DNA of 64,000 nt from Patiriisocius marinus (GTDB lineage Bacteria; Bacteroidota; Bacteroidia; Flavobacteriales; Flavobacteriaceae), in contig NZ_BKCG01000003.1 in assembly GCF_008974325.1 (NCBI RefSeq), positions 248,001-312,000 of the forward strand. The letters are read 5' to 3'. A model generated the notes under the pieces. The model saw nothing but the letters and a program-made list of their open reading frames with translations. It was not told the origin of the DNA and made no database searches. The position numbers were made by a program, and so were the translations under genes. Shown here piece after piece: positions 1 through 64,000 of this stretch; the stretch's first letter is position 1; every line of letters starts with the position of its first letter.

Positions 1-178
1 CCCAATTGCAAAATGAACTTAATCTTAAATTTCGGTTTAAATAATAAATAACTAAAATCAAAAGTTAACATTTCTGAATAACATCTATTACCTCCTAGTA
101 CTAAAATAATTACTTAGAATACAAGCACCCCAAATGTAATGTAGTTAATCAACTTACTAAAATATCATTATCTATATA

Positions 179-1438
179 TTAAACGAGAATTTGAAATAAA
201 TCTGGCTTGTCGTTTAAATACTCTCCATAGAAATTTTTAATTTTCATCCTCTCTATAAGTTCATTAATATCATTTGGATTTGGTAATTCTAGACCAACTA
301 CAGCAGGACCAGAATTCCTATTGTGATTTTTAGAATATTCAAAGTGTGTAATATCATCATTAGGACCTAATACTTCAGTTAAAAATTCGCGTAAAGCGCC
401 AGATCTCTGCGGAAATTTTACAATAAAATAATGTTTGTGTCCAGAATATAATAAAGCACGTTCTCTAATTTCTTCAGTACGGCTGATGTCATTATTAGAT
501 CCACTAACTAAACAAACAACATTTTTACCTTTTATCTCTGAAGAAAATTGGTCTAAAACAGCTGTGGTTAGTGCTCCTGCTGGTTCTACTACAATTGCAT
601 TTTTATTGTATAAATCTAAAATGGTTTGGCACACTTTTCCTTCAGGTACAGTAACCATTTCATCAAGGTTATTTTTACATATCTCAAAGTTTAAATCACC
701 TACTTTTTGGACAGAAGCGCCATCAATAAATTTATCTATATCTTTAATTTTAGTATTTATACCGATTTTCATTGAAGTAGACATCGAAGGTGCACCTTCA
801 GGCTCTACTCCTATAATTTTTGTGTTGGGAGAAATTTCTTTAAAAACACTAGAAACACCAGCGGCCAAACCACCACCGCCCACAGGTAAAAATAAATAAT
901 CTATAGGCTTTTTGGTAGTGTTTAAAATTTCTATGGCAATTGTTCCCTGCCCTTCAATAACTTTAATATCATCAAATGGATGTACAAATGACATCCCATT
1001 ATCATTGCAATACTGTATAGCCGAATCATAAGCATCATCATAAGTATCACCAATAATAACAAGTTCAACATAGATGCCACCAAACATTTTTACTTGTTCT
1101 ATTTTCTGATTTGATGTGGGTGTTGGCATAAATATTACCCCTTTTATTTTATTTTGTTTGCAAGAGTAGGCTACACCTTGTGCGTGGTTGCCTGCACTTG
1201 CACAAACTACACCTTGTTTTAAAGCTTCAGGTGTTAGTGATGCTATTTTATGGTAAGCGCCTCTTATTTTATAGGATCGTACTTCCTGTAAGTCTTCCCT
1301 TTTAAATTCAATATTGGCGTCGTATTTTTTAGAGAGATATTGATTTTTTTGTAATGGAGTTTCTAAAACAACATTACTCAATAGCGCCGCGGCTCTTTGA
1401 ACATTCCTTAAAGTAACATAATTTGTAGGGGTGTTCAT
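179..1438 (-). CDS. ilvA: Threonine dehydratase (biosynthetic)
   Basis: PLP enzyme that deaminates threonine to 2-oxobutanoate, the first committed step to isoleucine. The 419-residue length fits the shorter biosynthetic form with one C-terminal ACT-like regulatory segment (about residues 330-419). The PLP lysine is in SYKIRGAY (Lys57). The glycine-rich phosphate loop PVGGGGLAAG and the GSNND segment near residue 315 are present. It is the last gene of the ilv operon: its ATG overlaps the ilvC stop by one base (TAATG), which suggests translational coupling. No clear terminator follows before the window edge. Confidence 0.95.
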   Translation of the reverse strand: MNTPTNYVTLRNVQRAAALLSNVVLETPLQKNQYLSKKYDANIEFKREDLQEVRSYKIRGAYHKIASLTPEALKQGVVCASAGNHAQGVAYSCKQNKIKGVIFMPTPTSNQKIEQVKMFGGIYVELVIIGDTYDDAYDSAIQYCNDNGMSFVHPFDDIKVIEGQGTIAIEILNTTKKPIDYLFLPVGGGGLAAGVSSVFKEISPNTKIIGVEPEGAPSMSTSMKIGINTKIKDIDKFIDGASVQKVGDLNFEICKNNLDEMVTVPEGKVCQTILDLYNKNAIVVEPAGALTTAVLDQFSSEIKGKNVVCLVSGSNNDISRTEEIRERALLYSGHKHYFIVKFPQRSGALREFLTEVLGPNDDITHFEYSKNHNRNSGPAVVGLELPNPNDINELIERMKIKNFYGEYLNDKPDLFQILV

Positions 1439-2907
1439 TAATGTAAGTTTTGCATTGCTGTCATAGAACTTCTCAATGTAGCTCCTACTATTTCAATAGG
1501 ATGATTTCTTAAAGTTTTGTTTACCGCTATTAATTGTTGGTTGTCTATTTGATTAGTCGTTGAAAAATGTTCTCCGATAAGATCTGTTTCAATGTTTTTC
1601 ATAAAACTAGTTAGTAATGGTTTACATGCATGATCAAATAAATAGCAACCATATTCTGCGGTATCAGAAATCACATTATTCATTTCATATAGTTTTTTTC
1701 GAGCTATAGTATTGGCTATTAACGGGACTTCGTGAAGTGATTCATAGTAAGCGGATTCCGCTTTTATTCCTGAAGCTGTCATAGTTTCAAAGGCTAACTC
1801 TACCCCTGCTTTTAAAAAGGCTACTAATAGCGTACCATGGTCAAAAAACTCTTGTTCACTAATTTCAGCATCAGTTATTTTAGTTTGTTCAAAAGTTGTT
1901 TTTCCTGTTTCTTTTCTCCATTTCAGTAAATCTTTATCATTATTAGCCCAATCTTCCATCATTCCTTTTGAAAATTCCCCAGACATAATATCATCCATAT
2001 GTTTATTGAATAAAGGTGTCATAATTGTTTTTAGCTCTTCAGATAATTCAAAGGCTTTTATTTTTGCTGGATTAGTAAGTCTGTCCATCATATTTGTTAA
2101 GCCTCCATGTTTTAAAGCTTCGGTCAACGTTTCCCAACCGTATTGAATGAACTTAGCCGCATAAGCTCCTTCAATTCCCTTTTCTAACATTTTGTCAAAA
2201 CATAAAATGGAGGCTGTCTGTAACACACCACAAAGTATCGTTTGCTCTCCCATCAAATCTGATTTAACTTCGGCTACAAAAGAAGAATTTAGAACACCAG
2301 CCTTATCACCTCCAGTGGCAACTGCATAAGCTTTCGCTAACTCTAAACCTTTATTATGAGGATCGTTTTCTGGATGAACAGCAATTAAAGTAGGTACACC
2401 AAATCCTTTTTTATATTCTTCTCTTACTTCAGAACCAGGTGATTTTGGGGCCATCATTATTACAGTTATATCTTCACGTATTTTCATTCCTTCTTCTACA
2501 ATATTAAACCCGTGTGAATAAGATAAAGCTGCTCCTTTTTTCATTAATGGCATTACTTTGCTCACCACATCTGTATGTTGTTTATCTGGTGTGAGGTTGA
2601 TAACTAAATCTGCCGTAGGAATCATTTCATCATAATCCCCTACTTTAAACTTGTTTTCAGTTGCATTTTTAAAAGATTGTCTTTGCTCTTTAATAGCACC
2701 TGTTCTCAAGGTATAACAAACATCTAAACCAGAATCTCTCATATTTAAACCTTGGTTTAATCCTTGTGCGCCACAACCTATAATGACTATTTTTTTTTCT
2801 TTTAAAGCAGTTACTCCATTTTCAAATTCTGAAACATTCATAAAATCACATTTTCCTAATTGTGTCAATTGCTCTCTTAATGATAATGTATTGAAATAGT
2901 TTTTCAT
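1438..2907 (-). CDS. ilvC: Ketol-acid reductoisomerase
   Basis: NADPH- and Mg-dependent enzyme converting acetolactate or acetohydroxybutyrate to the dihydroxy acids of valine and isoleucine synthesis. At 489 residues it is the long (class II, enteric/plant-like) form. The Rossmann motif GCGAQG lies at residues 44-49. The two tandem C-terminal knotted domains expected of the long form fill the rest. It sits 7 bases after ilvN and overlaps ilvA by one base, inside the ilv operon. Confidence 0.96.
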
Positions 2908-2914
2908 GATATTT

Positions 2915-3451
2915 TTAATTTTTTACAAGTTCTTCTAACTGAAGTACTATTGAGGATAATGTTTTCATTGGTTTTGTAATTGCGACTCTACCTGATCTTA
3001 CAAATTCTAAAATTCCGAAAGGTTGTAATTCGTCAAATAATTGCTGTGTTTCTTCTTTGTGTCCCGTTTTTTCAATGACTGAAAATTCTGTTTCAACAGA
3101 TAGCACTCTTGCATTATGCGAACGAACTATTTTTTCTGCATTTCCGCCAGAAGCTAAAACACCAGTTTTTATTTTGTACAATGCAATTTCTTGATGCACT
3201 ATTTCTGAATCTGTATGGAAGACCGCTTTCACTACTTCAACTTGTTTTTCTAATTGGCCAACCACTTTTTTAACTTGGTTTTCTGTTTCTGTAATTACAA
3301 TAGTATATCGGTATATATTTTTAATTTCACTTTCAGAAGCGGCTATACTTTCTACATTAATTTTCCGTCTTGTGAAAATAATTGACACTCTATTGAGAAT
3401 TCCCACAACATCTTCAGTAAATACAGAAATTGTAAATCTTTTCTTATCCAT
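2915..3451 (-). CDS. ilvN: Acetolactate synthase small (regulatory) subunit
   Basis: Regulatory partner of the adjacent IlvB. Family members confer valine feedback inhibition. An N-terminal ACT domain covers about residues 4-78 (starting [18 protein letters not shown]), followed by the usual C-terminal ALS small-subunit domain. The 178-residue length is normal. It starts 5 bases after the ilvB stop, as in most ilvBN operons. Confidence 0.94.
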
Positions 3452-3456
3452 ACTTT

Positions 3457-5178
3457 TTATTTTAATCTTATTTCTGATACCGAAGCACCAGTTGCTATCA
3501 TTGGAAACACGTTGTTTTCTTTACCAACCATTACTTCAAGAAAGTAAGAGCCCTCGTAAGACAACATTTCTTTAATTGCTTCTTCTAAATGTTCTCTCTT
3601 ATTAATTTTTTTAACTTTAATCCCATAGCCTTTTACAATGGTTTGAAAATCTGGATTGACCATTGTTGTTGAAGCATATCTTTTATCAAAAAACAGTTCT
3701 TGCCATTGCCTTACCATTCCTAAAAATTCATTGTTCAATAACACAATTTTTACGGCTGTTTTAAATTGGAAAATAGTTCCTAATTCTTGTATGGTCATTT
3801 GAAAACCACCATCTCCTATGATACCAATAACTTGTGTATCAGGCATTCCCATTTTTGCTCCAATGGCTGCTGGCAAGCAAAAGCCCATAGTTCCCAAACC
3901 TCCAGAAGTTATTGATGATCGCGTTTGCTTAAATTTAGCATATCGACAAGCAATCATTTGATGTTGACCTACATCTGATACAATAATATTTTTTTGGTTT
4001 GAATACAGGTTTATTTTGTTAATCACTTCGCCCATAGACATTAATTTTGCTTTTGGATTTAGCTCTTTTTTAATTACTTCATTATATTCTTCTTTTTCTA
4101 ATTTTCTGAAATTTTCTAACCAGTCTTTATGTTCCTTTTTAATTACCAAATCGATTAAAGCTTTTAGACTTTCTTTGGCATTACCTAAGACTGCAACATC
4201 TGTTTTTACATTTTTATCTATTTCCGCAGGGTCAATTTCTATATGAATCACTTTTGCCTGTTTGGCATAGCGATTTAAATCGCCAGTAACTCGGTCATCA
4301 AAACGCATTCCAATCGCTATTAAGACATCACACTCATTGGTTAACTTATTAGGAGCATAATTGCCATGCATTCCTAACATTCCAACATTTAAGTAATGGT
4401 CAGAATCCAATGCAGACAAACCCATTATAGTCCAAGCAGAAGGTAATCCTGCCTTTTCAATAAATTCTTTAAATTCCTTTTCTGCCCGCGCTAAAAGAAC
4501 ACCTTGGCCAAAAAGAACAAATGGTTTTTTTGCTGAATTGATTAATGTAGCTGCTTCTTTTACCTTATCTAAATTTAATTTTGGAGTTGGAACATAACTT
4601 CTCATTCCTTTAAAAGGTTTATAGTCAAAATGTAGTGTTTCAAATTGCGCATCTTTAGTGATATCAATTAAAACAGGTCCTGGCCTTCCACTTTTAGCTA
4701 TAAAAAAAGCTTTTGCCAAAGCAAAAGGGATTTCTTCTGCTCTAGTTACTTGAAAATTCCATTTAGTAACTGGCATAGAAATACCTATAATATCTGTTTC
4801 TTGAAAAGCATCAGTACCCAATAAATGACTTGTAACTTGTCCAGTAATACAGACTAAAGGCGTAGAATCAATTTGTGCATCTGCAATTCCTGTAATTAAA
4901 TTTGTTGCACCTGGACCTGATGTTGCTAAACATACACCTACTTTTCCTGTTGCTCTCGCAAAACCTTGAGCTGCGTGCGTTGCACCTTGTTCGTGTCTAG
5001 TTAAAATGTGAGTTATTTTATCCTCGACATCATAAAGTGCATCATAAACCGGCATAATAGCACCACCAGGATAACCAAATATTAAATCTACTCCTTCTGC
5101 TATCAATGAATGTACAACAGCTTGAGAACCGGTCATTAATTGTTTTCTAATATTTGTTTTTATTGCTAAATTTTCCAT
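3457..5178 (-). CDS. ilvB: Acetolactate synthase large (catalytic) subunit
   Basis: Thiamine-diphosphate enzyme condensing pyruvate with pyruvate or 2-oxobutanoate. The 573 residues show the three-domain ThDP order: an N-terminal PYR domain with the catalytic glutamate in TRHEQGATHAAQG (about residue 63), a middle domain, and a C-terminal PP domain with the metal/ThDP motif GDGGFQM near residue 455. It lies between ilvD and ilvN with short gaps, so it is co-transcribed and subject to the leader attenuators upstream of ilvE. Confidence 0.96.
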   Translation of the reverse strand: MENLAIKTNIRKQLMTGSQAVVHSLIAEGVDLIFGYPGGAIMPVYDALYDVEDKITHILTRHEQGATHAAQGFARATGKVGVCLATSGPGATNLITGIADAQIDSTPLVCITGQVTSHLLGTDAFQETDIIGISMPVTKWNFQVTRAEEIPFALAKAFFIAKSGRPGPVLIDITKDAQFETLHFDYKPFKGMRSYVPTPKLNLDKVKEAATLINSAKKPFVLFGQGVLLARAEKEFKEFIEKAGLPSAWTIMGLSALDSDHYLNVGMLGMHGNYAPNKLTNECDVLIAIGMRFDDRVTGDLNRYAKQAKVIHIEIDPAEIDKNVKTDVAVLGNAKESLKALIDLVIKKEHKDWLENFRKLEKEEYNEVIKKELNPKAKLMSMGEVINKINLYSNQKNIIVSDVGQHQMIACRYAKFKQTRSSITSGGLGTMGFCLPAAIGAKMGMPDTQVIGIIGDGGFQMTIQELGTIFQFKTAVKIVLLNNEFLGMVRQWQELFFDKRYASTTMVNPDFQTIVKGYGIKVKKINKREHLEEAIKEMLSYEGSYFLEVMVGKENNVFPMIATGASVSEIRLK

Positions 5179-5200
5179 TTTATTATTGGCTTATTTTTAA

Positions 5201-6883
5201 TTAAAATTCGTCTGTCACACAACCTTCAGATGCACAAGAAACAGTTTTAGCATATTTATATAACACGCCTTTTTTATGCTTTAATTCTGGTTGTTTCCAG
5301 TTAGCCTTTCGTTTTAAAAGTTCTTCTTCTGAAATATTAAAGTCAATTGTATTGTTAATAGCATCAATGGTTATTAAATCACCATTTTCTATAAGAGCTA
5401 TTGGACCTCCTACTTGTGCTTCTGGTGAAATGTGTCCTACTACAAAACCGTGAGTTCCACCAGAAAACCTTCCATCAGTTATTAAAGCAACATCATTTCC
5501 TAAACCAGCACCAATAATTGCAGCGGTGGGTTTAAGCATTTCGGGCATTCCTGGGCCTCCTTTAGGACCTTCATACCTTATGACTACTACATCTCCTTTA
5601 ATTACTTTCCCATCTCTAATACCATCATTTGCATCATATTCAGAATTAAAAACCTTTGCAGTTCCTGTAAATTTCAATCCTTCCTTTCCTGTAATTTTTG
5701 CCACAGCACCTTTTGGTGATAAATTCCCTTTTAGTATTCTTAAGTGTCCTGTTTCTTTTATTGGGTTATTAAGGGGTTTTATTATTTCTTGACCTACTTT
5801 TAAATCTGGAACATTTCCGAGGTTATCAGCTAACGTTTTTCCTGTTACGGTTAAACAATCACCGTGAAGCAAACCATTTTTTAATAAATATTTTAAAACA
5901 GCAGGTATGCCACCTATGTCGTGAACGTCTTCCATTAAATATTGACCACTAGGCTTTAAGTCGGCTAAAAATGGTGTGGAATCTGCAATTCTTTGAAAGT
6001 CATCTAAAGTAAAATCAACTTCTGCTGTTCTTGCAATAGCCAAAAAGTGTAAAATGGCATTGGTAGATCCTCCCATTATTGTTACTAATCTAATAGCGTT
6101 TTCTAATGCTTTTTTGGTAACAATATCTTTTGGTTTGATATCTTTTTCGAGTAATAATCGTACAGCTTCACCTGCTGTTATACTTTCTATTTTTTTCTCT
6201 TTCCCCAATGCTGGGTTTGATGAATTGTAGGGAAGTGACATTCCTAATGCTTCTATGGCAGATGCCATTGTATTTGCAGTGTACATTCCTCCACAAGCAC
6301 CTGCTCCTGGACAGGCTTTTTCTATTATATTTTGATATTCTTCATCATCAATTTTACCAGCTACTTTTTGTCCCCAAGCTTCAAAGGCAGATACTACATC
6401 GAGCTTTTTATCTTTATGACAACCAGAGGCAATTGTACCTCCATAAACTAAAACGCCAGGTCTATTTGTTCTAAGCATTGCCATTAATGCTCCAGGCATA
6501 TTTTTGTCACAACCAACTACAGTTACCAAAGCATCATAAGACATTCCTTCTACTACAGTTTCCATTGAATCTGCTATCACGTCTCGTGATGGTAAAGAAT
6601 ATCTCATTCCTGGTGTACCCATAGAAATTCCGTCACTTACACCAATGGTATTATAAATTAGTCCTACTAAATTTGCATTTTTTGTTCCTTGTTTTACATC
6701 AAGTGCTAAATTGTTTAAATGCATATTGCAAGGATTACCTTCGTAGCCTGTACTAGCGATACCCACAAATGGTTTTTTAAAATCTTCTTTTGTTAAACCA
6801 ATAGCATGTAACATTGCTTTTGCTGCTGGTTGAGAATCGTCTTGTGTTACACGTTTACTATATTTATTTAATTCCATTTTCAA
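5201..6883 (-). CDS. ilvD: Dihydroxy-acid dehydratase
   Basis: Iron-sulfur enzyme making 2-oxoisovalerate and 2-oxo-3-methylvalerate. The cluster-ligand cysteines sit in GCDKNMPGA and CPGAGACGG, and the conserved [14 protein letters not shown] block lies near residue 475. The 560-residue length is normal. It starts one base after ilvE ends, in the operon ilvE-D-B-N-C-A. Confidence 0.96.
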
Positions 6884-6884
6884 T

Positions 6885-7751
6885 TTATTTTATTTGAACG
6901 CATTTTTGATATGCTGTAGCTAATTGATAACCAATACTTTTTTTCCAAGGCAAATTGAATCTGTGATTGTCAAGACTACCAATTGCAGCCACTTCAGCGG
7001 CTGTTCCTGTAAAAAAAGCACCATCTGCGTTGTATACATCTTCTGGTGTAAAAAACTTTTCTATTACTTCAAAACCTAATTCATTAGCTAACTCAAATAT
7101 TGTTTGACGTGTTATTCCTGAAAGAATATTTCCTAATGGAGCCGTAAATAATTTACCTTCTCTCTCATAGAAGAAGTTCGCTCCTGGTCCTTCAGCGACA
7201 TTTTCGTTCATATCTAAAAGTAAAGCTTCATCAAATCCATTTTGTTTGGCTTCTGTTGTTGCTACTATTGAATTGGTATAATGACCGCATACTTTAGCTT
7301 CTACAAAACAAGATTTTGGATTGGGTCTTTGAAAAGAAGATGTCATCAATTTGAGTTGTTTATCGCCTAAATATCTTCCCCATTTCCAAGCAGAAAGCAG
7401 TACGTGAACTTCTTCTGAAGGCTGAAGTGCCATATTTTCGCCTACATAAACCAAAGGACGGATATAAGCGTCTTCTAAGGAATTCTTTTCAAGTAATCGG
7501 TAACTTAAATCAATCAACTCTTCCACTGTATAATTTAATTTAATATGCATCTTTTCAGCTGAATAATGTAGACGTTCAAAGTGTTCTTTAGCTTTATAAA
7601 TACTTGTACCATTTTCTGTTTTATAAGATCTTATTCCTTCAAAAACACCCACTCCATAGTGAAGTGTTTGGCTATATAAATTGATTTTACCGTTTTGGGC
7701 TTTTACCCACTGGCCATCTAAAAATATTATTGTGTCGCTATTGTAATACAT
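6885..7751 (-). CDS. ilvE: Branched-chain amino acid aminotransferase
   Basis: PLP class IV aminotransferase performing the last step to Ile, Val and Leu. The catalytic lysine is in [11 protein letters not shown] (Lys153). The [19 protein letters not shown] segment near residues 25-43 and the phosphate-binding SGITRQTI segment near residue 215 are typical. At 288 residues it is slightly short for the family. It is the first structural gene of the operon and lies directly downstream of the second attenuator hairpin, so all six genes are controlled by the leader. Confidence 0.94.
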
Positions 7752-7775
7752 TGTTTTATTACTTAGTTTTTATTC

Positions 7776-7813
7776 AAAAAAAAAAGCCCTTCTCAGTAAT
7801 TGAGAAGGGCTTT
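7776..7813 (-). terminator. Attenuator hairpin 2 of the ilv leader
   Basis: Read on the minus strand, a perfect 13-bp stem AAAGCCCTTCTCA / TGAGAAGGGCTTT with a 5-base loop is followed by an unbroken T run. It lies 18 bases downstream of the leader-2 stop codon and 25 bases upstream of the ilvE start, so transcription must cross it to reach the operon. The 5' arm can pair instead with TGAGAGAG at 7842-7835, inside the last leader codons. That gives a mutually exclusive antiterminator. Confidence 0.88.
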
Positions 7814-7831
7814 CATATTATATCAATACAA

Positions 7832-7936
7832 TTACTCTCTCACCTTATGGGGTAAAATAATAATGCTAATAATAATAATAATATTGATTAATAGGTTTGT
7901 CATCGCTATGATTGTATTTAAGCTGTTTGTTTTCAT
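7832..7936 (-). CDS. ilv leader peptide 2 (Ile-rich, 34 aa)
   Basis: A 34-codon open frame starting MKTNSLNTIIAM. 16 of its 34 residues are branched-chain (11 Ile, 4 Leu, 1 Val). They include five consecutive ATT codons, one AGC, then three more ATT and a TTA. It ends 18 bases before a strong terminator in front of ilvE. This is the architecture of a transcription-attenuation leader peptide: ribosome stalling at Ile codons would expose the antiterminator arm. It is too short to be called by ordinary gene finders. The function is inferred from composition and position, not from homology. Confidence 0.85.
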   Translation of the reverse strand: MKTNSLNTIIAMTNLLINIIIIISIIILPHKVRE

Positions 7937-7958
7937 TGATATTGATTCTAAAATAAAT

Positions 7959-7986
7959 CAAAAAAAAAACCATCCCAATGGATGGC
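7959..7986 (-). terminator. Attenuator hairpin 1 of the ilv leader
   Basis: On the minus strand, stem CCATCC / GGATGG with loop ATTG (7985-7970), followed by about ten T residues. It lies between leader peptide 1 and leader peptide 2. The 5' arm can instead pair with GGATG at 8015-8011, just after the leader-1 stop. That alternative helix extends through CU/AG and UAAAU/AUUUA with two single mismatches. This is a textbook 2:3 versus 3:4 choice. Confidence 0.78.
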
Positions 7987-8015
7987 TTTAAATATATTTT
8001 AATTTATAGGCATCC

Positions 8016-8078
8016 TTAACTTTCGTGACTAATAATCACGATTTCGATAATTGATGCTATAATACTGTATTTCTTCAT
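8016..8078 (-). CDS. ilv leader peptide 1 (Ile-rich, 20 aa)
   Basis: A 20-codon open frame beginning MKKYSIIASII, with seven Ile and one Val. Codons 13-19 contain the hairpin TCGTGA / TCACGA (8041-8023), which would be structure 1:2 of a classical attenuator. The stop is followed at once by GGATG, the arm that can pair with the terminator stem. The nearest -7 box (8093-8086) lies only 7 bases before the ATG, so the transcript may be nearly leaderless. The function is inferred from architecture. Confidence 0.78.
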   Translation of the reverse strand: MKKYSIIASIIEIVIISHES

Positions 8079-8085
8079 TGTTAAA

Positions 8086-8130
8086 CAAATGTACATTTTA
8101 TTTTTAACAAAGCTTATTTTTTGTTAAAAA
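8086..8130 (-). promoter_or_regulatory. ilv operon promoter with an 11-bp inverted repeat
   Basis: The minus strand has TACATTTG at 8093-8086, an exact match to the Bacteroidota -7 consensus TAnnTTTG. Just upstream is a perfect inverted repeat, TTTTTAACAAA (8101-8111) and its complement (8120-8130), with an 8-base spacer. The repeat covers the -33 region and looks like an operator. A shorter palindrome TTGTTAAACAA lies across 8077-8087. Which regulator binds is unknown. Confidence 0.6.
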
Positions 8131-8480
8131 AATGATTTTTACACAAGGTTTAACTTCATTTGTTCAGACAATACAACTTGTAAAATTGATATTACATCTA
8201 ATTAGCTGAAATATCAATTGATCATTTCTGTAGATACACTTAAAGTTTAACTGTTTATTTTTATAGTTTAATCTATTATTAATAATAGAAGTAATTTGTA
8301 GCTATATAAATTAATAATCGTACTCCCCTTTTCTTACAAAAAGCACATTTCAGAAGTTATTAAAAGACCATTTTAACCGTTGAAAACCAAATTATTCAAA
8401 TTATCAACTAACTAATCATAAATACATTAGGCCTTTAGACGTTTAATAATTGCCGTTTATAGAATACCATTATTGTTAAA
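8131..8480. other. Intergenic stretch without recognisable genes
   Basis: Between the ilv promoter and the OmpA/DUF937 promoter I see only AT-rich sequence. No open frame with convincing start context, RNA gene or repeat could be supported. Confidence 0.5.
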
Positions 8481-8481
8481 A

Positions 8482-8510
8482 TTGTTGTACGAGATATAAA
8501 AATATATTTG
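8482..8510 (+). promoter_or_regulatory. Promoter of the DUF937/OmpA gene
   Basis: TATATTTG at 8503-8510 matches TAnnTTTG. A TTG at 8482-8484 sits 18 bases upstream, in the -33 position. The start codon at 8539 is 28 bases downstream. Confidence 0.7.
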
Positions 8511-8538
8511 CAACAATACTAATTTAAAACAAACATAA

Positions 8539-10146
8539 ATGGCAATCAATTTACTCGATTTATTTAAACAACAATTAACTGATGGCGTACTTGAAAAAGT
8601 AACCGGATTAATTGGAGGTGGAGATAATTCAGGCTCAATACAAAAAGGATTAATGGCAGCAGCACCTGCATTATTAGGTGGAATTATGGATAAAGCATCA
8701 TCTAAAGAAGGTGCAGCATCAATATTTAATATGCTTGGAAATGGAAGTGAATTAGCAGGTTTAGCTAATTTAAGTACTAACCCAGCAGAATCTGAAGGTT
8801 TACTTACTAAAGGGCAAGATTTAGTAACAATGGCTTTAGGAGATAAAGCGACTGGTGTTATTGATATGGTAAGTTCATTAGCTGGAATAGATAAAGACAA
8901 GTCTTCATCATTATTGAGTGTTGCTGGTTCTATGATTAGCGGAGTATTAGGAAAGCAAAAAGCAGAAGGTTTAGATTTAGGTTCATTTGTAGGCCTATTA
9001 TCAAATCAAGGAAGTTTTTTAGACAAATTTGCTCCTGCAGGTTTAACCTCTTTATTAGGTCTAGCTTCCTTTTCAGGTATTTCAAATAAATTAGGAGATT
9101 TAGCAAGTGGAGCTTTAGGTTTTGCTGGTAATACAGGAAAAGCTGCATTAGACGGTGCAGGAAAAGTTGCTGGCGCTGCTGCCGGAGCTGTTAGTGGTGC
9201 TGGTAAAGCTGCTTATGATGGCGCAGGGAAAGCTGGAGCTGCTGCTGCTGGTGCTGTAAGTGGAGCTGGAAAAGCCGCTTATGACGGAGCAGGAAAAGTA
9301 GTTGGTGGTGCAGCTGGATTAGCTGGTGATGCTGGTAAAGTTGCAGGTGCCGCAACTGGAGCTGCAACGGGAGCTGCAAAAGCAGGTGGTTCATTATTGA
9401 AAAAAATATTGCCTTGGGCTATCGGAATTTTAGCTTTATTGTTTCTATTCTTTTTCCTAAAAGGATGTGATAGTGATAAAAGCATATTAGATAATGTAAC
9501 AGATGCTGCTAATGAAACTACAGGAACAGTAACTAACGCTGGAAACTCTGTTGTTGATGCTGCAGGAAATGCAGTTGACTCAACAGTTGACGCTGCAGGA
9601 AACGCTGTGGATGCTGCAGGAAATGCAATTACAACTGTTACTGGTGGTATTAAAGATGCTTCTGGGAACTTTGTAAATGCTTTTGGTGACGTAATTGGAA
9701 AGTTCTTTAGTTCAGATTTACCTAACGGTACTAAATTAAATATCCCTGAAGGAGGATTTGAAGATAACTTTTTAAGCTATATCAAAGATGGAAAGTTCGA
9801 AGCTGGAAAATACTATGCTTTTGATAGATTGTATTTCAATACTGGTTCTTCTTCATTGAGTAATGAATCCATTAATCAAATTGAAAACGTTGTTGCTATT
9901 ATGAAAGCTTATCCAGATGTGAAAGTGCTTTTTAGAGGTCACACTGACAACACTGGATCTGTTGAAGGAAACAACAAATTATCAGCTAGTAGAGCTTTAG
10001 CAGTAAAAGCTAATTTAGTAGAAAAAGGTATTGATGCTTCAAGAATAGGAACAAAAGGAATGGGTTCTGTTGAACCTATTGCAGATAATGCAACTCCAGA
10101 AGGAAGAGCAAAAAATAGAAGAATTGATGTTTCTATTGTAAAATAA
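8539..10146 (+). CDS. DUF937 / OmpA-like peptidoglycan-binding envelope protein
   Basis: 535 residues. Residues 1-150 resemble DUF937 (NLLDLFKQQLTDGVLEKV and AAAPALLGGIMDKAS). Residues 190-285 are Ala/Gly-rich, with repeats of SGAGKAAYDGAGK. One membrane helix spans about 290-307 (LPWAIGILALLFLFFFLKG). A second repeat zone of DAAGNAVD units covers 335-365. A C-terminal OmpA domain (about 430-533) has the peptidoglycan-binding Asp in GHTDNTGS and Arg in KNRRIDV. It probably tethers the membrane to the cell wall. There is no cleavable signal peptide, so an inner-membrane anchor with a periplasmic OmpA domain is the likely topology. The role of DUF937 is unknown. Confidence 0.85.
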   Translation: MAINLLDLFKQQLTDGVLEKVTGLIGGGDNSGSIQKGLMAAAPALLGGIMDKASSKEGAASIFNMLGNGSELAGLANLSTNPAESEGLLTKGQDLVTMALGDKATGVIDMVSSLAGIDKDKSSSLLSVAGSMISGVLGKQKAEGLDLGSFVGLLSNQGSFLDKFAPAGLTSLLGLASFSGISNKLGDLASGALGFAGNTGKAALDGAGKVAGAAAGAVSGAGKAAYDGAGKAGAAAAGAVSGAGKAAYDGAGKVVGGAAGLAGDAGKVAGAATGAATGAAKAGGSLLKKILPWAIGILALLFLFFFLKGCDSDKSILDNVTDAANETTGTVTNAGNSVVDAAGNAVDSTVDAAGNAVDAAGNAITTVTGGIKDASGNFVNAFGDVIGKFFSSDLPNGTKLNIPEGGFEDNFLSYIKDGKFEAGKYYAFDRLYFNTGSSSLSNESINQIENVVAIMKAYPDVKVLFRGHTDNTGSVEGNNKLSASRALAVKANLVEKGIDASRIGTKGMGSVEPIADNATPEGRAKNRRIDVSIVK

Positions 10147-10171
10147 GACATAATATCTTTAACATATTATT

Positions 10172-10208
10172 AGTCCTGTAGCAGTTTGCTGCAGGACTTT
10201 TATTTTTT
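10172..10208 (+). terminator. Rho-independent terminator after the OmpA-like gene
   Basis: Stem AGTCCTGTAGCA / TGCTGCAGGACT (12 pairs, one G-T) with a 3-base loop, then a T-rich tail. It starts 26 bases after the stop codon. Confidence 0.85.
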
Positions 10209-10379
10209 AACCGATATAGTAATATTTTATTCCATTGTCTAATATTTATAATACCACAACTCTCCTATTTTTATGGATGTTATTACTTTTGTACTTGATA
10301 TGGATTAGCTGTTTTTAAAAGACTACTAAGATTATTTAATATTTAGTAATTTAATTAACTTGCATAAAAAGCTCAAACG

Positions 10380-10994
10380 ATGAATAAAATTACACTACTT
10401 CTACTAATTGCTATTGTAACTACAAGCTGTTCATCATCTAAGATGACTTCATCTCAATGGCTTTCAGACGATTTTAAAAACCAAAAGATTGATAGAATAC
10501 TCGTTTTTGCCAACACCGAAGATAGTAAACTACAAAAGGATTTTGAAAATGAAGCTTCCCTAGTTTTAATGCAACGGGGCATTTCAGCATTAAAAATGCA
10601 TAATCTTTTTCCAAATTTAGAATATAAAAAAACGCATTCTCAAGATGAAATTAAACAGTTTGTTTTAGAGTGTAAACATAGAAATATTGACAAAGTATTA
10701 TTCGCTTCTCAAAAATCTGTTAGTGTTGATACTGTACTTAAAAAATCACTTCATAATTATATGAATTCATTAGAGCCTTTAAAATTAGGGCCTATTGATG
10801 AAGAAAACTTAACATATGATACTAAAGAAGTAATTACATACACAATTCAAGCTGCTGTATATGATATTGCGGTTACAACCGAAGATAAGCCTATTGCAAC
10901 TACAACAGTTAAAGCATCTAACCCTAAGTCTAAAACGGAATTAAAAGCACGCTTTTTAAAAGCTATTTCTAAGCTTTTTAAGAATAATAGATAA
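10380..10994 (+). CDS. Lipoprotein of unknown function
   Basis: 204 residues with a lipoprotein signal (MNKITLLLLIAIVTTSC, Cys17 as lipid site). The mature part has alternating strand and helix character (RILVFANTED, DKVLFASQKS) and a basic C-terminus. I do not recognise the family. It may be an envelope lipoprotein with a nucleotide-free alpha/beta fold. It stands alone between two terminator or regulatory regions, so the context gives no function. Confidence 0.75.
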   Translation: MNKITLLLLIAIVTTSCSSSKMTSSQWLSDDFKNQKIDRILVFANTEDSKLQKDFENEASLVLMQRGISALKMHNLFPNLEYKKTHSQDEIKQFVLECKHRNIDKVLFASQKSVSVDTVLKKSLHNYMNSLEPLKLGPIDEENLTYDTKEVITYTIQAAVYDIAVTTEDKPIATTTVKASNPKSKTELKARFLKAISKLFKNNR

Positions 10995-11134
10995 GTCACA
11001 AGTAATTACATCTATAATTCAGCTTAATGGATAACTAATTTTATTTTTAATTACATTTCAGTAATTGTTAAAAATCCAACTAAACATTAAGTAGAAATTA
11101 ACTCTTTTTTAGAATCGCATCTCGTTTAATGCGC

Positions 11135-11142
11135 TAAATTTG
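11135..11142 (+). promoter_or_regulatory. -7 box of the riboswitch/NhaC transcript
   Basis: TAAATTTG matches TAnnTTTG. The predicted transcription start (about 11148-11150) would begin directly before the riboswitch-like RNA. Confidence 0.65.
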
Positions 11143-11156
11143 CCGCCCTTAATAAA

Positions 11157-11220
11157 TTATCAAGAATCTCAAAAAAGGAGATAGCAACCTGCATTAACAA
11201 GCAAGGTGCTAAATAGATAA
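11157..11220 (+). ncRNA. SAM-I/SAM-IV-like riboswitch aptamer (compact)
   Basis: The core signature of the SAM-I/IV clan is visible: AGCAACC at 11183-11189 and AAGGTGCTAAAT at 11203-11214. These are the conserved J2/3-P3 and P3-J3/4 parts. P1 is TTATC (11157-11161) with GATAA (11216-11220). P2 is a short simple hairpin ATCTC / GAGAT (11166-11182). P3 is CCTGC / GCAAGG. Unlike ordinary SAM-I there is no kink-turn-bearing long P2 and no P4 inside P1. A small hairpin CCAA / TTGG follows P1. Ligand assignment to SAM is inferred from the core and from the transporter downstream. Confidence 0.72.
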
Positions 11221-11296
11221 GCCAATTACTTGGAAAAAATGTTAACTCATACTTCTAGTTATTTGCTGCTATCAACTTTTTTAGAAAAAAAAGAAT

Positions 11297-12610
11297 ATGG
11301 CAAATATTAAAAAGAGTACTTCAAAATTTTCAGCACTAATTCCCCTTTTTGTATTTGTTTTTACATTTTTAGGTGTTGGTATAAATCAAAATGATTTTTA
11401 CGCCTTACCAGCTCCTATTGCTGTTATAACCGGAATTATAGTTGCTTTTCTTTTATTTAAACAATCATTAAATTCTAAAATAAATACTCTATTAAAGGGA
11501 TGTGGGGATGATAAAATACTAACCATGTGCTTAATCTATTTGCTTGCGGGGGCATTTGCTGCCATAACAAATGCAACTGGAAGTGTGGATACTATTGTAA
11601 ATCTTGGCTTAGATTACATCGCTATAGAATATATATACGTTGGTATATTTATAATTGCAGGTTTTTTATCAGTTTCAACAGGAACTTCTGTTGGTGCAAT
11701 TGTAGCTTTAACTCCTATTGTAGTGGGATTTGCAGATAAGAGCAACGTAGAGTTAGCAATTCTATGTGGAGCTTTATTAGGAGGAAGTATGTTTGGTGAT
11801 AACTTATCGGTGATTTCAGATACTACTATTGCAGCAACACAATCGTTGGGAACAAAAATGAGCGATAAGTTTAAAGAAAATGTCAAGATAGTTTTACCCG
11901 CTGCTTTACTTACTATTATTATTTTAATTTTTCAGGGTTTAGGATTAGAAGCAACCGAAACTGAAACTGTAGGATATGATTATTCTGTTGTAAAAATAAT
12001 TCCATATGTTTTGGTAATTATCCTTTCTATTATTGGTTTGAATGTGTTTGCTACTTTATTATTAGGTGTAATTTCAGCAGGTATTTTAGGTATTCTTTAT
12101 GGTGATTTCACTCTTATTGAATCTACTAAAATTGCTTACACAGGTTTTACCAATATGACAGAAATATTTCTATTATCATTACTTACAGGGGGGTTAGCAG
12201 CTTTAGTGGAGCGGAATGGCGGAATCGAATTTCTATTAATTAATATTAAAAAACTGATTAGTAATAAAACAACTGCTCAACTAGGTATTGGTGCATTAGT
12301 AAGCACTATAAATATGGCAATAGCAAATAATACCGTATCTATAATTATAGCTGGACCAATTGCTAAAAAAATAAACGATGAGTATGCGCTAGACAATAAA
12401 AAAACAGCTTCTATTTTAGATATTTTCGCTTGTATTTTTCAAGGGCTTCTCCCTTACGGAGCTCAAGTTTTAATGATTTTAAGTTTTACAAAAGGTAAAA
12501 TTGATTATGTTGATTTGGTGTCTAATAGCTGGTATTTACTATTGTTATTTATATACACAATTTTGTTTATTAATTTTAATTCTTTCAAATTTAGTCGTCT
12601 TAAACATTAG
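11297..12610 (+). CDS. NhaC-family transporter, probable methionine uptake (MetT-like)
   Basis: 437 residues and about 11 membrane helices, with NhaC-superfamily segments (SVSTGTSVGAIVALTPIVVGFA; GGSMFGDNLSVISDTTIAAT). The family contains Na+/H+ antiporters. Members controlled by SAM riboswitches have been proposed as methionine transporters (MetT). The SAM-I/IV-like RNA in its leader supports that reading here. Na+/H+ exchange remains the alternative. Confidence 0.8.
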   Translation: MANIKKSTSKFSALIPLFVFVFTFLGVGINQNDFYALPAPIAVITGIIVAFLLFKQSLNSKINTLLKGCGDDKILTMCLIYLLAGAFAAITNATGSVDTIVNLGLDYIAIEYIYVGIFIIAGFLSVSTGTSVGAIVALTPIVVGFADKSNVELAILCGALLGGSMFGDNLSVISDTTIAATQSLGTKMSDKFKENVKIVLPAALLTIIILIFQGLGLEATETETVGYDYSVVKIIPYVLVIILSIIGLNVFATLLLGVISAGILGILYGDFTLIESTKIAYTGFTNMTEIFLLSLLTGGLAALVERNGGIEFLLINIKKLISNKTTAQLGIGALVSTINMAIANNTVSIIIAGPIAKKINDEYALDNKKTASILDIFACIFQGLLPYGAQVLMILSFTKGKIDYVDLVSNSWYLLLLFIYTILFINFNSFKFSRLKH

Positions 12611-12690
12611 AATTTGAATGCTAACTTCCTCACAGTAAAACTTCTAAAATCTCCTTCTTAAATTTGTGAATATCTATTCTAGTTTTAGAG

Positions 12691-12720
12691 TATTTCGGCT
12701 AAATCGTTGCGCTATATTTG
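12691..12720 (+). promoter_or_regulatory. Promoter of the DUF4494 gene
   Basis: TATATTTG at 12713-12720 lies 23 bases before the ATG at 12744. It falls inside the longest possible reading frame (GTG at 12666). Therefore the downstream ATG is chosen as the start. Confidence 0.7.
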
Positions 12721-12743
12721 GCATCCTTAAAACAAAAAATGAT

Positions 12744-13304
12744 ATGAGTGCAACTTGGTATGAATGTAAAGTAAAATATAGAAAATTTGATCAAACAACT
12801 GGCGTACAGAAAATGAAAACAGAACCGTTTTTAGTGGACGCTATTTCATATACAGAAGCTGAAGCTAGAATTACAGAGGAAATGTCCGCATATCTAACAG
12901 ATAGTGACGAAATTAAAATTACAAATATCAAAGTAGCAAACTATGCGGAGATTCACCCTTTTGAAAATTCAGATAGATGGTTTAAGTCTCGTGTTTCCCT
13001 TATTGCCTTTGATGAAGAAAGTGGTAAAGAGCGAAAGTCAAACCAATACTTATTAGTACAAGCTAACGACGTTAAAGAAGCTTTTGAGAACACTATGGAG
13101 GTTATGAAAGATACTATGGGTGAATTTTCAATTCCTGCAGTTTCAGAGTCCCCTATTATGGATGTATTTCCATACTTTTCTGGTGAAGAAGATGACCTAG
13201 AACGTGTTAAAAAATTTACAGCTCTAAAGGATTCAGTACCTGTAAATATAGGTATGGATGAAGCTATGGAAATGGCCGATACACTAGCTACAGAAAGTGA
13301 ATAA
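12744..13304 (+). CDS. DUF4494 domain protein
   Basis: 186 residues from the start MSATWYECKVKYRK. The whole protein matches the DUF4494 pattern: WYECKVKYRKFDQTTG, repeated sandwich-like halves containing FLVDA.SYTEAEAR and YLLVQANDVKEAFEN, and an acidic tail. It is a soluble cytoplasmic protein, common in Bacteroidota, with no known function. The start follows the -7 box at 12713. A large hairpin with a T tract follows the stop. Confidence 0.8.
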   Translation: MSATWYECKVKYRKFDQTTGVQKMKTEPFLVDAISYTEAEARITEEMSAYLTDSDEIKITNIKVANYAEIHPFENSDRWFKSRVSLIAFDEESGKERKSNQYLLVQANDVKEAFENTMEVMKDTMGEFSIPAVSESPIMDVFPYFSGEEDDLERVKKFTALKDSVPVNIGMDEAMEMADTLATESE

Positions 13305-13354
13305 TTTTACAGACATAAACTTCTAAGCTTTATAAAAAACAATTCAATTCTAAT

Positions 13355-13400
13355 GGTTCATTAGTTCGTTTTAAACAAACGATTTATTGAACCTTTTTAT
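13355..13400 (+). terminator. Terminator-like hairpin after DUF4494
   Basis: A long imperfect stem begins GGTTCA and ends TGAACC (13355-13393) around an inner TCGTTT / AAACGA helix. It is followed by CTTTTTATTT. The opposite strand lacks an equivalent T run. Confidence 0.55.
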
Positions 13401-13475
13401 TTACTAAAAAGCTGATTAAAAACACATTAAGATTGTTTAAGCGAATAATTAATTCAAATAGAGAATTTATTTATT

Positions 13476-14336
13476 TTAGTCTTCACAAGTGACTATGAAT
13501 AAGCTTTTTTTATTTATTTGTAATGGGAATTTTGGTATAGAACGTATTGCTTCTATTCTAGTAAAAGGGATAAGATTAGATTGATTTGTTTCATCAAAAT
13601 AAGGAAAAAACTCATTGCCATATTCTAATACTTTAGGTAATATTTCATTTTCAGTATGCGCTGTAATAAACAGGAGATCCTCTTCGCTAATATCTTTTAA
13701 TTCACCACTTTTTTTAATACTCTTCCCTTCTCCTAAAATTAACTCATTATTTTCAAATACCGCTTTAAATGACCCTCCATTTGAATATGTACTTGGCAGA
13801 CCTGTGAGTAAGTATTCATTATAATCGTGCTCAATTGCATAACTATATAGCTCAGAAGATCCTTGTGGTTCGCCTAAATAATATTCAACTATTGCTGGAG
13901 CATAGGCATCTATCGTTTTAACAGGTTCAGTTTGATTATAGCGATATGGATAACTAAAGCAATTAGCACCATCGTTAAATATAGGATTGAAGCTTTTATT
14001 TTTGGTAGCATTAATACGTACAGCGTATTTTAAATTAGCTTCAACTGAGAAATTAATAAATACCGAGTCTCTAAGTGTAGGATTTTTACGACCATAAAGC
14101 ACGAATTTAGGTTCTGAATGGTACGTAAATGTGTAGTAGTTATCTGTAGCTTCCCAAGTTCCTTTTTGGAATCCTCCAAAATAAGCAACAACAAAAGTAT
14201 GATTTGGCATTACTATAAAAGTTGTACCTCCTTCTGGATTTCCACTACTCTCATAATATGTACCTTCAATCTCATTATTTTGAGCCATTAAGCTTAAAGT
14301 AACTAGTGTTATAACACTAAAAAATAGTGATTTCAT
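13476..14336 (-). CDS. Secreted protein of unknown function
   Basis: 286 residues with a cleavable signal peptide (MKSLFFSVITLVTLSLMAQ). The N-terminal half is beta-rich (TTFIVMPNHTFVVAYFGGFQKGTWE), reminiscent of lipocalin-like or META-like beta domains of Bacteroidota secreted proteins. I cannot assign a family. It stands alone and ends in a Cys-Glu-Asp tail. Confidence 0.7.
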   Translation of the reverse strand: MKSLFFSVITLVTLSLMAQNNEIEGTYYESSGNPEGGTTFIVMPNHTFVVAYFGGFQKGTWEATDNYYTFTYHSEPKFVLYGRKNPTLRDSVFINFSVEANLKYAVRINATKNKSFNPIFNDGANCFSYPYRYNQTEPVKTIDAYAPAIVEYYLGEPQGSSELYSYAIEHDYNEYLLTGLPSTYSNGGSFKAVFENNELILGEGKSIKKSGELKDISEEDLLFITAHTENEILPKVLEYGNEFFPYFDETNQSNLIPFTRIEAIRSIPKFPLQINKKSLFIVTCED

Positions 14337-14499
14337 TTAAATGTTTTTACCGTATAAATATAGTTATAACCTTTTAATTGAGTGTTTTCAAAGGGTATAT
14401 GTGAAGCTACTATCAGCAACATATAAAATCAAAAAAATCAATATCGCAAACTAACTTGATTTAATGTTATTTAAGGCAGTGAATCCATACGATAGCTAG

Positions 14500-14507
14500 T
14501 ATATTTG
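14500..14507 (+). promoter_or_regulatory. -7 box for the helicase-like/thiE pair
   Basis: TATATTTG, an exact TAnnTTTG, lies 35 bases before the start codon at 14543. Confidence 0.65.
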
Positions 14508-14542
14508 CCGTAATTATACTAATACCTTTATCACTACCCGAT

Positions 14543-15154
14543 ATGCCTTTTAAAAAATTACATCCAGATATTCAAGAGAAGTTGGTCGATCTAGAAATAG
14601 AAACGCCCACTCCACTACAAAGTAAAAGTATTCCTGTAATTAAAAGTGGTGCTAATGTGTACTGTATTGGGCCAAAAGGTAGTGGAAAAACAACCACTTT
14701 AATCCTTACTACTTTACATAAATTAAAGTGTAAATCTGTTGGGCAACAGCCTAGAGCTATTGTTATTGTTGAAGATAAGCAACGTGCTTTAGATTTACAC
14801 GATGCCTTTATATCACATCTTAAATATAGTGCCATGCGAGTGTATGCTAGTTACGAGCAGCTACATATTGATGTTCAGAAATCTGAAATATTTATGGGTG
14901 TTGACATTCTTATTTCTACACCTAAAGCGTTAAATAAGCTGTTTTTAGCTAATAGTTTAAGTACTTCGGAAATTAAAATTGTAAGCATTGATGATGCTGA
15001 ATTTCTTTATCAGCAATCTGCTTATGCAGCTCTATTATCTGCCGAACAATTTATTAAAAAAAGTCAATTTGTTGTCTACGCTGAAGAAATAACGCCAAAA
15101 ATTAAACGTTTTGAGTCGTTTTTTATGGAGTATTCCAAAAAGGTATCTGTTTAA
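14543..15154 (+). CDS. Stand-alone DEAD-box helicase N-terminal domain (degenerate)
   Basis: 203 residues covering only RecA domain 1. Visible motifs: a Q-motif region (ETPTPLQSKSIPVIKSG), Walker A GPKGSGKTT (about residues 42-50), motif Ib-like ISTPKAL, and a motif II reading SIDDAEFLY instead of DEAD. Motif III (SAT) and the whole second RecA domain (motifs IV-VI) are absent. The frame ends cleanly and the next gene starts 41 bases later, so I see no decayed remainder. It may bind nucleotide or RNA but cannot be a normal helicase. It probably shares a transcript with thiE. Confidence 0.75.
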   Translation: MPFKKLHPDIQEKLVDLEIETPTPLQSKSIPVIKSGANVYCIGPKGSGKTTTLILTTLHKLKCKSVGQQPRAIVIVEDKQRALDLHDAFISHLKYSAMRVYASYEQLHIDVQKSEIFMGVDILISTPKALNKLFLANSLSTSEIKIVSIDDAEFLYQQSAYAALLSAEQFIKKSQFVVYAEEITPKIKRFESFFMEYSKKVSV

Positions 15155-15195
15155 GATATAACTGATTTTAAATTTATAAGAAATATTCATAATCA

Positions 15196-15834
15196 ATGAT
15201 TCCTAAGTTACACTATATATCGCAAGGAAATACTCCAAAAGAACATCTTGAAAATATTCAAAAAGCTTGTACTTCTGGAGCTGAATTAGTGCAATTACGA
15301 TTGAAGAATATTTCGGATAAGAAATTTTTAAAATGGGCACAAGAGGCAAGAGAAATTACCTCTCATTTTCAAACAAGACTACTAATTAACGATAATTATA
15401 AAATAGCAAAAGAGGTGAAAGCTGATGGTGTTCACTTAGGAATGAGTGACTCCTGCCCTACTTTTGTTAGAAAACATCTACATACTTGGCAAATTATAGG
15501 TGGTACTGCAAATACGTTTCAAGATTGCGAAACGCTACTAGACAAACAAGTTAATTATATTAGTTTAGGTCCATTTAGAGAAACTACTACTAAAGAAAAC
15601 TTACCTCCAGTATTAGGTTTACAAGGTTACACTGCTATCACTGATGTTTTAAAAACAGGAACTCCCATTTTAGCTGTTGGTGGTATAACATTAAATGATG
15701 TTACGGCTCTTTTAGAAACTGGTGTTTCGGGAATTGCAGTATCTGGAGCTATAACAAGTAATTTTAATAGTATTCGTGAATTTAACAACCTACTAAACGC
15801 ATCGTCAACTGCTGAGCAGCGTCACACATTTTAA
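15196..15834 (+). CDS. thiE: Thiamine-phosphate synthase
   Basis: A TIM-barrel enzyme joining the pyrimidine and thiazole moieties of thiamine. Family signatures are VQLRLKN, LLINDNYKIA, GVHLGMSD, SLGPFRETTTK, AVGGI and GIAVSGAI. The length is 212 residues. No TPP riboswitch precedes it and the other thi genes are not nearby, so it is either an isolated ThiE or a TenI-like paralogue. The SLGPFRETTTK loop and the INDN aspartate favour ThiE. Confidence 0.82.
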   Translation: MIPKLHYISQGNTPKEHLENIQKACTSGAELVQLRLKNISDKKFLKWAQEAREITSHFQTRLLINDNYKIAKEVKADGVHLGMSDSCPTFVRKHLHTWQIIGGTANTFQDCETLLDKQVNYISLGPFRETTTKENLPPVLGLQGYTAITDVLKTGTPILAVGGITLNDVTALLETGVSGIAVSGAITSNFNSIREFNNLLNASSTAEQRHTF

Positions 15835-15923
15835 GTCTGAGAATAAATTTCCACCCCTTTTTAATTTAGGTGTAACTTAGATAATTTATGTTAGAATATT
15901 AATAACACCTTTCCTTAAAAAAG

Positions 15924-15931
15924 TATATTCG
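15924..15931 (+). promoter_or_regulatory. -7 box very close to the EamA start codon
   Basis: TATATTCG (TAnnTTYG) ends 4 bases before the ATG at 15936. If functional, the transcript would be leaderless, or translation would start at Met3. Confidence 0.45.
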
Positions 15932-15935
15932 CGGC

Positions 15936-16835
15936 ATGTGGATGTATTTAGGTTTATTGGCAGCATTATTTTTAGGTTTACACAACTTATGTAAGAAGCA
16001 TGCTGTACAAGGTAACGAGGTTTTTCCTGTACTCTTAGGTACCGTTTCTAGCGGATTTTTATTTGTGGCAATTTTCTATCTGTTAGCAAAGTTCTATCCC
16101 GAATATGCGCTGGAACATGGTTATAATTTTCAATCTATAACTTGGAAAATACACGGTTTTATTTTTATTAAATCACTTATTATGGCAAGCTCTTGGGTTT
16201 TAGCTTATCAAGCTTTAAAGCACTTGCCTATTACCATTGTCACCCCTATTCGCTCTGCAGGTCCATTCTTTACTTTTATTGGCGCTATGGTTATTTATAA
16301 AGAAAGTCCAAATGCATATCAATGGGTTGGTTTTTGCTTAATTATATTTTCGGTGATGTTGTATTCAAGAATAGGACAAAAGGAAGGTATTAATTTCAAA
16401 AATAACAAATGGATATTTGCTATTATAGGTGCTACATTTTTAGGTGCTAGTAGTGGTTTATATGATAAGTATTTGGTTCAATTTTTAAGCTTAAACCCAC
16501 AAACACTTCAATTTTGGTTTTGTTATTACACGATACTAATACTGCTTGTAATCCTAACTATCACTTGGTTTCCTTATGCCGAAAAGAGAAAGGCATTTAA
16601 ATTTAGGTGGTCCATTATAGCCGTAGGAGTTTTATTACAAGCTGCAGATTATTTTTATTTTAAAGCACTTCAAGATTCTGATGCATTGATTATGTTACTT
16701 TCAGCTATTAAACGAAGCCAAATTATTATTGCAGTTGTTATTGGTGGAATTATATTTAAAGAAAAGAACAAGCGTAAAAAGTTGATTCCACTAGCGGGAA
16801 TTATGACAGGAGTATTTTTAATTTTATACTCTTAA
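15936..16835 (+). CDS. EamA/DMT-family permease
   Basis: 299 residues with about ten predicted membrane helices in two EamA halves (each about 140 residues). The motif PITIVTPIRSAGPFFTFIGA sits in the first half and a matching segment near DALIMLLSAIKRSQIIIAVVIGG in the second. These are drug/metabolite transporters of the inner membrane. The substrate cannot be inferred, and the neighbouring genes give no hint. Confidence 0.85.
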   Translation: MWMYLGLLAALFLGLHNLCKKHAVQGNEVFPVLLGTVSSGFLFVAIFYLLAKFYPEYALEHGYNFQSITWKIHGFIFIKSLIMASSWVLAYQALKHLPITIVTPIRSAGPFFTFIGAMVIYKESPNAYQWVGFCLIIFSVMLYSRIGQKEGINFKNNKWIFAIIGATFLGASSGLYDKYLVQFLSLNPQTLQFWFCYYTILILLVILTITWFPYAEKRKAFKFRWSIIAVGVLLQAADYFYFKALQDSDALIMLLSAIKRSQIIIAVVIGGIIFKEKNKRKKLIPLAGIMTGVFLILYS

Positions 16836-16872
16836 TAATCCCTTTAAAGGTTGTTGTTAGTTGTATCTTGTT

Positions 16873-17871
16873 TTAATTCAACTCTTTCATAATTTCAGCA
16901 AACAGTTCGTAAGAGCGTATTCTATCATTAACATCATAGATATTTGAAACTGCAATAAGTTCGTCTGCATGAGTTTGTTCCAAGAAATCTTTCACCTGTG
17001 TTTTTACGGTTTCTTTACTTCCAATAAATGAATATTTCAGCATTTGATTTACTTGAGGGTGTTTAAGTATCTCTCTATACTCGTCCGTCATAGCTTCTGG
17101 AGGTTTTACATAATCTCGTTTACCTGTAAATATGCCAACAATCATTTTAATTAAAGATGTAGATAAGCGTTCGGCTTCTTTATCTGTATCTGCTATAACA
17201 ATATTTACTCCAGCGATTACATAAGGCTTGTCTAGTTTTTCTGAAGGTTGAAATTCGTCGCGATAAATTGCTATTGCATTATCTAAATGAGTTTTTGCAA
17301 AGTGACTTGCAAAAGCATATGGCAATCCTTTTTTGGCAGCTAAATGTGCGCTATCAGTACTTGATCCTAAAATATAAATTGGCACATTGACACCTTCTGC
17401 TACAGTAGCACGAACATTAGAAACAGCGTTTTCCAATGAGAAATATGTTTCAATTTTTGCAATCTCATTTGGAAATGATTGAGCAGCTTGCATAAAATCT
17501 GATCTAATTGCCTGCGCAGTCTCCCTATCAGTTCCAGGAGCTCTTCCTAACCCTAAATCAATACGATTTGGATAAATAGAAGCAAGTGTTCCAAATTGTT
17601 CTGCAATTATCAATGGAGAATGATTAGGTAACATAATACCTCCTGAACCTACTCGCAATGTTGTTGTTCCTTCTGCGATATAACCTATTAATATTGAAGT
17701 TGCACTACTCCCTATTGTTTTAGAATTATGATGTTCTGCTAACCAATAACGCTTGTAACCAAACGATTCACAGTGTTGAGCTAAGTTAAGGGCATTATTG
17801 AATGTTTGTTTAAGACTTTGACCTTCTGAAACTAACACAAGGTCTAAAATTGCAAATTCAGTATTTTTCAT
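16873..17871 (-). CDS. LLM-class flavin-dependent oxidoreductase
   Basis: 332 residues of the bacterial luciferase-like TIM-barrel family. Signatures: YWLAEHHNSK near residue 42, TTTLRVGSGGIMLPNHSPL, and IDLGLGRAPGTDRET. This pattern is typical of the MsnO8-like subgroup. It likely uses reduced flavin on an unknown substrate. It is monocistronic in appearance. Confidence 0.88.
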   Translation of the reverse strand: MKNTEFAILDLVLVSEGQSLKQTFNNALNLAQHCESFGYKRYWLAEHHNSKTIGSSATSILIGYIAEGTTTLRVGSGGIMLPNHSPLIIAEQFGTLASIYPNRIDLGLGRAPGTDRETAQAIRSDFMQAAQSFPNEIAKIETYFSLENAVSNVRATVAEGVNVPIYILGSSTDSAHLAAKKGLPYAFASHFAKTHLDNAIAIYRDEFQPSEKLDKPYVIAGVNIVIADTDKEAERLSTSLIKMIVGIFTGKRDYVKPPEAMTDEYREILKHPQVNQMLKYSFIGSKETVKTQVKDFLEQTHADELIAVSNIYDVNDRIRSYELFAEIMKELN

Positions 17872-18085
17872 TACTTTATAATTTATCCATTTTTTTCTGA
17901 AATTTTACTTACAATAGTAAGCAATCAAGTTTTTAAACATTGGATATTATAAAGGTAGTGTTTATAGAAATTAGCTGCTTATTAGTGTAGAATTTTTAAC
18001 ACAGGAATGTACATAAATTAACACTTCATTACTATTTTCAATGAAATATAACATTAATTAAGTTTGTTATATTTCAGAAGAAATT

Positions 18086-18655
18086 TTATTCTTTCCAACC
18101 CCAAGGAGCTTCTGGTTTTTCAATAGTTTTAGTTAAATCCATCACTACTTTGAAAATACGCTCTGTCCCTATTCTTTTTAAATTATATGTAAATATTTTA
18201 TCGTCAATTGTAATCCACCAAACATTAGTTGCAGCGGCTGGAATCATTTTTTGAGTTTGCGTGTCAGCTGGGAAAAATTGAAGATCTGCTTTCCCAACAT
18301 TACTTGCTGTTCCTCCATAAAAATTAATTTCATCCTCTGTACCATCTTCGTGACGGTGATCGTGCTTTAAAGTTATAATATCATTCATTTTGGTCAAAAT
18401 CCAAGTTCGCGATTTGTCATCGCCAACGTAAAAAGGAATTCGAATTTCATTATCACTACACGCTCTAAAGTGCATTACAAGTTTTTTACCCCCAAAATCT
18501 TTATCTTCTTCAGGCAGAGCTAAACTACCTTCGTAGGCATTACCGCAATGCGATTTCAATGTGTCCCAAAAGGTTTGAGATGGTGCAATTTCTTGCGAAA
18601 TTGAAGGAAAACTTATAGCTAAAGCTAATAGGAAAATGATTTTTCTGATATTCAT
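18086..18655 (-). CDS. Secreted protein of unknown function
   Basis: 189 residues from MNIRKIIFLLALAISFPSISQ, a clear signal peptide. A longer frame to 18679 starts with TTG inside the promoter (-7 box TATATTTG at 18684-18677), so the ATG at 18655 is preferred. The mature protein has a Cys pair (SHCGNAY, FRACSDN), an HDHRHEDGTEDE segment that could bind metal, and a C-terminal EAPWGWKE. I do not recognise the family. It looks like a small soluble periplasmic protein. Confidence 0.75.
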   Translation of the reverse strand: MNIRKIIFLLALAISFPSISQEIAPSQTFWDTLKSHCGNAYEGSLALPEEDKDFGGKKLVMHFRACSDNEIRIPFYVGDDKSRTWILTKMNDIITLKHDHRHEDGTEDEINFYGGTASNVGKADLQFFPADTQTQKMIPAAATNVWWITIDDKIFTYNLKRIGTERIFKVVMDLTKTIEKPEAPWGWKE

Positions 18656-18676
18656 AATTGCGATATTAAAGCTTCT

Positions 18677-18684
18677 CAAATATA
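18677..18684 (-). promoter_or_regulatory. -7 box of the secreted-protein gene
   Basis: TATATTTG on the minus strand, 21 bases upstream of the ATG at 18655. It overlaps and so rules out the longer TTG start. Confidence 0.65.
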
Positions 18685-18727
18685 TTGAATTAACTATGGA
18701 AATTAGCTATAAACCTTAATTGTTAGC

Positions 18728-18763
18728 ATAAAAAACGAGCACCTATAATAATAGTTACTCGTT
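18728..18763 (-). terminator. Terminator after the LysM gene
   Basis: On the minus strand AACGAG ... CTCGTT encloses a further CTAT / ATAG helix. It is followed by a run of six T residues, 31 bases after the LysM stop codon. Confidence 0.7.
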
Positions 18764-18794
18764 AAAATATAATATAAAATTGAACCCTGATGTA

Positions 18795-19334
18795 TTAGTT
18801 CACTTTTAAAGTTTGACCTATAGAAAGCATTGATGTTGTTAAGTTATTCTTACTTTTTAAATCACTTACAGAAATATTGAATTTTCTAGAAATAGAATAT
18901 AACGTTTCTCCTTTCTTTACAATGTAATCACTCGTAGGTGAAGTAGCTGCTGTTGTTCCTTTTTTAACAATTATTTCTTGACCAATACTCAAAGCATTAA
19001 TAGCTGCAGATGAGTTTAACTCTTTTAATGTGGCAAGTGAAATTCCGTATTTTTTAGAAATAGAATACAATGTTTCTCCTTTTGCAACTTTATGTGACGT
19101 CGCATTTAGATTTCCACTAGATGTTTGAACTGATGCCTTTGTAGCCTTCATTGAAGTGTTTAAACTATGCGAACTTCCATTAGGTATTTCTGATACGATT
19201 TCACCGGTTTGTACATTAATAAATGCTGGCTTACTATCTAAAATAACTTGTTCAAACTTGGGTGATGTATTATTATCTTGTGCTAAAACACTAAATGAAC
19301 AACATATAATGAATAAACTAATTCGACTTTTCAT
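18795..19334 (-). CDS. Secreted protein with two LysM domains
   Basis: 179 residues from MKSRISLFIICCSFSVLAQ (signal peptide). A TTG start 21 bases upstream is possible but less likely. Two LysM repeats bind peptidoglycan-type glycans: HKVAKGETLYSISKKYGISLATLKELN and, at the C-terminus, DYIVKKGETLYSISRKFNISVSDLK. A Ser/Thr-rich linker precedes them. There is no catalytic domain, so it probably serves as a wall-binding adaptor. Confidence 0.88.
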   Translation of the reverse strand: MKSRISLFIICCSFSVLAQDNNTSPKFEQVILDSKPAFINVQTGEIVSEIPNGSSHSLNTSMKATKASVQTSSGNLNATSHKVAKGETLYSISKKYGISLATLKELNSSAAINALSIGQEIIVKKGTTAATSPTSDYIVKKGETLYSISRKFNISVSDLKSKNNLTTSMLSIGQTLKVN

Positions 19335-19487
19335 ATGGTAAATTTTAAAATGCAATTATATTAAATAAAGGTGTAATTAATGTGTTTGAAAATAGTGTTT
19401 TCGATGATAAAACATAAAACCTGACCAATGTCATAATTTTCATTTTTTTATCATTTTTTAAGGTCTTTTGAATTTAAAATTTCAGCA

Positions 19488-19523
19488 TAAAAAAACTCCC
19501 ATCAATACGTTGATGGGAGTTTT
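19488..19523 (-). terminator. Terminator of the first cold-shock gene
   Basis: A perfect 14-bp stem AAAACTCCCATCAA / TTGATGGGAGTTTT with a 4-base loop and a T run on the minus strand, 20 bases after the stop. The other strand also has a short T stretch. Confidence 0.85.
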
Positions 19524-19542
19524 GAGAAACTTGAAGTATATA

Positions 19543-19734
19543 TTAGATAACTTTTACATTTACTGCATTTAATCCTTTGTTACCTTCTTTCAAATCGAAC
19601 TCAACTACATCGCCTTCGCGAATTTCGTCTATCAATCCTGAAATGTGTACAAAGTGGTCTTTTTCAACTCCTTCTTCTGTAATAAATCCAAATCCTTTTG
19701 TGTCGTTGAAAAATTTTACTGTTCCTTTACTCAT
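19543..19734 (-). CDS. Cold-shock protein (CspA family)
   Basis: 63 residues, a single OB-fold cold-shock domain with RNP1 (KGFGFI) and RNP2 (HFVHI). It acts as a single-strand RNA/DNA chaperone. It is nearly identical to the protein at 44695-44886 (about five substitutions). An AT-rich leader of unknown length precedes it. No exact TAnnTTTG box was found there. Confidence 0.93.
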   Translation of the reverse strand: MSKGTVKFFNDTKGFGFITEEGVEKDHFVHISGLIDEIREGDVVEFDLKEGNKGLNAVNVKVI

Positions 19735-19876
19735 AATAGTATTATATTTAATTTTAATAATTACTAAATATCATTCAATTATAGTGCCACGATCTTCAAA
19801 GTCTTATTTATATTGAATATATATTTCATCTTTTTAAAAATAAATTTAACAAGCGTTTAAAAAAATAATATATTTA

Positions 19877-20617
19877 TTGCCCCCGTTAATTTTTAAAATT
19901 ACACCCCTGAATCCATTAAAGTACTTCATTTATTTAAGCAGCGCAGCTGTAATAATTACTAGTTTATTTTTCGATTTAAAGTATCTAAGTATAGTACTCC
20001 CAATATCATTGGTTTTTATTATTGTGCCATATTTATATGAAATTTTCAGTAGAAGGTTAAATATGCCTAATATTTACTTTTTGGTAAGTGTAGTATGTTT
20101 AATGATTGCAGATTATATGATTTATACAGACTTCACAAAGAACTTCTCATATATCTGCATATGCATTTTTTTATATACAATACTTTCCTCTCTCGCATTG
20201 AAAGAGTATGTATTTGAAATAAAAATTAAGTGGAAAAACGCATTATCATACCCTTTTATAATTGCATCGCTATTAATCTGTTACTTGATTTTTTCATTTT
20301 CAAGTCTAATTATAGATGTACTACCAGATTCTAAATTAATTATTTCACTTCCAGTTACTGGATTGATTATCTATTATTTAGTTTCTTATTATTTGTACGT
20401 TTCTGATGCTTATAGGTATGGAATTAAATTATTAGTAGCTATTATAACATGTGTTGCTATTGTTGCTTTAACCTCAATGAACCAATTGTATTTACAATGT
20501 GATAGTTGTACGTTGTTTATAGCACTGGGACATATTTTAGGCATCTATATTTTTATGAGATTCTTGGTTATTCAAGATCCAAAAGATGTTCAAGACGTTA
20601 TAAAACATGATTTGTAA
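19877..20617 (+). CDS. Integral membrane protein (YhhN-like)
   Basis: About 246 residues with roughly eight hydrophobic helices and few charged loops (a pattern like the YhhN/TMEM86 family). The only start I can offer is TTG at 19877, directly after TATATTTA at 19869-19876. The first ATG in frame is more than 60 codons inside, past two helices. So either a TTG start on a near-leaderless transcript or a non-standard start is used. Function unknown. Confidence 0.6.
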   Translation: MPPLIFKITPLNPLKYFIYLSSAAVIITSLFFDLKYLSIVLPISLVFIIVPYLYEIFSRRLNMPNIYFLVSVVCLMIADYMIYTDFTKNFSYICICIFLYTILSSLALKEYVFEIKIKWKNALSYPFIIASLLICYLIFSFSSLIIDVLPDSKLIISLPVTGLIIYYLVSYYLYVSDAYRYGIKLLVAIITCVAIVALTSMNQLYLQCDSCTLFIALGHILGIYIFMRFLVIQDPKDVQDVIKHDL

Positions 20618-20640
20618 AAAAGCATATTCTAATGCTTTTA
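20616..20640. terminator. Small hairpin between convergent genes
   Basis: AAAAGCAT / ATGCTTTT with a 6-base loop, flanked by A and T runs. It sits in the 26-base gap between two convergent genes, so it could act on both strands. The stem is short. Confidence 0.4.
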
Positions 20641-20643
20641 CAG

Positions 20644-22206
20644 CTACCAATCAATTGGAAAATAATCTTTTAAAAATTTACCACTCCAGTGTTTACCTGT
20701 ATTAATTCCATCTATAAGTGGATCCATCACTCTAGCAGCACCATCAACAATATCCAAAGGGGGTTGGAAATCGTGAATTGCCACTTTTTTCTTAGATAAT
20801 TCGGCTGGATCTTCATCTGTAACCCAACCTGTATCTACAGCATTCATATATATACCATACTTAGCAAACGTAGCTGAAGAAGTATGTGTAAGCATATTTA
20901 AGGCTGCTTTAGCCATATTAGTATGAGGATGTCTATCTTCTTTTTTAAATCGATGAAACTTCCCTTCCATTGCCGAAACATTAATAATATGTTTTTTACC
21001 TGTATTTTCTTTCATCATTAAATTTGACAATCGATTACACAATACAAATGGAGCTACAGCATTAACTAGCTGTACTTCTACCATTTCAGTAGTTTCAATT
21101 TCCCCTAATTTTAAGCGCCAGCTATTTGTTTTACGTAAATCGACTTGTTGTAAATCTGCATCGAGTTCTCCTTCTGGAAATACTTCAGAAGCTTGCAATG
21201 AATTATCAAAACTATATGGAATTTGAGATAATTCAGCTGAATTACGCAAACCTATTCCTGGTTCCGGCCCGTGCCAAGTAACAGGTAATACATTGTTTTT
21301 ACTCGTTTTAGAGGTAGAAATACTTAAGTCCGTTAATTCTTTCAAACAACTTATATGATCATTTAATAAAGGTTGTGCTAATTTAGGAAGTTGATCAACG
21401 GGTAATTTTTCATTTTCCATTAGATGAAAATAAAACCCTGAAGGTCTTCTTACTGTTTGCGCTGCATTATTTATTAATATATCTAATCTATCGTATTTCT
21501 GTTCAATGTAATTACAGAAAATTTCTACGCTAGGTATATGTCTTAAATCAAGTCCATGGATATGTAGTCTATCACTCCATTGGTTATAATCATCTTCTTT
21601 AGAAAATCTGATAGCAGAATCTGCTGGAAAACGAGTTGTAGCAACCACAGTAGCTCCAGAGCGTAATAACATTAAGGTAATGTGATATCCTATTTTTAAA
21701 CGAGAACCAGTAATTACAGCAACTTGATCTGTTAAATCTGTAGTTTGAAAACGTTTAGCGTAATTTAAATCACCACAATCAATACACATAGTATCATAAA
21801 AATGATGTAATTTAGTGTACATCGTTTTACACACATAGCAATTTCTTGGAGATTCTAGCTCTAAAGTTTCATTAGGTATTTCAGCTGCTGCCAATAATTT
21901 TGGAGCCACAAATAAAGCAGCTTCGCGAGCAGATCTAATTCCTGTTGTTTTTCTTGCGTGCTTATCTTTGGCAATCATTTTACGTTTTGCCGCTTTTTTA
22001 GCATCTTTCTTTCTACGTTTAAACTCATCTCTGCTAGGACGAGACAACATTCCGGAAGCCTTTAATAATGCGGTTCTTTTTTCTTCTGAAAGTTCAAATA
22101 ATTGATTGGTGTCAACTGCTAAATGTTCTAATACTGAAATACATTTATCCAATTCTTCTGGAGAAATTATACGAGTATTATCTGGCTTATTTTGATCTTC
22201 TAACAT
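20644..22206 (-). CDS. SDR-fold protein with N-terminal zinc ribbon and missing catalytic Tyr
   Basis: 520 residues, about twice a usual SDR. Residues 1-120 are a charged, lysine-rich helical extension. Residues 123-144 form a C-x2-C ... C-x2-C zinc ribbon (CYVC and CIDC). The Rossmann start is [12 protein letters not shown] (163-173), followed by [11 protein letters not shown] large insert (about 260-375) precedes [11 protein letters not shown]. The active site keeps Ser411 and Lys433, but the Tyr of YxxxK is Thr429 (HTNMAKAAL). It probably binds NAD(P), but normal dehydrogenase chemistry is doubtful. It is monocistronic. Confidence 0.8.
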
Positions 22207-22343
22207 AGATGTAGCTGCTTCATATCAATTAGGTGAATGATATAAAAAATAGTACGCGAAGATAACTATTGTGAATTAGCAGATTAATGAAATTTAGATA
22301 ATAATATTTAAATTATTGCATCTCAGTAACTAAAAGTAAAATT

Positions 22344-24233
22344 CTATTCTTGTTTAATTGTTTTAGTGCTTTTTAGAGTATTTCTTATATGCTCACTATC
22401 CCAATGATTATCATAATCTACAACACCTCTTTTAAAATCTTGATCCAAAAGTTTTTCTTGTTCTTCCATCTCTTTCCTTGCCTTAAAAATATAATTATCG
22501 TCTCTTTTAGATTCTTTAGCCAGTCGTCTAAGGCTGGTTTCATCATATTTTATAAAATTCTGAACTTGTCTATTCAAAGTATATTTTCTGAAACCCATTT
22601 TACTCAATACATCTTTCGCTAAACTAAGAGATGTATCTAAAGATTCGCGATAAATATTATCAATCCCAAGGTTTAATAAATCATATGCTTCATATCTATT
22701 TTTAGCACGAATCATCAATTCCACGTGAGGGTATTTCTCTTTTACTAGTTTACTAATTTCCTTAGTAACACTAGGGTTGTCTATAGCACAGATTAATATT
22801 TTAGCTTCGGAAATGCCCGCCGATTCTAACAAGTCAACTCTCGTTGCATCTCCATAGTATACCTCAAAGCCCATTTTCCGAAGAAAATCTACACGATTTG
22901 AATCTTGATCTAATATGGTTGCCTCTATTCCATGAGATCGCAAGAAACGACCTACAGTACTTCCAAAATGCCCAAAACCAACAAGGATTATTTTTTGTGA
23001 TTTAGCAATATGATCCATCGGTCTTTTAACCGATTCTTTGGTTCCTATTTTTGGCAATATTAAACGCTCATTTATGATACTTATAATTGGAGTAATTGAC
23101 ATCGTTAAAGCTGTTATTACAAGCATTATGTCCATATCATCTTGCGCTAACAAATTTAGCTGAAATGCGAAAGACAGTAATACAAAAGCAAATTCTCCTA
23201 TTTGAGCAAGACTAAAAGTTAGTAGTAATTTCTGGTCTAATTTTAATTTGAATATTCTACCAGTTATGTACAATACAATGGCTTTTAATGCTATAATTGC
23301 TATTAGTAATCCACCCACGGTGAACGGACTTTTCGCAATAACTATAAAATTAATAGAGGCACCAACTGCCATAAAAAATAAACCTAACAGTAAGTTTTTA
23401 AAAGGTTCTAGTGTACTTTCGAGTTCGTGTTTAAATTCACTATTTGATAAAACAACCCCACCTAAAAAAGCACCAAGTGCTGGGCTAAGCCCAACATATT
23501 CCATTAAAAATGAAATAGAAAAAACTATTAAAAATGCCGCTGCAATTAGCATCTCACGAACACCTATTTTAGCTACTTTTCTCAACATAGGCACAATAAA
23601 ATATTTACCTGCCACAATAATCATTACTACTGACAATAGAATAGCAAGTGTTTGATAGATCATTGGTAATCCATCTAATAAATTTGTGTGTGTTTCTACG
23701 GATGTTACACTTTCTGAAGTAGAAAGTAATGGTAATGCACCTAACATAAAAATCACAATAATATCCTGAAATAATAATATTGAAAATGACGAATTACCAA
23801 AGGTGGTTTCCATCAATCCTTTCTCCTTAATAGTTTGCAAAGCAATTGCGGTTGAAGATAACGCTACTGCCATTGAGATTACTAAAGAGACTTTCCATTC
23901 AAAACCTAATATAATAAATAATATATACGAAAGTAACATAGTCCCTCCTACCTGGATTCCTCCCATCCCTACAATGGTTTTCCGCATATTCCAAAAGTTC
24001 TTTGGTTCAATTTCTAAACCAATTAAGAACAACATTACTACAACTCCGTATTCAGCAAAGTGCATAATATCTTGACCTTCCTGTCCTATAAAACCTAGTA
24101 CATAAGGGCCAATCAAAACACCTGCTAACAAATAACCAATAACCGAACTTAATCCCAAACGTTTAGCAATTGAAACACAAATAATGGCTCCAGCTAAAAA
24201 GATAATTGCTTCAAAAAGTAAACTACCTGTCAT
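22344..24233 (-). CDS. Kef-type K+/H+ antiporter with RCK domain
   Basis: 629 residues. An N-terminal CPA2 exchanger of about 12-13 helices (residues 5-395; IGYLLAGVLIGPYVLG, GLSPALGAFLGGVVLSNS) is followed by a cytosolic TrkA-N/RCK domain from about 405 (IILVGFGHFGSTVG). Kef systems release K+ under electrophile stress, gated by glutathione adducts in enterics. A quinone-reductase-like partner gene lies one base upstream, as in kefB/kefG and kefC/kefF pairs. Confidence 0.9.
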   Translation of the reverse strand: MTGSLLFEAIIFLAGAIICVSIAKRLGLSSVIGYLLAGVLIGPYVLGFIGQEGQDIMHFAEYGVVVMLFLIGLEIEPKNFWNMRKTIVGMGGIQVGGTMLLSYILFIILGFEWKVSLVISMAVALSSTAIALQTIKEKGLMETTFGNSSFSILLFQDIIVIFMLGALPLLSTSESVTSVETHTNLLDGLPMIYQTLAILLSVVMIIVAGKYFIVPMLRKVAKIGVREMLIAAAFLIVFSISFLMEYVGLSPALGAFLGGVVLSNSEFKHELESTLEPFKNLLLGLFFMAVGASINFIVIAKSPFTVGGLLIAIIALKAIVLYITGRIFKLKLDQKLLLTFSLAQIGEFAFVLLSFAFQLNLLAQDDMDIMLVITALTMSITPIISIINERLILPKIGTKESVKRPMDHIAKSQKIILVGFGHFGSTVGRFLRSHGIEATILDQDSNRVDFLRKMGFEVYYGDATRVDLLESAGISEAKILICAIDNPSVTKEISKLVKEKYPHVELMIRAKNRYEAYDLLNLGIDNIYRESLDTSLSLAKDVLSKMGFRKYTLNRQVQNFIKYDETSLRRLAKESKRDDNYIFKARKEMEEQEKLLDQDFKRGVVDYDNHWDSEHIRNTLKSTKTIKQE

Positions 24234-24234
24234 A

Positions 24235-24831
24235 TTAGTCTTGTTTTAGTTGTGGGATATTGTTTGAAAAAAAACAACCTTCTGCTGCAGCAATTTTCAA
24301 ATCTTTCTGAAATAGGTCAATTAATTTTGCATACTCTTTACCGTGCTGTGTTAATTGTTTATCTGTTAATGTGTAGGTTCCCATCACTGCATATGGAGGG
24401 AAATAATCCATTCCACATAAATTAGCAGTTTGTTCAAAAGGTCTTAGAAATTGATTTACCGTAAAACTGTTTGTACCTTCAGTACAATATAAGTCCTTAG
24501 AGCCTCCTGTTGTTATTACATTTATGCAAGCTTTAGAAGTAAGGGCTTTGCCGCTTGGACCATAAGCCCAATTAAACTCCAGCACCATATCTATCCATTG
24601 TTTCATTAATGGCGGGCAACTATACCAATAAAAAGGATGATGCCAAACAATAACATCGTGATGATTTAACAACTCTTGCTCTTTTTCAACATCAATATGA
24701 AAGTCTGGATAACGCTCGTACAAATCGTGAAATGTAACTCCCGCAATATCCTTAATATGTTTTATTAAGGTCAAGTTAGCCCTTGACTTTTCAAATGTTG
24801 GGTGAGCAAATAGAATCAATACTTTTTTCAT
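24235..24831 (-). CDS. NAD(P)H quinone oxidoreductase-like Kef ancillary protein
   Basis: 198-residue flavodoxin-like protein (ILFAHPTFEKSRANLTLIKHI; VWHHPFYWYSCPPLMKQWIDMVLEFNWAYG), the pattern of KefF/KefG/MdaB proteins. It lies one base upstream of the Kef antiporter gene and is surely co-transcribed. It probably activates the antiporter and may reduce quinones. A free-standing quinone reductase role is the alternative. Confidence 0.88.
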   Translation of the reverse strand: MKKVLILFAHPTFEKSRANLTLIKHIKDIAGVTFHDLYERYPDFHIDVEKEQELLNHHDVIVWHHPFYWYSCPPLMKQWIDMVLEFNWAYGPSGKALTSKACINVITTGGSKDLYCTEGTNSFTVNQFLRPFEQTANLCGMDYFPPYAVMGTYTLTDKQLTQHGKEYAKLIDLFQKDLKIAAAEGCFFSNNIPQLKQD

Positions 24832-24919
24832 AGAACGTTACTATTAGCAATTTTTAATAAATGATAAATTAATTTCAATAAGAGTTAACGACAAAACACT
24901 TAAAATTAATTCCTAAAGT

Positions 24920-25543
24920 TTATTTAGATATTAAATCGAATGAAATTTTAATTCCTTGAATAATCATACCTGTCCCGATTATAGCTATTATCAAACCCAT
25001 AATTTTTCCAATAACAGAAATGACATTATTACCAACAATCTTAACAATTAAATCACTTAATTTAAATGTAAAATAGGTCAATAAACTCATTGAACCAAAA
25101 ATAGCAATTACCAAAAACATTTGTAGCGGCGCAGCATTAGAAACAAAATTCATAGCTGTCACTATAGTTCCTGGTCCTGCAAGTATAGGAATTGCTAATG
25201 GAGAAACTGCAATATTCTCATCAATATTCACATTGTCAATACTTTTCATATTTGATTGTTTTGACTGTAGCATTTCAAAACCAATAAAAAATATTAAAAT
25301 CCCTCCTGTAATTTTAAATGCAGGAATGCTAATATTAAACAATTCAAAAATATATTTACCTAAAAGAATAAATACAGTTACAATGATGAAAGCTATTAAA
25401 TTAGCTCTTTTATTTATGTCCTGTTTTGTTTTTTTGTCTGCTCCTTGTGTTAAAGACAAGAAAACTGTCATATTTGATATAGGGTTTGTTATCGCAAAAA
25501 AACCAGTAAAAACAGTAATTGAAAAGGTAATTAAGTTGTCCAT
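24920..25543 (-). CDS. MarC-family integral membrane protein
   Basis: 207 residues with six predicted helices. Family segments are NPISNMTVFLSLTQG and SPLAIPILAGPGTIVTAM. MarC proteins (UPF0056) have no established transport substrate. It lies on the same strand as the Kef pair but 88 bases away, possibly with its own promoter. Confidence 0.88.
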   Translation of the reverse strand: MDNLITFSITVFTGFFAITNPISNMTVFLSLTQGADKKTKQDINKRANLIAFIIVTVFILLGKYIFELFNISIPAFKITGGILIFFIGFEMLQSKQSNMKSIDNVNIDENIAVSPLAIPILAGPGTIVTAMNFVSNAAPLQMFLVIAIFGSMSLLTYFTFKLSDLIVKIVGNNVISVIGKIMGLIIAIIGTGMIIQGIKISFDLISK

Positions 25544-25737
25544 TAATTGTGAAAATTATAATCCAGAAAGAACTTAATTTCATTTTGTAACTCCAAACCA
25601 ATTATGATTAATTTGGGAATTTACTATTGATTTATTTTAAATATTATACTACAATAAAGTCTTTTTGAAGCAAAAACAAAATGTGAAACACTCACTATAT
25701 TAGCAAGAAGAGAAATTTGAAAAATGATTTAATCAAT

Positions 25738-26853
25738 TTATTTTTCTAGTTCAAACAAAATAATTTGATTGAGTTGAGGGCCATAAAGGCTAAAGTTATT
25801 GTCAGCTATAACTATTAATGAACGATTTCCATTATTAAAATCTGGACCAAAAGTTAGTCCTTCAATATTATCTACAATAGCATTGGTAAGGTCTTTTCTT
25901 ATAGTTTCAAAATTAAACAATAGCTTTTTAGTTACTTTGGTATAATTAGCGCCTAGTAAACTTTTGAGACTACTTACATCAGTAGCCTTACTAGCGTCTA
26001 CATCATATATTTTAACTGTATTGCCTCCATCTTCATAACCCATAGAATAAGAACGTTCTAAAACAAAAAATCTATTTATATCGTATTCTATTAAACCCAC
26101 AATACCATTTACTTCAAAAGTAGCTCCGTTAATTGCTGGACGTTCCACTTTGTTTAATTCATAAACAATTTCTTTTTCAAAACGCCCTGTTTTTTTATTT
26201 ACAAAAGCAATCCTTACTGGAGAATTTGTTTCCGCTAAAGTAGGTTCAACTCCATCCTCTATTAGAGGTAATTCCATTGCTACCCAGTAACCTTTTTCGT
26301 CTTGACTAAGCGTTAAACTCTCAAACACACCATTATTGCGAGGTCCTGAATTAGAATTCGTATTAGGCAAATAACGATTTGCTAATATCATTTCTTTTAA
26401 AAATCTTCCATTTGTATCAGCAATACGTATAAAAGGTTTCAAACCGTTATTTATGTTACCTTCACTAGTCCAGATTATTGTCTCATTATCATATCTAATA
26501 GATTCCGGATCCACAATTCCATTAGTGAAAAGCTTACCATCTACATCTTCAAATTTTACAACAGAATTTATTTCAACTGATTTAAACCCATCTAAATCGT
26601 AGGATATAGAAGCATTATAAAATCTTGGTGAGTCACTATCATCACTAATAACATACCAATTTCCGTTTGCATAATCAATACCTGATAAACCTCCTACTCA
26701 AGTTTCTTCAAATATTAAATCGTCAGGTATTACATATTCATCAATAAAACGCAATTTAGTAGTAGACTCCGTTGTTTTTAAGTTATTATTAGCGCACGAA
26801 AACACAGACAGTACTACTGTAATCACTAATAACGTTTTAAATACTTTATTCAT
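25738..26853 (-). pseudogene. Phytase-like (esterase-like) lipoprotein, broken by one in-frame TGA
   Basis: The reading frame runs from ATG at 26853 (lipoprotein signal MNKVFKTLLVITVVLSVFSC) to the stop at 25738, interrupted only by TGA at codon 52 (26700-26698). After it the frame continues with VGGLSGIDYANGNWYVISDD, then DPESIRYDNETIIWTSEG and GLTFGPDFNNGNRSLIVIADNNF, the signatures of the phytase-like family of Bacteroidota. The rest, about 320 codons, is undisturbed, so the lesion is either recent or a sequencing error. Translation could restart only at GTG 26514, which would lose the signal peptide. Confidence 0.8.
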
Positions 26854-26942
26854 TTTATTGTTTTAATAGCCCAAATACACACCCACAAAAATACTCTTAA
26901 TTCTATGGCTGTTTTAAACCAAAAATGAAAATAATATAAAAT

Positions 26943-27425
26943 TTAAACGAGTTCAGTACTCCAAGAAATCAATTTTGAAATCTTAGCATCATCATTAGAA
27001 ACGTTAAATCTATCAAACAACATTTCCTAGGTTGTAAGTATTGTTAATGGGAAAGCAGCAGCTTCTGCATAAGAAATACTCTTAGGTTTTTTACCTACAA
27101 TACGCTCATCTACAACTTGATACTGCGCATAACTACCTTGACGTGTAAAATCGCCAGCGTACCAAACTCTATCTCCTACTTTAAAAAGCGAAACATCTTC
27201 TCCAACTTCTTTTACAATACCGGTTACATCCTATCCAATCACTTTCCAGTCGTCACCTTCTACAGGCATCCCTGCACGTACTTTATAATCTGCAGATTTT
27301 ACTGAGATTGGTTTTATCTCAACTAATATATCTATACCTGTTACTTTTGGGGTATCTAATGTTATGTCTTGTAACGATTCAATATTTTCTATTGGAAGGT
27401 TTTCTTTGTACCCTATTGCTTTCAT
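26943..27425 (-). pseudogene. Zinc-type alcohol dehydrogenase fragment with two TAG codons
   Basis: From ATG 27425 (MKAIGYKENLPIENIESL) the frame encodes the N-terminal GroES-like part of a quinone oxidoreductase/alcohol dehydrogenase. TAG interrupts at codon 65 (27233-27231, where VIG-Y-DVTG is expected) and at codon 133 (27029-27027, where TT-W-EMLFDR is expected). The frame ends at codon 161, about half the usual 330 residues, with the Rossmann half missing. Two nonsense changes plus a 3' deletion make this a true relic. It lies 25 bases downstream of the nitroreductase and was probably in its operon. Confidence 0.85.
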
Positions 27426-27450
27426 AAAGCTGTATTTGATCAATGAACAA

Positions 27451-28125
27451 TTATTTAAATGTTACTATATCCTCAAAGTTTCTTCTAGATTTACCAAATT
27501 CAGGATCTGCCTTTCTGTATCCAAAAGCAACCATAAATGAAAGGCCATATTTCTCTGTATCAACACCAAACTTTTCTTTCAATAAAGCTTCCGCTTTTTC
27601 TTGGTGAAAACCTTCAATAGGGCAACTATCTATTCCAGTTAAGGCAGCAGATGTCATCATATTTCCTAATGCGATGTAAGTTTGTTTTGAAGACCAATCG
27701 AATAATTTTTTATCAGAATCTAAATCAAAATCACGTTCTTGAAATTCTCTATAAAATTTAGAATACATTTCAATTACATCTTCAGGAAGTTGTTTCACAT
27801 CTTTCATCATATGCATTATGTAATCTGCATCGTATTTTACCATTGGTGCTTTCATACTTAAACCTAATACAAAATGGCTTGCAGTATCTAATTTTAATGG
27901 TGCTCCCCAAGCCACTGGTTTAAGTAATTCGCGTAATTCTTTATCCTGAACAACGATAAAATGCCAAGGTTCAAAACCAAATGAACTTGGTGATAAATGT
28001 GCTGTTTCTAAGAGGAACTTCATATCTTCATCTGATACTTTTTTAGTGGTATCAAACTCTTTTGTTGCGTGTCTAAAGTTAAATGCATTTAAAATTTCGG
28101 CTTTAGATATATTAGGTGTTTTCAT
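27451..28125 (-). CDS. Nitroreductase-family NAD(P)H oxidoreductase
   Basis: 224 residues, FMN-dependent nitroreductase fold (FNFRHATKEFD near residue 16; ETAHLSPSSFGFEPWHFIVVQD; C-terminal ATLxxFGYR-like VAFGYRKADPEFGKSRR). It reduces nitro compounds, quinones or similar electrophiles. A TATCTTTG promoter lies 23 bases upstream. An AraC-type regulator is divergent, so regulation by that protein is likely. A second, distant paralogue lies at 32549. Confidence 0.9.
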   Translation of the reverse strand: MKTPNISKAEILNAFNFRHATKEFDTTKKVSDEDMKFLLETAHLSPSSFGFEPWHFIVVQDKELRELLKPVAWGAPLKLDTASHFVLGLSMKAPMVKYDADYIMHMMKDVKQLPEDVIEMYSKFYREFQERDFDLDSDKKLFDWSSKQTYIALGNMMTSAALTGIDSCPIEGFHQEKAEALLKEKFGVDTEKYGLSFMVAFGYRKADPEFGKSRRNFEDIVTFK

Positions 28126-28148
28126 TGAATAAATTTTTAATTATAGCA

Positions 28149-28156
28149 CAAAGATA
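28149..28156 (-). promoter_or_regulatory. -7 box of the nitroreductase gene
   Basis: TATCTTTG (TAnnTTTG) on the minus strand, 23 bases before the start codon at 28125, in the 154-base divergent region shared with the AraC regulator. Confidence 0.65.
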
Positions 28157-28279
28157 TCATTAGACTAAGGCTACATAGTAGTATAAAAAAAGGTGATGTT
28201 TGTATAAATAAAGGTTTCAAGTTGATTTTTTCTTAATTTTAATACTATATCATGTAATTTTACAGCAAATTAGATTGAC

Positions 28280-29173
28280 ATGGACATAATTGAAGCGTAT
28301 AAACCTTTCGAAATACAAGAAGTTGAGTTGTCTGTATGGAAAGAAAGACCCGTTAAAAATAATTTTTTTGAACTTGTATTAATTAAAAGCGGTGAAGGAA
28401 CTCAGTGTATTAACTATAATGAATACCCATACACAAAGGAAAGTGTGTTTTTACTCCCACCTTTAAAATGTCATTCATTTACCATTAGTAAACCCACAAA
28501 ATTTGTTTTCTTGAAGTTTACAGATGCTTTTTTTAAAAATATTAATAGAATAACTATTGATAGAAACGAATGGTTTAAAGAAGCATCATACATACTCTCA
28601 AATTACAATCAATTACCTGGAGATATTATTAAAAGTGATTTAGACAGAAACCACATTGAGCAACTTGTAAATATGATTTTACAAGAATCTAGAAATTATG
28701 GAGAAACTTCTATAAACCTTGTGACAAGTCTAATGACAAGTATATTAGAAGTTCTTATAAGAAATATTAAAAAAGGAAACTATTTAGAAGTTCAGAAAAG
28801 TACAGATGACCGTATAAAAAACATGCTCATTTATATTAATGAAAATATTGATAAAACCGAATTACTTAAAGTGGATAACCTCTCTGAAGTGTTTAATATG
28901 TCCCCCACTTATGTGAGTGAATATTTCAAGAAACAAGTACATATGTCTTTACGTGACTATATTTTAAAGGCAAAGCTAAAATTAGTAGAAATTCGATTAT
29001 TAAATTCAGATTTCACGTTGACACAAATAGCAGATGAACTTGGTTTTACTGATGTTAGTCATCTATCCAAAACATTTAAACGCATCGTAGGTCATTCTAT
29101 TAAAGAGTTTAAAAACAATGGGGAATATATGCTTTTGAAAAGAGCTTCTTGTACTCCTAGCAACAATGCATAA
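28280..29173 (+). CDS. AraC-family transcriptional regulator
   Basis: 297 residues. An N-terminal cupin-like sensing region (residues 1-150) is followed by a C-terminal double helix-turn-helix (about 190-285: LKVDNLSEVFNMSPTYVSEYFKKQ and FTLTQIADELGFTDVSHLSKTFKRIVG). It is divergent from the nitroreductase and the ADH relic, and so probably controls them. The inducer is unknown. Confidence 0.9.
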   Translation: MDIIEAYKPFEIQEVELSVWKERPVKNNFFELVLIKSGEGTQCINYNEYPYTKESVFLLPPLKCHSFTISKPTKFVFLKFTDAFFKNINRITIDRNEWFKEASYILSNYNQLPGDIIKSDLDRNHIEQLVNMILQESRNYGETSINLVTSLMTSILEVLIRNIKKGNYLEVQKSTDDRIKNMLIYINENIDKTELLKVDNLSEVFNMSPTYVSEYFKKQVHMSLRDYILKAKLKLVEIRLLNSDFTLTQIADELGFTDVSHLSKTFKRIVGHSIKEFKNNGEYMLLKRASCTPSNNA

Positions 29174-29189
29174 TTAAGCTCAGACAATC

Positions 29190-31565
29190 TTACTTTTTAT
29201 TTAATAACAAATCTTTAATTTCCTGCAACTCCTTCACAATAGCTTCTTGTTTTAACTTTAAAATTTCATTCTCAGTCTTTAGCACTTCTATTTGATCTGT
29301 TTGTTCTTGAATTGCTTTAACAATAGGAGATAACAAATCATTGTATCGTACACTTAACATTCCTTCAGTATCCTCAGAAACGATGCTTTTACCATTAACA
29401 CCAGAACCTTTTAATGCCTCTCTTAATTCTTGAGCAATAAAACCATATTCAATTCTACTTGTTTTATCATTATTTCTGAAATATGACACAGGGCGTAAAC
29501 TGTTAATGAAATTTAAACCTAAGTTAGAGTTTTCAATGGTATTTTTCCATCTCCTATCTGAAGTAATATCCCAAGCTACTTGCACTCCTGCATAGGTTAC
29601 CGCAGTATTACCAATACGTACTTGATTACTTGCTAACGGATTTGGCACGTTAGATAAATAACCTATTGCTGTATTGTTGCTTCCTGTGGTAACATTATCT
29701 AAAGCTCTGTGCCCCAGCGCAGTATTATTATCCCCAGTAGTGTTTAATCTAAGTGATTGGTAACCAAAAGCTGAATTATGATCCCCCTCAGTATTTCCGC
29801 TTAATGCGATATAACCTGAAGCTGTATTATTGCTACCAATAGTATTTCCTGAAAGAGAACTATAACCTGAAGCTGTATTGCGTAAACCTAAGGTATTACT
29901 ACCTAAGGAAGCCCCACCTGTAGCAACATTATAATCTCCTTCTGTGTTGGCATTTAAAGTATTAACGCCTATTGAAACATTATGGATTCCTAATGTATTT
30001 CCACTTAAAGCACCCTGACCAAAAGCTGTATTGTAATTCCCAGAAATGTTATTTAAAAGAGCATTTATTCCACTAGCAGTATTACCTATTCCATCTACAT
30101 TATACAACATTGAATTTACACCACTCGTAGTATTATTTGCACCAGACACATTATTACTTAATGCATTGGCCCCTGTAGCTGTATTATTGACTCCTGTATC
30201 ATTTAGCCTTAATGCACTAGTACCAATAGCCGTATTATTACCACCACTTGTATTAGTATATAATGAGTTGGCACCTACAGCTGTATTAGATATTCCTGTT
30301 AGATTAGAATAAAGCGAATTTGCACCTACAGCAGTATCACTACTACCTGAAATATTATTAGTTAACGCATTATAACCATTGGCAGTATTATAACTAGCAG
30401 TATCATTGCTGCTAAGTGAATTTACACCGGTTGCAGTGTTGTAGTGTCCATTATTTGACGAAAGTGATAAAACCCCAAGAGCTGTATTGCTACTCCCTGT
30501 AGTATTAGACATTAATGCATTTAATCCAACTGCTGTATTATTACTTGCTGTTGTATTAGCATTTAATGCAAATGCTCCAACTGCTGTATTACTAGTACCA
30601 TTTGAATTTGAATATAATGTATTTGCTCCAACCGCTGTATTATTACTTGCTGTTGTATTAGAATAAAGTGCGTTTACTCCAAATGCAGAGTTATCTGCAC
30701 CAGTAGTATTATAAGTTAGCGATTCACTTCCACTTGCTGTATTATTACTCCCAGTAGTATTATCAAAAAGTGAAAATATACCACTTGCAGTATTGTTAAT
30801 TCCGGTTGTATTTCTATTAAGCGTGTTTTGTCCAATTGCAGTATTTCCTGCTCCTGTAGTATTAGCATTTAAAGAAAGTCCACCTACAGATGTGTTATTC
30901 CCCCCCGTCGTGTTGTTAGCTAAAGAATATGATCCTACAGCAGTATTACTTCCACCAGTTGTATTACCCGCTAATGCTCCAGTACCATTAGCAGTATTTG
31001 AACTACCACTTGAATTTGACAATAAGGCATCGGCACCTATTGCAACATTATTACTACCATCTGTGTTATATCTTAAAGAATTAACTCCTAAACTTGCATT
31101 ATTAACACCAGTAGTAATGGCTGCTAATGAATTAACACCAAGTGCAGTATTATTGGTTTGTAATTTACCCGCTATTATATTATTTCGTTTTAAAATTATA
31201 TCTTCATCATCTGTAGTACCTATAAAATTTACTGTCTCATCAGTACCTGAATTACCAAGAATACTCCAAGCGTTATCTACAGTTTCAGCAGTAGCAATTT
31301 TTGACCAACTAGTTCCATTCCAATAATAGTAGCCAGGTGTTACATCAGTAGCAGTTACATTATTATAAATTAATAAACTTATAGTAGGTGAAGCAATAGT
31401 AGTAACATCAGTACTTGATGATAAACTTACCCTAGGAACTAACACTCCTTTATCCGTACTAGTTATATCTAAAATTGAAGAGGAATCTGGCATATCTGTA
31501 TTTATACCAACTTGAGCGTAACTATTAACAGAAAATAATAGCAATAATAGAATTAATATTTTCAT
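29190..31565 (-). CDS. Surface fibre protein: YadA-like head repeats plus S74 chaperone domain
   Basis: 791 residues with a signal peptide. Residues 18-60 form a conserved N-terminal segment (QVGINTDMPDSSSILDITS). Residues about 120-660 hold more than 20 repeats of roughly 23 residues with core NTAxGxxALxxNTTGxxN, a left-handed beta-roll of the YadA/haemagglutinin head type. The C-terminus (about 680-760: SDRRWKNTIENSNLGLNFINSLRPVSYF, YGFIAQEL) is a peptidase-S74/endosialidase-chaperone domain, which in tail fibres aids trimerisation and then cleaves itself. A coiled coil ends the protein. It is probably a secreted trimeric adhesin or fibre. Confidence 0.88.
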   Translation of the reverse strand: MKILILLLLLFSVNSYAQVGINTDMPDSSSILDITSTDKGVLVPRVSLSSSTDVTTIASPTISLLIYNNVTATDVTPGYYYWNGTSWSKIATAETVDNAWSILGNSGTDETVNFIGTTDDEDIILKRNNIIAGKLQTNNTALGVNSLAAITTGVNNASLGVNSLRYNTDGSNNVAIGADALLSNSSGSSNTANGTGALAGNTTGGSNTAVGSYSLANNTTGGNNTSVGGLSLNANTTGAGNTAIGQNTLNRNTTGINNTASGIFSLFDNTTGSNNTASGSESLTYNTTGADNSAFGVNALYSNTTASNNTAVGANTLYSNSNGTSNTAVGAFALNANTTASNNTAVGLNALMSNTTGSSNTALGVLSLSSNNGHYNTATGVNSLSSNDTASYNTANGYNALTNNISGSSDTAVGANSLYSNLTGISNTAVGANSLYTNTSGGNNTAIGTSALRLNDTGVNNTATGANALSNNVSGANNTTSGVNSMLYNVDGIGNTASGINALLNNISGNYNTAFGQGALSGNTLGIHNVSIGVNTLNANTEGDYNVATGGASLGSNTLGLRNTASGYSSLSGNTIGSNNTASGYIALSGNTEGDHNSAFGYQSLRLNTTGDNNTALGHRALDNVTTGSNNTAIGYLSNVPNPLASNQVRIGNTAVTYAGVQVAWDITSDRRWKNTIENSNLGLNFINSLRPVSYFRNNDKTSRIEYGFIAQELREALKGSGVNGKSIVSEDTEGMLSVRYNDLLSPIVKAIQEQTDQIEVLKTENEILKLKQEAIVKELQEIKDLLLNKK

Positions 31566-31860
31566 TAAAATGTGAGGAGTTTTATAAAAATGCGAATTTA
31601 AACGTTAAAACAATTCATAACAACGATTTAACACAGTTTTTACCTACTTTAATTCATTTTATTCGTACAAGTAAATGTTTCACAAATTAAATTAGTTACT
31701 ACTTAATATTCGCCATTTACTTAAAACAAAAACCTAATAACCTTATTTTAAAACAGTAACGAATTTATTATAGTTATAAATCAATTTATTACCGCTCTAT
31801 ATTACTATACGATACTTTTATTTTATTAATTACTGAAATACTTATAAATAACAAACATAA
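31566..31860. other. Intergenic stretch without recognisable features
   Basis: AT-rich sequence between the fibre gene and the TetR operator. I found no supported gene or RNA here. It must contain the minus-strand promoter of the fibre gene, but no exact TAnnTTTG match stands out. Confidence 0.4.
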
Positions 31861-31879
31861 TAAATCTTTGTTAAAAAAG

Positions 31880-31909
31880 AATGAACGTTCATTTTTAGGC
31901 ATATCTTTG
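31880..31909 (+). promoter_or_regulatory. TetR-type operator and promoter of the detoxification cluster
   Basis: A perfect 14-bp palindrome AATGAACGTTCATT at 31880-31893 sits 8 bases before the -7 box TATCTTTG (31902-31909). The tetR-like start is 20 bases further. The position over the -33 region predicts self-repression by the TetR protein. Confidence 0.78.
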
Positions 31910-31929
31910 TATTATAATTTGAAAATAAG

Positions 31930-32514
31930 ATGGCTAAACTTCAAAAAAGTATAGATAAACGTAACGCGCTAGTAAAGGCTACTATTGAGCTTGTGAACAA
32001 TAATGGTTTTCATGCAACACCAATGAGTAAAATTGCTAAAATGGCAAAAGTATCGCCTGCAACTATCTATTTATATTTTGAAAACAAACAAGATTTAGTA
32101 AATAAAACGTATATAGATGTTAAAGCTGAATACACTAAATATGCTTTCGAAACCTATAAAGGAGACATGACAGTTGAAGAAGGTTTTAAACTAATATGGA
32201 ATCGTATTGCTGATTTCAAATTAAAGGAGTGTGAAAATGCTATGTTTTTAGCACAGTGTGATAACACCCCAATGATTGACGAACAAAGTAGACAAGAGGG
32301 TATAAAACATCTGCAACCCCTACTCGATTTATGGACTCGTGGTAAAAAAGAAGGTATTATTAAACCTATTTCAGATTACCTATTATATGCTTATGCAATT
32401 AACCCGCTGTCTTTTTTAATGATTATACAAAAAAGAGGAGCATTTCAGCTAGATAAAACTCACTTAGATGAAGCATATCAATCTGCATGGAATAGTATTA
32501 AAGTGATAAAATAA
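31930..32514 (+). CDS. TetR/AcrR-family repressor
   Basis: 194 residues with the N-terminal helix-turn-helix (NNNGFHATPMSKIAKMAKVSPATIYLYFENKQDLVNKTY, residues 23-62) and a ligand-binding helical C-terminal domain. It is the first gene of the five-gene cluster. The palindrome over its promoter fits autoregulation and control of the downstream redox enzymes. Confidence 0.92.
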   Translation: MAKLQKSIDKRNALVKATIELVNNNGFHATPMSKIAKMAKVSPATIYLYFENKQDLVNKTYIDVKAEYTKYAFETYKGDMTVEEGFKLIWNRIADFKLKECENAMFLAQCDNTPMIDEQSRQEGIKHLQPLLDLWTRGKKEGIIKPISDYLLYAYAINPLSFLMIIQKRGAFQLDKTHLDEAYQSAWNSIKVIK

Positions 32515-32548
32515 AACAGACATTAAATAACAAATCAGAATTAAACAT

Positions 32549-33181
32549 ATGGAATTACTAGATAAATTAAATTGGAGATACGCTGCTAAAGCTATGAACG
32601 GAGAGAAAGTTTCCGAAGATAAAATAGAGCGTATTCTAGAAGCCGCTAGACTAGCTCCTACTTCAAGTGGATTACAACCTTTTGAAATTTTCGTGATTAA
32701 AAATCAAGAGGTTAAAGAAAAAATTAAGCCGGTTGCTTGGAACCAATCTGTAGTAACTGACTGTTCTCACTTATTTGTTTTTGCGGCTTGGGACACTTAC
32801 ACAGCAGAAAGAATTAACTACATGTTTGATTTAACTAACAAAATTCGTGGATTTGAAAACGAAGGTTGGGAAAATTACCGCCAGATGTTATTAAGCACTT
32901 ACCCTCAAAAAAATGCTGAAGAAAATTTTAATCATGCAGCTAAACAAGCATATATAGCATTTACTGAAGCGCTAACTGCTGCTGCTTTTGAAGGTGTTGA
33001 TGCAACACCAATGGAAGGTTTTGACGCAGATGCAGTTGACCAAATATTAGGGTTACGCGAAAAAGGATTACGTAGCGCAGTATTATTACCTGTTGGATAC
33101 AGAAAAGAAAATGAAGATTGGTTAGTAGATCTTGTAAAGGTTAGAAAGCCTATGGAAGATATGGTTACCGTAATTGAATAA
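32549..33181 (+). CDS. Nitroreductase-family NAD(P)H oxidoreductase
   Basis: 210 residues (LNWRYAAKAMNGEKVSEDK; LEAARLAPTSSGLQPFEIFVIKN; AVLLPVGYRKENEDW), an FMN nitroreductase fold as in NfsB/NfnB. It is the second gene of the TetR cluster, 34 bases after the repressor. It is only distantly similar to the nitroreductase at 27451. Confidence 0.92.
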   Translation: MELLDKLNWRYAAKAMNGEKVSEDKIERILEAARLAPTSSGLQPFEIFVIKNQEVKEKIKPVAWNQSVVTDCSHLFVFAAWDTYTAERINYMFDLTNKIRGFENEGWENYRQMLLSTYPQKNAEENFNHAAKQAYIAFTEALTAAAFEGVDATPMEGFDADAVDQILGLREKGLRSAVLLPVGYRKENEDWLVDLVKVRKPMEDMVTVIE

Positions 33182-33192
33182 ATTTTTTAAAT

Positions 33193-34191
33193 ATGACAAA
33201 TACAATTTTATTAAAAAGTAGACCCGAAGGAAAACCTACAGTTTCAAACTTTGAATTTGTTAAAGATAATTCTGAATTAGAGATTAATGACGGCGAAATT
33301 TTACTTGAAACAGCTTATGTTTCTGTAGACCCTTATTTAAGAGGTAGAATGAGTGATGCTAAATCTTATATTCCGCCTTTTGAACTAAACAAACCAGTAC
33401 AGTCTGGAGTTGTTGCTAAAGTAACGGCTTCAAAAAACGATAATTTCAAAAATGGGGATTATGTTTCTGGAATGTTAGCTTGGAAAACTCACCAAGTTTC
33501 AAATGGTGAAGGTTTATTAAAAGTTGACGGCTCTCAAGCTCCACTAAGTACTTATTTGGGTGTTTTAGGAATGACAGGACTAACAGCTTATTTAGGTTTA
33601 AACCAAATAGGTAAACCCGTTGCAGGAGAAACAATAGTAGTATCAGGTGCTGCGGGTGCTGTTGGTAGCGTTGTTGGACAAATAGCTAAAATTATAGGGC
33701 TAAACGTTATTGGTATTGCCGGAACAGATGAAAAAATTAAAATGTTAAAAACCAAATTTGGCTTTGATGCAGGTATCAATTATAACACTAGCAAAGACAT
33801 CAAAGCTGATATCGCAAAAGCTGCACCTAACGGCGTAGATATTTATTTTGATAATGTAGGTGGGCCTATTTCAGACGCTGTTTTATTCAACATTAATAGA
33901 TTAGCGAGAATTATTATCTGTGGAGCTATTTCAGTGTATAATAGTACCGAAACGCCAATGAGCGTTAGTGTTCAGCCATTTTTAGTTAAAAATAGTGCCT
34001 TAATGCAAGGTTTTATAGTTTCTAATTATGCTGAAAAATTCCCAGAAGCGATACAACAATTATCTGCTTGGTTATCTGAAGGAAAACTAACATATACTGA
34101 AACTATCGTTGAAGGTTTTGAAAATATCCCAAATGCCTTTATCGATTTATTTGAAGGTAAGAATAAAGGAAAAATGATTGTTAAAATATAA
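33193..34191 (+). CDS. NADPH-dependent MDR oxidoreductase (CurA/leukotriene dehydrogenase-like)
   Basis: 332 residues of the zinc-free medium-chain reductase group. Motifs: VSVDPYLRGRMSDAKSYIPPFEL, NADPH-binding VVSGAAGAVGSVVGQIAKIIG (about 150-170) and GVDIYFDNVGG. Relatives reduce the double bond of alpha,beta-unsaturated carbonyls, which fits the detoxification cluster. It starts 11 bases after the nitroreductase. Confidence 0.9.
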   Translation: MTNTILLKSRPEGKPTVSNFEFVKDNSELEINDGEILLETAYVSVDPYLRGRMSDAKSYIPPFELNKPVQSGVVAKVTASKNDNFKNGDYVSGMLAWKTHQVSNGEGLLKVDGSQAPLSTYLGVLGMTGLTAYLGLNQIGKPVAGETIVVSGAAGAVGSVVGQIAKIIGLNVIGIAGTDEKIKMLKTKFGFDAGINYNTSKDIKADIAKAAPNGVDIYFDNVGGPISDAVLFNINRLARIIICGAISVYNSTETPMSVSVQPFLVKNSALMQGFIVSNYAEKFPEAIQQLSAWLSEGKLTYTETIVEGFENIPNAFIDLFEGKNKGKMIVKI

Positions 34192-34212
34192 TTTTAATAA
34201 AACACAAACAAG

Positions 34213-35373
34213 ATGAACAATTTTGATTTTAAAAACCCTACCAAAATAATTTTTGGAAAGGATACAATAGAAAAAGTAAAAGAAGAAATACCTCAAGACG
34301 CAAAAGTATTAATGCTTTACGGTGGAGGAAGCATCAAGAAAAACGGAATTTACGATCAAGTAAAAACGGCACTTTCAAACTTAGATGTTATTGAATTTGG
34401 AGGCATTCCTGCAAACCCTGAATATGCTACTTTAATGGAAGCATTAAAAGTAATTAAAGATGAGAAAATCACTTATTTACTAGCTGTTGGTGGAGGTTCT
34501 GTTATTGACGGAACTAAATTTTTATCTGCAGCTGCAGTATATGAAGGTGATACTCCTTGGGATATTCTAACAAAGAATATTAGAACTGAAAAAGGAATGC
34601 CTTTTGGAACAGTACTTACATTACCTGCCACAGGTTCAGAGATGAATTCTGGTGCAGTAATTACTAGAGCAGAAACACAAGAGAAATTAGCCATGGGAGG
34701 ACCTGGATTATTTCCTGAATTTTCAATTCTAGACCCTCAAGTAATCACATCAATTCCTGAAAGACAATTAGCTAATGGATTAACAGATGCTTTTACTCAC
34801 GTTCTTGAACAATATATGACGTACCCAATTGGTGCTCTATTACAAGATCGTTTTGCAGAAAGCATATTGCAAACTCTCATTGAAATTGCACCTAAAGTTT
34901 TAAAAGATCCAACAGATTATAAAGCAGCAGCTAATTTTATGTGGAGTTGTACAATGGCTTTAAATGGGTTAATCCAGAATGGGGTACCTACAGATTGGGC
35001 AGTTCACGCCATTGGTCACGAGCTAACAGCGATGTTTGGTATAGATCACGCACGTACCTTGGCAGTAATAGCACCAAGTCATTACAAGTTTAATTTTGAA
35101 ACTAAAAAAGAAAAATTAGCACAATACGCTGAACGTGTTTGGGGTATTTCTGAGGGTAGTACAGATGATAAAGCATATGCTGCGATAGAAAAAACTGAAG
35201 CATTTTTCCACGAATTAGGTATTGACACTAAATTATCTGATTACACAAAAGCATACGAAGGCACTGCAGAGAAAATCTCAAAAAGATTTACAGATCGTGG
35301 ATGGACAGGATTGGGAGAACACCAAGACCTATCACCAGAAAGAGTAGAGAAAATAGTAAAAATGGCTTATTAA
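34213..35373 (+). CDS. Iron-containing alcohol dehydrogenase (YqhD-like aldehyde reductase)
   Basis: 386 residues of the group III alcohol dehydrogenases. The start NFDFKNPTKIIFGKDTIEKV, the cofactor loop LLAVGGGSVIDGTKF, and the metal site region TDAFTHVLEQY with GHELTAMFGIDHARTLAVI are all typical of YqhD/BdhA. It would reduce reactive aldehydes such as methylglyoxal or acrolein with NADPH. It follows the MDR reductase by 21 bases. Confidence 0.92.
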   Translation: MNNFDFKNPTKIIFGKDTIEKVKEEIPQDAKVLMLYGGGSIKKNGIYDQVKTALSNLDVIEFGGIPANPEYATLMEALKVIKDEKITYLLAVGGGSVIDGTKFLSAAAVYEGDTPWDILTKNIRTEKGMPFGTVLTLPATGSEMNSGAVITRAETQEKLAMGGPGLFPEFSILDPQVITSIPERQLANGLTDAFTHVLEQYMTYPIGALLQDRFAESILQTLIEIAPKVLKDPTDYKAAANFMWSCTMALNGLIQNGVPTDWAVHAIGHELTAMFGIDHARTLAVIAPSHYKFNFETKKEKLAQYAERVWGISEGSTDDKAYAAIEKTEAFFHELGIDTKLSDYTKAYEGTAEKISKRFTDRGWTGLGEHQDLSPERVEKIVKMAY

Positions 35374-35381
35374 GTTCTTAA

Positions 35382-36188
35382 ATGAAATTAGCAAAATTAG
35401 TAATGTTAGCGCTTACCATTGTCACAGCTACAAGTTGTAAAGACACTAAAAGCGAAACAACTTCTGAAAAAGTTTCAGAAGAATTAAAAGAATCAAAAAA
35501 AAATAAAACTATGAATGTATTATTTGTATTAACATCTCACGATAAATTGGGAGATACAGGGAAGAAAACAGGATTTTGGGTAGAAGAATTTGCAAACCCA
35601 TATTACACATTATTAGACAAAGGAGTTTCTATAACAATTGCAACACCTAATGGTGGAGCTGCACCTATTGACCCTAGTAGTGACTCACCAGATGCAGCAA
35701 CTGAAGCAACCGAACGTTTTAATAAAGATGAAGATGCAAAGTCAAAAATTGCAAACACTAACAAATTGTTCGATATGAATGCTGACGATTTTGACGCAGT
35801 ATTCTATCCTGGAGGGCACGGTCCATTATGGGATTTAGCAAATGATGAAACTTCAATTTCATTAATTGAAAAATTTAATAGTCAGGATAAGCCAGTTGCA
35901 TTTGTATGCCACGCTCCTGCTGCTTTAAAAGGTGTTAAAAATACTAACGGTACACCACTTGTAAAAGGAAAAAAAGTTACAGGTTTTACTAATACAGAAG
36001 AAGCTGCAGTTGGATTAACTGAAGTTGTTCCATTTTTAGTGGAAGATATGTTGAGTGAAAATGGCGGTATCTATTCTAAAAAAGAAGACTGGGCTGCATA
36101 TGCAATTCAAGACGGTAATTTAATTACAGGTCAAAACCCAGCGTCGTCTGAGTTAGTTGCAGAAAAATTATTAGAAAGTTTAAAATAA
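35382..36188 (+). CDS. Lipoprotein of the DJ-1/PfpI (Hsp31-like) superfamily
   Basis: 268 residues. Residues 44-268 form a glutamine-amidotransferase-like domain with the nucleophile in FVCHAPAALKG and the partner glutamate in KTGFWVEEFANPYY. This is the pattern of Hsp31/glyoxalase-III type proteins, which remove methylglyoxal. Unusually it begins with a lipoprotein signal (MKLAKLVMLALTIVTATSC) and a 24-residue charged linker, so it should be exported and lipid-anchored. A cytosolic start at Met44 (MNVLFVLTSHDKLG) is the alternative. It is the last gene of the cluster, before a terminator. Confidence 0.85.
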   Translation: MKLAKLVMLALTIVTATSCKDTKSETTSEKVSEELKESKKNKTMNVLFVLTSHDKLGDTGKKTGFWVEEFANPYYTLLDKGVSITIATPNGGAAPIDPSSDSPDAATEATERFNKDEDAKSKIANTNKLFDMNADDFDAVFYPGGHGPLWDLANDETSISLIEKFNSQDKPVAFVCHAPAALKGVKNTNGTPLVKGKKVTGFTNTEEAAVGLTEVVPFLVEDMLSENGGIYSKKEDWAAYAIQDGNLITGQNPASSELVAEKLLESLK

Positions 36189-36223
36189 TTAGTTAGTGTT
36201 TAATTGATGTTAAGTTAGAAGTG

Positions 36224-36257
36224 AAAAAAGGTTGTCCTTTATAGGCAACCTTTTTTA
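36224..36257 (+). terminator. Terminator of the TetR cluster
   Basis: AAAAAGGTTG and CAACCTTTTTT around a short inner CC/GG, with a T run, about 40 bases after the last stop codon. Confidence 0.8.
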
Positions 36258-36344
36258 TTTGTATTGCATTCTGAAATATTATAGATTTAAAATGTACTTC
36301 CAAAACCCAAAATTTAAGGAGATTTCGAAATAATTTCGGAGTTT

Positions 36345-36377
36345 ACGAAAAGTATTTCGTTAATTTTAGTACTTTCG
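36345..36377 (+). promoter_or_regulatory. Palindromic operator and promoter of the LacI-type gene
   Basis: ACGAAA-AGTA-TTTCGT (36345-36360), an inverted repeat of a type bound by LacI-family proteins, lies 9 bases before TACTTTCG (36370-36377), a TAnnTTYG -7 box. A second TTTCGAAA palindrome is at 36323-36330. Autoregulation is the likely reading. Confidence 0.6.
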
Positions 36378-36403
36378 AATTATAGCTATTAAATAGTACA
36401 TAA

Positions 36404-37423
36404 ATGAAACCAACTACGCTAAAAGAAATTGCTAAAAAATTAGGCTTGTCAATCCCTACAGTTTCAAAAGCATTAAAAGATTATCCCGATGTTAGCGCTA
36501 AAACTAAAAAACTAGTTCTCAATGCAGCTGAAGAATTAAAATACAGACCAAATTCATTTGCTGTAAATCTTAGAACTAAAGAGTCTAAAACTATTGGCCT
36601 AATAGTTCCGGAAATTGTACACTACTTTTTTTCAAATGCAATTAAAGGAATTGTGAATCAAGCAGAAAAGAAAGGATACTTGGTAATAATTTTACAATCA
36701 AACGAATCCTTTGAACTTGAAAAAAAGCAAATAGAATTACTACTTAATAAAAATGTTGACGGAGTACTTATATCATTAGCAAACAGCACAGCAGATTACT
36801 CACACTTATCTAAAATTTTAGAGTATGATATTCCTCTTGTAATGTTTGATAAAATTGCCAAACTAGTTAATTGTTCTAAAGTAATAATAGATGACAGGAA
36901 AGCTGCCTATAAAGCAACACAACATTTGATTGATATTGGCTGTAAAAAAATTGCACACTTTAGGGGGCCACTTTTGCCACAAAACTCAATTGATAGATTT
37001 TTAGGATATAAAAAAGCGCTTGAAGATAATAACATAATATATGATTCATCATTAGTATTTACCTGCGATGAGATGACATTTGACCAAGGGAAAAATTTTG
37101 CTAAAAAGATATGTAAAGAGCAAATTGATTTAGATGCCATTTTTATTAGTTCTGATCTAGTTGCGATAGGCGCAGTAACCGAATTTAAAATACAGGGCGT
37201 TTTAATTCCAGAACAAATTAGTATTGTTGGTTTTAGCAATTGGTTTATGTCTTCTGCAATTACTCCTTCGTTAAGCACTATAGATCAACCAGGATATGAG
37301 ATGGGTAAAATAGCTTTTAAACGTCTTTATAAAGAGTTGAATCTGAAAAAAGAAAATAAAGAAATTACACCTAAAATTATCGAGTTAGAAACCGAATTAG
37401 TAGTTCGTGATTCTACAAAATAG
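36404..37423 (+). CDS. LacI/GalR-family transcriptional regulator
   Basis: 339 residues. The N-terminal helix-turn-helix is LKEIAKKLGLSIPTVSKALKDYPDVS, followed by a hinge helix and a periplasmic-binding-like sensor (SKTIGLIVPEIVHYFF ... GVLISLANS ... ISIVGFSNW). Such proteins usually govern sugar use, but no sugar genes lie nearby, so it is an orphan here. Confidence 0.9.
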   Translation: MKPTTLKEIAKKLGLSIPTVSKALKDYPDVSAKTKKLVLNAAEELKYRPNSFAVNLRTKESKTIGLIVPEIVHYFFSNAIKGIVNQAEKKGYLVIILQSNESFELEKKQIELLLNKNVDGVLISLANSTADYSHLSKILEYDIPLVMFDKIAKLVNCSKVIIDDRKAAYKATQHLIDIGCKKIAHFRGPLLPQNSIDRFLGYKKALEDNNIIYDSSLVFTCDEMTFDQGKNFAKKICKEQIDLDAIFISSDLVAIGAVTEFKIQGVLIPEQISIVGFSNWFMSSAITPSLSTIDQPGYEMGKIAFKRLYKELNLKKENKEITPKIIELETELVVRDSTK

Positions 37424-37465
37424 TATAAGGAACAAACCAATAGTTATATTAAATTATTGACACAA

Positions 37466-37505
37466 ATAAAAAGCCTTAATCAATTATTAAACAAATGATT
37501 AAGGC
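37466..37505 (-). terminator. Terminator of msrA
   Basis: Stem GCCTTAATCA / TGATTAAGGC (37473-37505) with a 13-base loop. On the minus strand it is followed by TTTTTATTTG, about 60 bases past the msrA stop. Confidence 0.7.
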
Positions 37506-37563
37506 CTATAATATTTTTTAAAAATTGATTTGCAATTCTTAAATTTTAATACTTTAATACATC

Positions 37564-38064
37564 TTAATTTTTAATGTAAGAATCTTCAAACCTTAGAAAA
37601 TGACATGTATATCCATTAGGGTTTTTAACTAAGTAATCTTGATGATTTTCTTCAGCTTGCCAGAAAGTTGAATATGGTTCTAATGTTGTCACAACCTTAT
37701 CATCCCATTTACCAGATTGATTTACCAATTCAATCATTTCTTCAGCTATTTTCTTTTCTTCATTATTTTGATAAAAAATAGCTGATCTATAACTTGAACC
37801 TTTGTCGTTTCCTTGTTGATCAACTGTTGTAGGGTTATGAATTCTAAAAAAATAATCTAGTATTTCTCTAAAATTAGTTTCCGAAGGATCATACGTTAAT
37901 TCAATACCTTCTGCGTGTCCTGGATGATATTTATACGTAGGGTTGTCATTTTCTCCACCTTGGTATCCTACCTCGGTATCCTTAATACCAGATTGAGTTC
38001 TAAAAAGATCTTCCATCCCCCAAAAACAACCTCCCGCTATATATGCTTTTTTATAATTGCTCAT
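37564..38064 (-). CDS. msrA: Peptide-methionine (S)-S-oxide reductase
   Basis: 166 residues with the catalytic motif GGCFWGMED (Cys13), EVGYQGG, HPGHAEGIELTYDP and a YHFLR-like tail region. It repairs methionine sulfoxide in proteins. No signal peptide is present, so it is cytosolic. It stands alone. A TTGAC-CTTA-GTCAA inverted repeat (38096-38109) lies 32 bases upstream and may be an operator. Confidence 0.95.
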   Translation of the reverse strand: MSNYKKAYIAGGCFWGMEDLFRTQSGIKDTEVGYQGGENDNPTYKYHPGHAEGIELTYDPSETNFREILDYFFRIHNPTTVDQQGNDKGSSYRSAIFYQNNEEKKIAEEMIELVNQSGKWDDKVVTTLEPYSTFWQAEENHQDYLVKNPNGYTCHFLRFEDSYIKN

Positions 38065-38270
38065 AAAATTTTCTTAAAAATAAATTAGATTTCTATTGAC
38101 CTTAGTCAACAATGTCTAAACAAAATTACATTAATTAGGTATTTGTTATTCATAAATAATACTTAATACGATACTATTTTACGAATGAAGTTATAGCTAT
38201 ATTTTATACTTATAATTGCAAGTAATTACTATTGAATAACAAGAACAGAAAGCTATGAAAAATCAGTTAA

Positions 38271-40301
38271 TTACCAAATTTTAATTCGCTCTTCATCTGT
38301 TTTATAGTTAACATCACCTTCTTTAACTTTAAATGCATTATAAAATGGAGTAAAATTCATTAAAGGACCATTTACACGCCACATTGGTGGAGAATGAGGA
38401 TCTGTAGCAACATAATTACGTAGAAATTCGTCACGCATTTTTACTCTCCAAATACGCGCTATTGATAAAAAGAAACGTTGATCTGGTGTATAGCCCCCTA
38501 ATTTTTCTTCACTCATACCTTGTTGTGTCTTCTTGAAGGCGTCATAAGCAATAGCTATTCCTCCATTATCAGCGGTGTTCTCTCCTACAGTTAACGCTCC
38601 TTTTAAATGAACACTATCAAGAACTGTAAATGCACCGTACTGGTCAATAATTTGTTGGGTCTTGGCCTTAAATTTTGTATAATCTTGCTCAGTCCACCAA
38701 TTTGTAACATTTCCGTCTTTGTCATATTGAGCACCTTGATCATCAAACGCGTGAGTAAATTCGTGACCAATTACCATACCTATTCCACCATAATTAACAG
38801 CATCATCCGCATACAAATCAAAATATGGCGCTTGAAGTATTCCTGCTGGAAATACAATTTCATTTAAAGAAGGGTTATAATAGGCTGTTACTGTAGAAGG
38901 TGTCGTGTGCCATTCTTCTCTATTTGGCGCTTTGTTTAGTTGGTTTAATTCATATTGAAATTCATCTTTTCTAAGCGCCACAACATTTTCAAAAAATTCG
39001 TTTCGATAAATGGTAACATCATACGTTTTCCAAACATCTGGATATCCTATTTTTTTACTAATTGCATATAATTTTTGTTTAGCTTTTACTTTAGTGCTGT
39101 CACTCATCCATTCAAGATTTTCAATTCTACCTTCTAGTGTTTTTTGAAAATTATTAACTAAATCTAATGCTCTTTCTTTTGCAGCTTCATTAAAATATTT
39201 TTTAACATATAACTGTCCTAAAGCAAAACCTATTTGCCTATCAACTCTACGAACCATTTGTTGCGCTCGTGGTTGTTGTTCACTTTGACCAGATAACACT
39301 TTACTATAAGCAAAAGAGGCTTCCTGAAATGGTGTGCTTAACAAATCGTCGTGAGAGCCAATTGAATTTGCTTTTAAATATAATTTCCAATCGCTAATAG
39401 GAATTTGTTTCAATAAAGCATTTAACGTTTCATAATATTTCGGTTGTTTTACATCAACCCACTGTGTTTCAACCCCTAATATTTCTAATACTTTAGACCA
39501 ACCGATGTTTGGATAGGTTTTATTTAATTCAGAAACTTCAATTTTATTATAATTATCTTTTATAACACGACGCTCAATTCTTGTTTTATGAGATTTTGCA
39601 AGTTGTTTCTCAATACTATAAACTTTATTAGCGTTAACTACTGCATTTTCATCACCAGCTAAAGAAAACAAGGTAGTTAAGTACGTTTTATAAGCATCTT
39701 GTATCTCGCGAACACTTGCGTCATCTTTAAAATAATAATCACGATCTGGTAACCCTAAACCAGCTTGAGATAGATGCAGAATATTTAAAGAACTATTTTC
39801 TTGATCTGGAGAGATATAAGGGCTAATCATTGAATAATCACCCGTTTTAATTTGCTCAGCAACAAAGGCCATTATTTCAGTTATATCAGTAACCTTATCG
39901 ATACGGTCTAAAATAGGTTTAATAGGTGTTATACCTCGCTTATCAATACTTAAAGTATCCATACCAGAAGCAAAAAAATCTCCTACTTGTTGTTCTATAC
40001 TCCCTTGTGGATGTTTATTTTTAGAGACCTCTTCAAGAATGTTTTGAAGTAATTTTTGCTGTGGTATATTTAAAAATCTATAAGCCCCTACACCTACTTG
40101 ATCATCAGCAATAACAGCATTGTCATACCAATTTTTATTTACGTGATTATAAAAATTATCTCCGGGTTTAATTGAAGGGTCAATCCCGTCAAAAACGACA
40201 GGGTTTTGTTCTTGTAATGGTTCAATTTTAGTGGTGTTATTATCATTTTTACAAGCTGTAAATAATAAGGCAACTAAGGTGATGTAAAGTACGTTTTTCA
40301 T
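38271..40301 (-). CDS. M13-family zinc metallopeptidase lipoprotein
   Basis: 676 residues with a lipoprotein signal (MKNVLYITLVALLFTAC, Cys17). The zinc motif HEFTH is at 513-517 and the third ligand Glu574 is in GENTADNGG. The neprilysin-type C-terminal Trp is present (ends IKIW). It should be anchored in the envelope and degrade peptides. The length agrees with bacterial PepO-like M13 enzymes. It is monocistronic. Confidence 0.93.
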   Translation of the reverse strand: MKNVLYITLVALLFTACKNDNNTTKIEPLQEQNPVVFDGIDPSIKPGDNFYNHVNKNWYDNAVIADDQVGVGAYRFLNIPQQKLLQNILEEVSKNKHPQGSIEQQVGDFFASGMDTLSIDKRGITPIKPILDRIDKVTDITEIMAFVAEQIKTGDYSMISPYISPDQENSSLNILHLSQAGLGLPDRDYYFKDDASVREIQDAYKTYLTTLFSLAGDENAVVNANKVYSIEKQLAKSHKTRIERRVIKDNYNKIEVSELNKTYPNIGWSKVLEILGVETQWVDVKQPKYYETLNALLKQIPISDWKLYLKANSIGSHDDLLSTPFQEASFAYSKVLSGQSEQQPRAQQMVRRVDRQIGFALGQLYVKKYFNEAAKERALDLVNNFQKTLEGRIENLEWMSDSTKVKAKQKLYAISKKIGYPDVWKTYDVTIYRNEFFENVVALRKDEFQYELNQLNKAPNREEWHTTPSTVTAYYNPSLNEIVFPAGILQAPYFDLYADDAVNYGGIGMVIGHEFTHAFDDQGAQYDKDGNVTNWWTEQDYTKFKAKTQQIIDQYGAFTVLDSVHLKGALTVGENTADNGGIAIAYDAFKKTQQGMSEEKLGGYTPDQRFFLSIARIWRVKMRDEFLRNYVATDPHSPPMWRVNGPLMNFTPFYNAFKVKEGDVNYKTDEERIKIW

Positions 40302-40482
40302 AGCTATTATTGTTGATTACTCAAATATAGCAAATAGTAGTTCTTATTCACCTGAAATAGCAGCAATGTATCTCATCATTAAGTTATTACACTATAACGA
40401 AAACATCTAAAAACTAGTAGGAAAAATCTCTCGTAAGCGCTGTAAATTAATGATTTAATACAAATTATTGCGTTTATATGAT

Positions 40483-40490
40483 TATTTTTG
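40483..40490 (+). promoter_or_regulatory. -7 box of the second fibre gene
   Basis: TATTTTTG (TAnnTTTG), 22 bases before the ATG at 40513. Confidence 0.6.
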
Positions 40491-40512
40491 CACATAATCA
40501 TCCTATTAACCT

Positions 40513-42153
40513 ATGAATACATTTTTTAAGAGTTTTAGTTCTTTAGCTATATTATTCTCCCTCGCGAATCCAATATATGCTCAAGTTGGAATTAACACAG
40601 ATACCCCTCATTCTTCAAGTTCATTAGATATAGTTTCTTCAGATAGTGGCGTTCTAGTACCTAGAATGACAGAGAATCAAAAAAACAATATTGTAGCCCC
40701 TACTAAAGGTTTATTAATATTTCAGAATAACGCACAAGAAGGTTTTTGGTATTTTAATGGAACAATTTGGGTTCCTATAGATAACAAAGGAGAATTTTTT
40801 AGTGATAACGGAGTAATCTATAACGTTACAAATAGAGCTAGTGATGATTTTGTTGTAGGTAGCAAGTCCCTAGATAATGTATCTGGAAATGATGATGATA
40901 GTCGTTTATTTTTTGATAAAGGAAAATCAGCTTTTAGAGTTGGATACAATAATTCAACTTCCTGGGATAATGCAAATTTAGGTTCATATAGTGTAGCAAT
41001 TGGCTTTAACAATACAGCTACTGGCTCACATGCAGTTGCTTTAGGAAGAGAGACAATTGCAAATGCCCCTTATGCAGTGTCATTAGGTAGAAGTAATAAT
41101 GTCACAGGTTCAAACGGTACTAGTTTTGGATATTTAAATGAAGTTTCAGCTAATTACGCTACTGCAATTGGACGTGTTAATATTGCAAGCGGAGAATATT
41201 CATTTGTAGGTGGTGTAGATAATGACGCTACTGGTTTAAACTCTTTTGCCTTTGGTAATAGAAGTTTTTCTACTGGAGAATATTCATTTGCATTAGGAAG
41301 ACTAAATACTGCTTCGGGAAACTATTCTGCTGCAATTGGTTTTACAAACGTAGCTAGTAATGAAGGAGCATTTGCTATAGGTAGTGAAAGTACTGCTAGT
41401 GGATTAAACAGTATGGCCATTGGTAATAACCTTTTAGCACCTTCGTATAGCGAGATTGCTTTAGGTTTATACAATACTGACTACACGCCTGCTTCTACAA
41501 CAGACACACAAGGTACTGATAGAATATTTAGTGTTGGTAATGGTTTTAGATCTGGGGGAGTTACAACTCAAAACAATGCTTTAACAATTTTAAAAAATGG
41601 TCATGTTGGTATTGGTACTGATAATCCTAATGAAGCTTTAGAAATTCACGGTGATGATAATTTTAGTGGAGATGCAGATCTTGACATGCATAGTTACGGT
41701 AATAACATTACTTCTTTTCATATTAGAAGTGCTGCAGGAACTCAAAATAATCCTACATCTGTAACAAATAAAGGAAATGCTAACTACTATAATATGGAAG
41801 CACAAGGTTATGATGGTGCTGGTTATAAAAATGCTTCAGCAATACGAATGGGTGCTATGGCGAACAACTTAACAGGTGTTAATGATATGCCAGGTAGAAT
41901 TGACTTTCACACCTCTACAGATGGAACGGTCGATAACAAACTACGTATGCGTATAGATGATAATGGAAATGTAGGTATAGGAACTACAGCAGCTACTTCA
42001 ATTGACGAAAAACTTGTAGTTGAAGGAAAAATAAAAGCGACTTCAATAAACTTTAGTGGAGTACCAGTGTATAATACCGAATTAGAAGCAGCATCTTTAT
42101 CTACAGGTGATATATATCAAACTACAAATGGTGAATTAAGAATAAAACAATAA
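40513..42153 (+). CDS. Surface fibre protein with YadA-like head repeats (no S74 domain)
   Basis: 546 residues with a signal peptide ending near PIYAQ. The N-terminal segment (QVGINTDTPHSSSSLDIVSSDSGVLVPRM) is closely shared with the fibre protein at 29190. Residues about 155-310 are irregular 14-residue YadA-head repeats (SVAIGFNNTATGSHAVALGRE, SFALGRLNTASGNYSAAIG). The C-terminal part carries GNVGIGTTAAT-type segments seen before S74 domains, but the chaperone domain itself is absent and the protein ends ELRIKQ. It is probably a secreted, trimeric surface protein. Confidence 0.82.
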   Translation: MNTFFKSFSSLAILFSLANPIYAQVGINTDTPHSSSSLDIVSSDSGVLVPRMTENQKNNIVAPTKGLLIFQNNAQEGFWYFNGTIWVPIDNKGEFFSDNGVIYNVTNRASDDFVVGSKSLDNVSGNDDDSRLFFDKGKSAFRVGYNNSTSWDNANLGSYSVAIGFNNTATGSHAVALGRETIANAPYAVSLGRSNNVTGSNGTSFGYLNEVSANYATAIGRVNIASGEYSFVGGVDNDATGLNSFAFGNRSFSTGEYSFALGRLNTASGNYSAAIGFTNVASNEGAFAIGSESTASGLNSMAIGNNLLAPSYSEIALGLYNTDYTPASTTDTQGTDRIFSVGNGFRSGGVTTQNNALTILKNGHVGIGTDNPNEALEIHGDDNFSGDADLDMHSYGNNITSFHIRSAAGTQNNPTSVTNKGNANYYNMEAQGYDGAGYKNASAIRMGAMANNLTGVNDMPGRIDFHTSTDGTVDNKLRMRIDDNGNVGIGTTAATSIDEKLVVEGKIKATSINFSGVPVYNTELEAASLSTGDIYQTTNGELRIKQ

Positions 42154-42174
42154 ATTTTAAATAGATTTAACCTA

Positions 42175-42220
42175 AAAAAGGGTTTTAATAATTCCGAAGT
42201 GAACTATTAAAACCCTTTTT
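42175..42220. terminator. Bidirectional terminator between convergent genes
   Basis: A perfect 16-bp stem AAAAAGGGTTTTAATA (42175-42190) / TATTAAAACCCTTTTT (42205-42220). It has T runs on both strands and serves the fibre gene and the helicase gene. Confidence 0.85.
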
Positions 42221-42240
42221 ACTTTGTTCTATTTAAAAAA

Positions 42241-43590
42241 TTATCGCTTCTTTTTCTTCTTCTTTTTCTGCGCTATTTCTTCATTAGCAACAACGGTATT
42301 TGTTTGATTTAAATGATGAGCAAGTAGCTTATCAATCAATTCTTCCTTTGTTAAGTGATGAAAAATAGTTTTAATTGAAGTTTTAAAATCTTCAGAAATA
42401 AAGTGATTCGGTTTTGTTTTAAAGATTTGTTTTGCCCATAATTTAGCATTATTCTCTTCAATTGAAAGAGCATCTGCCTTTGGCATTTCAGAAAAAGAAA
42501 TTCCTAATTCGATTTCTAAATCTGGAATATCATCAACTTCTTCTTCTTGAATAACACTTATCGAAAGCCCCTTTGCTCCTGCTCTAGCCGTACGACCGCT
42601 TCTATGAACATAAGCATCGTACGTATCAGGTAAATGATATTGTACAACGTATTCAATTTCCTTAACGTCAATACCACGAGCAGCAAGATCTGTTGCAACA
42701 AGTATGTTAATATGTCCAGCTCTAAACTGATCCATAATTCTATCACGAATTCCTTGAGTTAAACTACCGTGTAAAGCTCCAGAAGAATATTTATGAATTG
42801 CAAGATTTTTAGCTAGCTTATTGACAGCAGCTTTAGTTTTACAGAAAATGATTCCTCGTTGCCCATCTTTAGAGCTCAAAAAATGCATTAAAACATCTAA
42901 TTTCTCTTCAGGCTTCACAACAACATATTGATGATCAATACCTTGATGCCCTAAAGTTGCCATATCTACTTCAATATGAACAACATTTTTGTTTAAATAG
43001 TTTTGTACAAGTTGCTTAATCTCTCCTGATAGCGTAGCTGTAAAAAGAAATGTTCTACGCTTTTTAGGAAGTCCTTTAACTATAGTATCTAGACTTTCCT
43101 TTAAAATCGTTACCATTTCATCTGCTTCATCAAGCACTAAATAAGAAGCGTTTGTAATAGAAACAGCCTTGCGCTCAATTAAATCAATTAAACGCCCTGG
43201 AGTGGCTACAATTATATGTGTTGGTTCTTTAAGACGTTCAATTTGAGGTTTTATAGGGATTCCTCCACAAACCGAAGCAATTGAAATCTCAGGTGTATTA
43301 GCAGCAAAATCAGATAAATTTTTATGTATCTGTTGTCCCAACTCCCTTGTAGGAGCTAAAACTATGGCTTGGACATCATTATTTTCAGTGTTTATGTTTT
43401 GTAAAAGCGGTAAACCAAAGGACGCAGTTTTACCTGTACCTGTTTTAGCCAATCCTACAACATCCACCCTCTCATTTAAAATTACAGGGATTACCTTTAA
43501 TTGTATATCTGAAGGGACTTTAATGTTTAATACATCAAGACTTTTAATAAATGATGCATTAATACCTAAACTTGAAAATGTCTTCGCCAT
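42241..43590 (-). CDS. DEAD-box RNA helicase (RhlE-like)
   Basis: 449 residues with all DEAD-box motifs: AKTGTGKTA, APTRELGQQI, TPGRLID, LDEADEM, FTATLS (a TAT variant of motif III), the domain-2 motifs GIIFCKT, ATDLAARGIDV and HRSGRTARAG. The tail after residue 400 ends in a lysine block that should help RNA binding. It probably works in RNA remodelling or ribosome assembly. It shares a transcript with the J/KTSC gene 24 bases upstream. Confidence 0.94.
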   Translation of the reverse strand: MAKTFSSLGINASFIKSLDVLNIKVPSDIQLKVIPVILNERVDVVGLAKTGTGKTASFGLPLLQNINTENNDVQAIVLAPTRELGQQIHKNLSDFAANTPEISIASVCGGIPIKPQIERLKEPTHIIVATPGRLIDLIERKAVSITNASYLVLDEADEMVTILKESLDTIVKGLPKKRRTFLFTATLSGEIKQLVQNYLNKNVVHIEVDMATLGHQGIDHQYVVVKPEEKLDVLMHFLSSKDGQRGIIFCKTKAAVNKLAKNLAIHKYSSGALHGSLTQGIRDRIMDQFRAGHINILVATDLAARGIDVKEIEYVVQYHLPDTYDAYVHRSGRTARAGAKGLSISVIQEEEVDDIPDLEIELGISFSEMPKADALSIEENNAKLWAKQIFKTKPNHFISEDFKTSIKTIFHHLTKEELIDKLLAHHLNQTNTVVANEEIAQKKKKKKKR

Positions 43591-43614
43591 AAATTTTTTT
43601 GCAGTTAAATTGGA

Positions 43615-44064
43615 TTATGCTTCTTGAAGGATTCTTTTAGACTTACGGTATGTGTATTTAGGATAAATACTACGTTTAGCAAATCTGTTAAGGTTTCCTG
43701 CATTTACCATTTTAAGGTAAACTGGTTTAGTAACACCAAAATATTCGTATGTAGTACCATCTGTAAATGTGATCTCCATCAATAAACCTTTGTGGTGGTA
43801 ATCTGCAATAGCTGAGTTGGTAATAGTTTCAGTATATTCAGGAAGGTTTTTTTCCTTAGTTTCTGGAGCCATACTTACTAAAAAATGATATCCATCAATA
43901 ATTCTTCTACTTTGGATTTCAGCTTCTTCTTGCTTTGCATCACCATCTTGAAATTTATCTGGATGCCATTCTTTAACTAGATTTCTATAACTTTTTTTAA
44001 GAGCTTTTAAATCGATTTCTTTTTCAACTCCAAATAATTTCTTGTATTCTGTTATTCGCTTCAT
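43615..44064 (-). CDS. J-domain / KTSC-domain fusion protein
   Basis: 149 residues from ATG 44064; a TTG two codons earlier is possible. Residues 1-60 form a J domain with the HPDKF motif (VKEWHPDKFQDGDAK), so it may stimulate DnaK. The C-terminal 60-70 residues (LLMEITFTDGTTYEYFGVTKPVYLKMVNA) form a KTSC domain, found in lysyl-tRNA synthetase-associated and phage-type small proteins. It lies upstream of the RhlE-like helicase, which suggests a shared RNA or ribosome role. That role is inference only. Confidence 0.85.
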   Translation of the reverse strand: MKRITEYKKLFGVEKEIDLKALKKSYRNLVKEWHPDKFQDGDAKQEEAEIQSRRIIDGYHFLVSMAPETKEKNLPEYTETITNSAIADYHHKGLLMEITFTDGTTYEYFGVTKPVYLKMVNAGNLNRFAKRSIYPKYTYRKSKRILQEA

Positions 44065-44267
44065 TGTCAATGCTTTTATAAGGGCGCGAAATTACTTCTT
44101 TTTAATGGATAATAATTTAATGATGCTAAATAATATACACGATTATAATAATTACTTCTTTTTTTAAGTTGGAAAGGTATAAAACGGTGTTAATCTTATG
44201 TTTAGGTGCTGTTAATTAGCATCTAAAAAAAGCCTTGTAATGGTATATTTATGTAAAACCACTTATT

Positions 44268-44527
44268 ATGAAAAAAGATAATTTAAAATCTGACGAAAAA
44301 CTAAAGTACAATCCAGAAATTACAGAGCGTGATATGGACATCTTAAAGCAAGACAATATTCATGGCGATGGAGGTCGTGACCAACTATTAAAAATAGAAA
44401 AGCAAAAGTAGATTTTGCTGGAAAAGATTTAGATATCCCAGGTAGAACACAAGCTAAAAAAGGCAATGGACCATTAGGACTTAATGATGAAGAAAACAAA
44501 CTAGACTCACACAGTAAAAACAGATAA
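44268..44527 (+). pseudogene. Small acidic/basic conserved protein, frameshifted
   Basis: ATG 44268 opens a 47-codon frame ending in TAG at 44411. The +1-shifted frame continues from the same point with VDFAGKDLDIPGRTQAKKGNGPLGLNDEENKL to TAA at 44527. Adding one A to the run in TTAAAAATAGAAAAGC restores a single 87-codon frame (DQLLKNRKAKVDFAGKD). This resembles a short hydrophilic protein found widely in Flavobacteriaceae. It is either a genuine single-base deletion, a sequencing error in a homopolymer, or (least likely) programmed frameshifting. A terminator follows. Confidence 0.7.
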
Positions 44528-44558
44528 GTCAATAACCTCAATGAATTCCTATAGACAG

Positions 44559-44589
44559 AACACCCTTTCGTCATGAAAGGGTGTTTTAT
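44559..44589 (+). terminator. Terminator after the frameshifted small gene
   Basis: Perfect 11-bp stem AACACCCTTTC / GAAAGGGTGTT, 5-base loop, T-rich tail. Confidence 0.82.
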
Positions 44590-44642
44590 TATTGCTTTAT
44601 TGAGTTATTGAATTTTTCTATCTAACAACTCAATTTTGCGCA

Positions 44643-44674
44643 CAAAAAAAGCCCATCACAAATGATGGGCTTTT
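44643..44674 (-). terminator. Terminator of the second cold-shock gene
   Basis: Stem AAAAGCCCATCA / TGATGGGCTTTT with a 4-base loop. On the minus strand it ends in seven T residues, 21 bases after the stop. Confidence 0.85.
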
Positions 44675-44694
44675 CCTTGAAAATATATGGATAA

Positions 44695-44886
44695 CTATAG
44701 TACTCTTACGTTAACCGCGTTTAATCCTTTGTTTCCTTCTTTTAGTTCGAACTCAACTTCGTCACCTTCTCTAATCTCGTCGATTAATCCTGAGATGTGT
44801 ACGAAATGATCTTTCTCAACTCCTTCTTCTGTGATAAATCCAAAACCTTTAGTGTCGTTGAAAAATTTTACTGTTCCTTTATTCAT
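44695..44886 (-). CDS. Cold-shock protein (CspA family)
   Basis: 63 residues from MNKGTVKFFNDTKGFGFI, with RNP1 KGFGFI and RNP2 HFVHI. The frame is open for 50 more codons upstream, but the promoter TATCTTTG at 44931-44924 lies inside that part, so ATG 44886 is the start. It is almost identical to the protein at 19543 (differences at residue 2 and near 43, 47 and the C-terminus). Confidence 0.93.
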   Translation of the reverse strand: MNKGTVKFFNDTKGFGFITEEGVEKDHFVHISGLIDEIREGDEVEFELKEGNKGLNAVNVRVL

Positions 44887-44923
44887 TGTATTATAATTTA
44901 ATTTATTAATAATCAGTTGTATC

Positions 44924-44931
44924 CAAAGATA
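44924..44931 (-). promoter_or_regulatory. -7 box of the second cold-shock gene
   Basis: TATCTTTG on the minus strand, 37 bases before the start codon. Confidence 0.65.
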
Positions 44932-45019
44932 ATGCCATAATTTGAATGTTGCTAATATTTTTTTATCAATTATAGTTAAATATTTTTTTACTGAAACTTT
45001 AATACAAAAAACACTTACA

Positions 45020-45886
45020 CTACTTATCAAGTTCAAGCTTATAGCCTACTCCGTGAACATTTACAATTTTAATAGTATTATCATCTTGAAGCTTTTTTCG
45101 TAATTTAGAAATATACGTATCTAAACTTCTTCCTACTATCACGCCATTATCCTCCCAAACCTTTTTAGAAAGCTCTTCTCTTTTCACAATTTGATTAGGT
45201 CTCGATATTAATATAGCTAACAATTCACATTCTTTATTTGATAATGGGATATCCTGCGCCTCTTTTACTAATTTGTTTTCTTCAGGATAAAATTTAAAAC
45301 TTCCTAACCTCAATGTATTTTCTGAAATAGTTTCTCTTTTAAAGCTATGGTACTTACTATAAAAAACAAAAAATAAGAATGCTAAAACCAAAAATACAAG
45401 CGTGTAAAACCAAAATGGACTTGTATTAGTGGCTTTCACTTCAGTAAATGTAAGTTCAATAGTATAACAACGTTCGGGCACAATTCGCCCGCCGCAAGGA
45501 ACTATATTATTCTCAACAGCTCTAAACATTTCATAACTATACGCTACTTCATTATCGCCACATTGCACTACTTCAACTAAATAATTCTCCGGTAGATTCG
45601 CTTTTTTAAAAATTTCATCAACTAACCTATTGAGAATACTTGGATCAAAAGCAATTGGATTTTCAAAAGACAACTCATACGTATTATTTGATAATGCAAC
45701 TACAGGCAGTACTAACGAAGTACTATCTTTTTTAGACAGTAATAACTGATTTCCTACAGATCGCAATGCTACTTTTACGCGTTCGGATGGGTAAACTGTT
45801 TCTTCTTTAGTTGAACAAGAATTTAATGCTAATAACAATAATGTCACTAGAATTGTAAATTTTGATAAATCTTTAATTTCTTTCAT
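45020..45886 (-). CDS. Membrane-anchored winged-helix regulator (N-out, C-in)
   Basis: 288 residues from MKEIKDLSKFTILVTLLLLALNSC, a signal with a lipobox Cys. About 130 extracytoplasmic residues with three cysteines (VVQCGD, VPCGG, ERCYT) are followed by one membrane helix (PFWFYTLVFLVLAFLFFVFY, near 155-175). A C-terminal OmpR/PhoB winged helix follows (IPLSNKECELLAILISRPNQIVKREEL ... YISKLRKKL ... VHGVGYKL). There is no receiver domain, so the sensed signal is probably periplasmic, as in ToxR/CadC but with the order reversed. A longer frame to 45955 would start inside the divergent repeat array and is rejected. It is divergent from the YceI gene. Confidence 0.85.
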   Translation of the reverse strand: MKEIKDLSKFTILVTLLLLALNSCSTKEETVYPSERVKVALRSVGNQLLLSKKDSTSLVLPVVALSNNTYELSFENPIAFDPSILNRLVDEIFKKANLPENYLVEVVQCGDNEVAYSYEMFRAVENNIVPCGGRIVPERCYTIELTFTEVKATNTSPFWFYTLVFLVLAFLFFVFYSKYHSFKRETISENTLRLGSFKFYPEENKLVKEAQDIPLSNKECELLAILISRPNQIVKREELSKKVWEDNGVIVGRSLDTYISKLRKKLQDDNTIKIVNVHGVGYKLELDK

Positions 45887-45905
45887 TAATACAAATAACC
45901 GCCTA

Positions 45906-45982
45906 TTTACTGACTTTTTACAACTGTTGACACTTCTTTTACATTCTTTTGACATTTTTGAAAAGTCATCCGCATAGTTTTA
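45906..45982 (+). promoter_or_regulatory. Direct-repeat array and promoter of the YceI gene
   Basis: Five TTKACW hexamers: 45906, 45917, 45927, 45938 and 45949 (TTTACT, TTTACA, TTGACA, TTTACA, TTGACA), spaced 11, 10, 11 and 11 bases. The last ends exactly 20 bases before TAGTTTTA (45975-45982), which occupies the -7 place 18 bases before the ATG. Direct repeats at 11-bp pitch are the usual site form for OmpR/PhoB winged-helix proteins, and such a protein is encoded divergently. Confidence 0.72.
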
Positions 45983-46000
45983 CTTCAAAAATATAACATT

Positions 46001-46588
46001 ATGCAAAAAACAATTAGTACCCTCATCATTACTTTAAGTTTATCTTTATTGGTCAACGCGCAAAACAATACTAAAGATGATACAAAAGTAATCCACTCCT
46101 TAGTCACAAATCAAAGTATCATCAACTGGACAGGTTCTTACTTATTCAAATATTATGAACATAAAGGAACGGTAGATTTCAAAAAAGGAAATCTTATCAC
46201 TAAAAACGGAAATATTATTGGTGGAAGCTTTGTAATTGATATGACCACTATTTCAAACGAAGAATACCGCTTAGACAATGGAAATGGACCTATAGGTCAT
46301 TTGAAAAATAGTGATTTCTTCGATGTAGCAATATATCCAGAAGCTAAATTAGAACTCACAAAGGTTACCTATTATAGCAATACAAACGAACATAGACTTG
46401 AAGGAAATCTAATAATTAAAGAAATATCAAAACCTATTATGATTAAAGCCATGGTTGATGATGTCGCCAAAACTATTAAAACTAAATTCAAAATTGACCG
46501 AAGAGATTGGGGTATAAATTATGAAAGCAAATTTAAAGACAGTGCAATTTCTGACGCGATAGCATTTGACATATTATTACAATTTTAA
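46001..46588 (+). CDS. YceI-like periplasmic protein
   Basis: 195 residues with a signal peptide (MQKTISTLIITLSLSLLVNAQ). The YceI lipocalin-like barrel is recognisable from WTGSYLFKYYEHKGTVDFKKG, FVIDMTTISNEEY, HLKNSDFFDVAIYPEAKLE and FKIDRRDWGINYESKFKDS. Family members bind long isoprenoid or lipid ligands. It is the first gene after the repeat array and is followed 10 bases later by another secreted protein. Confidence 0.88.
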   Translation: MQKTISTLIITLSLSLLVNAQNNTKDDTKVIHSLVTNQSIINWTGSYLFKYYEHKGTVDFKKGNLITKNGNIIGGSFVIDMTTISNEEYRLDNGNGPIGHLKNSDFFDVAIYPEAKLELTKVTYYSNTNEHRLEGNLIIKEISKPIMIKAMVDDVAKTIKTKFKIDRRDWGINYESKFKDSAISDAIAFDILLQF

Positions 46589-46598
46589 AATTTAAACT

Positions 46599-47189
46599 AT
46601 GTATAAAATAATTATTACAATCTCATTAACAATTGTTTCTATAGTTGTTAATGCACAAGAAAAAACACATCCTAAATTATTAACCAATGATGCTCAATGG
46701 GGAGTTGAAACGTTTAATCTACCCACAGGGTTTGCACAAGAAATGACCCTCAAAGGTTTTGAAGAAGCTATATTTCATCCAGATTGGTCTAATATTGAAA
46801 AACCTGGGTTTTGGTCTTACGTCTTTACGTGGTCTGTAGTATCTGATAGCTTAATAAACGAAAAAGATATTGAACAAAATCTAATTCTATACTTCGATGG
46901 TTTAGTTGACATCCCAAAGGATACAGTTATAGCTCCTAAACGACCATCTTCTGCTTTAATAATTCAAACAACTAAAAACAACAACAATTCTAAATATATA
47001 GGTAAAGTACGATTGTATGATCGCTTTAAAACCAAACAAATGCTCCGTCTAAATTTAACAGTCGAACAGAAATTATGTCCTCAACAAAAGAAATCAATTC
47101 TAATATTTAGATTCTCACCTAAAAGTTTAGAACATGATATATGGAAACAACTCAATACGTTAATCTTAAGAGATACTATTTGTAATTAA
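46599..47189 (+). CDS. Secreted protein of unknown function
   Basis: 196 residues with a signal peptide (MYKIIITISLTIVSIVVNAQ). It contains GVETFNLPTGFAQEMTLKGFEEAIFHPDW and FWSYVFTWSV. I do not recognise the family with confidence. It is co-transcribed with the YceI gene (10-base gap), so both are probably under the repeat array. The two-Cys tail (KLCPQ, DTICN) may form a disulfide. Confidence 0.75.
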   Translation: MYKIIITISLTIVSIVVNAQEKTHPKLLTNDAQWGVETFNLPTGFAQEMTLKGFEEAIFHPDWSNIEKPGFWSYVFTWSVVSDSLINEKDIEQNLILYFDGLVDIPKDTVIAPKRPSSALIIQTTKNNNNSKYIGKVRLYDRFKTKQMLRLNLTVEQKLCPQQKKSILIFRFSPKSLEHDIWKQLNTLILRDTICN

Positions 47190-47197
47190 AATAAGTT

Positions 47198-50100
47198 CTA
47201 AAATTGTTCTTTTAGCTTTTTAAACTCAGATACTAGTTGTGCATATCTAGCTTCAGCATCAGCTCCTGGAGCTTGGTCTGCACCACTGACCATACTCAAT
47301 AAATATGAAATTTGTGAAATTAACATTTGCCTTGGATAAGCTCCTTCAGCATTTTTCAATTCATTTAAAATAGTTCTAATTTTATCTAATCTAATTGCAT
47401 CGTTTTTTGAATTCGTTTCATTTAACAGTATTATTTCATTTTCCAAATCAGATTGAAATTTTCTAGCTTCAGAAAGTAAATTAATTGCTTTATTCTGAAA
47501 TGCTATTTGACTTTCAATGACTTCTTGATTAACACCTTGTGCCTCAATTCTAGGATCTGCTGTAATAAAAAATGGCTGCTCGTAGGTCTTCCCTCCAGCT
47601 GTCAATTTAACAATGTAATTTCCCGGAGCTACCATAGGACCATACTTAAACCTTCGGTTTTCATTTTTAGACCACGCCCCTTTTTGTTTTAAATTCCACC
47701 CAAAACGATGCATTCCAGCTTCAGATTTTAATTTTTTATCTGAGTATCTAAATGTCTGACTCAAATTCATATCCTCCACTTCTTCAAAACCTGGAGTTTC
47801 ATCTGAAGCGTTTTCTACCATAACTTCAGTATTAGGTATTGCAACAAAACTACTATCACTTGTAATTGTTACTAACGATTGACGTTGTTCATTTAATATT
47901 TCAAGAGCAACTGCTCCTTTTATATTTTCAGGTAAATAATAGTCAATATACACTTGTGTTTGAGGGTATTTATTTCCAGCGATGCCACGAACATTTGGAT
48001 AACGATATCTTACCGTAGTATCTGGTTTAAATAAAACAGGACTAGCTTTCATCTTTAATATTTCGGCTTGCTGCAAAGATGTATAGTTATCTAAAATCCA
48101 AAAACCACGACCCATTGTACTTACAACAATATCGCCTCTAAAAAGTTTTAAATCTGTAATGGGAGTTACAGGTAGGTTTTGCTGAAATGCGCTCCACGTA
48201 TTCCCATCGTTAAATGAAATAAAAATACCATACTCAGTACCAGCGAAAAGAAGTCCTTCTTTTACAGGATCTTCCCTTAAAACACGCGTTACAAAATCGT
48301 TAGGTATTCCACTTGTTTCTGTACTTATTAATTCCCAGCTTTCACCATAATTACTTGTTTTGAATAGATATGGTTTTGTGTCGCCTAATAAATGCCTATC
48401 GACAGCGATATATGCTTTTGCTGGGTCAAACTGCGATGGTTCAATTGATTCAACACGTCCACCCTTTGGAAGATTTTTTGGTGTTACATTATTCCAAGTA
48501 GTACCTCCATTTCTTGTTACAGAAATAACTCCATCATTAGATCCAGTCCAGATTAAACCTTCTACTAGTTTAGACTCCCTAATTGAATAAAGTGTACTGT
48601 AATACTCTTCACCAGTAATATCGCGAGTAATAGGACTTCCAGAAATAACTTGTTTATCTGCTTCAAAAGCTGTTAAATCTGGCGAGATAGTCATCCATAC
48701 TTGTCCATCATTAATCGTTTTATGTAAATATTGAGAACCGTGATAAACTACATCAGGATTATGTGGTGATACGTGAATAGGTGCTACACGTTGAAAACGA
48801 TATTGCAAATCTTTTGGGTTATGCCCATAAATATTTGATGCACCAACATAGTAACTTTTTTCAGTACCTGTTCGTTTGTCAAAAACTCCAAAACGACCTT
48901 TACAGTTAGCATATACAATGTTATGGTTTCCAGGTTTAGGTATTGCCGGACCAGTTTCACAACCACCTGTGTTAATTAACCAACCTGCATTTGTATCCTG
49001 TACTCCGCTTGGCGGAAAACTAGGAACAGCGATTGTTGTAGAATTATCTTGTTGCCCTGCGTATAACCAATATGGATATTGATCATCAACTTCAACTTGA
49101 TATAACTCTGCGGTAGGTTGATTAAATTGTGTAGACCACGTTTTACCTCCATTTTGAGAAACATTTGCGCCACCATCATTAGCCTGTATTAATACTTCTG
49201 GATTGTTAGGATTTATCCATATATCGTGATTATCTCCGTGAGGGACACTCATTCGTTTCCAATTTTTACCACCATCAATAGATTTTAAAAGCGGATTAGA
49301 ATTTGAATAAACAATGTTTTCATTAGTAGGATCTAATTCTAAGTTAGTATAGTAGAAGGGTCTATTAACAAGGCCTATTTCATCTGAAACTTGAATAAAT
49401 GATTTCCCTTCATCTTCAGATTTGTATAAACCTCCTTCTTTTCCAGGCGCTTCAATGACCGCATATAATACTTTTGGGTTTGCTGGAGATACAGCTAAAT
49501 CAATTTTACCAATTAAACCTTGAGGTAATCCATTTGAAAGTTTTTCCCAATCTTTACCTCCATTTTTTGATTTATAAATTCCTCCCTCACTTGATGTTCC
49601 TCCGGAAATAATAGTCCAAGGTCTACGTTGTCCTTTCCAAGCTGCTGCGTAAACAATTTTAGATTTTTTAGGATGTAATTCAAGGTCTGAAAAACCTGTC
49701 TTATCTGAAACATATAAAACTTTTTCCCAAGTTTCTCCTCCATTTGTAGACTTAAAAATCCCTCTATCTTCATTGTTCTTGAAAGCATCACCAATTGCTG
49801 CAACCCAAACTGTTTTTGAATCTTTAGGATCAATTTCCACAGCTCCTATTTGCCCTACATTTCTTAAGCCTACATGTTCCCAACTTTCACCAGCATTTGT
49901 AGATTTATACACACCTCTACCTCCTATAACATTACTTCGTAAACCATCACTACCAGTACCTACATAAATTAAATTTGGGTTTTCTACATCAACCTGAATT
50001 GCGCCTATTGATGGCGTTTCAAAATATCCGTCTGAAATGTTATTCCAAGAAATACCGTAATCTTCCGTTTTCCACACACCACCACCCGTGGCTCCTAAAT

Positions 50101-50263
50101 AAAAAGTTCCAGGTAAAGATGGAGTTCCCATAACTGAAGTAACACGGCCTCCACGTTCTGGCCCTACATTTCTATATGTCAACGACGAAAAGTCTTGTGC
50201 TATTGAAATACTTGTTATTAATAATGAGAGAACACTTAGTGATAAAGAAAAAGAATATTTCAT
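47198..50263 (-). CDS. Secreted BNR/sortilin-like beta-propeller protein
   Basis: 1021 residues with a signal peptide (MKYSFSLSLSVLSLLITSISIAQ). Residues 25-720 hold many BNR/Asp-box repeats (SxDxGxxW types: KSTNAGESWEHV, KSTNGGETWEKV, KSKNGGKDWEKL, TRNGGTTWNNV, FNDGNTWSAF), as in VPS10/sortilin-type and glycosidase-like propellers. The C-terminal 300 residues form a beta-sandwich (MHRFGWNLKQKGAW, APGNYIVKLTAGGKTYEQPF) and a helical end. Related proteins in Bacteroidota are annotated as exo-glycosidase-like, but no catalytic site can be assigned. There is no T9SS tail. Confidence 0.88.
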   Translation of the reverse strand: MKYSFSLSLSVLSLLITSISIAQDFSSLTYRNVGPERGGRVTSVMGTPSLPGTFYLGATGGGVWKTEDYGISWNNISDGYFETPSIGAIQVDVENPNLIYVGTGSDGLRSNVIGGRGVYKSTNAGESWEHVGLRNVGQIGAVEIDPKDSKTVWVAAIGDAFKNNEDRGIFKSTNGGETWEKVLYVSDKTGFSDLELHPKKSKIVYAAAWKGQRRPWTIISGGTSSEGGIYKSKNGGKDWEKLSNGLPQGLIGKIDLAVSPANPKVLYAVIEAPGKEGGLYKSEDEGKSFIQVSDEIGLVNRPFYYTNLELDPTNENIVYSNSNPLLKSIDGGKNWKRMSVPHGDNHDIWINPNNPEVLIQANDGGANVSQNGGKTWSTQFNQPTAELYQVEVDDQYPYWLYAGQQDNSTTIAVPSFPPSGVQDTNAGWLINTGGCETGPAIPKPGNHNIVYANCKGRFGVFDKRTGTEKSYYVGASNIYGHNPKDLQYRFQRVAPIHVSPHNPDVVYHGSQYLHKTINDGQVWMTISPDLTAFEADKQVISGSPITRDITGEEYYSTLYSIRESKLVEGLIWTGSNDGVISVTRNGGTTWNNVTPKNLPKGGRVESIEPSQFDPAKAYIAVDRHLLGDTKPYLFKTSNYGESWELISTETSGIPNDFVTRVLREDPVKEGLLFAGTEYGIFISFNDGNTWSAFQQNLPVTPITDLKLFRGDIVVSTMGRGFWILDNYTSLQQAEILKMKASPVLFKPDTTVRYRYPNVRGIAGNKYPQTQVYIDYYLPENIKGAVALEILNEQRQSLVTITSDSSFVAIPNTEVMVENASDETPGFEEVEDMNLSQTFRYSDKKLKSEAGMHRFGWNLKQKGAWSKNENRRFKYGPMVAPGNYIVKLTAGGKTYEQPFFITADPRIEAQGVNQEVIESQIAFQNKAINLLSEARKFQSDLENEIILLNETNSKNDAIRLDKIRTILNELKNAEGAYPRQMLISQISYLLSMVSGADQAPGADAEARYAQLVSEFKKLKEQF

Positions 50264-50413
50264 ATGAAAAAATGAGATTTTTAATAAACCTCTAAAATAA
50301 TTAAAATGCCACGTTTGTAAAAGCCAAATTATTACGCCGTAGGACTTTTAAACAATAAACTAATTTGTGTATGTATTACCTGAAACGCATTTTTATCAAT
50401 TTAAAAGTAAAGA

Positions 50414-50469
50414 TTGACACTTTTTTTACATTGTTTTGACACATTATTAGACTGAACTACTTAGTTTTA
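50414..50469 (+). promoter_or_regulatory. Direct-repeat array and promoter matching the one at 45.9 kb
   Basis: TTGACA (50414), TTTACA (50425) and TTGACA (50436) at exact 11-bp steps. The last ends 20 bases before TAGTTTTA (50462-50469), the same box and spacing as at 45975. The first 28 bases of the two arrays differ at only two positions. This gives strong evidence of a shared regulator. Confidence 0.75.
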
Positions 50470-50494
50470 CGCTATCAATTAAAAATTAAAAATT

Positions 50495-51031
50495 ATGAAT
50501 TCATTTATTATTTATTTGCTCACGATACTATCAAGTTCAATTACTTTAACAAACTTCGATAGCATTACTGTTGATAACAATACAAGAGTAACAAGTGCTA
50601 TTGAAACTAATGTTGTTTCATATTCAATTCAAAAGTTAGATAATGAGTCTTTTAATATGATGATTGTACTACACGTAAGTTCAGAAATGAAAATTGATCT
50701 TTATACAGAGACTGAATATTTTGAAAATTTATTAAAAATTTCATTTAAAGAGAATCATTTAATTAAAATGGACAAACCCATTGTTGAAGCTTTTAGAGGT
50801 TGTAAAGGAGCTGACACTACTGAAATACAGCCTATTACCACACTAAGAGTAAATGCAATACTCCATTTAACCGAAATAGCAAAAGCTGAGAAAAACTTTG
50901 AAATAAATGGTAATGCTCTTTGTACAATGGATGAGTTCTGCACCGCAGATGATTCTAGCTTTAAGCTCATCTACGAAAAAGACGAAATGACTATTACAGC
51001 ACCTTACAGAACGTTAATTTACAGCAACTAA
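50495..51031 (+). CDS. Exported protein of unknown function
   Basis: 178 residues with an N-terminal hydrophobic segment (MNSFIIYLLTILSSSITL) that is probably a signal peptide. The rest is a mixed strand/helix protein with three cysteines (RGCKG, ALCTMDEFC). No family recognised. Its promoter is a near copy of the YceI promoter, so it likely belongs to the regulon of the membrane-anchored winged-helix regulator at 45020. Confidence 0.72.
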   Translation: MNSFIIYLLTILSSSITLTNFDSITVDNNTRVTSAIETNVVSYSIQKLDNESFNMMIVLHVSSEMKIDLYTETEYFENLLKISFKENHLIKMDKPIVEAFRGCKGADTTEIQPITTLRVNAILHLTEIAKAEKNFEINGNALCTMDEFCTADDSSFKLIYEKDEMTITAPYRTLIYSN

Positions 51032-51048
51032 ACTTAATTAGTTAGTAT

Positions 51049-51088
51049 AAAAAAAGCGAGCCGATATAATTATCGGCTCGCTTTTTTT
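51049..51088. terminator. Bidirectional terminator between convergent genes
   Basis: Perfect 18-bp stem AAAAAAAGCGAGCCGATA (51049-51066) and its complement (51071-51088), loop TAAT, T runs on both strands. Confidence 0.9.
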
Positions 51089-51105
51089 ATAATACTTTAA
51101 TAACT

Positions 51106-51567
51106 TTATTTAACTAAAGTAACTTTTACAGCATTCATACCTCGTTGTCCTTTTTCAAGTTCGAATGAAACCAAGTTTCCTTCTACTATTTCATCTTTAA
51201 GACCACTTACATGGCAGAAATACTTTTCTTTGTTTTCGTTGTCAATAATGAAACCAAATCCTTTAGAAGTGTCAAAAAACGAAACCGTTCCTTGTCTTAC
51301 TGGATTAAAAGCTTCTCTATCTTCATCTGTCTTTTTAGGAATTCCTAATATAATATCTTCGATATCAACTTCTTCTTTAAGAGAAGGATCTGGAGGAGTA
51401 CTTGTTAGGTTACCATTAAAATCTACGTAGACAAACTCATCATGTGCTGTTCCGTTTGCTTCTTTGTCAGCCTTACGAGCTTCCATTTTCTTACGTTTGT
51501 CTTCACGTTTTTTTAAACGTTTCTTTTCTTTTTCACTCTTGTTAAATGTTTGCTGTGATTTAGCCAT
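51106..51567 (-). CDS. Cold-shock-domain protein with basic N-terminal extension
   Basis: 153 residues. Residues 1-40 form a very basic, probably helical segment (SEKEKKRLKKREDKRKKME). An acidic linker (about 45-85) follows, then a C-terminal cold-shock domain (GTVSFFDTSKGFGFIIDNENKEKYFCHVSGL) with RNP1 KGFGFI and RNP2 YFCHV. This layout is common in Bacteroidota and suggests RNA or ribosome binding beyond the small Csp proteins. It is monocistronic. Confidence 0.9.
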   Translation of the reverse strand: MAKSQQTFNKSEKEKKRLKKREDKRKKMEARKADKEANGTAHDEFVYVDFNGNLTSTPPDPSLKEEVDIEDIILGIPKKTDEDREAFNPVRQGTVSFFDTSKGFGFIIDNENKEKYFCHVSGLKDEIVEGNLVSFELEKGQRGMNAVKVTLVK

Positions 51568-51814
51568 TCTTTTTTATTACAGTGTATTTGTGGTATTGAA
51601 AATACCGGATTATTCTAATTTCGGCTAAAGTACGGATTTAAAGGCACTTTTTCAGTTATTTAGCTATTTCATTAGAATATTTATTGAGAATTTAACAAAA
51701 TTTGATTGAAGATATTTGAAAATTCTACAAGAAGGAAGGAGTTTTTTTAATAATTAAGAAATGTTACATCATTAAAATTTTGGCGAAAGCCTACTAAAAC
51801 ATTACTAAACTTAT

Positions 51815-53149
51815 TTAATCATTTGCTATCCAAGTTCCTAAATGAACTTTATCTGCCGTATAGCCTAAGGTATAATTTCCTACTCCTGAAATTTTAATTG
51901 TTTTACCTGGTGAAGGAATTATATTACGCTTTCTTAATAATACATTAATTTCAGAAACTTGATTATTAGATAATTGTTTCCCATTAATAACTGCTGTTGC
52001 TCCGTTTATTTCAATTTCTGCTTTTTCATTCAAATTAGTTATAAAACCTTGTTCTTGCAAATCGTTTAAAACTGGCTCAATACGTGCCATATTATCTACA
52101 ATTACAATATGATTTCCTTTTTTGTAAAAGGTAAAATCACAAGCTATAGGAATTCCTGTATTTAGTAAGATACGATCGTAATTTGAATAGTTTGATTTAT
52201 CCATTTTTATCCCATTTACAAAGATACCTTGGCGATCTCTAGAAAAAACCACCTCAGAATCTGAGGTGATTGTTTTATTAACTAACAATGCTTGTATAAG
52301 TGTGTTTTGAGCGTTTGGCCAAGTCCATTTGTTTACATTTTCAAATGGTATGCTCATTTTAGTACTTGATAGTTGCAACATATCTTCCACTACGTCGCTT
52401 ACACCACCATTATCTGCAGCATTCCTATTTAGACGGCTAGCTTGTTCTGCAATGCGCATTCCTTCTTCTGCAAGTTTTAATGCATCACGCTCATATCTTT
52501 CAGCATCTACATTAACTTGTTCTTGTAATTGAGTTTGATCTCTTTTTAGACGGTCTGCTTCTCGTTGCATACGTTCACTTTCTCTGCGCATACGGTCAGC
52601 ATCACGTTGTAATCTATCTGCTTCGCGTTGTAAATGCTGAGCTTGTCGTTGAGTATCAACATCTCTACCTGAAATTGCATTACGAATCAGTTTCCCCATA
52701 TTGCTAAACTTTTTTGTCAAATCGTTACCTGCAATATCTTTATCAAGGTCAATTGAAAGTCGGTTACCACGTAGGTCCACTTCGTAAACCTCGTTATCAC
52801 CTTTATTCAATATCCATTGGTATCTTTCTTTGTTTTTAACACGCTCGCCTTCCCCTAATTCCTTACGAATTACGTCATGCACTGCAGAAATTCTAGAATC
52901 TGGATACTTTGCACTCATTGAATAAGAACGGTCCGTATCACTAATTGATATGGAGATATTACCTCCTCTATTACTATCATCATCAGATGTTGTAGTTACG
53001 CTATAACTAGATGATGTTGAACTAGAAGTTGCATCACTATGACTAGAAACAACTGGTGGTTGTGGCGGTTGCGGTGGGTTTGTTTGCCCTTTAACTATCA
53101 CTGTACATAGTACAGCGCAAGTTGTTGCAAATGTGATTATTGCTTTCAT
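51815..53149 (-). CDS. Secreted coiled-coil protein downstream of the two-component genes
   Basis: 444 residues. After a signal peptide comes a Pro-rich stretch (NPPQPPQPPVV) and a Ser/Thr-rich segment. A globular part (about 85-160) is followed by a charged heptad coiled coil (about 165-245: LQREADRLQRDADRMRRESERMQ). The C-terminal region contains GTPIACDF-like and INGKQLSNNQVSEINVLL segments. I do not recognise the family. It follows the response regulator by 55 bases on the same strand and could be in the operon or be its target. Confidence 0.72.
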   Translation of the reverse strand: MKAIITFATTCAVLCTVIVKGQTNPPQPPQPPVVSSHSDATSSSTSSSYSVTTTSDDDSNRGGNISISISDTDRSYSMSAKYPDSRISAVHDVIRKELGEGERVKNKERYQWILNKGDNEVYEVDLRGNRLSIDLDKDIAGNDLTKKFSNMGKLIRNAISGRDVDTQRQAQHLQREADRLQRDADRMRRESERMQREADRLKRDQTQLQEQVNVDAERYERDALKLAEEGMRIAEQASRLNRNAADNGGVSDVVEDMLQLSSTKMSIPFENVNKWTWPNAQNTLIQALLVNKTITSDSEVVFSRDRQGIFVNGIKMDKSNYSNYDRILLNTGIPIACDFTFYKKGNHIVIVDNMARIEPVLNDLQEQGFITNLNEKAEIEINGATAVINGKQLSNNQVSEINVLLRKRNIIPSPGKTIKISGVGNYTLGYTADKVHLGTWIAND

Positions 53150-53204
53150 AAATTGTGTTGTTTTTTGTTGAAAAATTTTTTAATTAGCACTTCTAAAAAG
53201 TATA

Positions 53205-53915
53205 CTATGGAGTTATAAATGTTAACCCTACTCCTCTTGTGCTTTCAATTGAAATTTGCGGATCTTCTTTAAAGTATTTGCGCAATCGACTTATAAAAAC
53301 ATCCATACTTCGGCCTGAGAAAAAATCGTCACTTCCCCACACACCGTTCAACAAGTCATCGCGGTTGACTAGTTGGTTTTTATGCTCAAAGAAATAACTA
53401 ATAAGCTGCGCCTCTTTATCAGTTAATTTTTGAACAGTATCATTAATTCGTAATTGATGATTTTGCGGGTAGAAAGTATACTTCCCAATAGCATAATTAT
53501 CAATAGTATTTCTAATTATTGCACTCCCTCGCTGGGAACGCTTTAATATATTTTGTAATCGTAGCACTAGAATATCAGCTTCAAAAGGTTTCACGATATA
53601 ATCATCTGCTCCAAGTTTTAAACCTTTAATTCGGTCATCTTTCATTTTCTTAGCAGTTAAGAATATAAAAGGCAATTCTGGGCTCTTGCTTACTATCGCT
53701 TCAGCTAATGCGAAACCATCCATTTTAGGCATCATTACATCAAATACACAAATATCAAATGGCCTTTCAGCTAACGTTTCGGCATTAAAAAGTGTTAAGG
53801 CTTCTTTTCCATCTTGTGCCCAGCTAACATCAAAATTGTGTATCTCTAAATATTGCTTTAGAATACTCCCAAAATCAAAATCGTCTTCTGCTAATAAAAC
53901 GCGTTGCTTTTCCAT
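53205..53915 (-). CDS. OmpR-family response regulator
   Basis: 236 residues. Receiver domain with acidic pocket Glu10-Asp11-Asp12, phospho-acceptor Asp59 (CVFDVMMPKMD), Thr87 and Lys109 (YIVKPFEAD). C-terminal winged helix (KLTDKEAQLISYFFEHKNQLVNRDDLLNGVW ... STRGVGL). It overlaps the kinase stop codon by one base (TAATG). It is probably the RprY-like type common in Bacteroidota. The TTAAC repeats around the kinase and the DUF5916 gene are candidate binding sites. Confidence 0.93.
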   Translation of the reverse strand: MEKQRVLLAEDDFDFGSILKQYLEIHNFDVSWAQDGKEALTLFNAETLAERPFDICVFDVMMPKMDGFALAEAIVSKSPELPFIFLTAKKMKDDRIKGLKLGADDYIVKPFEADILVLRLQNILKRSQRGSAIIRNTIDNYAIGKYTFYPQNHQLRINDTVQKLTDKEAQLISYFFEHKNQLVNRDDLLNGVWGSDDFFSGRSMDVFISRLRKYFKEDPQISIESTRGVGLTFITP

Positions 53916-55309
53916 TACTTTACTGGTATTTTAATAATAAAGGTAGTTCCTTTATTAAGTTCACTTTCAATTTTAATGCTTCCATTATGCGCTTTGATAA
54001 TTTGATATGTATAATACAACCCAAGACCTAAGCCTTTAACATCGTGCACATTGCCCTCACTTACTCTATAGAATTTTTCGAAGATAAGTTTTTGATTTCT
54101 TTCTGAAATACCCACTCCATTATCACGTATTTCAATTAAATACTCTCCATTTACTATGGAACTTGAAACTGTTATCACAGTTTTTTCAACACCATATTTT
54201 ACGGCATTTTCTAAGATATTTGTAATTGCGGTTGTAAATTGGAACTTATCTATGCGTAATAATACTTCAGGTTCATAGATATTATTAATCACCTTTAAGT
54301 CGCCGTGTTGTGTGGAAAGTTTAAAATCTTCCAAAACATTAATAAAATAGGTATTATCAATTACTTGCTCTCTGTTTAATAGTATTTCTTCATTGCTTAA
54401 ACTGTTGTTCATTACCTGATCAATCAATTTTTGTAAACGTTCATTTTGACGGTTAACAATGTTTAATGTGTTATTAAAAGCTGATTCGTTGTTTTTGATA
54501 ACATCACTCCTTAATGATTTTGTAGCAATACTAAGGGTTGCTAGAGGGGTTTTAAGTTCGTGAGTGATATTGTTGATGAAATCTGTTTTAATTTCTGCAA
54601 TTCTTTTTTGTGTTACTAAATTTTTAATGGAGTAATACAGTAATCCTATTACAAAGAGAAATAGTAAAACTGAGCCTAAAAGCAACAAAGTCATCTGCCC
54701 ATAAACAATTCTTTTCCAATCTTTTATAAGTAACAATTCAACCGAATAAATTTCTAAATCAAATGAAAGTGTTACAATTTCTCCCTCTTCTTGCGAAAAA
54801 AATTCGTTTTTAGTAAAAGTGCGTTGCGTGTTTATTATTGTGGCTTCTTCTTCGTTAAAATCTTCACCAAAGAGCATCATTCGTTTTCTATCTTTCAAAG
54901 GAAAAATAGAATCCCTAACCTCATCCTGAGTAATCACTAAAAAGGCTAAATTCTTTTTGAACTGTACATCATATCCTATGTCTAACTTCTTTAATTCAGT
55001 TTGAAAAATTGTATCGTATTGCTTATTTAAAGTTTCAGCATTGTCCTTCATTCTACCAATCAAATCACTTTCGGTGATTCTTTTGTTCTTAAAATCTGAA
55101 ATATGATCTTTCAATTGATCGCTCCACACATCGTAAATAGAGTCTAATCGCTCGTCACTACTAATCTTAGAAACTAAGTCATCCGTTTCTTGTATAAATG
55201 CTTTCTTTTTTAACTCGTATGTGTTTTGTATAAGATATGCCTGAATAGAAGACAGTGCAATTAACACGATAACTGAAAGGATAATTAATATGGTAATTTT
55301 GTTTTTCAT
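53915..55309 (-). CDS. Membrane sensor histidine kinase
   Basis: 464 residues. TM1 is about 7-24, a periplasmic sensor region about 25-204, TM2 about 205-226. The HisKA domain has phospho-acceptor His250 (NNITHELKTPLATLS). The ATPase has the N box (AITNILENAVKYG, near 361-373), G1 (IEIRDNGVGIS) and G2 (GLGLGLYYTYQII). It is the cognate kinase of the overlapping OmpR-family gene. The periplasmic segment matches no sensor domain I know. Confidence 0.93.
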   Translation of the reverse strand: MKNKITILIILSVIVLIALSSIQAYLIQNTYELKKKAFIQETDDLVSKISSDERLDSIYDVWSDQLKDHISDFKNKRITESDLIGRMKDNAETLNKQYDTIFQTELKKLDIGYDVQFKKNLAFLVITQDEVRDSIFPLKDRKRMMLFGEDFNEEEATIINTQRTFTKNEFFSQEEGEIVTLSFDLEIYSVELLLIKDWKRIVYGQMTLLLLGSVLLFLFVIGLLYYSIKNLVTQKRIAEIKTDFINNITHELKTPLATLSIATKSLRSDVIKNNESAFNNTLNIVNRQNERLQKLIDQVMNNSLSNEEILLNREQVIDNTYFINVLEDFKLSTQHGDLKVINNIYEPEVLLRIDKFQFTTAITNILENAVKYGVEKTVITVSSSIVNGEYLIEIRDNGVGISERNQKLIFEKFYRVSEGNVHDVKGLGLGLYYTYQIIKAHNGSIKIESELNKGTTFIIKIPVK

Positions 55310-55367
55310 GAAACAATAATTGCAATCGGTTTTGGGTTGATTTTTCTTGGTACTCTTTTCAATAGTG

Positions 55368-55437
55368 TAAATCTACTACAACTTAAGTGTTTAAAATTAC
55401 TATTAACCATCGTTAACCTAGCGTTAACTCAACTAAC
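55368..55437 (-). promoter_or_regulatory. TTAAC repeat array in front of the kinase gene
   Basis: TTAAC at 55403, 55413 and 55424 and CTAAC at 55433 (10, 11 and 9-base steps). A TAGATTTA box at 55375-55368 (minus strand) lies 27 bases further on. The core CGTTAACCTAG-CGTTAAC is repeated almost unchanged at 55995-56013 upstream of the DUF5916 gene. This is a candidate binding site of the OmpR-type regulator and implies autoregulation. Confidence 0.6.
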
Positions 55438-55489
55438 AAAACACTAAACAACCTCATTTACAAATATTTGATAGAAAAAAAGTATTCAA

Positions 55490-55627
55490 TTAGCGGATAT
55501 TTTCTAAGTAATTTATTTTAATAATTTTAGGAACAAAAGTGCTAAGTTCATCAAGTCCTTGTGTTGAAAAACTATTAATTACATCTACTGTGCTTAACGA
55601 ATTGAACTGTTTATTATAATTTCTCAT
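55490..55627 (-). CDS. Small peptide A (45 aa), unknown
   Basis: ATG 55627 to TAA 55490, beginning MRNYNKQFNSLSTVDVIN and ending KINYLENIR. It is hydrophilic with no signal peptide. The 5' context (TTTTAAATT-ATGAGAA) closely resembles that of peptide B upstream. It lies between the kinase promoter repeats and a hairpin-rich spacer. No homologue known to me. The call rests on frame, position and the shared start context. Confidence 0.4.
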   Translation of the reverse strand: MRNYNKQFNSLSTVDVINSFSTQGLDELSTFVPKIIKINYLENIR

Positions 55628-55649
55628 AATTTAAAACTTTAAAATTAAA

Positions 55650-55699
55650 GACTAAAGCACCTATTAAAGGCTAATCCAAATAACTAAAGCGCTTTAGTC
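55650..55699. repeat. Nested inverted repeat between the two small peptides
   Basis: ACTAAAGCGCTTTAGT at 55683-55698 is a perfect 16-bp palindrome. Its right arm, extended to GCTTTAGTC (55691-55699), also pairs perfectly with GACTAAAGC at 55650-55658, so two alternative hairpins compete. On the minus strand the outer hairpin is followed by TTTAATTTT, a weak terminator-like tail. Confidence 0.55.
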
Positions 55700-55712
55700 C
55701 ATTTTCCTCTTG

Positions 55713-55799
55713 TTATCTAAATCTTCTTTTAGAATTCCATACAAACTTATTAGTGTTTGGATTCGCTTGTGTCAACAATGTGTTTTTACGTGTTCTCAT
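55713..55799 (-). CDS. Small peptide B (28 aa), unknown
   Basis: ATG 55799 to TAA 55713, starting MRTRKNTLLTQANPNTNKF and ending RRFR. It is very basic at both ends. Start context TTTTAAATTATATAATT-ATGAGAA. It could be a regulatory or toxic peptide, or chance. The near-identical start context of peptide A is the main support. Confidence 0.35.
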   Translation of the reverse strand: MRTRKNTLLTQANPNTNKFVWNSKRRFR

Positions 55800-55902
55800 A
55801 ATTATATAATTTAAAATGTGATTCTTTTTAAAGGCTTTAGAATACTGCCGCTCAGGCAAAGATATGGTAGCATAAAACTTTAAAACACACATGTACAGCT
55901 GC

Positions 55903-56054
55903 TTAACCTGTCGTTAACGTTAATCACTTTGGCAAGTATTGATTTTAGTGATATTCCACATACATGTTAATCGAATTATTGAACAGTCAATAACCGTTAA
56001 CCTAGCCGTTAACCCTCATTTAACAAGGATATCCTGCAAACGCTAGCATCTTTG
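55903..56054 (+). promoter_or_regulatory. TTAAC repeat arrays and promoter of the DUF5916 gene
   Basis: First array: TTAAC at 55903 and 55914 (11 bases apart). Second array: GTTAAC at 55996 and 56008 and TTTAAC at 56019 (12 and 11 bases apart). A CATCTTTG (56047-56054, one base from TAnnTTTG) lies 22 bases after the last repeat and 22 bases before the ATG at 56077. Repeats of this pitch next to the -33 region fit an OmpR-type activator. Confidence 0.58.
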
Positions 56055-56076
56055 AATCACAATCAAAACCAACAAC

Positions 56077-58500
56077 ATGAAACTTACATACATTAAAGCC
56101 AGCATAATTATATTGTTTAGTATTTTCTTCGGAAATATGACAACGCTACACGCACAGAAATCCATTAAAATTAATCGCACTACCGAATCTATTAAAATAG
56201 ACGGTGAACCATCTGAAGCTATCTGGCAAAAACATCTTGAAACTAGAGAATTTACGCAACGATCACCAGATAATGGGAAACCTTCAAAACGTACATCACA
56301 AATTGGATTATTATATGACGATAGCTACTTATATGTTTTAGGAATTTTCTCAGTTGAAAACAGTACGGAAATTAATAACCAACTTACGGAAAGAGACGAT
56401 CCAGGAAACTCTGATTACTTTGGTATACAAATGGATCCTTTTGGTGAAGCCCGTGAAGGATATGATTTTACTGTTACCGCCGCTAATGTACAATTAGACT
56501 CTAAATTAACAAATACAGGTAACTATGATAATTTTAATGTAGTTTGGGACTCTGAAGTAACACTACACGACAATTATTGGGTTGTTGAAGTAAGAATACC
56601 ATTTAATAGTATTCGGTTTCCAAAAGATGCTTTAGATAATTTTAAAATCAACTTTCAACGTTTCTCTTCAAAACTAAATGAAGATTCGTTTTGGAGTCCT
56701 ATTGACCCTAATCAGAATGGATATATGAATCAGTTTGGTACCGTTACAAATTTTAAATCTATCAACCCACCGCTTAATTTATCATTACTTCCATTTGTAT
56801 CTGTAGTGCACGAAAAATCAGTAGATGGTGAAACAAAGACCACTTTAAATGGAGGTATGGATTTAAAATACGTCTATGATAATGCATATACTTTAGATGT
56901 ATCTTTAATTCCAGATTTTAGCCAAGCGCAGTCTGATAATCAAATATTAAACCTCAGCCCATTTGAAGTTCAGTTTAATGAAAATAGACAATTTTTCGTA
57001 GAAGGAACGGAGCTATTTGACAAAGGAGGTTACTTATATACCAGAAGAATTGGCGGTAGACCTATCAATAGTGATAATATTCAAATTTCAGAAGAAGAGG
57101 AGATTATTGAAAATCCAGTCTCAACTAATATTTTAAATTTAATTAAGTTTTCCGGTAAATCGAAAAGTGGTTTGTCCATTGGAGTGCTTAACGGAATTAC
57201 CGCTAAAAGTGAAGCTACTGTTAGAAATACTGAAACCAATGAGCAACGATCTGTTATTACAAATCCAATTACAAACTACAACTCATTAGTACTTGATCAA
57301 GCATTAAAAAATAATGGCTCGTTAACGCTCATTAACAATTCGGTGTTACGAAATGGTTCAGATTACGATGCTAACTTAACCGCACTACTCTATCGATATT
57401 ACAGTAAAAATAGAACCTACAGTGCATATTTTAAAAAAGGAATTTCACAACAATATTTTGAAAATGATAGAAATGAAATTGGCCACGAATACTATGCATA
57501 CGCAGGAAAAGTTAGCGGAAAGTGGACTGGCGGATTCTCATATTATTTAATAGATGACAAATGGGATATTAATGACTTTGGTTTTAATGCTCGTAATAAT
57601 CAATCGAGATGGCGTGGAGACGTTTCATATGCTGAAAATAAACCAAATAATACCTTCTCAAATTATCAACTATTTGTTTTAGGAGAGCACTATTATTACC
57701 ACTCATTGCAACAAAAAGAAAACGCAAACTATATATTAGGGTTTAATGGTACTTTGAAAAAAAGTCAAGCAACCATTTTTGCAGATGTCACATATTCTGA
57801 AAAAGGTAAAAACTTTTATGAAGCACGAATTAAGGATAGACACTTTAATAAACCTGCAAAATTTCAAAGTTTTCTAGAATATCAAACCAATGCCAATAAA
57901 AATCTTTCCTTTTCTGGCTACGCTATTTTTGTAAATCACTTTAATTCTGAAATCTATAAAGATGATTTTATAGCCGGTTACGGAATTAGAGCTCGTGCAG
58001 GACAGCACCTGTATGCTTATTTCAGCCAAGGGTTTGAAAACCTAACTAAAAGTGCAGGATTTATTGCAATGGAAAATGATGCCATTGTTTTTGGTCAACG
58101 AGCTATTAATGTATTGTCTAATGTTTTTACGCTTAATTACGCTGTAAACTCTAAACTAAACTTTAATTTAAGGGCTCGTCACTATTGGATTCAAGTAGCT
58201 TATTCTAAACAATTCCAACTTCAAGAAAACGGTGTGCTAACTGAAAGTAATTACGATTTAAACGTCGACGATTTTGATGATAATTTCAACCAATTTAATA
58301 TCGATGTTTTAGGAACATGGCAATTTGCACCTGCGAGTGAGTTGAGTTTATCGTACAAGTTAGGTGCAAATTATTTTAATGATGATATTCGTTCATCATA
58401 TTTAGATAATCTTGAAAAGACGCTAGGAGAAAATACAAGCAGTACCATTTCATTAAAAATGACCTACTTTTTAGATGCAAATATTCTTCGGAAACGTTAA
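56077..58500 (+). CDS. DUF5916 outer-membrane protein with CBM9-like domain
   Basis: 807 residues with a signal peptide ending THAQ-like (LHAQ). Residues 30-210 resemble a carbohydrate-binding family 9-like domain (IKIDGEPSEAIWQKHLETREFTQ; DYFGIQMDPFGEAREGYDFTVTA; WVVEVRIPFNSIRF). The rest is DUF5916, with alternating strands and aromatic ends (FNENRQFFVEGTELFDKG, YTRRIGG) and a terminal barrel-like region (ISLKMTYFLDANILRKR). Probably a beta-barrel surface protein. Its promoter shares repeats with the divergent two-component operon. Confidence 0.88.
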   Translation: MKLTYIKASIIILFSIFFGNMTTLHAQKSIKINRTTESIKIDGEPSEAIWQKHLETREFTQRSPDNGKPSKRTSQIGLLYDDSYLYVLGIFSVENSTEINNQLTERDDPGNSDYFGIQMDPFGEAREGYDFTVTAANVQLDSKLTNTGNYDNFNVVWDSEVTLHDNYWVVEVRIPFNSIRFPKDALDNFKINFQRFSSKLNEDSFWSPIDPNQNGYMNQFGTVTNFKSINPPLNLSLLPFVSVVHEKSVDGETKTTLNGGMDLKYVYDNAYTLDVSLIPDFSQAQSDNQILNLSPFEVQFNENRQFFVEGTELFDKGGYLYTRRIGGRPINSDNIQISEEEEIIENPVSTNILNLIKFSGKSKSGLSIGVLNGITAKSEATVRNTETNEQRSVITNPITNYNSLVLDQALKNNGSLTLINNSVLRNGSDYDANLTALLYRYYSKNRTYSAYFKKGISQQYFENDRNEIGHEYYAYAGKVSGKWTGGFSYYLIDDKWDINDFGFNARNNQSRWRGDVSYAENKPNNTFSNYQLFVLGEHYYYHSLQQKENANYILGFNGTLKKSQATIFADVTYSEKGKNFYEARIKDRHFNKPAKFQSFLEYQTNANKNLSFSGYAIFVNHFNSEIYKDDFIAGYGIRARAGQHLYAYFSQGFENLTKSAGFIAMENDAIVFGQRAINVLSNVFTLNYAVNSKLNFNLRARHYWIQVAYSKQFQLQENGVLTESNYDLNVDDFDDNFNQFNIDVLGTWQFAPASELSLSYKLGANYFNDDIRSSYLDNLEKTLGENTSSTISLKMTYFLDANILRKR

Positions 58501-58509
58501 TGCTTCAAA

Positions 58510-60789
58510 TTACTTAATCACTTTAAAAGTTAGTGATTGACCACTTTCGGTTTCTACCTTCAGAAAATATATTCCTTTAGATAACGAATCAAGATTTTCA
58601 ATTACTAAAGTTTTATTTGAAGTCTTAGTAGTTTCTTTAAGCACATTTCCGAGGATATCATACAATGTTAAGCTAAGTTGTTGGCTATTTGTATTAAACA
58701 GCTCTAATTGTGTTGTAAACGGATTAGGTGACACTACAATCTTATTTAAAGTCTCTAGTGTATCGTTTGAAAGTATTTCCTCATCATAATCTACAATACT
58801 GAAATCATCAAAGTAGAAACCATCGCCAGGTCTAAAATCATCATTTAGTGTATGAAATCTAAGTCTCACTTGCTCAAAGCCATTATAAGCTGCTAAGTTG
58901 TAACTTTTCATATTCCAAGATTTATTTAAATTATAAATTCCAAGAACATCCCAGTTTTCACCATCATCAACAGATATTTCTAAGGTAGTAATATCTCCTA
59001 ACGCTATTGAATACTTTGTCATAAATGTTAAAACAGGACCAGTTGTGTTTGTAAAATTCAACGGTGTATTAAGTTCGAAATATGAATCTGTATCATTTAA
59101 ACCATTTCCTCCCACAGAATCTGAATAACATCCATCACCACTATATGAATCATCTATTGAAAAATTCCATATTGACCCAGTTCCATAAGATGTAAAGGTA
59201 TTGGTATCTGAATGTGCAGCATCAACAAGTATTGTCGTTCCACTACCTACAAATACTGTTATTGTAGCTGTTTCATTTAAAGCACCTCCTTGAAATGTTT
59301 GAATTTCAAGATCAAAATACTGTTCGTTAAAACTTGGATCTATTTCAATTTGGAATGGTGTCGCAAGATTATTTTGTTTTGTTCTTGCCGGAACTTGACT
59401 GTATGACATTTCAGAAGGAACCGTAATTAGTGGATTGTTTGAAACTACTGCTACGGTAACATCATCTGTTGTATCTTCAAGACCAACATTCTTAATTTCG
59501 ACAGCAATTTCAAAAGTTTGACCAGGAATAGCAGGTACTAATTCTGTATGACTTTGTACATCAATGTATGAACCTGAAATCCAAGACTGGTATAACATGG
59601 GACGTATATTTTCGGCAACCAAGTCTAAAATAGTACTAGGTAAAGGCCAAAAACCACTTCCTCCTATTTCTGGAGTCCAACCATAAATACCTTCACTATG
59701 CATATAGTCGCGTGTAGTACCACACGAAGTGTATCCTAAAATCTGGAAAGTTGTTCCATACGTATAATCATTTTCATCTAGAAATGCAGAAGCCCATTCT
59801 GAATATATAGGATATTCTGGAGGAGATGTATTATAACCGTAAGGCATTAAATAAGTACCAGCCGTTGAATGTATGGAATATGCCGTTTTAGGGTTTATTG
59901 TACTTAACAAATTAGAAACAGCTGTAGTTTCAGGTTCAGAAAAAGCTTCGGTTCCTCTATATATTCCTGAACAAGGATTAGTACTAGAGCAGCTTTCATT
60001 ATCACCGTAAGCAAAACTGTAATTTCTGTTTAAATCAACTCCTACACATGCTGGCGATGTTTCAAATCTGTTTTTTCTCCATAGTCCTCCACCCTCAGGA
60101 TTTGTAGTTTCATTATAAACATATCCATCTGGATTTACCACAGGCACAAAGTATAACGCTCTATTGTTTACTAGATACTGAACTGCTGTATTAGTTGCAT
60201 AGTTTTCTAAAAGGTAAAACATATAGTTAATAGTCACTGCCATTGATAATGGTTCTCGAGCGTGATGTAATGCATCAAAGTATGCTACAGGTTCATCTTC
60301 ATCAATATCTGGATTGTCACTTATTTTAACCATCCAAATGGTTCTTCCTTCTGCAGTTGTGCCAATTGATTGTTTAGCCGTAATCAAGTTTGGGAAATCT
60401 GTTTTCATTTCATCAAGTTTTGCAACAACTTGATCAAACGTATAAAATCCACCCATAGTTCCTAAGTCAAAGCCATCTGTGCTAAGTGCAGATTTCTCAC
60501 CCGTTTCAATTACATCAGCTAAAAGCTCATTTCTATAATTTTCAGCATAATTAGCAATGGTAGTTTCATATTGAATTCCTAAAACATCCAGTTGTAAAAC
60601 CTCTCTTTCTGAAACAATAAGGATTGGTAACCCTTCCTCATCAAATTGAATATGGTCTACACCAAACCCTTCCGAATTTAATAATTCTAGCTGGGTTGTA
60701 TTATTTAGGCGTATTTCAGAATAGATTTCCTGAGCAATACTATTTGTACATGTTACGAAAATTAATAGTAAAAAAAGGAAGTTTCTCAT
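58510..60789 (-). CDS. M14 zinc carboxypeptidase with T9SS sorting domain
   Basis: 759 residues with a signal peptide (MRNFLFLLLIFVTCTNSIAQ). Peptidase M14 domain (about 115-400): zinc ligands His176 and Glu179 (LHHAREP), Arg255 in DLNRNYSF, His307 (YSIHST) and catalytic Glu374 (WTPEIGGSG). Middle beta-sandwich (about 530-670) with VRLRFHTLNDDFRPGDGFYFDDFSI. C-terminal type A sorting domain (VVSPNPFTTQLEL ... GIYFLKVETESGQSLTFKVIK) for type IX secretion. The start overlaps the stop of a 57-residue membrane protein (ATGA). Confidence 0.94.
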   Translation of the reverse strand: MRNFLFLLLIFVTCTNSIAQEIYSEIRLNNTTQLELLNSEGFGVDHIQFDEEGLPILIVSEREVLQLDVLGIQYETTIANYAENYRNELLADVIETGEKSALSTDGFDLGTMGGFYTFDQVVAKLDEMKTDFPNLITAKQSIGTTAEGRTIWMVKISDNPDIDEDEPVAYFDALHHAREPLSMAVTINYMFYLLENYATNTAVQYLVNNRALYFVPVVNPDGYVYNETTNPEGGGLWRKNRFETSPACVGVDLNRNYSFAYGDNESCSSTNPCSGIYRGTEAFSEPETTAVSNLLSTINPKTAYSIHSTAGTYLMPYGYNTSPPEYPIYSEWASAFLDENDYTYGTTFQILGYTSCGTTRDYMHSEGIYGWTPEIGGSGFWPLPSTILDLVAENIRPMLYQSWISGSYIDVQSHTELVPAIPGQTFEIAVEIKNVGLEDTTDDVTVAVVSNNPLITVPSEMSYSQVPARTKQNNLATPFQIEIDPSFNEQYFDLEIQTFQGGALNETATITVFVGSGTTILVDAAHSDTNTFTSYGTGSIWNFSIDDSYSGDGCYSDSVGGNGLNDTDSYFELNTPLNFTNTTGPVLTFMTKYSIALGDITTLEISVDDGENWDVLGIYNLNKSWNMKSYNLAAYNGFEQVRLRFHTLNDDFRPGDGFYFDDFSIVDYDEEILSNDTLETLNKIVVSPNPFTTQLELFNTNSQQLSLTLYDILGNVLKETTKTSNKTLVIENLDSLSKGIYFLKVETESGQSLTFKVIK

Positions 60790-60959
60790 TCTTGGTCTTT
60801 TGCACGTTGTTTACGATATAAAATATAGAGAATTACAATAACTATAGGCAATACGATATACACTATAACATCGAAAGGTGAAGAAAAATCGAACTGACTA
60901 CCATCTCTAGGATTGGGTGTTCCGGTTGGTATTTGTAATAAAGAATTAAATAGTTTCAT
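60786..60959 (-). CDS. Small single-span membrane protein (57 aa)
   Basis: ATG 60959 to TGA 60786. The N-terminus is MKLFNSLLQIPTGTPNPRDG. One membrane helix follows (about 31-48, VIVYIVLPIVIVILYILY) and then a basic tail RKQRAKDQE. Its TGA overlaps the ATG of the M14 peptidase by four bases (ATGA), so the two are translationally coupled. Similar tiny proteins are widespread in Flavobacteriaceae under misleading names. Function unknown. Confidence 0.78.
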   Translation of the reverse strand: MKLFNSLLQIPTGTPNPRDGSQFDFSSPFDVIVYIVLPIVIVILYILYRKQRAKDQE

Positions 60960-61019
60960 AATATATAGTTGAGTCGTAAAGGTCGTAACTTTATTACGTA
61001 AAAGCTAAGGTTAATGAAT

Positions 61020-62693
61020 TTACACAAGCCAATAAGGGTTTTCTGTAAAGGTTTTCCAATCTGAACGTAATTGTTTTTCTAAAGCTTCAATCGCTGGCGA
61101 AGTGATCCCTACTTTTTTTAAATCGATAATATATGTCAATAAATTATAGCACGTTGTAAATTGCCCACAAGCTATAAGCGAATCCATTCGCTTTAACTTT
61201 ACATCCGTTTCATCCCACCATAAAGTTGTAGGAGTTTCGGCTGCAATTTTTGCTACATTTTTAAGCGATTTACTTAGTGGTGTTTTAACTTCTGGCGAAA
61301 TAACAAACTTTTTATAAATAGTATTTTTACCATCAAGTTCATCTACACGAGAGGTTATACGTTTATTTTCTAAATTAGGGTTTTTATAAAAATCGCCGTA
61401 ATTTAATCTTCTAATCTGATTCAAAAAAACACTCTGCACCATCGTAGCAGCTGAACTTGCACGATCTGTGAGCAAACGTTTAACAACATCAATTCCTAAA
61501 TGTTTAAAACTACTAACCTCCTCTAGCAATGCTTCCGGAACTGCTTTATTAAATGTTGTGTTAAACCAACTTACCAATCGCTTTTTAAATGAATGAGCTA
61601 ATAAACCTGCGGTAATTAATAAAGCTCCTATTCCTGATATAAAAGCACCAATAACAAATGGCCAGATGATAGTTAAAGCAGCCGCATTTTCATAATATCC
61701 AAAAACTAAAAATCCAACTCCTACTAACAATATTATGGGATACAGCCATTTAAAATCTAACCATTTAAAAAGTTTGGTAGCAATATCGTTAATTGAAGTT
61801 TCATTTTCAATTTCGAAAGTACTCGGTTTCCAAGGCTTCATTTGAAAGCTAGAAACATCGTTAACTATTATTAAATCTAATTTCGAAGACTTTCGGCTAT
61901 TAATGTTAAGCATACTATCAAGACCTTGATTGTCTGTAATGCCACCATCCATAATACCCACACCCTTTTTAAATTTTTCTTGATTTTTAAGAGCTATATA
62001 TTCTTCGGAAATTTGATTACTATAAAAATCGTCCGGATAAACCAATGGCTCAAAGCCTAAAGGAAAACAAGATGAAGAAGCTACAATGTCTCCTAAAACA
62101 GTTTCATTTTTTAGCGCATTAACATATGTACCTTTGAGTGCTTTGTTACCAAATATTCCAGAGTTTTGAAACCGAAATGGCAACCCGAATGAAAAATCGG
62201 TTGCATTAAAACAAACGTGTGCTAAGTTATATGGTTTCTCCTTATCATTTAGTGATGTATAAAGGCTCTTTTTTACTAAGTTAAAATCACCAAATTTACC
62301 AGAAAATAAGGGCATTTCGGCATATTTTAAAGCGAAAGCGTTTATTAGCGATTGCCTTTTGTGTGAAGAAGTTTCCCAAACATCTTTATTAGATATTTTA
62401 GCTACAGCATCATTAAGTAATGTATCATTAGCTGGGTTAAATGTTGAGTACATTTCAGCATAAAAATCCTTAAATTGAAATCCTGAAGTTGTAACTGCTT
62501 TAGTAAATGCTACGCCAAATAGTGTTCCGCCACTTACTGTACTTAGTGCTGTAACATTTTTTAATAAAGGTTCCCCTTCATAGTTAACATGCTCTAAATA
62601 AGCTGCTGTACCTAGTGAGAAAAAAGTGGCACGATAACCTCCACCACTAAAGCAAAGGCCTATTCTCTTAAAAGGTAAAAAATCGTCTGGCAT
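61020..62693 (-). CDS. Patatin-like phospholipase with membrane insert
   Basis: 557 residues. Oxyanion loop GLCFSGGGYRA (12-22), nucleophile Ser54 in STVSGGT (a variant of GxSxG) and Asp249 in MDGGITDNQG form the patatin dyad. Two hydrophobic spans (about 316-333 and 338-366) lie after the dyad, so the protein is membrane-bound even though it has no signal peptide. The C-terminal 180 residues are soluble and unassigned. Likely a lipid acyl hydrolase on the cytoplasmic face. Confidence 0.88.
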   Translation of the reverse strand: MPDDFLPFKRIGLCFSGGGYRATFFSLGTAAYLEHVNYEGEPLLKNVTALSTVSGGTLFGVAFTKAVTTSGFQFKDFYAEMYSTFNPANDTLLNDAVAKISNKDVWETSSHKRQSLINAFALKYAEMPLFSGKFGDFNLVKKSLYTSLNDKEKPYNLAHVCFNATDFSFGLPFRFQNSGIFGNKALKGTYVNALKNETVLGDIVASSSCFPLGFEPLVYPDDFYSNQISEEYIALKNQEKFKKGVGIMDGGITDNQGLDSMLNINSRKSSKLDLIIVNDVSSFQMKPWKPSTFEIENETSINDIATKLFKWLDFKWLYPIILLVGVGFLVFGYYENAAALTIIWPFVIGAFISGIGALLITAGLLAHSFKKRLVSWFNTTFNKAVPEALLEEVSSFKHLGIDVVKRLLTDRASSAATMVQSVFLNQIRRLNYGDFYKNPNLENKRITSRVDELDGKNTIYKKFVISPEVKTPLSKSLKNVAKIAAETPTTLWWDETDVKLKRMDSLIACGQFTTCYNLLTYIIDLKKVGITSPAIEALEKQLRSDWKTFTENPYWLV

Positions 62694-62745
62694 AAAAAGG
62701 CGTTTTAAAACCCTATAAAACTACACAATTTATGCCTATAACGAT

Positions 62746-63846
62746 TTAGTTTCTTGAAGGTCTATTTCCACCCATTCCTTTTGATCCAGATCTAATTTCT
62801 TTTTCTGAAAGAAAACCATCACTATTAGAATCTAAATTAGTGAAATCACTTTTCAAAGGTCCTTTTACTTCATTTATTGATAGTTTACCATCTTTATTAG
62901 CATCAAAATCTTTAATCAATTCTTTAGCACTTTTACGTCTTCCACCTGGGCCACCTTGTTGAGTACTAACTTCTCCCATTAAACAACGACTTACATAAGG
63001 AAATTCCTGAGTCACCAAATACATATATTGTCCATCAATTGTGATACCATTACACTCATCTAAATCACCTGAACCATCAATAAACTCAAAGTCAGATCCA
63101 TAAGCTCCATCGTGGTTTGACCCTTTAATCGCAATATTCATAGTATTCATAGGGTTAGAATAAGTACAATCTTCCCCTTCTCTAGTTCCATCAACTAAAC
63201 TATAACTTGGTTGATACGCATGACTTTTAGAGTAGTACATTGGAAAACCGTCGTGGGCAAATCCTACGTGTATTAAATCTACTCCAGTATCATTAGATTT
63301 AATTATTGATGTAGGCGTACCGTGATAGTGGTATTCACCAGTAGGTTGAACGTGGGCATTATTAAAATCTAACCCTAAATCTATAATATTTTGAAAAGCT
63401 TCTACTCGATAGTTTTCTCCAGTATCGCATACCACAACCTCTGCTGTTCCAGGTTCAAATTTCACTCCATTTAAAGCAACTCCTGGTTCTCTTACCCAAG
63501 ATGGATTTCCTGTATTAACTGGATTTAAAGGAAATTCATAAGTCTTATTTTGAGCGGTAATTGTATTAGGATTACCTTGGTTAGGAAATGTACCTGTTTC
63601 ATGATTTGGCAACGCATTTGTAACCATTTTACGAGAGGTTTCATTTAGAATCATTTTAGTTTCAGTACCGTGATCATTATCCACTAAACTATATGTACCA
63701 AAATAATCTGAAACAGTTTTAGCTGTATCGTGTGAATGAGATCCATCTGTGTGTACATGACTATTCGATTTTTTATTGCTTGTGCATCCTAAGATACTTA
63801 AAAGTATAAAAGCGGCTAATGCGATTGATAGGTTTATATATTTCAT
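62746..63846 (-). CDS. YHYH-domain lipoprotein with C-terminal EF-hands
   Basis: 366 residues. Lipobox LSILGC (Cys21), then a His-rich stretch (SHVHTDGSHSHD). The YHYH domain (about 90-295) has the motif GEYHYHGTP and GFAHDGFPMYY. Two EF-hand loops lie near the C-terminus (DANKDGKLSINE and DSNSDGFLSEKE), so it should bind calcium. YHYH proteins occur on the surface of marine bacteria, with no fixed function; metal binding by the His residues is likely. TTAA-rich repeats lie upstream (63931-63963). Confidence 0.85.
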   Translation of the reverse strand: MKYINLSIALAAFILLSILGCTSNKKSNSHVHTDGSHSHDTAKTVSDYFGTYSLVDNDHGTETKMILNETSRKMVTNALPNHETGTFPNQGNPNTITAQNKTYEFPLNPVNTGNPSWVREPGVALNGVKFEPGTAEVVVCDTGENYRVEAFQNIIDLGLDFNNAHVQPTGEYHYHGTPTSIIKSNDTGVDLIHVGFAHDGFPMYYSKSHAYQPSYSLVDGTREGEDCTYSNPMNTMNIAIKGSNHDGAYGSDFEFIDGSGDLDECNGITIDGQYMYLVTQEFPYVSRCLMGEVSTQQGGPGGRRKSAKELIKDFDANKDGKLSINEVKGPLKSDFTNLDSNSDGFLSEKEIRSGSKGMGGNRPSRN

Positions 63847-64000
63847 AAGTATAAATATTTATTGATAGTATTTTGACGACGAGTACTAGATATCCCTTCG
63901 AAAATTCTACTAATAGTTATTTTCAAAAATGTTATAAAAACGTTAAAGCATACGTTAATTAACTTATAGTACGGTGCGGAATTTTTCATTTTAAATAACT

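What the first reader, a model, noticed from the sequence alone, without database searches (positions are those of the whole stretch)
7776..8093. Tandem transcription attenuator with two Ile-rich leader peptides before the ilv operon
Two complete attenuator units stand in series on the minus strand. The first has a 20-aa leader (7 Ile, 1 Val), a 1:2 hairpin in its codons and a terminator. The second has a 34-aa leader (11 Ile, 4 Leu, 1 Val) and a stronger terminator. Each has a computable alternative antiterminator: GGATG/CATCC for unit 1 and TGAGAG/TTCTCA for unit 2. Serial attenuators would multiply repression and could read different amino acids (unit 1 almost only Ile; unit 2 Ile plus Leu). 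Leader attenuation is known; I know of no description of a double unit for ilv in this phylum.
Basis: partly seen in the sequence, partly recalled or inferred. Interest (0 to 1): 0.8.

Follow-up and report, generated by a model that had tools for sequence, protein, structure and literature searches.

The report
Tandem isoleucine attenuators before ilv operon
Two short isoleucine-rich leader genes, each followed by its own transcription stop signal, stand in a row before the isoleucine/valine operon, and related bacteria carry one, two or even three such units, which suggests that isoleucine starvation must be sensed more than once before the operon is fully switched on.

Summary
On the minus strand two complete leader-peptide attenuators lie in series between a sigma-A-type promoter box and ilvE of an ilvE-D-B-N-C-A operon: leader 8078-8016 (20 aa, 7 Ile) with terminator 7989-7966, and leader 7936-7832 (34 aa, 11 Ile) with terminator 7814-7782. 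The layout is conserved: 22 tandem and 42 single leaders in 112 ilv operon starts; adjacent covariance-model hits in 33 of 349 family genomes, none in reverse order, three of them triple. The 1:2 and 3:4 pairings covary across relatives; 2:3 is well paired but covaries little. In 22 of 22 tandem leaders the antiterminators pair better with their own terminators than with the neighbour's. No promoter motif lies between units (strict form, 0 of 22). Tandem arrays also occur outside the family, once with Phe codons before a pheA-like gene. That the two units read different amino acids is not supported: both are Ile/Val-rich. In the window itself unit 2 is the weak point: its antiterminator is no better than shuffles. 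No RNA data were available. Attenuation is known; serial leader-peptide attenuators reading the same amino acid look like a new variant.

The parts
8086..8093 (-). TACATTTG, sigma-A-type -7 box (consensus TAnnTTTG), 7 nt before the first leader ATG
   Evidence: consensus and placement from PMC9723704 passages
8016..8078 (-). leader peptide 1, MKKYSIIASIIEIVIISHES
   Evidence: conserved in L004 and L006; R1 hit 7.8e-10 (this unit was in R1's training set)
8010..8057 (-). 1:2 structure of unit 1: GCATC 8057-8053 with GGATGC 8015-8010, enclosing the hairpin 8042-8023
   Evidence: family 1:2 counts
8011..8015 (-). segment 2 of unit 1 (GGATG), antiterminator strand pairing with CATCC 7984-7980
7966..7989 (-). 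terminator 1 hairpin (U tract follows)
7832..7936 (-). leader peptide 2, 34 aa, 11 Ile
   Evidence: R2 hit 8.5e-8 and R1 hit 6.8e-7, in neither training set
7829..7844 (-). segment 2 of unit 2 (GGTGAGAGAGTAATTG), weak antiterminator strand
7782..7814 (-). terminator 2 hairpin (U tract follows)
6885..7751 (-). ilvE, first operon gene
5201..6883 (-). ilvD
3457..5178 (-). ilvB (acetolactate synthase large subunit)
2915..3451 (-). ilvN (small subunit)
1438..2907 (-). ilvC
179..1438 (-). ilvA

Best explanation
Each unit is a ribosome-mediated transcription attenuator, and the two act in series on one transcript from one promoter. In each, a ribosome that runs through the short frame covers segment 2, so the terminator (3:4) forms and transcription ends. 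A ribosome waiting at Ile codons for charged tRNA-Ile sits on segment 1, frees segment 2 to pair with segment 3, and the terminator cannot form. RNA polymerase must pass both terminators, so Ile starvation has to be signalled at unit 1 and again at unit 2; this should lower the leak and sharpen the response (product of two read-through probabilities). Shown here: the sequence elements, their conservation, the alternative pairings across relatives, the orthogonality of the two units, and the lack of a promoter motif between them. Inferred: translation of the frames, termination, stalling, the multiplicative output, and that Ile (with some Val) is the signal.
For: Complete ilv operon downstream. 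Ile-rich frame plus terminator in 64 of 112 ilv operon starts, 22 of them tandem. Model hits adjacent in 33 of 349 family genomes, 0 in the order B-A, three triple. 1:2 plus 3:4 of type B: 45 two-sided cells, 0 of 500 shuffles reach it; 1:2 of type A: 9 two-sided cells, 0 of 500. Segment 2 pairs better with its own segment 3 than with the mean of the others in 83 of 86 units; own beats cross pairing in 22 of 22 tandem leaders. The stall simulation opens 2:3 at some codon in 55 of 55 A and 31 of 31 B units and closes it at the stop codon in 52 and 18. Strict TAnnTTTG between units in 0 of 22, and 20 of 22 gaps are 39 nt or shorter. Models of this architecture also find Asn, Thr/Ile and Phe leaders before gatA-, thrA- and pheA-like genes.
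Against: No transcript, termination or starvation data. The antiterminator of the window's unit 2 is no better than shuffles and its 1:2 fold is weak (z -1.3). 2:3 shows no two-sided change in type B and 2 cells in type A (146 of 500 shuffles reach it), so it rests on pairing percentage and cognate tests. In the simulation ribosome-free RNA blocks 2:3 in only 27 of 55 A and 20 of 31 B units, and not in the window's unit 1; the stop codon fails to close it in 13 of 31 B units. 48 of 112 ilv starts had no detected leader. A strict -7 box was found before the first unit in only 14 of 64 leaders, a relaxed one at 5-12 nt in 27 of 64.
Confidence: 0.82

Rival explanations
1. Two signals: unit 1 senses Ile and unit 2 Ile plus Leu, so that the operon integrates two amino acids.
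For: The window's unit 2 has 4 Leu codons, unit 1 none; mgtCBR shows that tandem attenuators can read different signals (PMC3641672, passages).
Against: Mean Leu 1.2 in unit 1 and 0.7 in unit 2 over 22 tandem leaders; the Leu-Leu pair is missing from the unit 2 of L004 and L006 and lies outside the predicted stall window.
Confidence: 0.07
2. Only unit 1 is a working switch in this genome; unit 2 is a decayed copy whose strong terminator acts as a constant damper.
For: Unit 2's antiterminator is no better than shuffles, its leader folds weakly (z -1.3) and its terminator is strong (-21.5 kcal/mol).
Against: Its frame, stop-proximal TGAGA and terminator are kept in L004 and G311b; it is hit by R2 at 8.5e-8 although in no training set; the simulation opens 2:3 on its Ile run and blocks it without a ribosome.
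Confidence: 0.15
3. The frames encode small hydrophobic peptides with a function of their own (membrane peptide or toxin-like), and the terminators merely end their transcripts.
For: Ile/Val-rich peptides of about 20 aa look like transmembrane segments (my reading).
Against: Position before amino-acid operons; 1:2 and 3:4 covariation; the same layout carries hydrophilic Asn runs before gatA-like genes.
Confidence: 0.03

Closest known systems
Leader-peptide attenuators of the enterobacterial ilvGMEDA, thr and trp operons (recalled)
   Same: Short frame rich in the regulated amino acid, segments 1-4 with alternative pairings, intrinsic terminator, biosynthetic operon downstream.
   Different: One unit there (recalled), two or three in series here; Bacteroidota-type promoter with the box close to the ATG; no Rfam leader family reaches its threshold here.
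Tandem attenuators of the Salmonella mgtCBR leader (PMC3641672, passages read)
   Same: Two short frames in one leader, both affecting transcription into the operon.
   Different: Two different signals there (ATP and proline), called a singular example by the authors, who contrast it with a metE leader that has two terminators; here both units carry Ile/Val codons and each has its own terminator.
Leader-peptide attenuation proposed upstream of amino-acid operons in Flavobacterium psychrophilum (PMC9723704, passages read)
   Same: Family and type of mechanism.
   Different: The passages seen name no tandem units; the terms ilv and isoleucine do not occur in the main text; supplements were not read.
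Leader-like short ORFs in long 5' UTRs of Bacteroides thetaiotaomicron (PMC7366714, passages read)
   Same: Phylum; several short ORFs in one 5' UTR of a hypothetical gene.
   Different: The example named is not an amino-acid operon and no attenuator structure is described in the passages.
ermB with two leader peptides (PMC8274638, search listing and start of abstract only)
   Same: Two leader peptides before one gene.
   Different: Translational attenuation in response to erythromycin.
Tandem riboswitches (B. clausii metE, as mentioned in PMC3641672) and tandem T-boxes (recalled)
   Same: Serial RNA sensors before one operon.
   Different: Those bind metabolite or tRNA directly; here a translating ribosome is the sensor.

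Membership tests
Ribosome-mediated (leader-peptide) transcription attenuator | short frame with a run of codons for the regulated amino acid | tested here: met
   7 and 11 Ile codons; leaders in 64 of 112 ilv starts
Ribosome-mediated (leader-peptide) transcription attenuator | intrinsic terminator between frame and operon | tested here: met
   3:4 two-sided changes
Ribosome-mediated (leader-peptide) transcription attenuator | 1:2 pairing alternative to 2:3 | tested here: met
   family; window: clear for unit 1 (z -2.9), weak for unit 2 (z -1.3)
Ribosome-mediated (leader-peptide) transcription attenuator | 2:3 antiterminator | tested here: inconclusive
   family: cognate pairing in 83 of 86 units, 98.4% and 88.1% paired cells but little covariation; window: unit 1 modest, unit 2 not above shuffles
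Ribosome-mediated (leader-peptide) transcription attenuator | read-through responds to charging of the tRNA | not testable with these tools
   needs RNA experiments
mgtCBR-type tandem attenuator | the two units respond to different signals | tested here: not met
   codon content only: same Ile/Val make-up of both units; signals themselves not tested
Rfam amino-acid leader families | score at or above the gathering threshold | tested here: not met
   best amino-acid leader Phe_leader 29.4 bits against 55, Thr_leader 27 against 55; no gathering hit there

The most novel reading that the evidence does not exclude
Serial arrays of two or three mutually orthogonal leader-peptide attenuators reading the same amino acid are a general regulatory architecture of Bacteroidota (ilv in several families, Phe before a pheA-like gene). 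They work as a multi-step starvation gate with lower leak and steeper response than one attenuator, grow by unit duplication (near-copies as units 2 and 3 of the triple leaders) and decay by unit loss.
Probability: 0.5. Interest if true: 0.7.

Novelty: new variant of a known kind. Interest (0 to 1): 0.56.

Why it matters
Textbook attenuation is one switch per operon, and a leader with tandem attenuators was called a singular example (PMC3641672). A conserved series of same-signal switches, with order, orthogonality and copy number visible in many genomes, makes it directly testable whether stacking attenuators multiplies repression and steepens the response, and nature supplies variants with none, one, two or three units. 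It also shows how amino-acid operons may be controlled in a phylum whose regulation is little studied.

Tried and rejected
Different amino acids for the two units: compared in 22 tandem leaders and in the closest relatives; not supported. Second promoter between units: strict TAnnTTTG 0 of 22, relaxed box 1 of 22; the two leaders with long gaps (G309 78 nt, L019 89 nt) leave room for one. Terminator 1 as the end of an upstream gene: the gene 8539-10146 runs the other way. Rfam leader families: nothing at threshold. A TGAACATCA element seen by eye in leaderless ilv starts turned out almost as frequent with leaders (13 of 48 against 15 of 64); only the pair with GAATTTA is commoner without (8 of 48 against 2 of 64).

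Rows dropped before counts. The 112 ilv starts are 102 ilvD places in 101 family genomes (from the places listed, where 275 of 349 genomes matched; the list is cut and favours close IlvD relatives), 3 loci and 7 of the 15 loci; left out were L005 (same leader as L004), L006 (same as G311b) and L010-L012, L014-L016 (Pedobacter and a Sphingobacteriaceae MAG). Of 88 units, 2 of class x (G346, first of G105) were dropped; G154 and G209 were classed A by hand. Adjacency used typed lists: 104 R1 places down to 1.2e-5, leaving out 14 listed ones (ten of about 112 nt, mostly of the gatA type as far as fetched, G188 second place, G145, G186, and the window's own unit 2), and 69 R2 places down to 2.4e-5, leaving out 8 (overlapping an R1 unit, on the opposite strand, or elsewhere). 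By hand none of the 22 would add or reverse a pair. At E up to 0.01 the models hit 184 and 185 of 349 genomes, many weakly. Alignments A1 and A2 hold 34 of 55 A and 27 of 31 B units (near-identical or badly aligning ones left out). Of 31 genomes with R1 hits in the class sample, 16 places were fetched; the R2 class hits (40 of 295) were not followed.

Full report
What is there. The window's minus strand carries an ilvE-ilvD-ilvB-ilvN-ilvC-ilvA operon (ORFs; families). Between a sigma-A-type -7 box TACATTTG (8093-8086) and the ilvE ATG (7751) stand two short frames, each followed by an intrinsic terminator: 8078-8016 with 7989-7966, and 7936-7832 with 7814-7782. From the first hairpin to the second ATG are 29 nt, U tract included. 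The hairpins fold at -12.4 and -21.5 kcal/mol, 0 of 200 shuffles as good; the whole leader has z -5.9. The upstream gene is divergent, so terminator 1 ends nothing else.

Anatomy of a unit. GGATG also pairs with CATCC of the terminator. In relatives of type A the corresponding stretches read ATATCATTTC, GGAATGGTAT, GCCTTCC and GGAAGGC, so in the window's lineage segments 2, 3 and 4 have changed together and segment 1 still pairs with segment 2. Type B units read GAGTTGATACAG around the stop codon and have a CTGTATC/GATACAG terminator. The window's unit 2 is not a typical B: R2 and R1 both hit it (8.5e-8 and 6.8e-7 in the whole genome), and it was in neither training set. Unit 1 was in R1's.

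Tests of structure. In type B (27 sequences) 1:2 plus 3:4 has 95.4% paired cells and 45 two-sided cells; 0 of 500 shuffles reach either. In type A (34 sequences) 1:2 has 86.1% paired and 9 two-sided cells, 0 of 500. The 2:3 pairing is 98.4% paired in B and 88.1% in A, against at most 45.2% and 76.2% for slid partners, but has no two-sided change in B and 2 cells in A, which 146 of 500 shuffles reach. Support for 2:3 of another kind: segment 2 pairs better with its own segment 3 than with the mean of all others in 83 of 86 units, of the other class in 82, of the same class in 69; 65 of 86 beat 95% of shuffles of segment 2. In 22 of 22 tandem leaders the summed own pairings beat the cross pairings (means -10.6 and -13.2 against -7.6 and -4.6 kcal/mol), so the two switches are insulated from each other; the second terminator is the stronger in 20 of 22. 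For the window, unit 1's antiterminator is modest (6% of shuffles as good), unit 2's is not better than shuffles (60%), and unit 2's leader alone folds weakly (z -1.3). This is the weakest point of the case for this genome.

Stall simulation. The RNA downstream of a ribosome at each codon was folded, with RNA polymerase just past segment 3. The antiterminator opens at some codon in 55 of 55 A and 31 of 31 B units and is closed at the stop codon in 52 and 18; without a ribosome 2:3 is blocked in 27 and 20, and not in the window's unit 1. Ile makes up 37% and 35% of codons inside the predicted window and 6% and 8% outside; since the window covers most of the frame, this contrast is only suggestive. 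For the window's unit 2 (simulated from its internal ATG) the control codons are chiefly the Ile run; the Leu-Leu pair is outside.

Distribution. The detector found leaders in 64 of 112 ilv starts, 22 tandem and 42 single; 48 had none. Adjacent R1-R2 hits within 300 nt on one strand mark 33 of 349 family genomes, 0 in the order B-A; 67 further genomes have R1 only, 32 R2 only and one both apart. Three genomes (G125, G293, G337) have A-B-B; the DNA shows three frames before the ilv genes, units 2 and 3 being near copies. The closest relatives of the operon, Winogradskyella sp. KYW1333 (L004) and Ulvibacter antarcticus (L006), have the same two units, with IlvE 83% and 82% identical. In the class sample R1 hit 31 of 295 genomes. 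Of 16 such places fetched, 5 are tandem: before ilvE in L160, L161 and L164, at a contig end in L152, and Phe-rich in L154 before a prephenate-dehydratase-like and a DAHP-synthase-like gene, both best matches but below the curated cut-offs. L161 is in the window's own family; the other four lie in three other families.

One promoter. The -7 box ends 7 nt before the first ATG; with the -12 to -5 placement given for F. psychrophilum (PMC9723704) the transcript would begin about 3 nt before the ATG (inference). A strict box lies near the first unit in 14 of 64 leaders, a relaxed one at 5-12 nt in 27 of 64, against 1 of 22 second units and 8 of 320 random points. So unit 1 seems close to leaderless, and unit 2 to be reached by read-through of terminator 1. 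G309 and L019, with gaps of 78 and 89 nt, could differ.

Reading. Two attenuators with the same signal in series give a product of two read-through probabilities. Shown: elements, conservation, alternative and orthogonal pairings, no promoter motif between. Inferred: translation, stalling, termination, multiplication. The two-signal rival fails on composition (unit means 6.5/2.0/1.2 and 6.5/1.5/0.7 for Ile/Val/Leu). The rival that unit 2 is only a damper in this genome stays open because its antiterminator is weak.

Known and new. Leader-peptide attenuation is established and was proposed for amino-acid operons of F. psychrophilum (PMC9723704, passages). Tandem attenuators are described for Salmonella mgtCBR, with different signals (PMC3641672, passages). 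Ten searches of the open-licence library listed no tandem same-signal leader-peptide attenuator of an amino-acid operon; subscription literature and supplements were not seen. I file it as a new variant of a known kind.

Noticed in passing
L135, L136, L137, L138, L139, L151 (about 300-430 in gene orientation): Asn-run leader peptides (such as MKNNNNNNNFNNPKF) with a GCCTTCC-type terminator before gatA-gatB-like genes in six of six ~112-nt R1 hits fetched: an apparent Asn-sensing attenuator of tRNA amidation. GatA is the best NCBIfam match for the two proteins scanned, below its cut-off. No match in the window's own genome, which by itself shows nothing.
   Followed up: partly
L154:300-660: Two Phe-rich leaders in series (MQKQLNNYFFFFNAMR, MKRQTSTVFFYFFFIQP), each with a terminator, before a prephenate-dehydratase-like and a DAHP-synthase-like gene.
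   Followed up: partly
L132, L133, L134: Three attenuators in series before ilv genes; units 2 and 3 are near copies of each other.
   Followed up: partly
L155, L158, L165, L168: Thr or Thr/Ile leaders with terminators before a bifunctional aspartate kinase/homoserine dehydrogenase (L155 and L168 by NCBIfam, L158 and L165 by the start of the protein).
   Followed up: no
L163, about 180-400 in gene orientation (minus strand): Leader with Met-Met and Cys-Cys codons and a terminator before a NirA/sulfite-reductase-like gene (below cut-off): a possible Met/Cys attenuator.
   Followed up: no
L140, L141, L143: Separate units that look like the ilv small subunit and ilvA (by the start of the protein only) with their own Ile leaders in two genomes; the first is again tandem.
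   Followed up: no
420 nt upstream of the ilv start in 8 of 48 genomes without a detected leader: TGAACATCA followed within 120 nt by GAATTTA, against 2 of 64 starts with leaders: possibly another promoter or regulator site.
   Followed up: partly
L004, L005, L023, L062: Same upstream 500 nt of the ilv operon in a Winogradskyella isolate and a MAG labelled Polaribacter; G311 has two ilvD genes, one with the tandem leader (93% to the window's IlvD) and one without a detected leader: signs of operon transfer or mis-binning.
   Followed up: no
window 11152-11249 +: SAM-I/IV riboswitch (Rfam RF01725, 62.5 bits) before the membrane-protein-like ORF 11297-12610.
   Followed up: no
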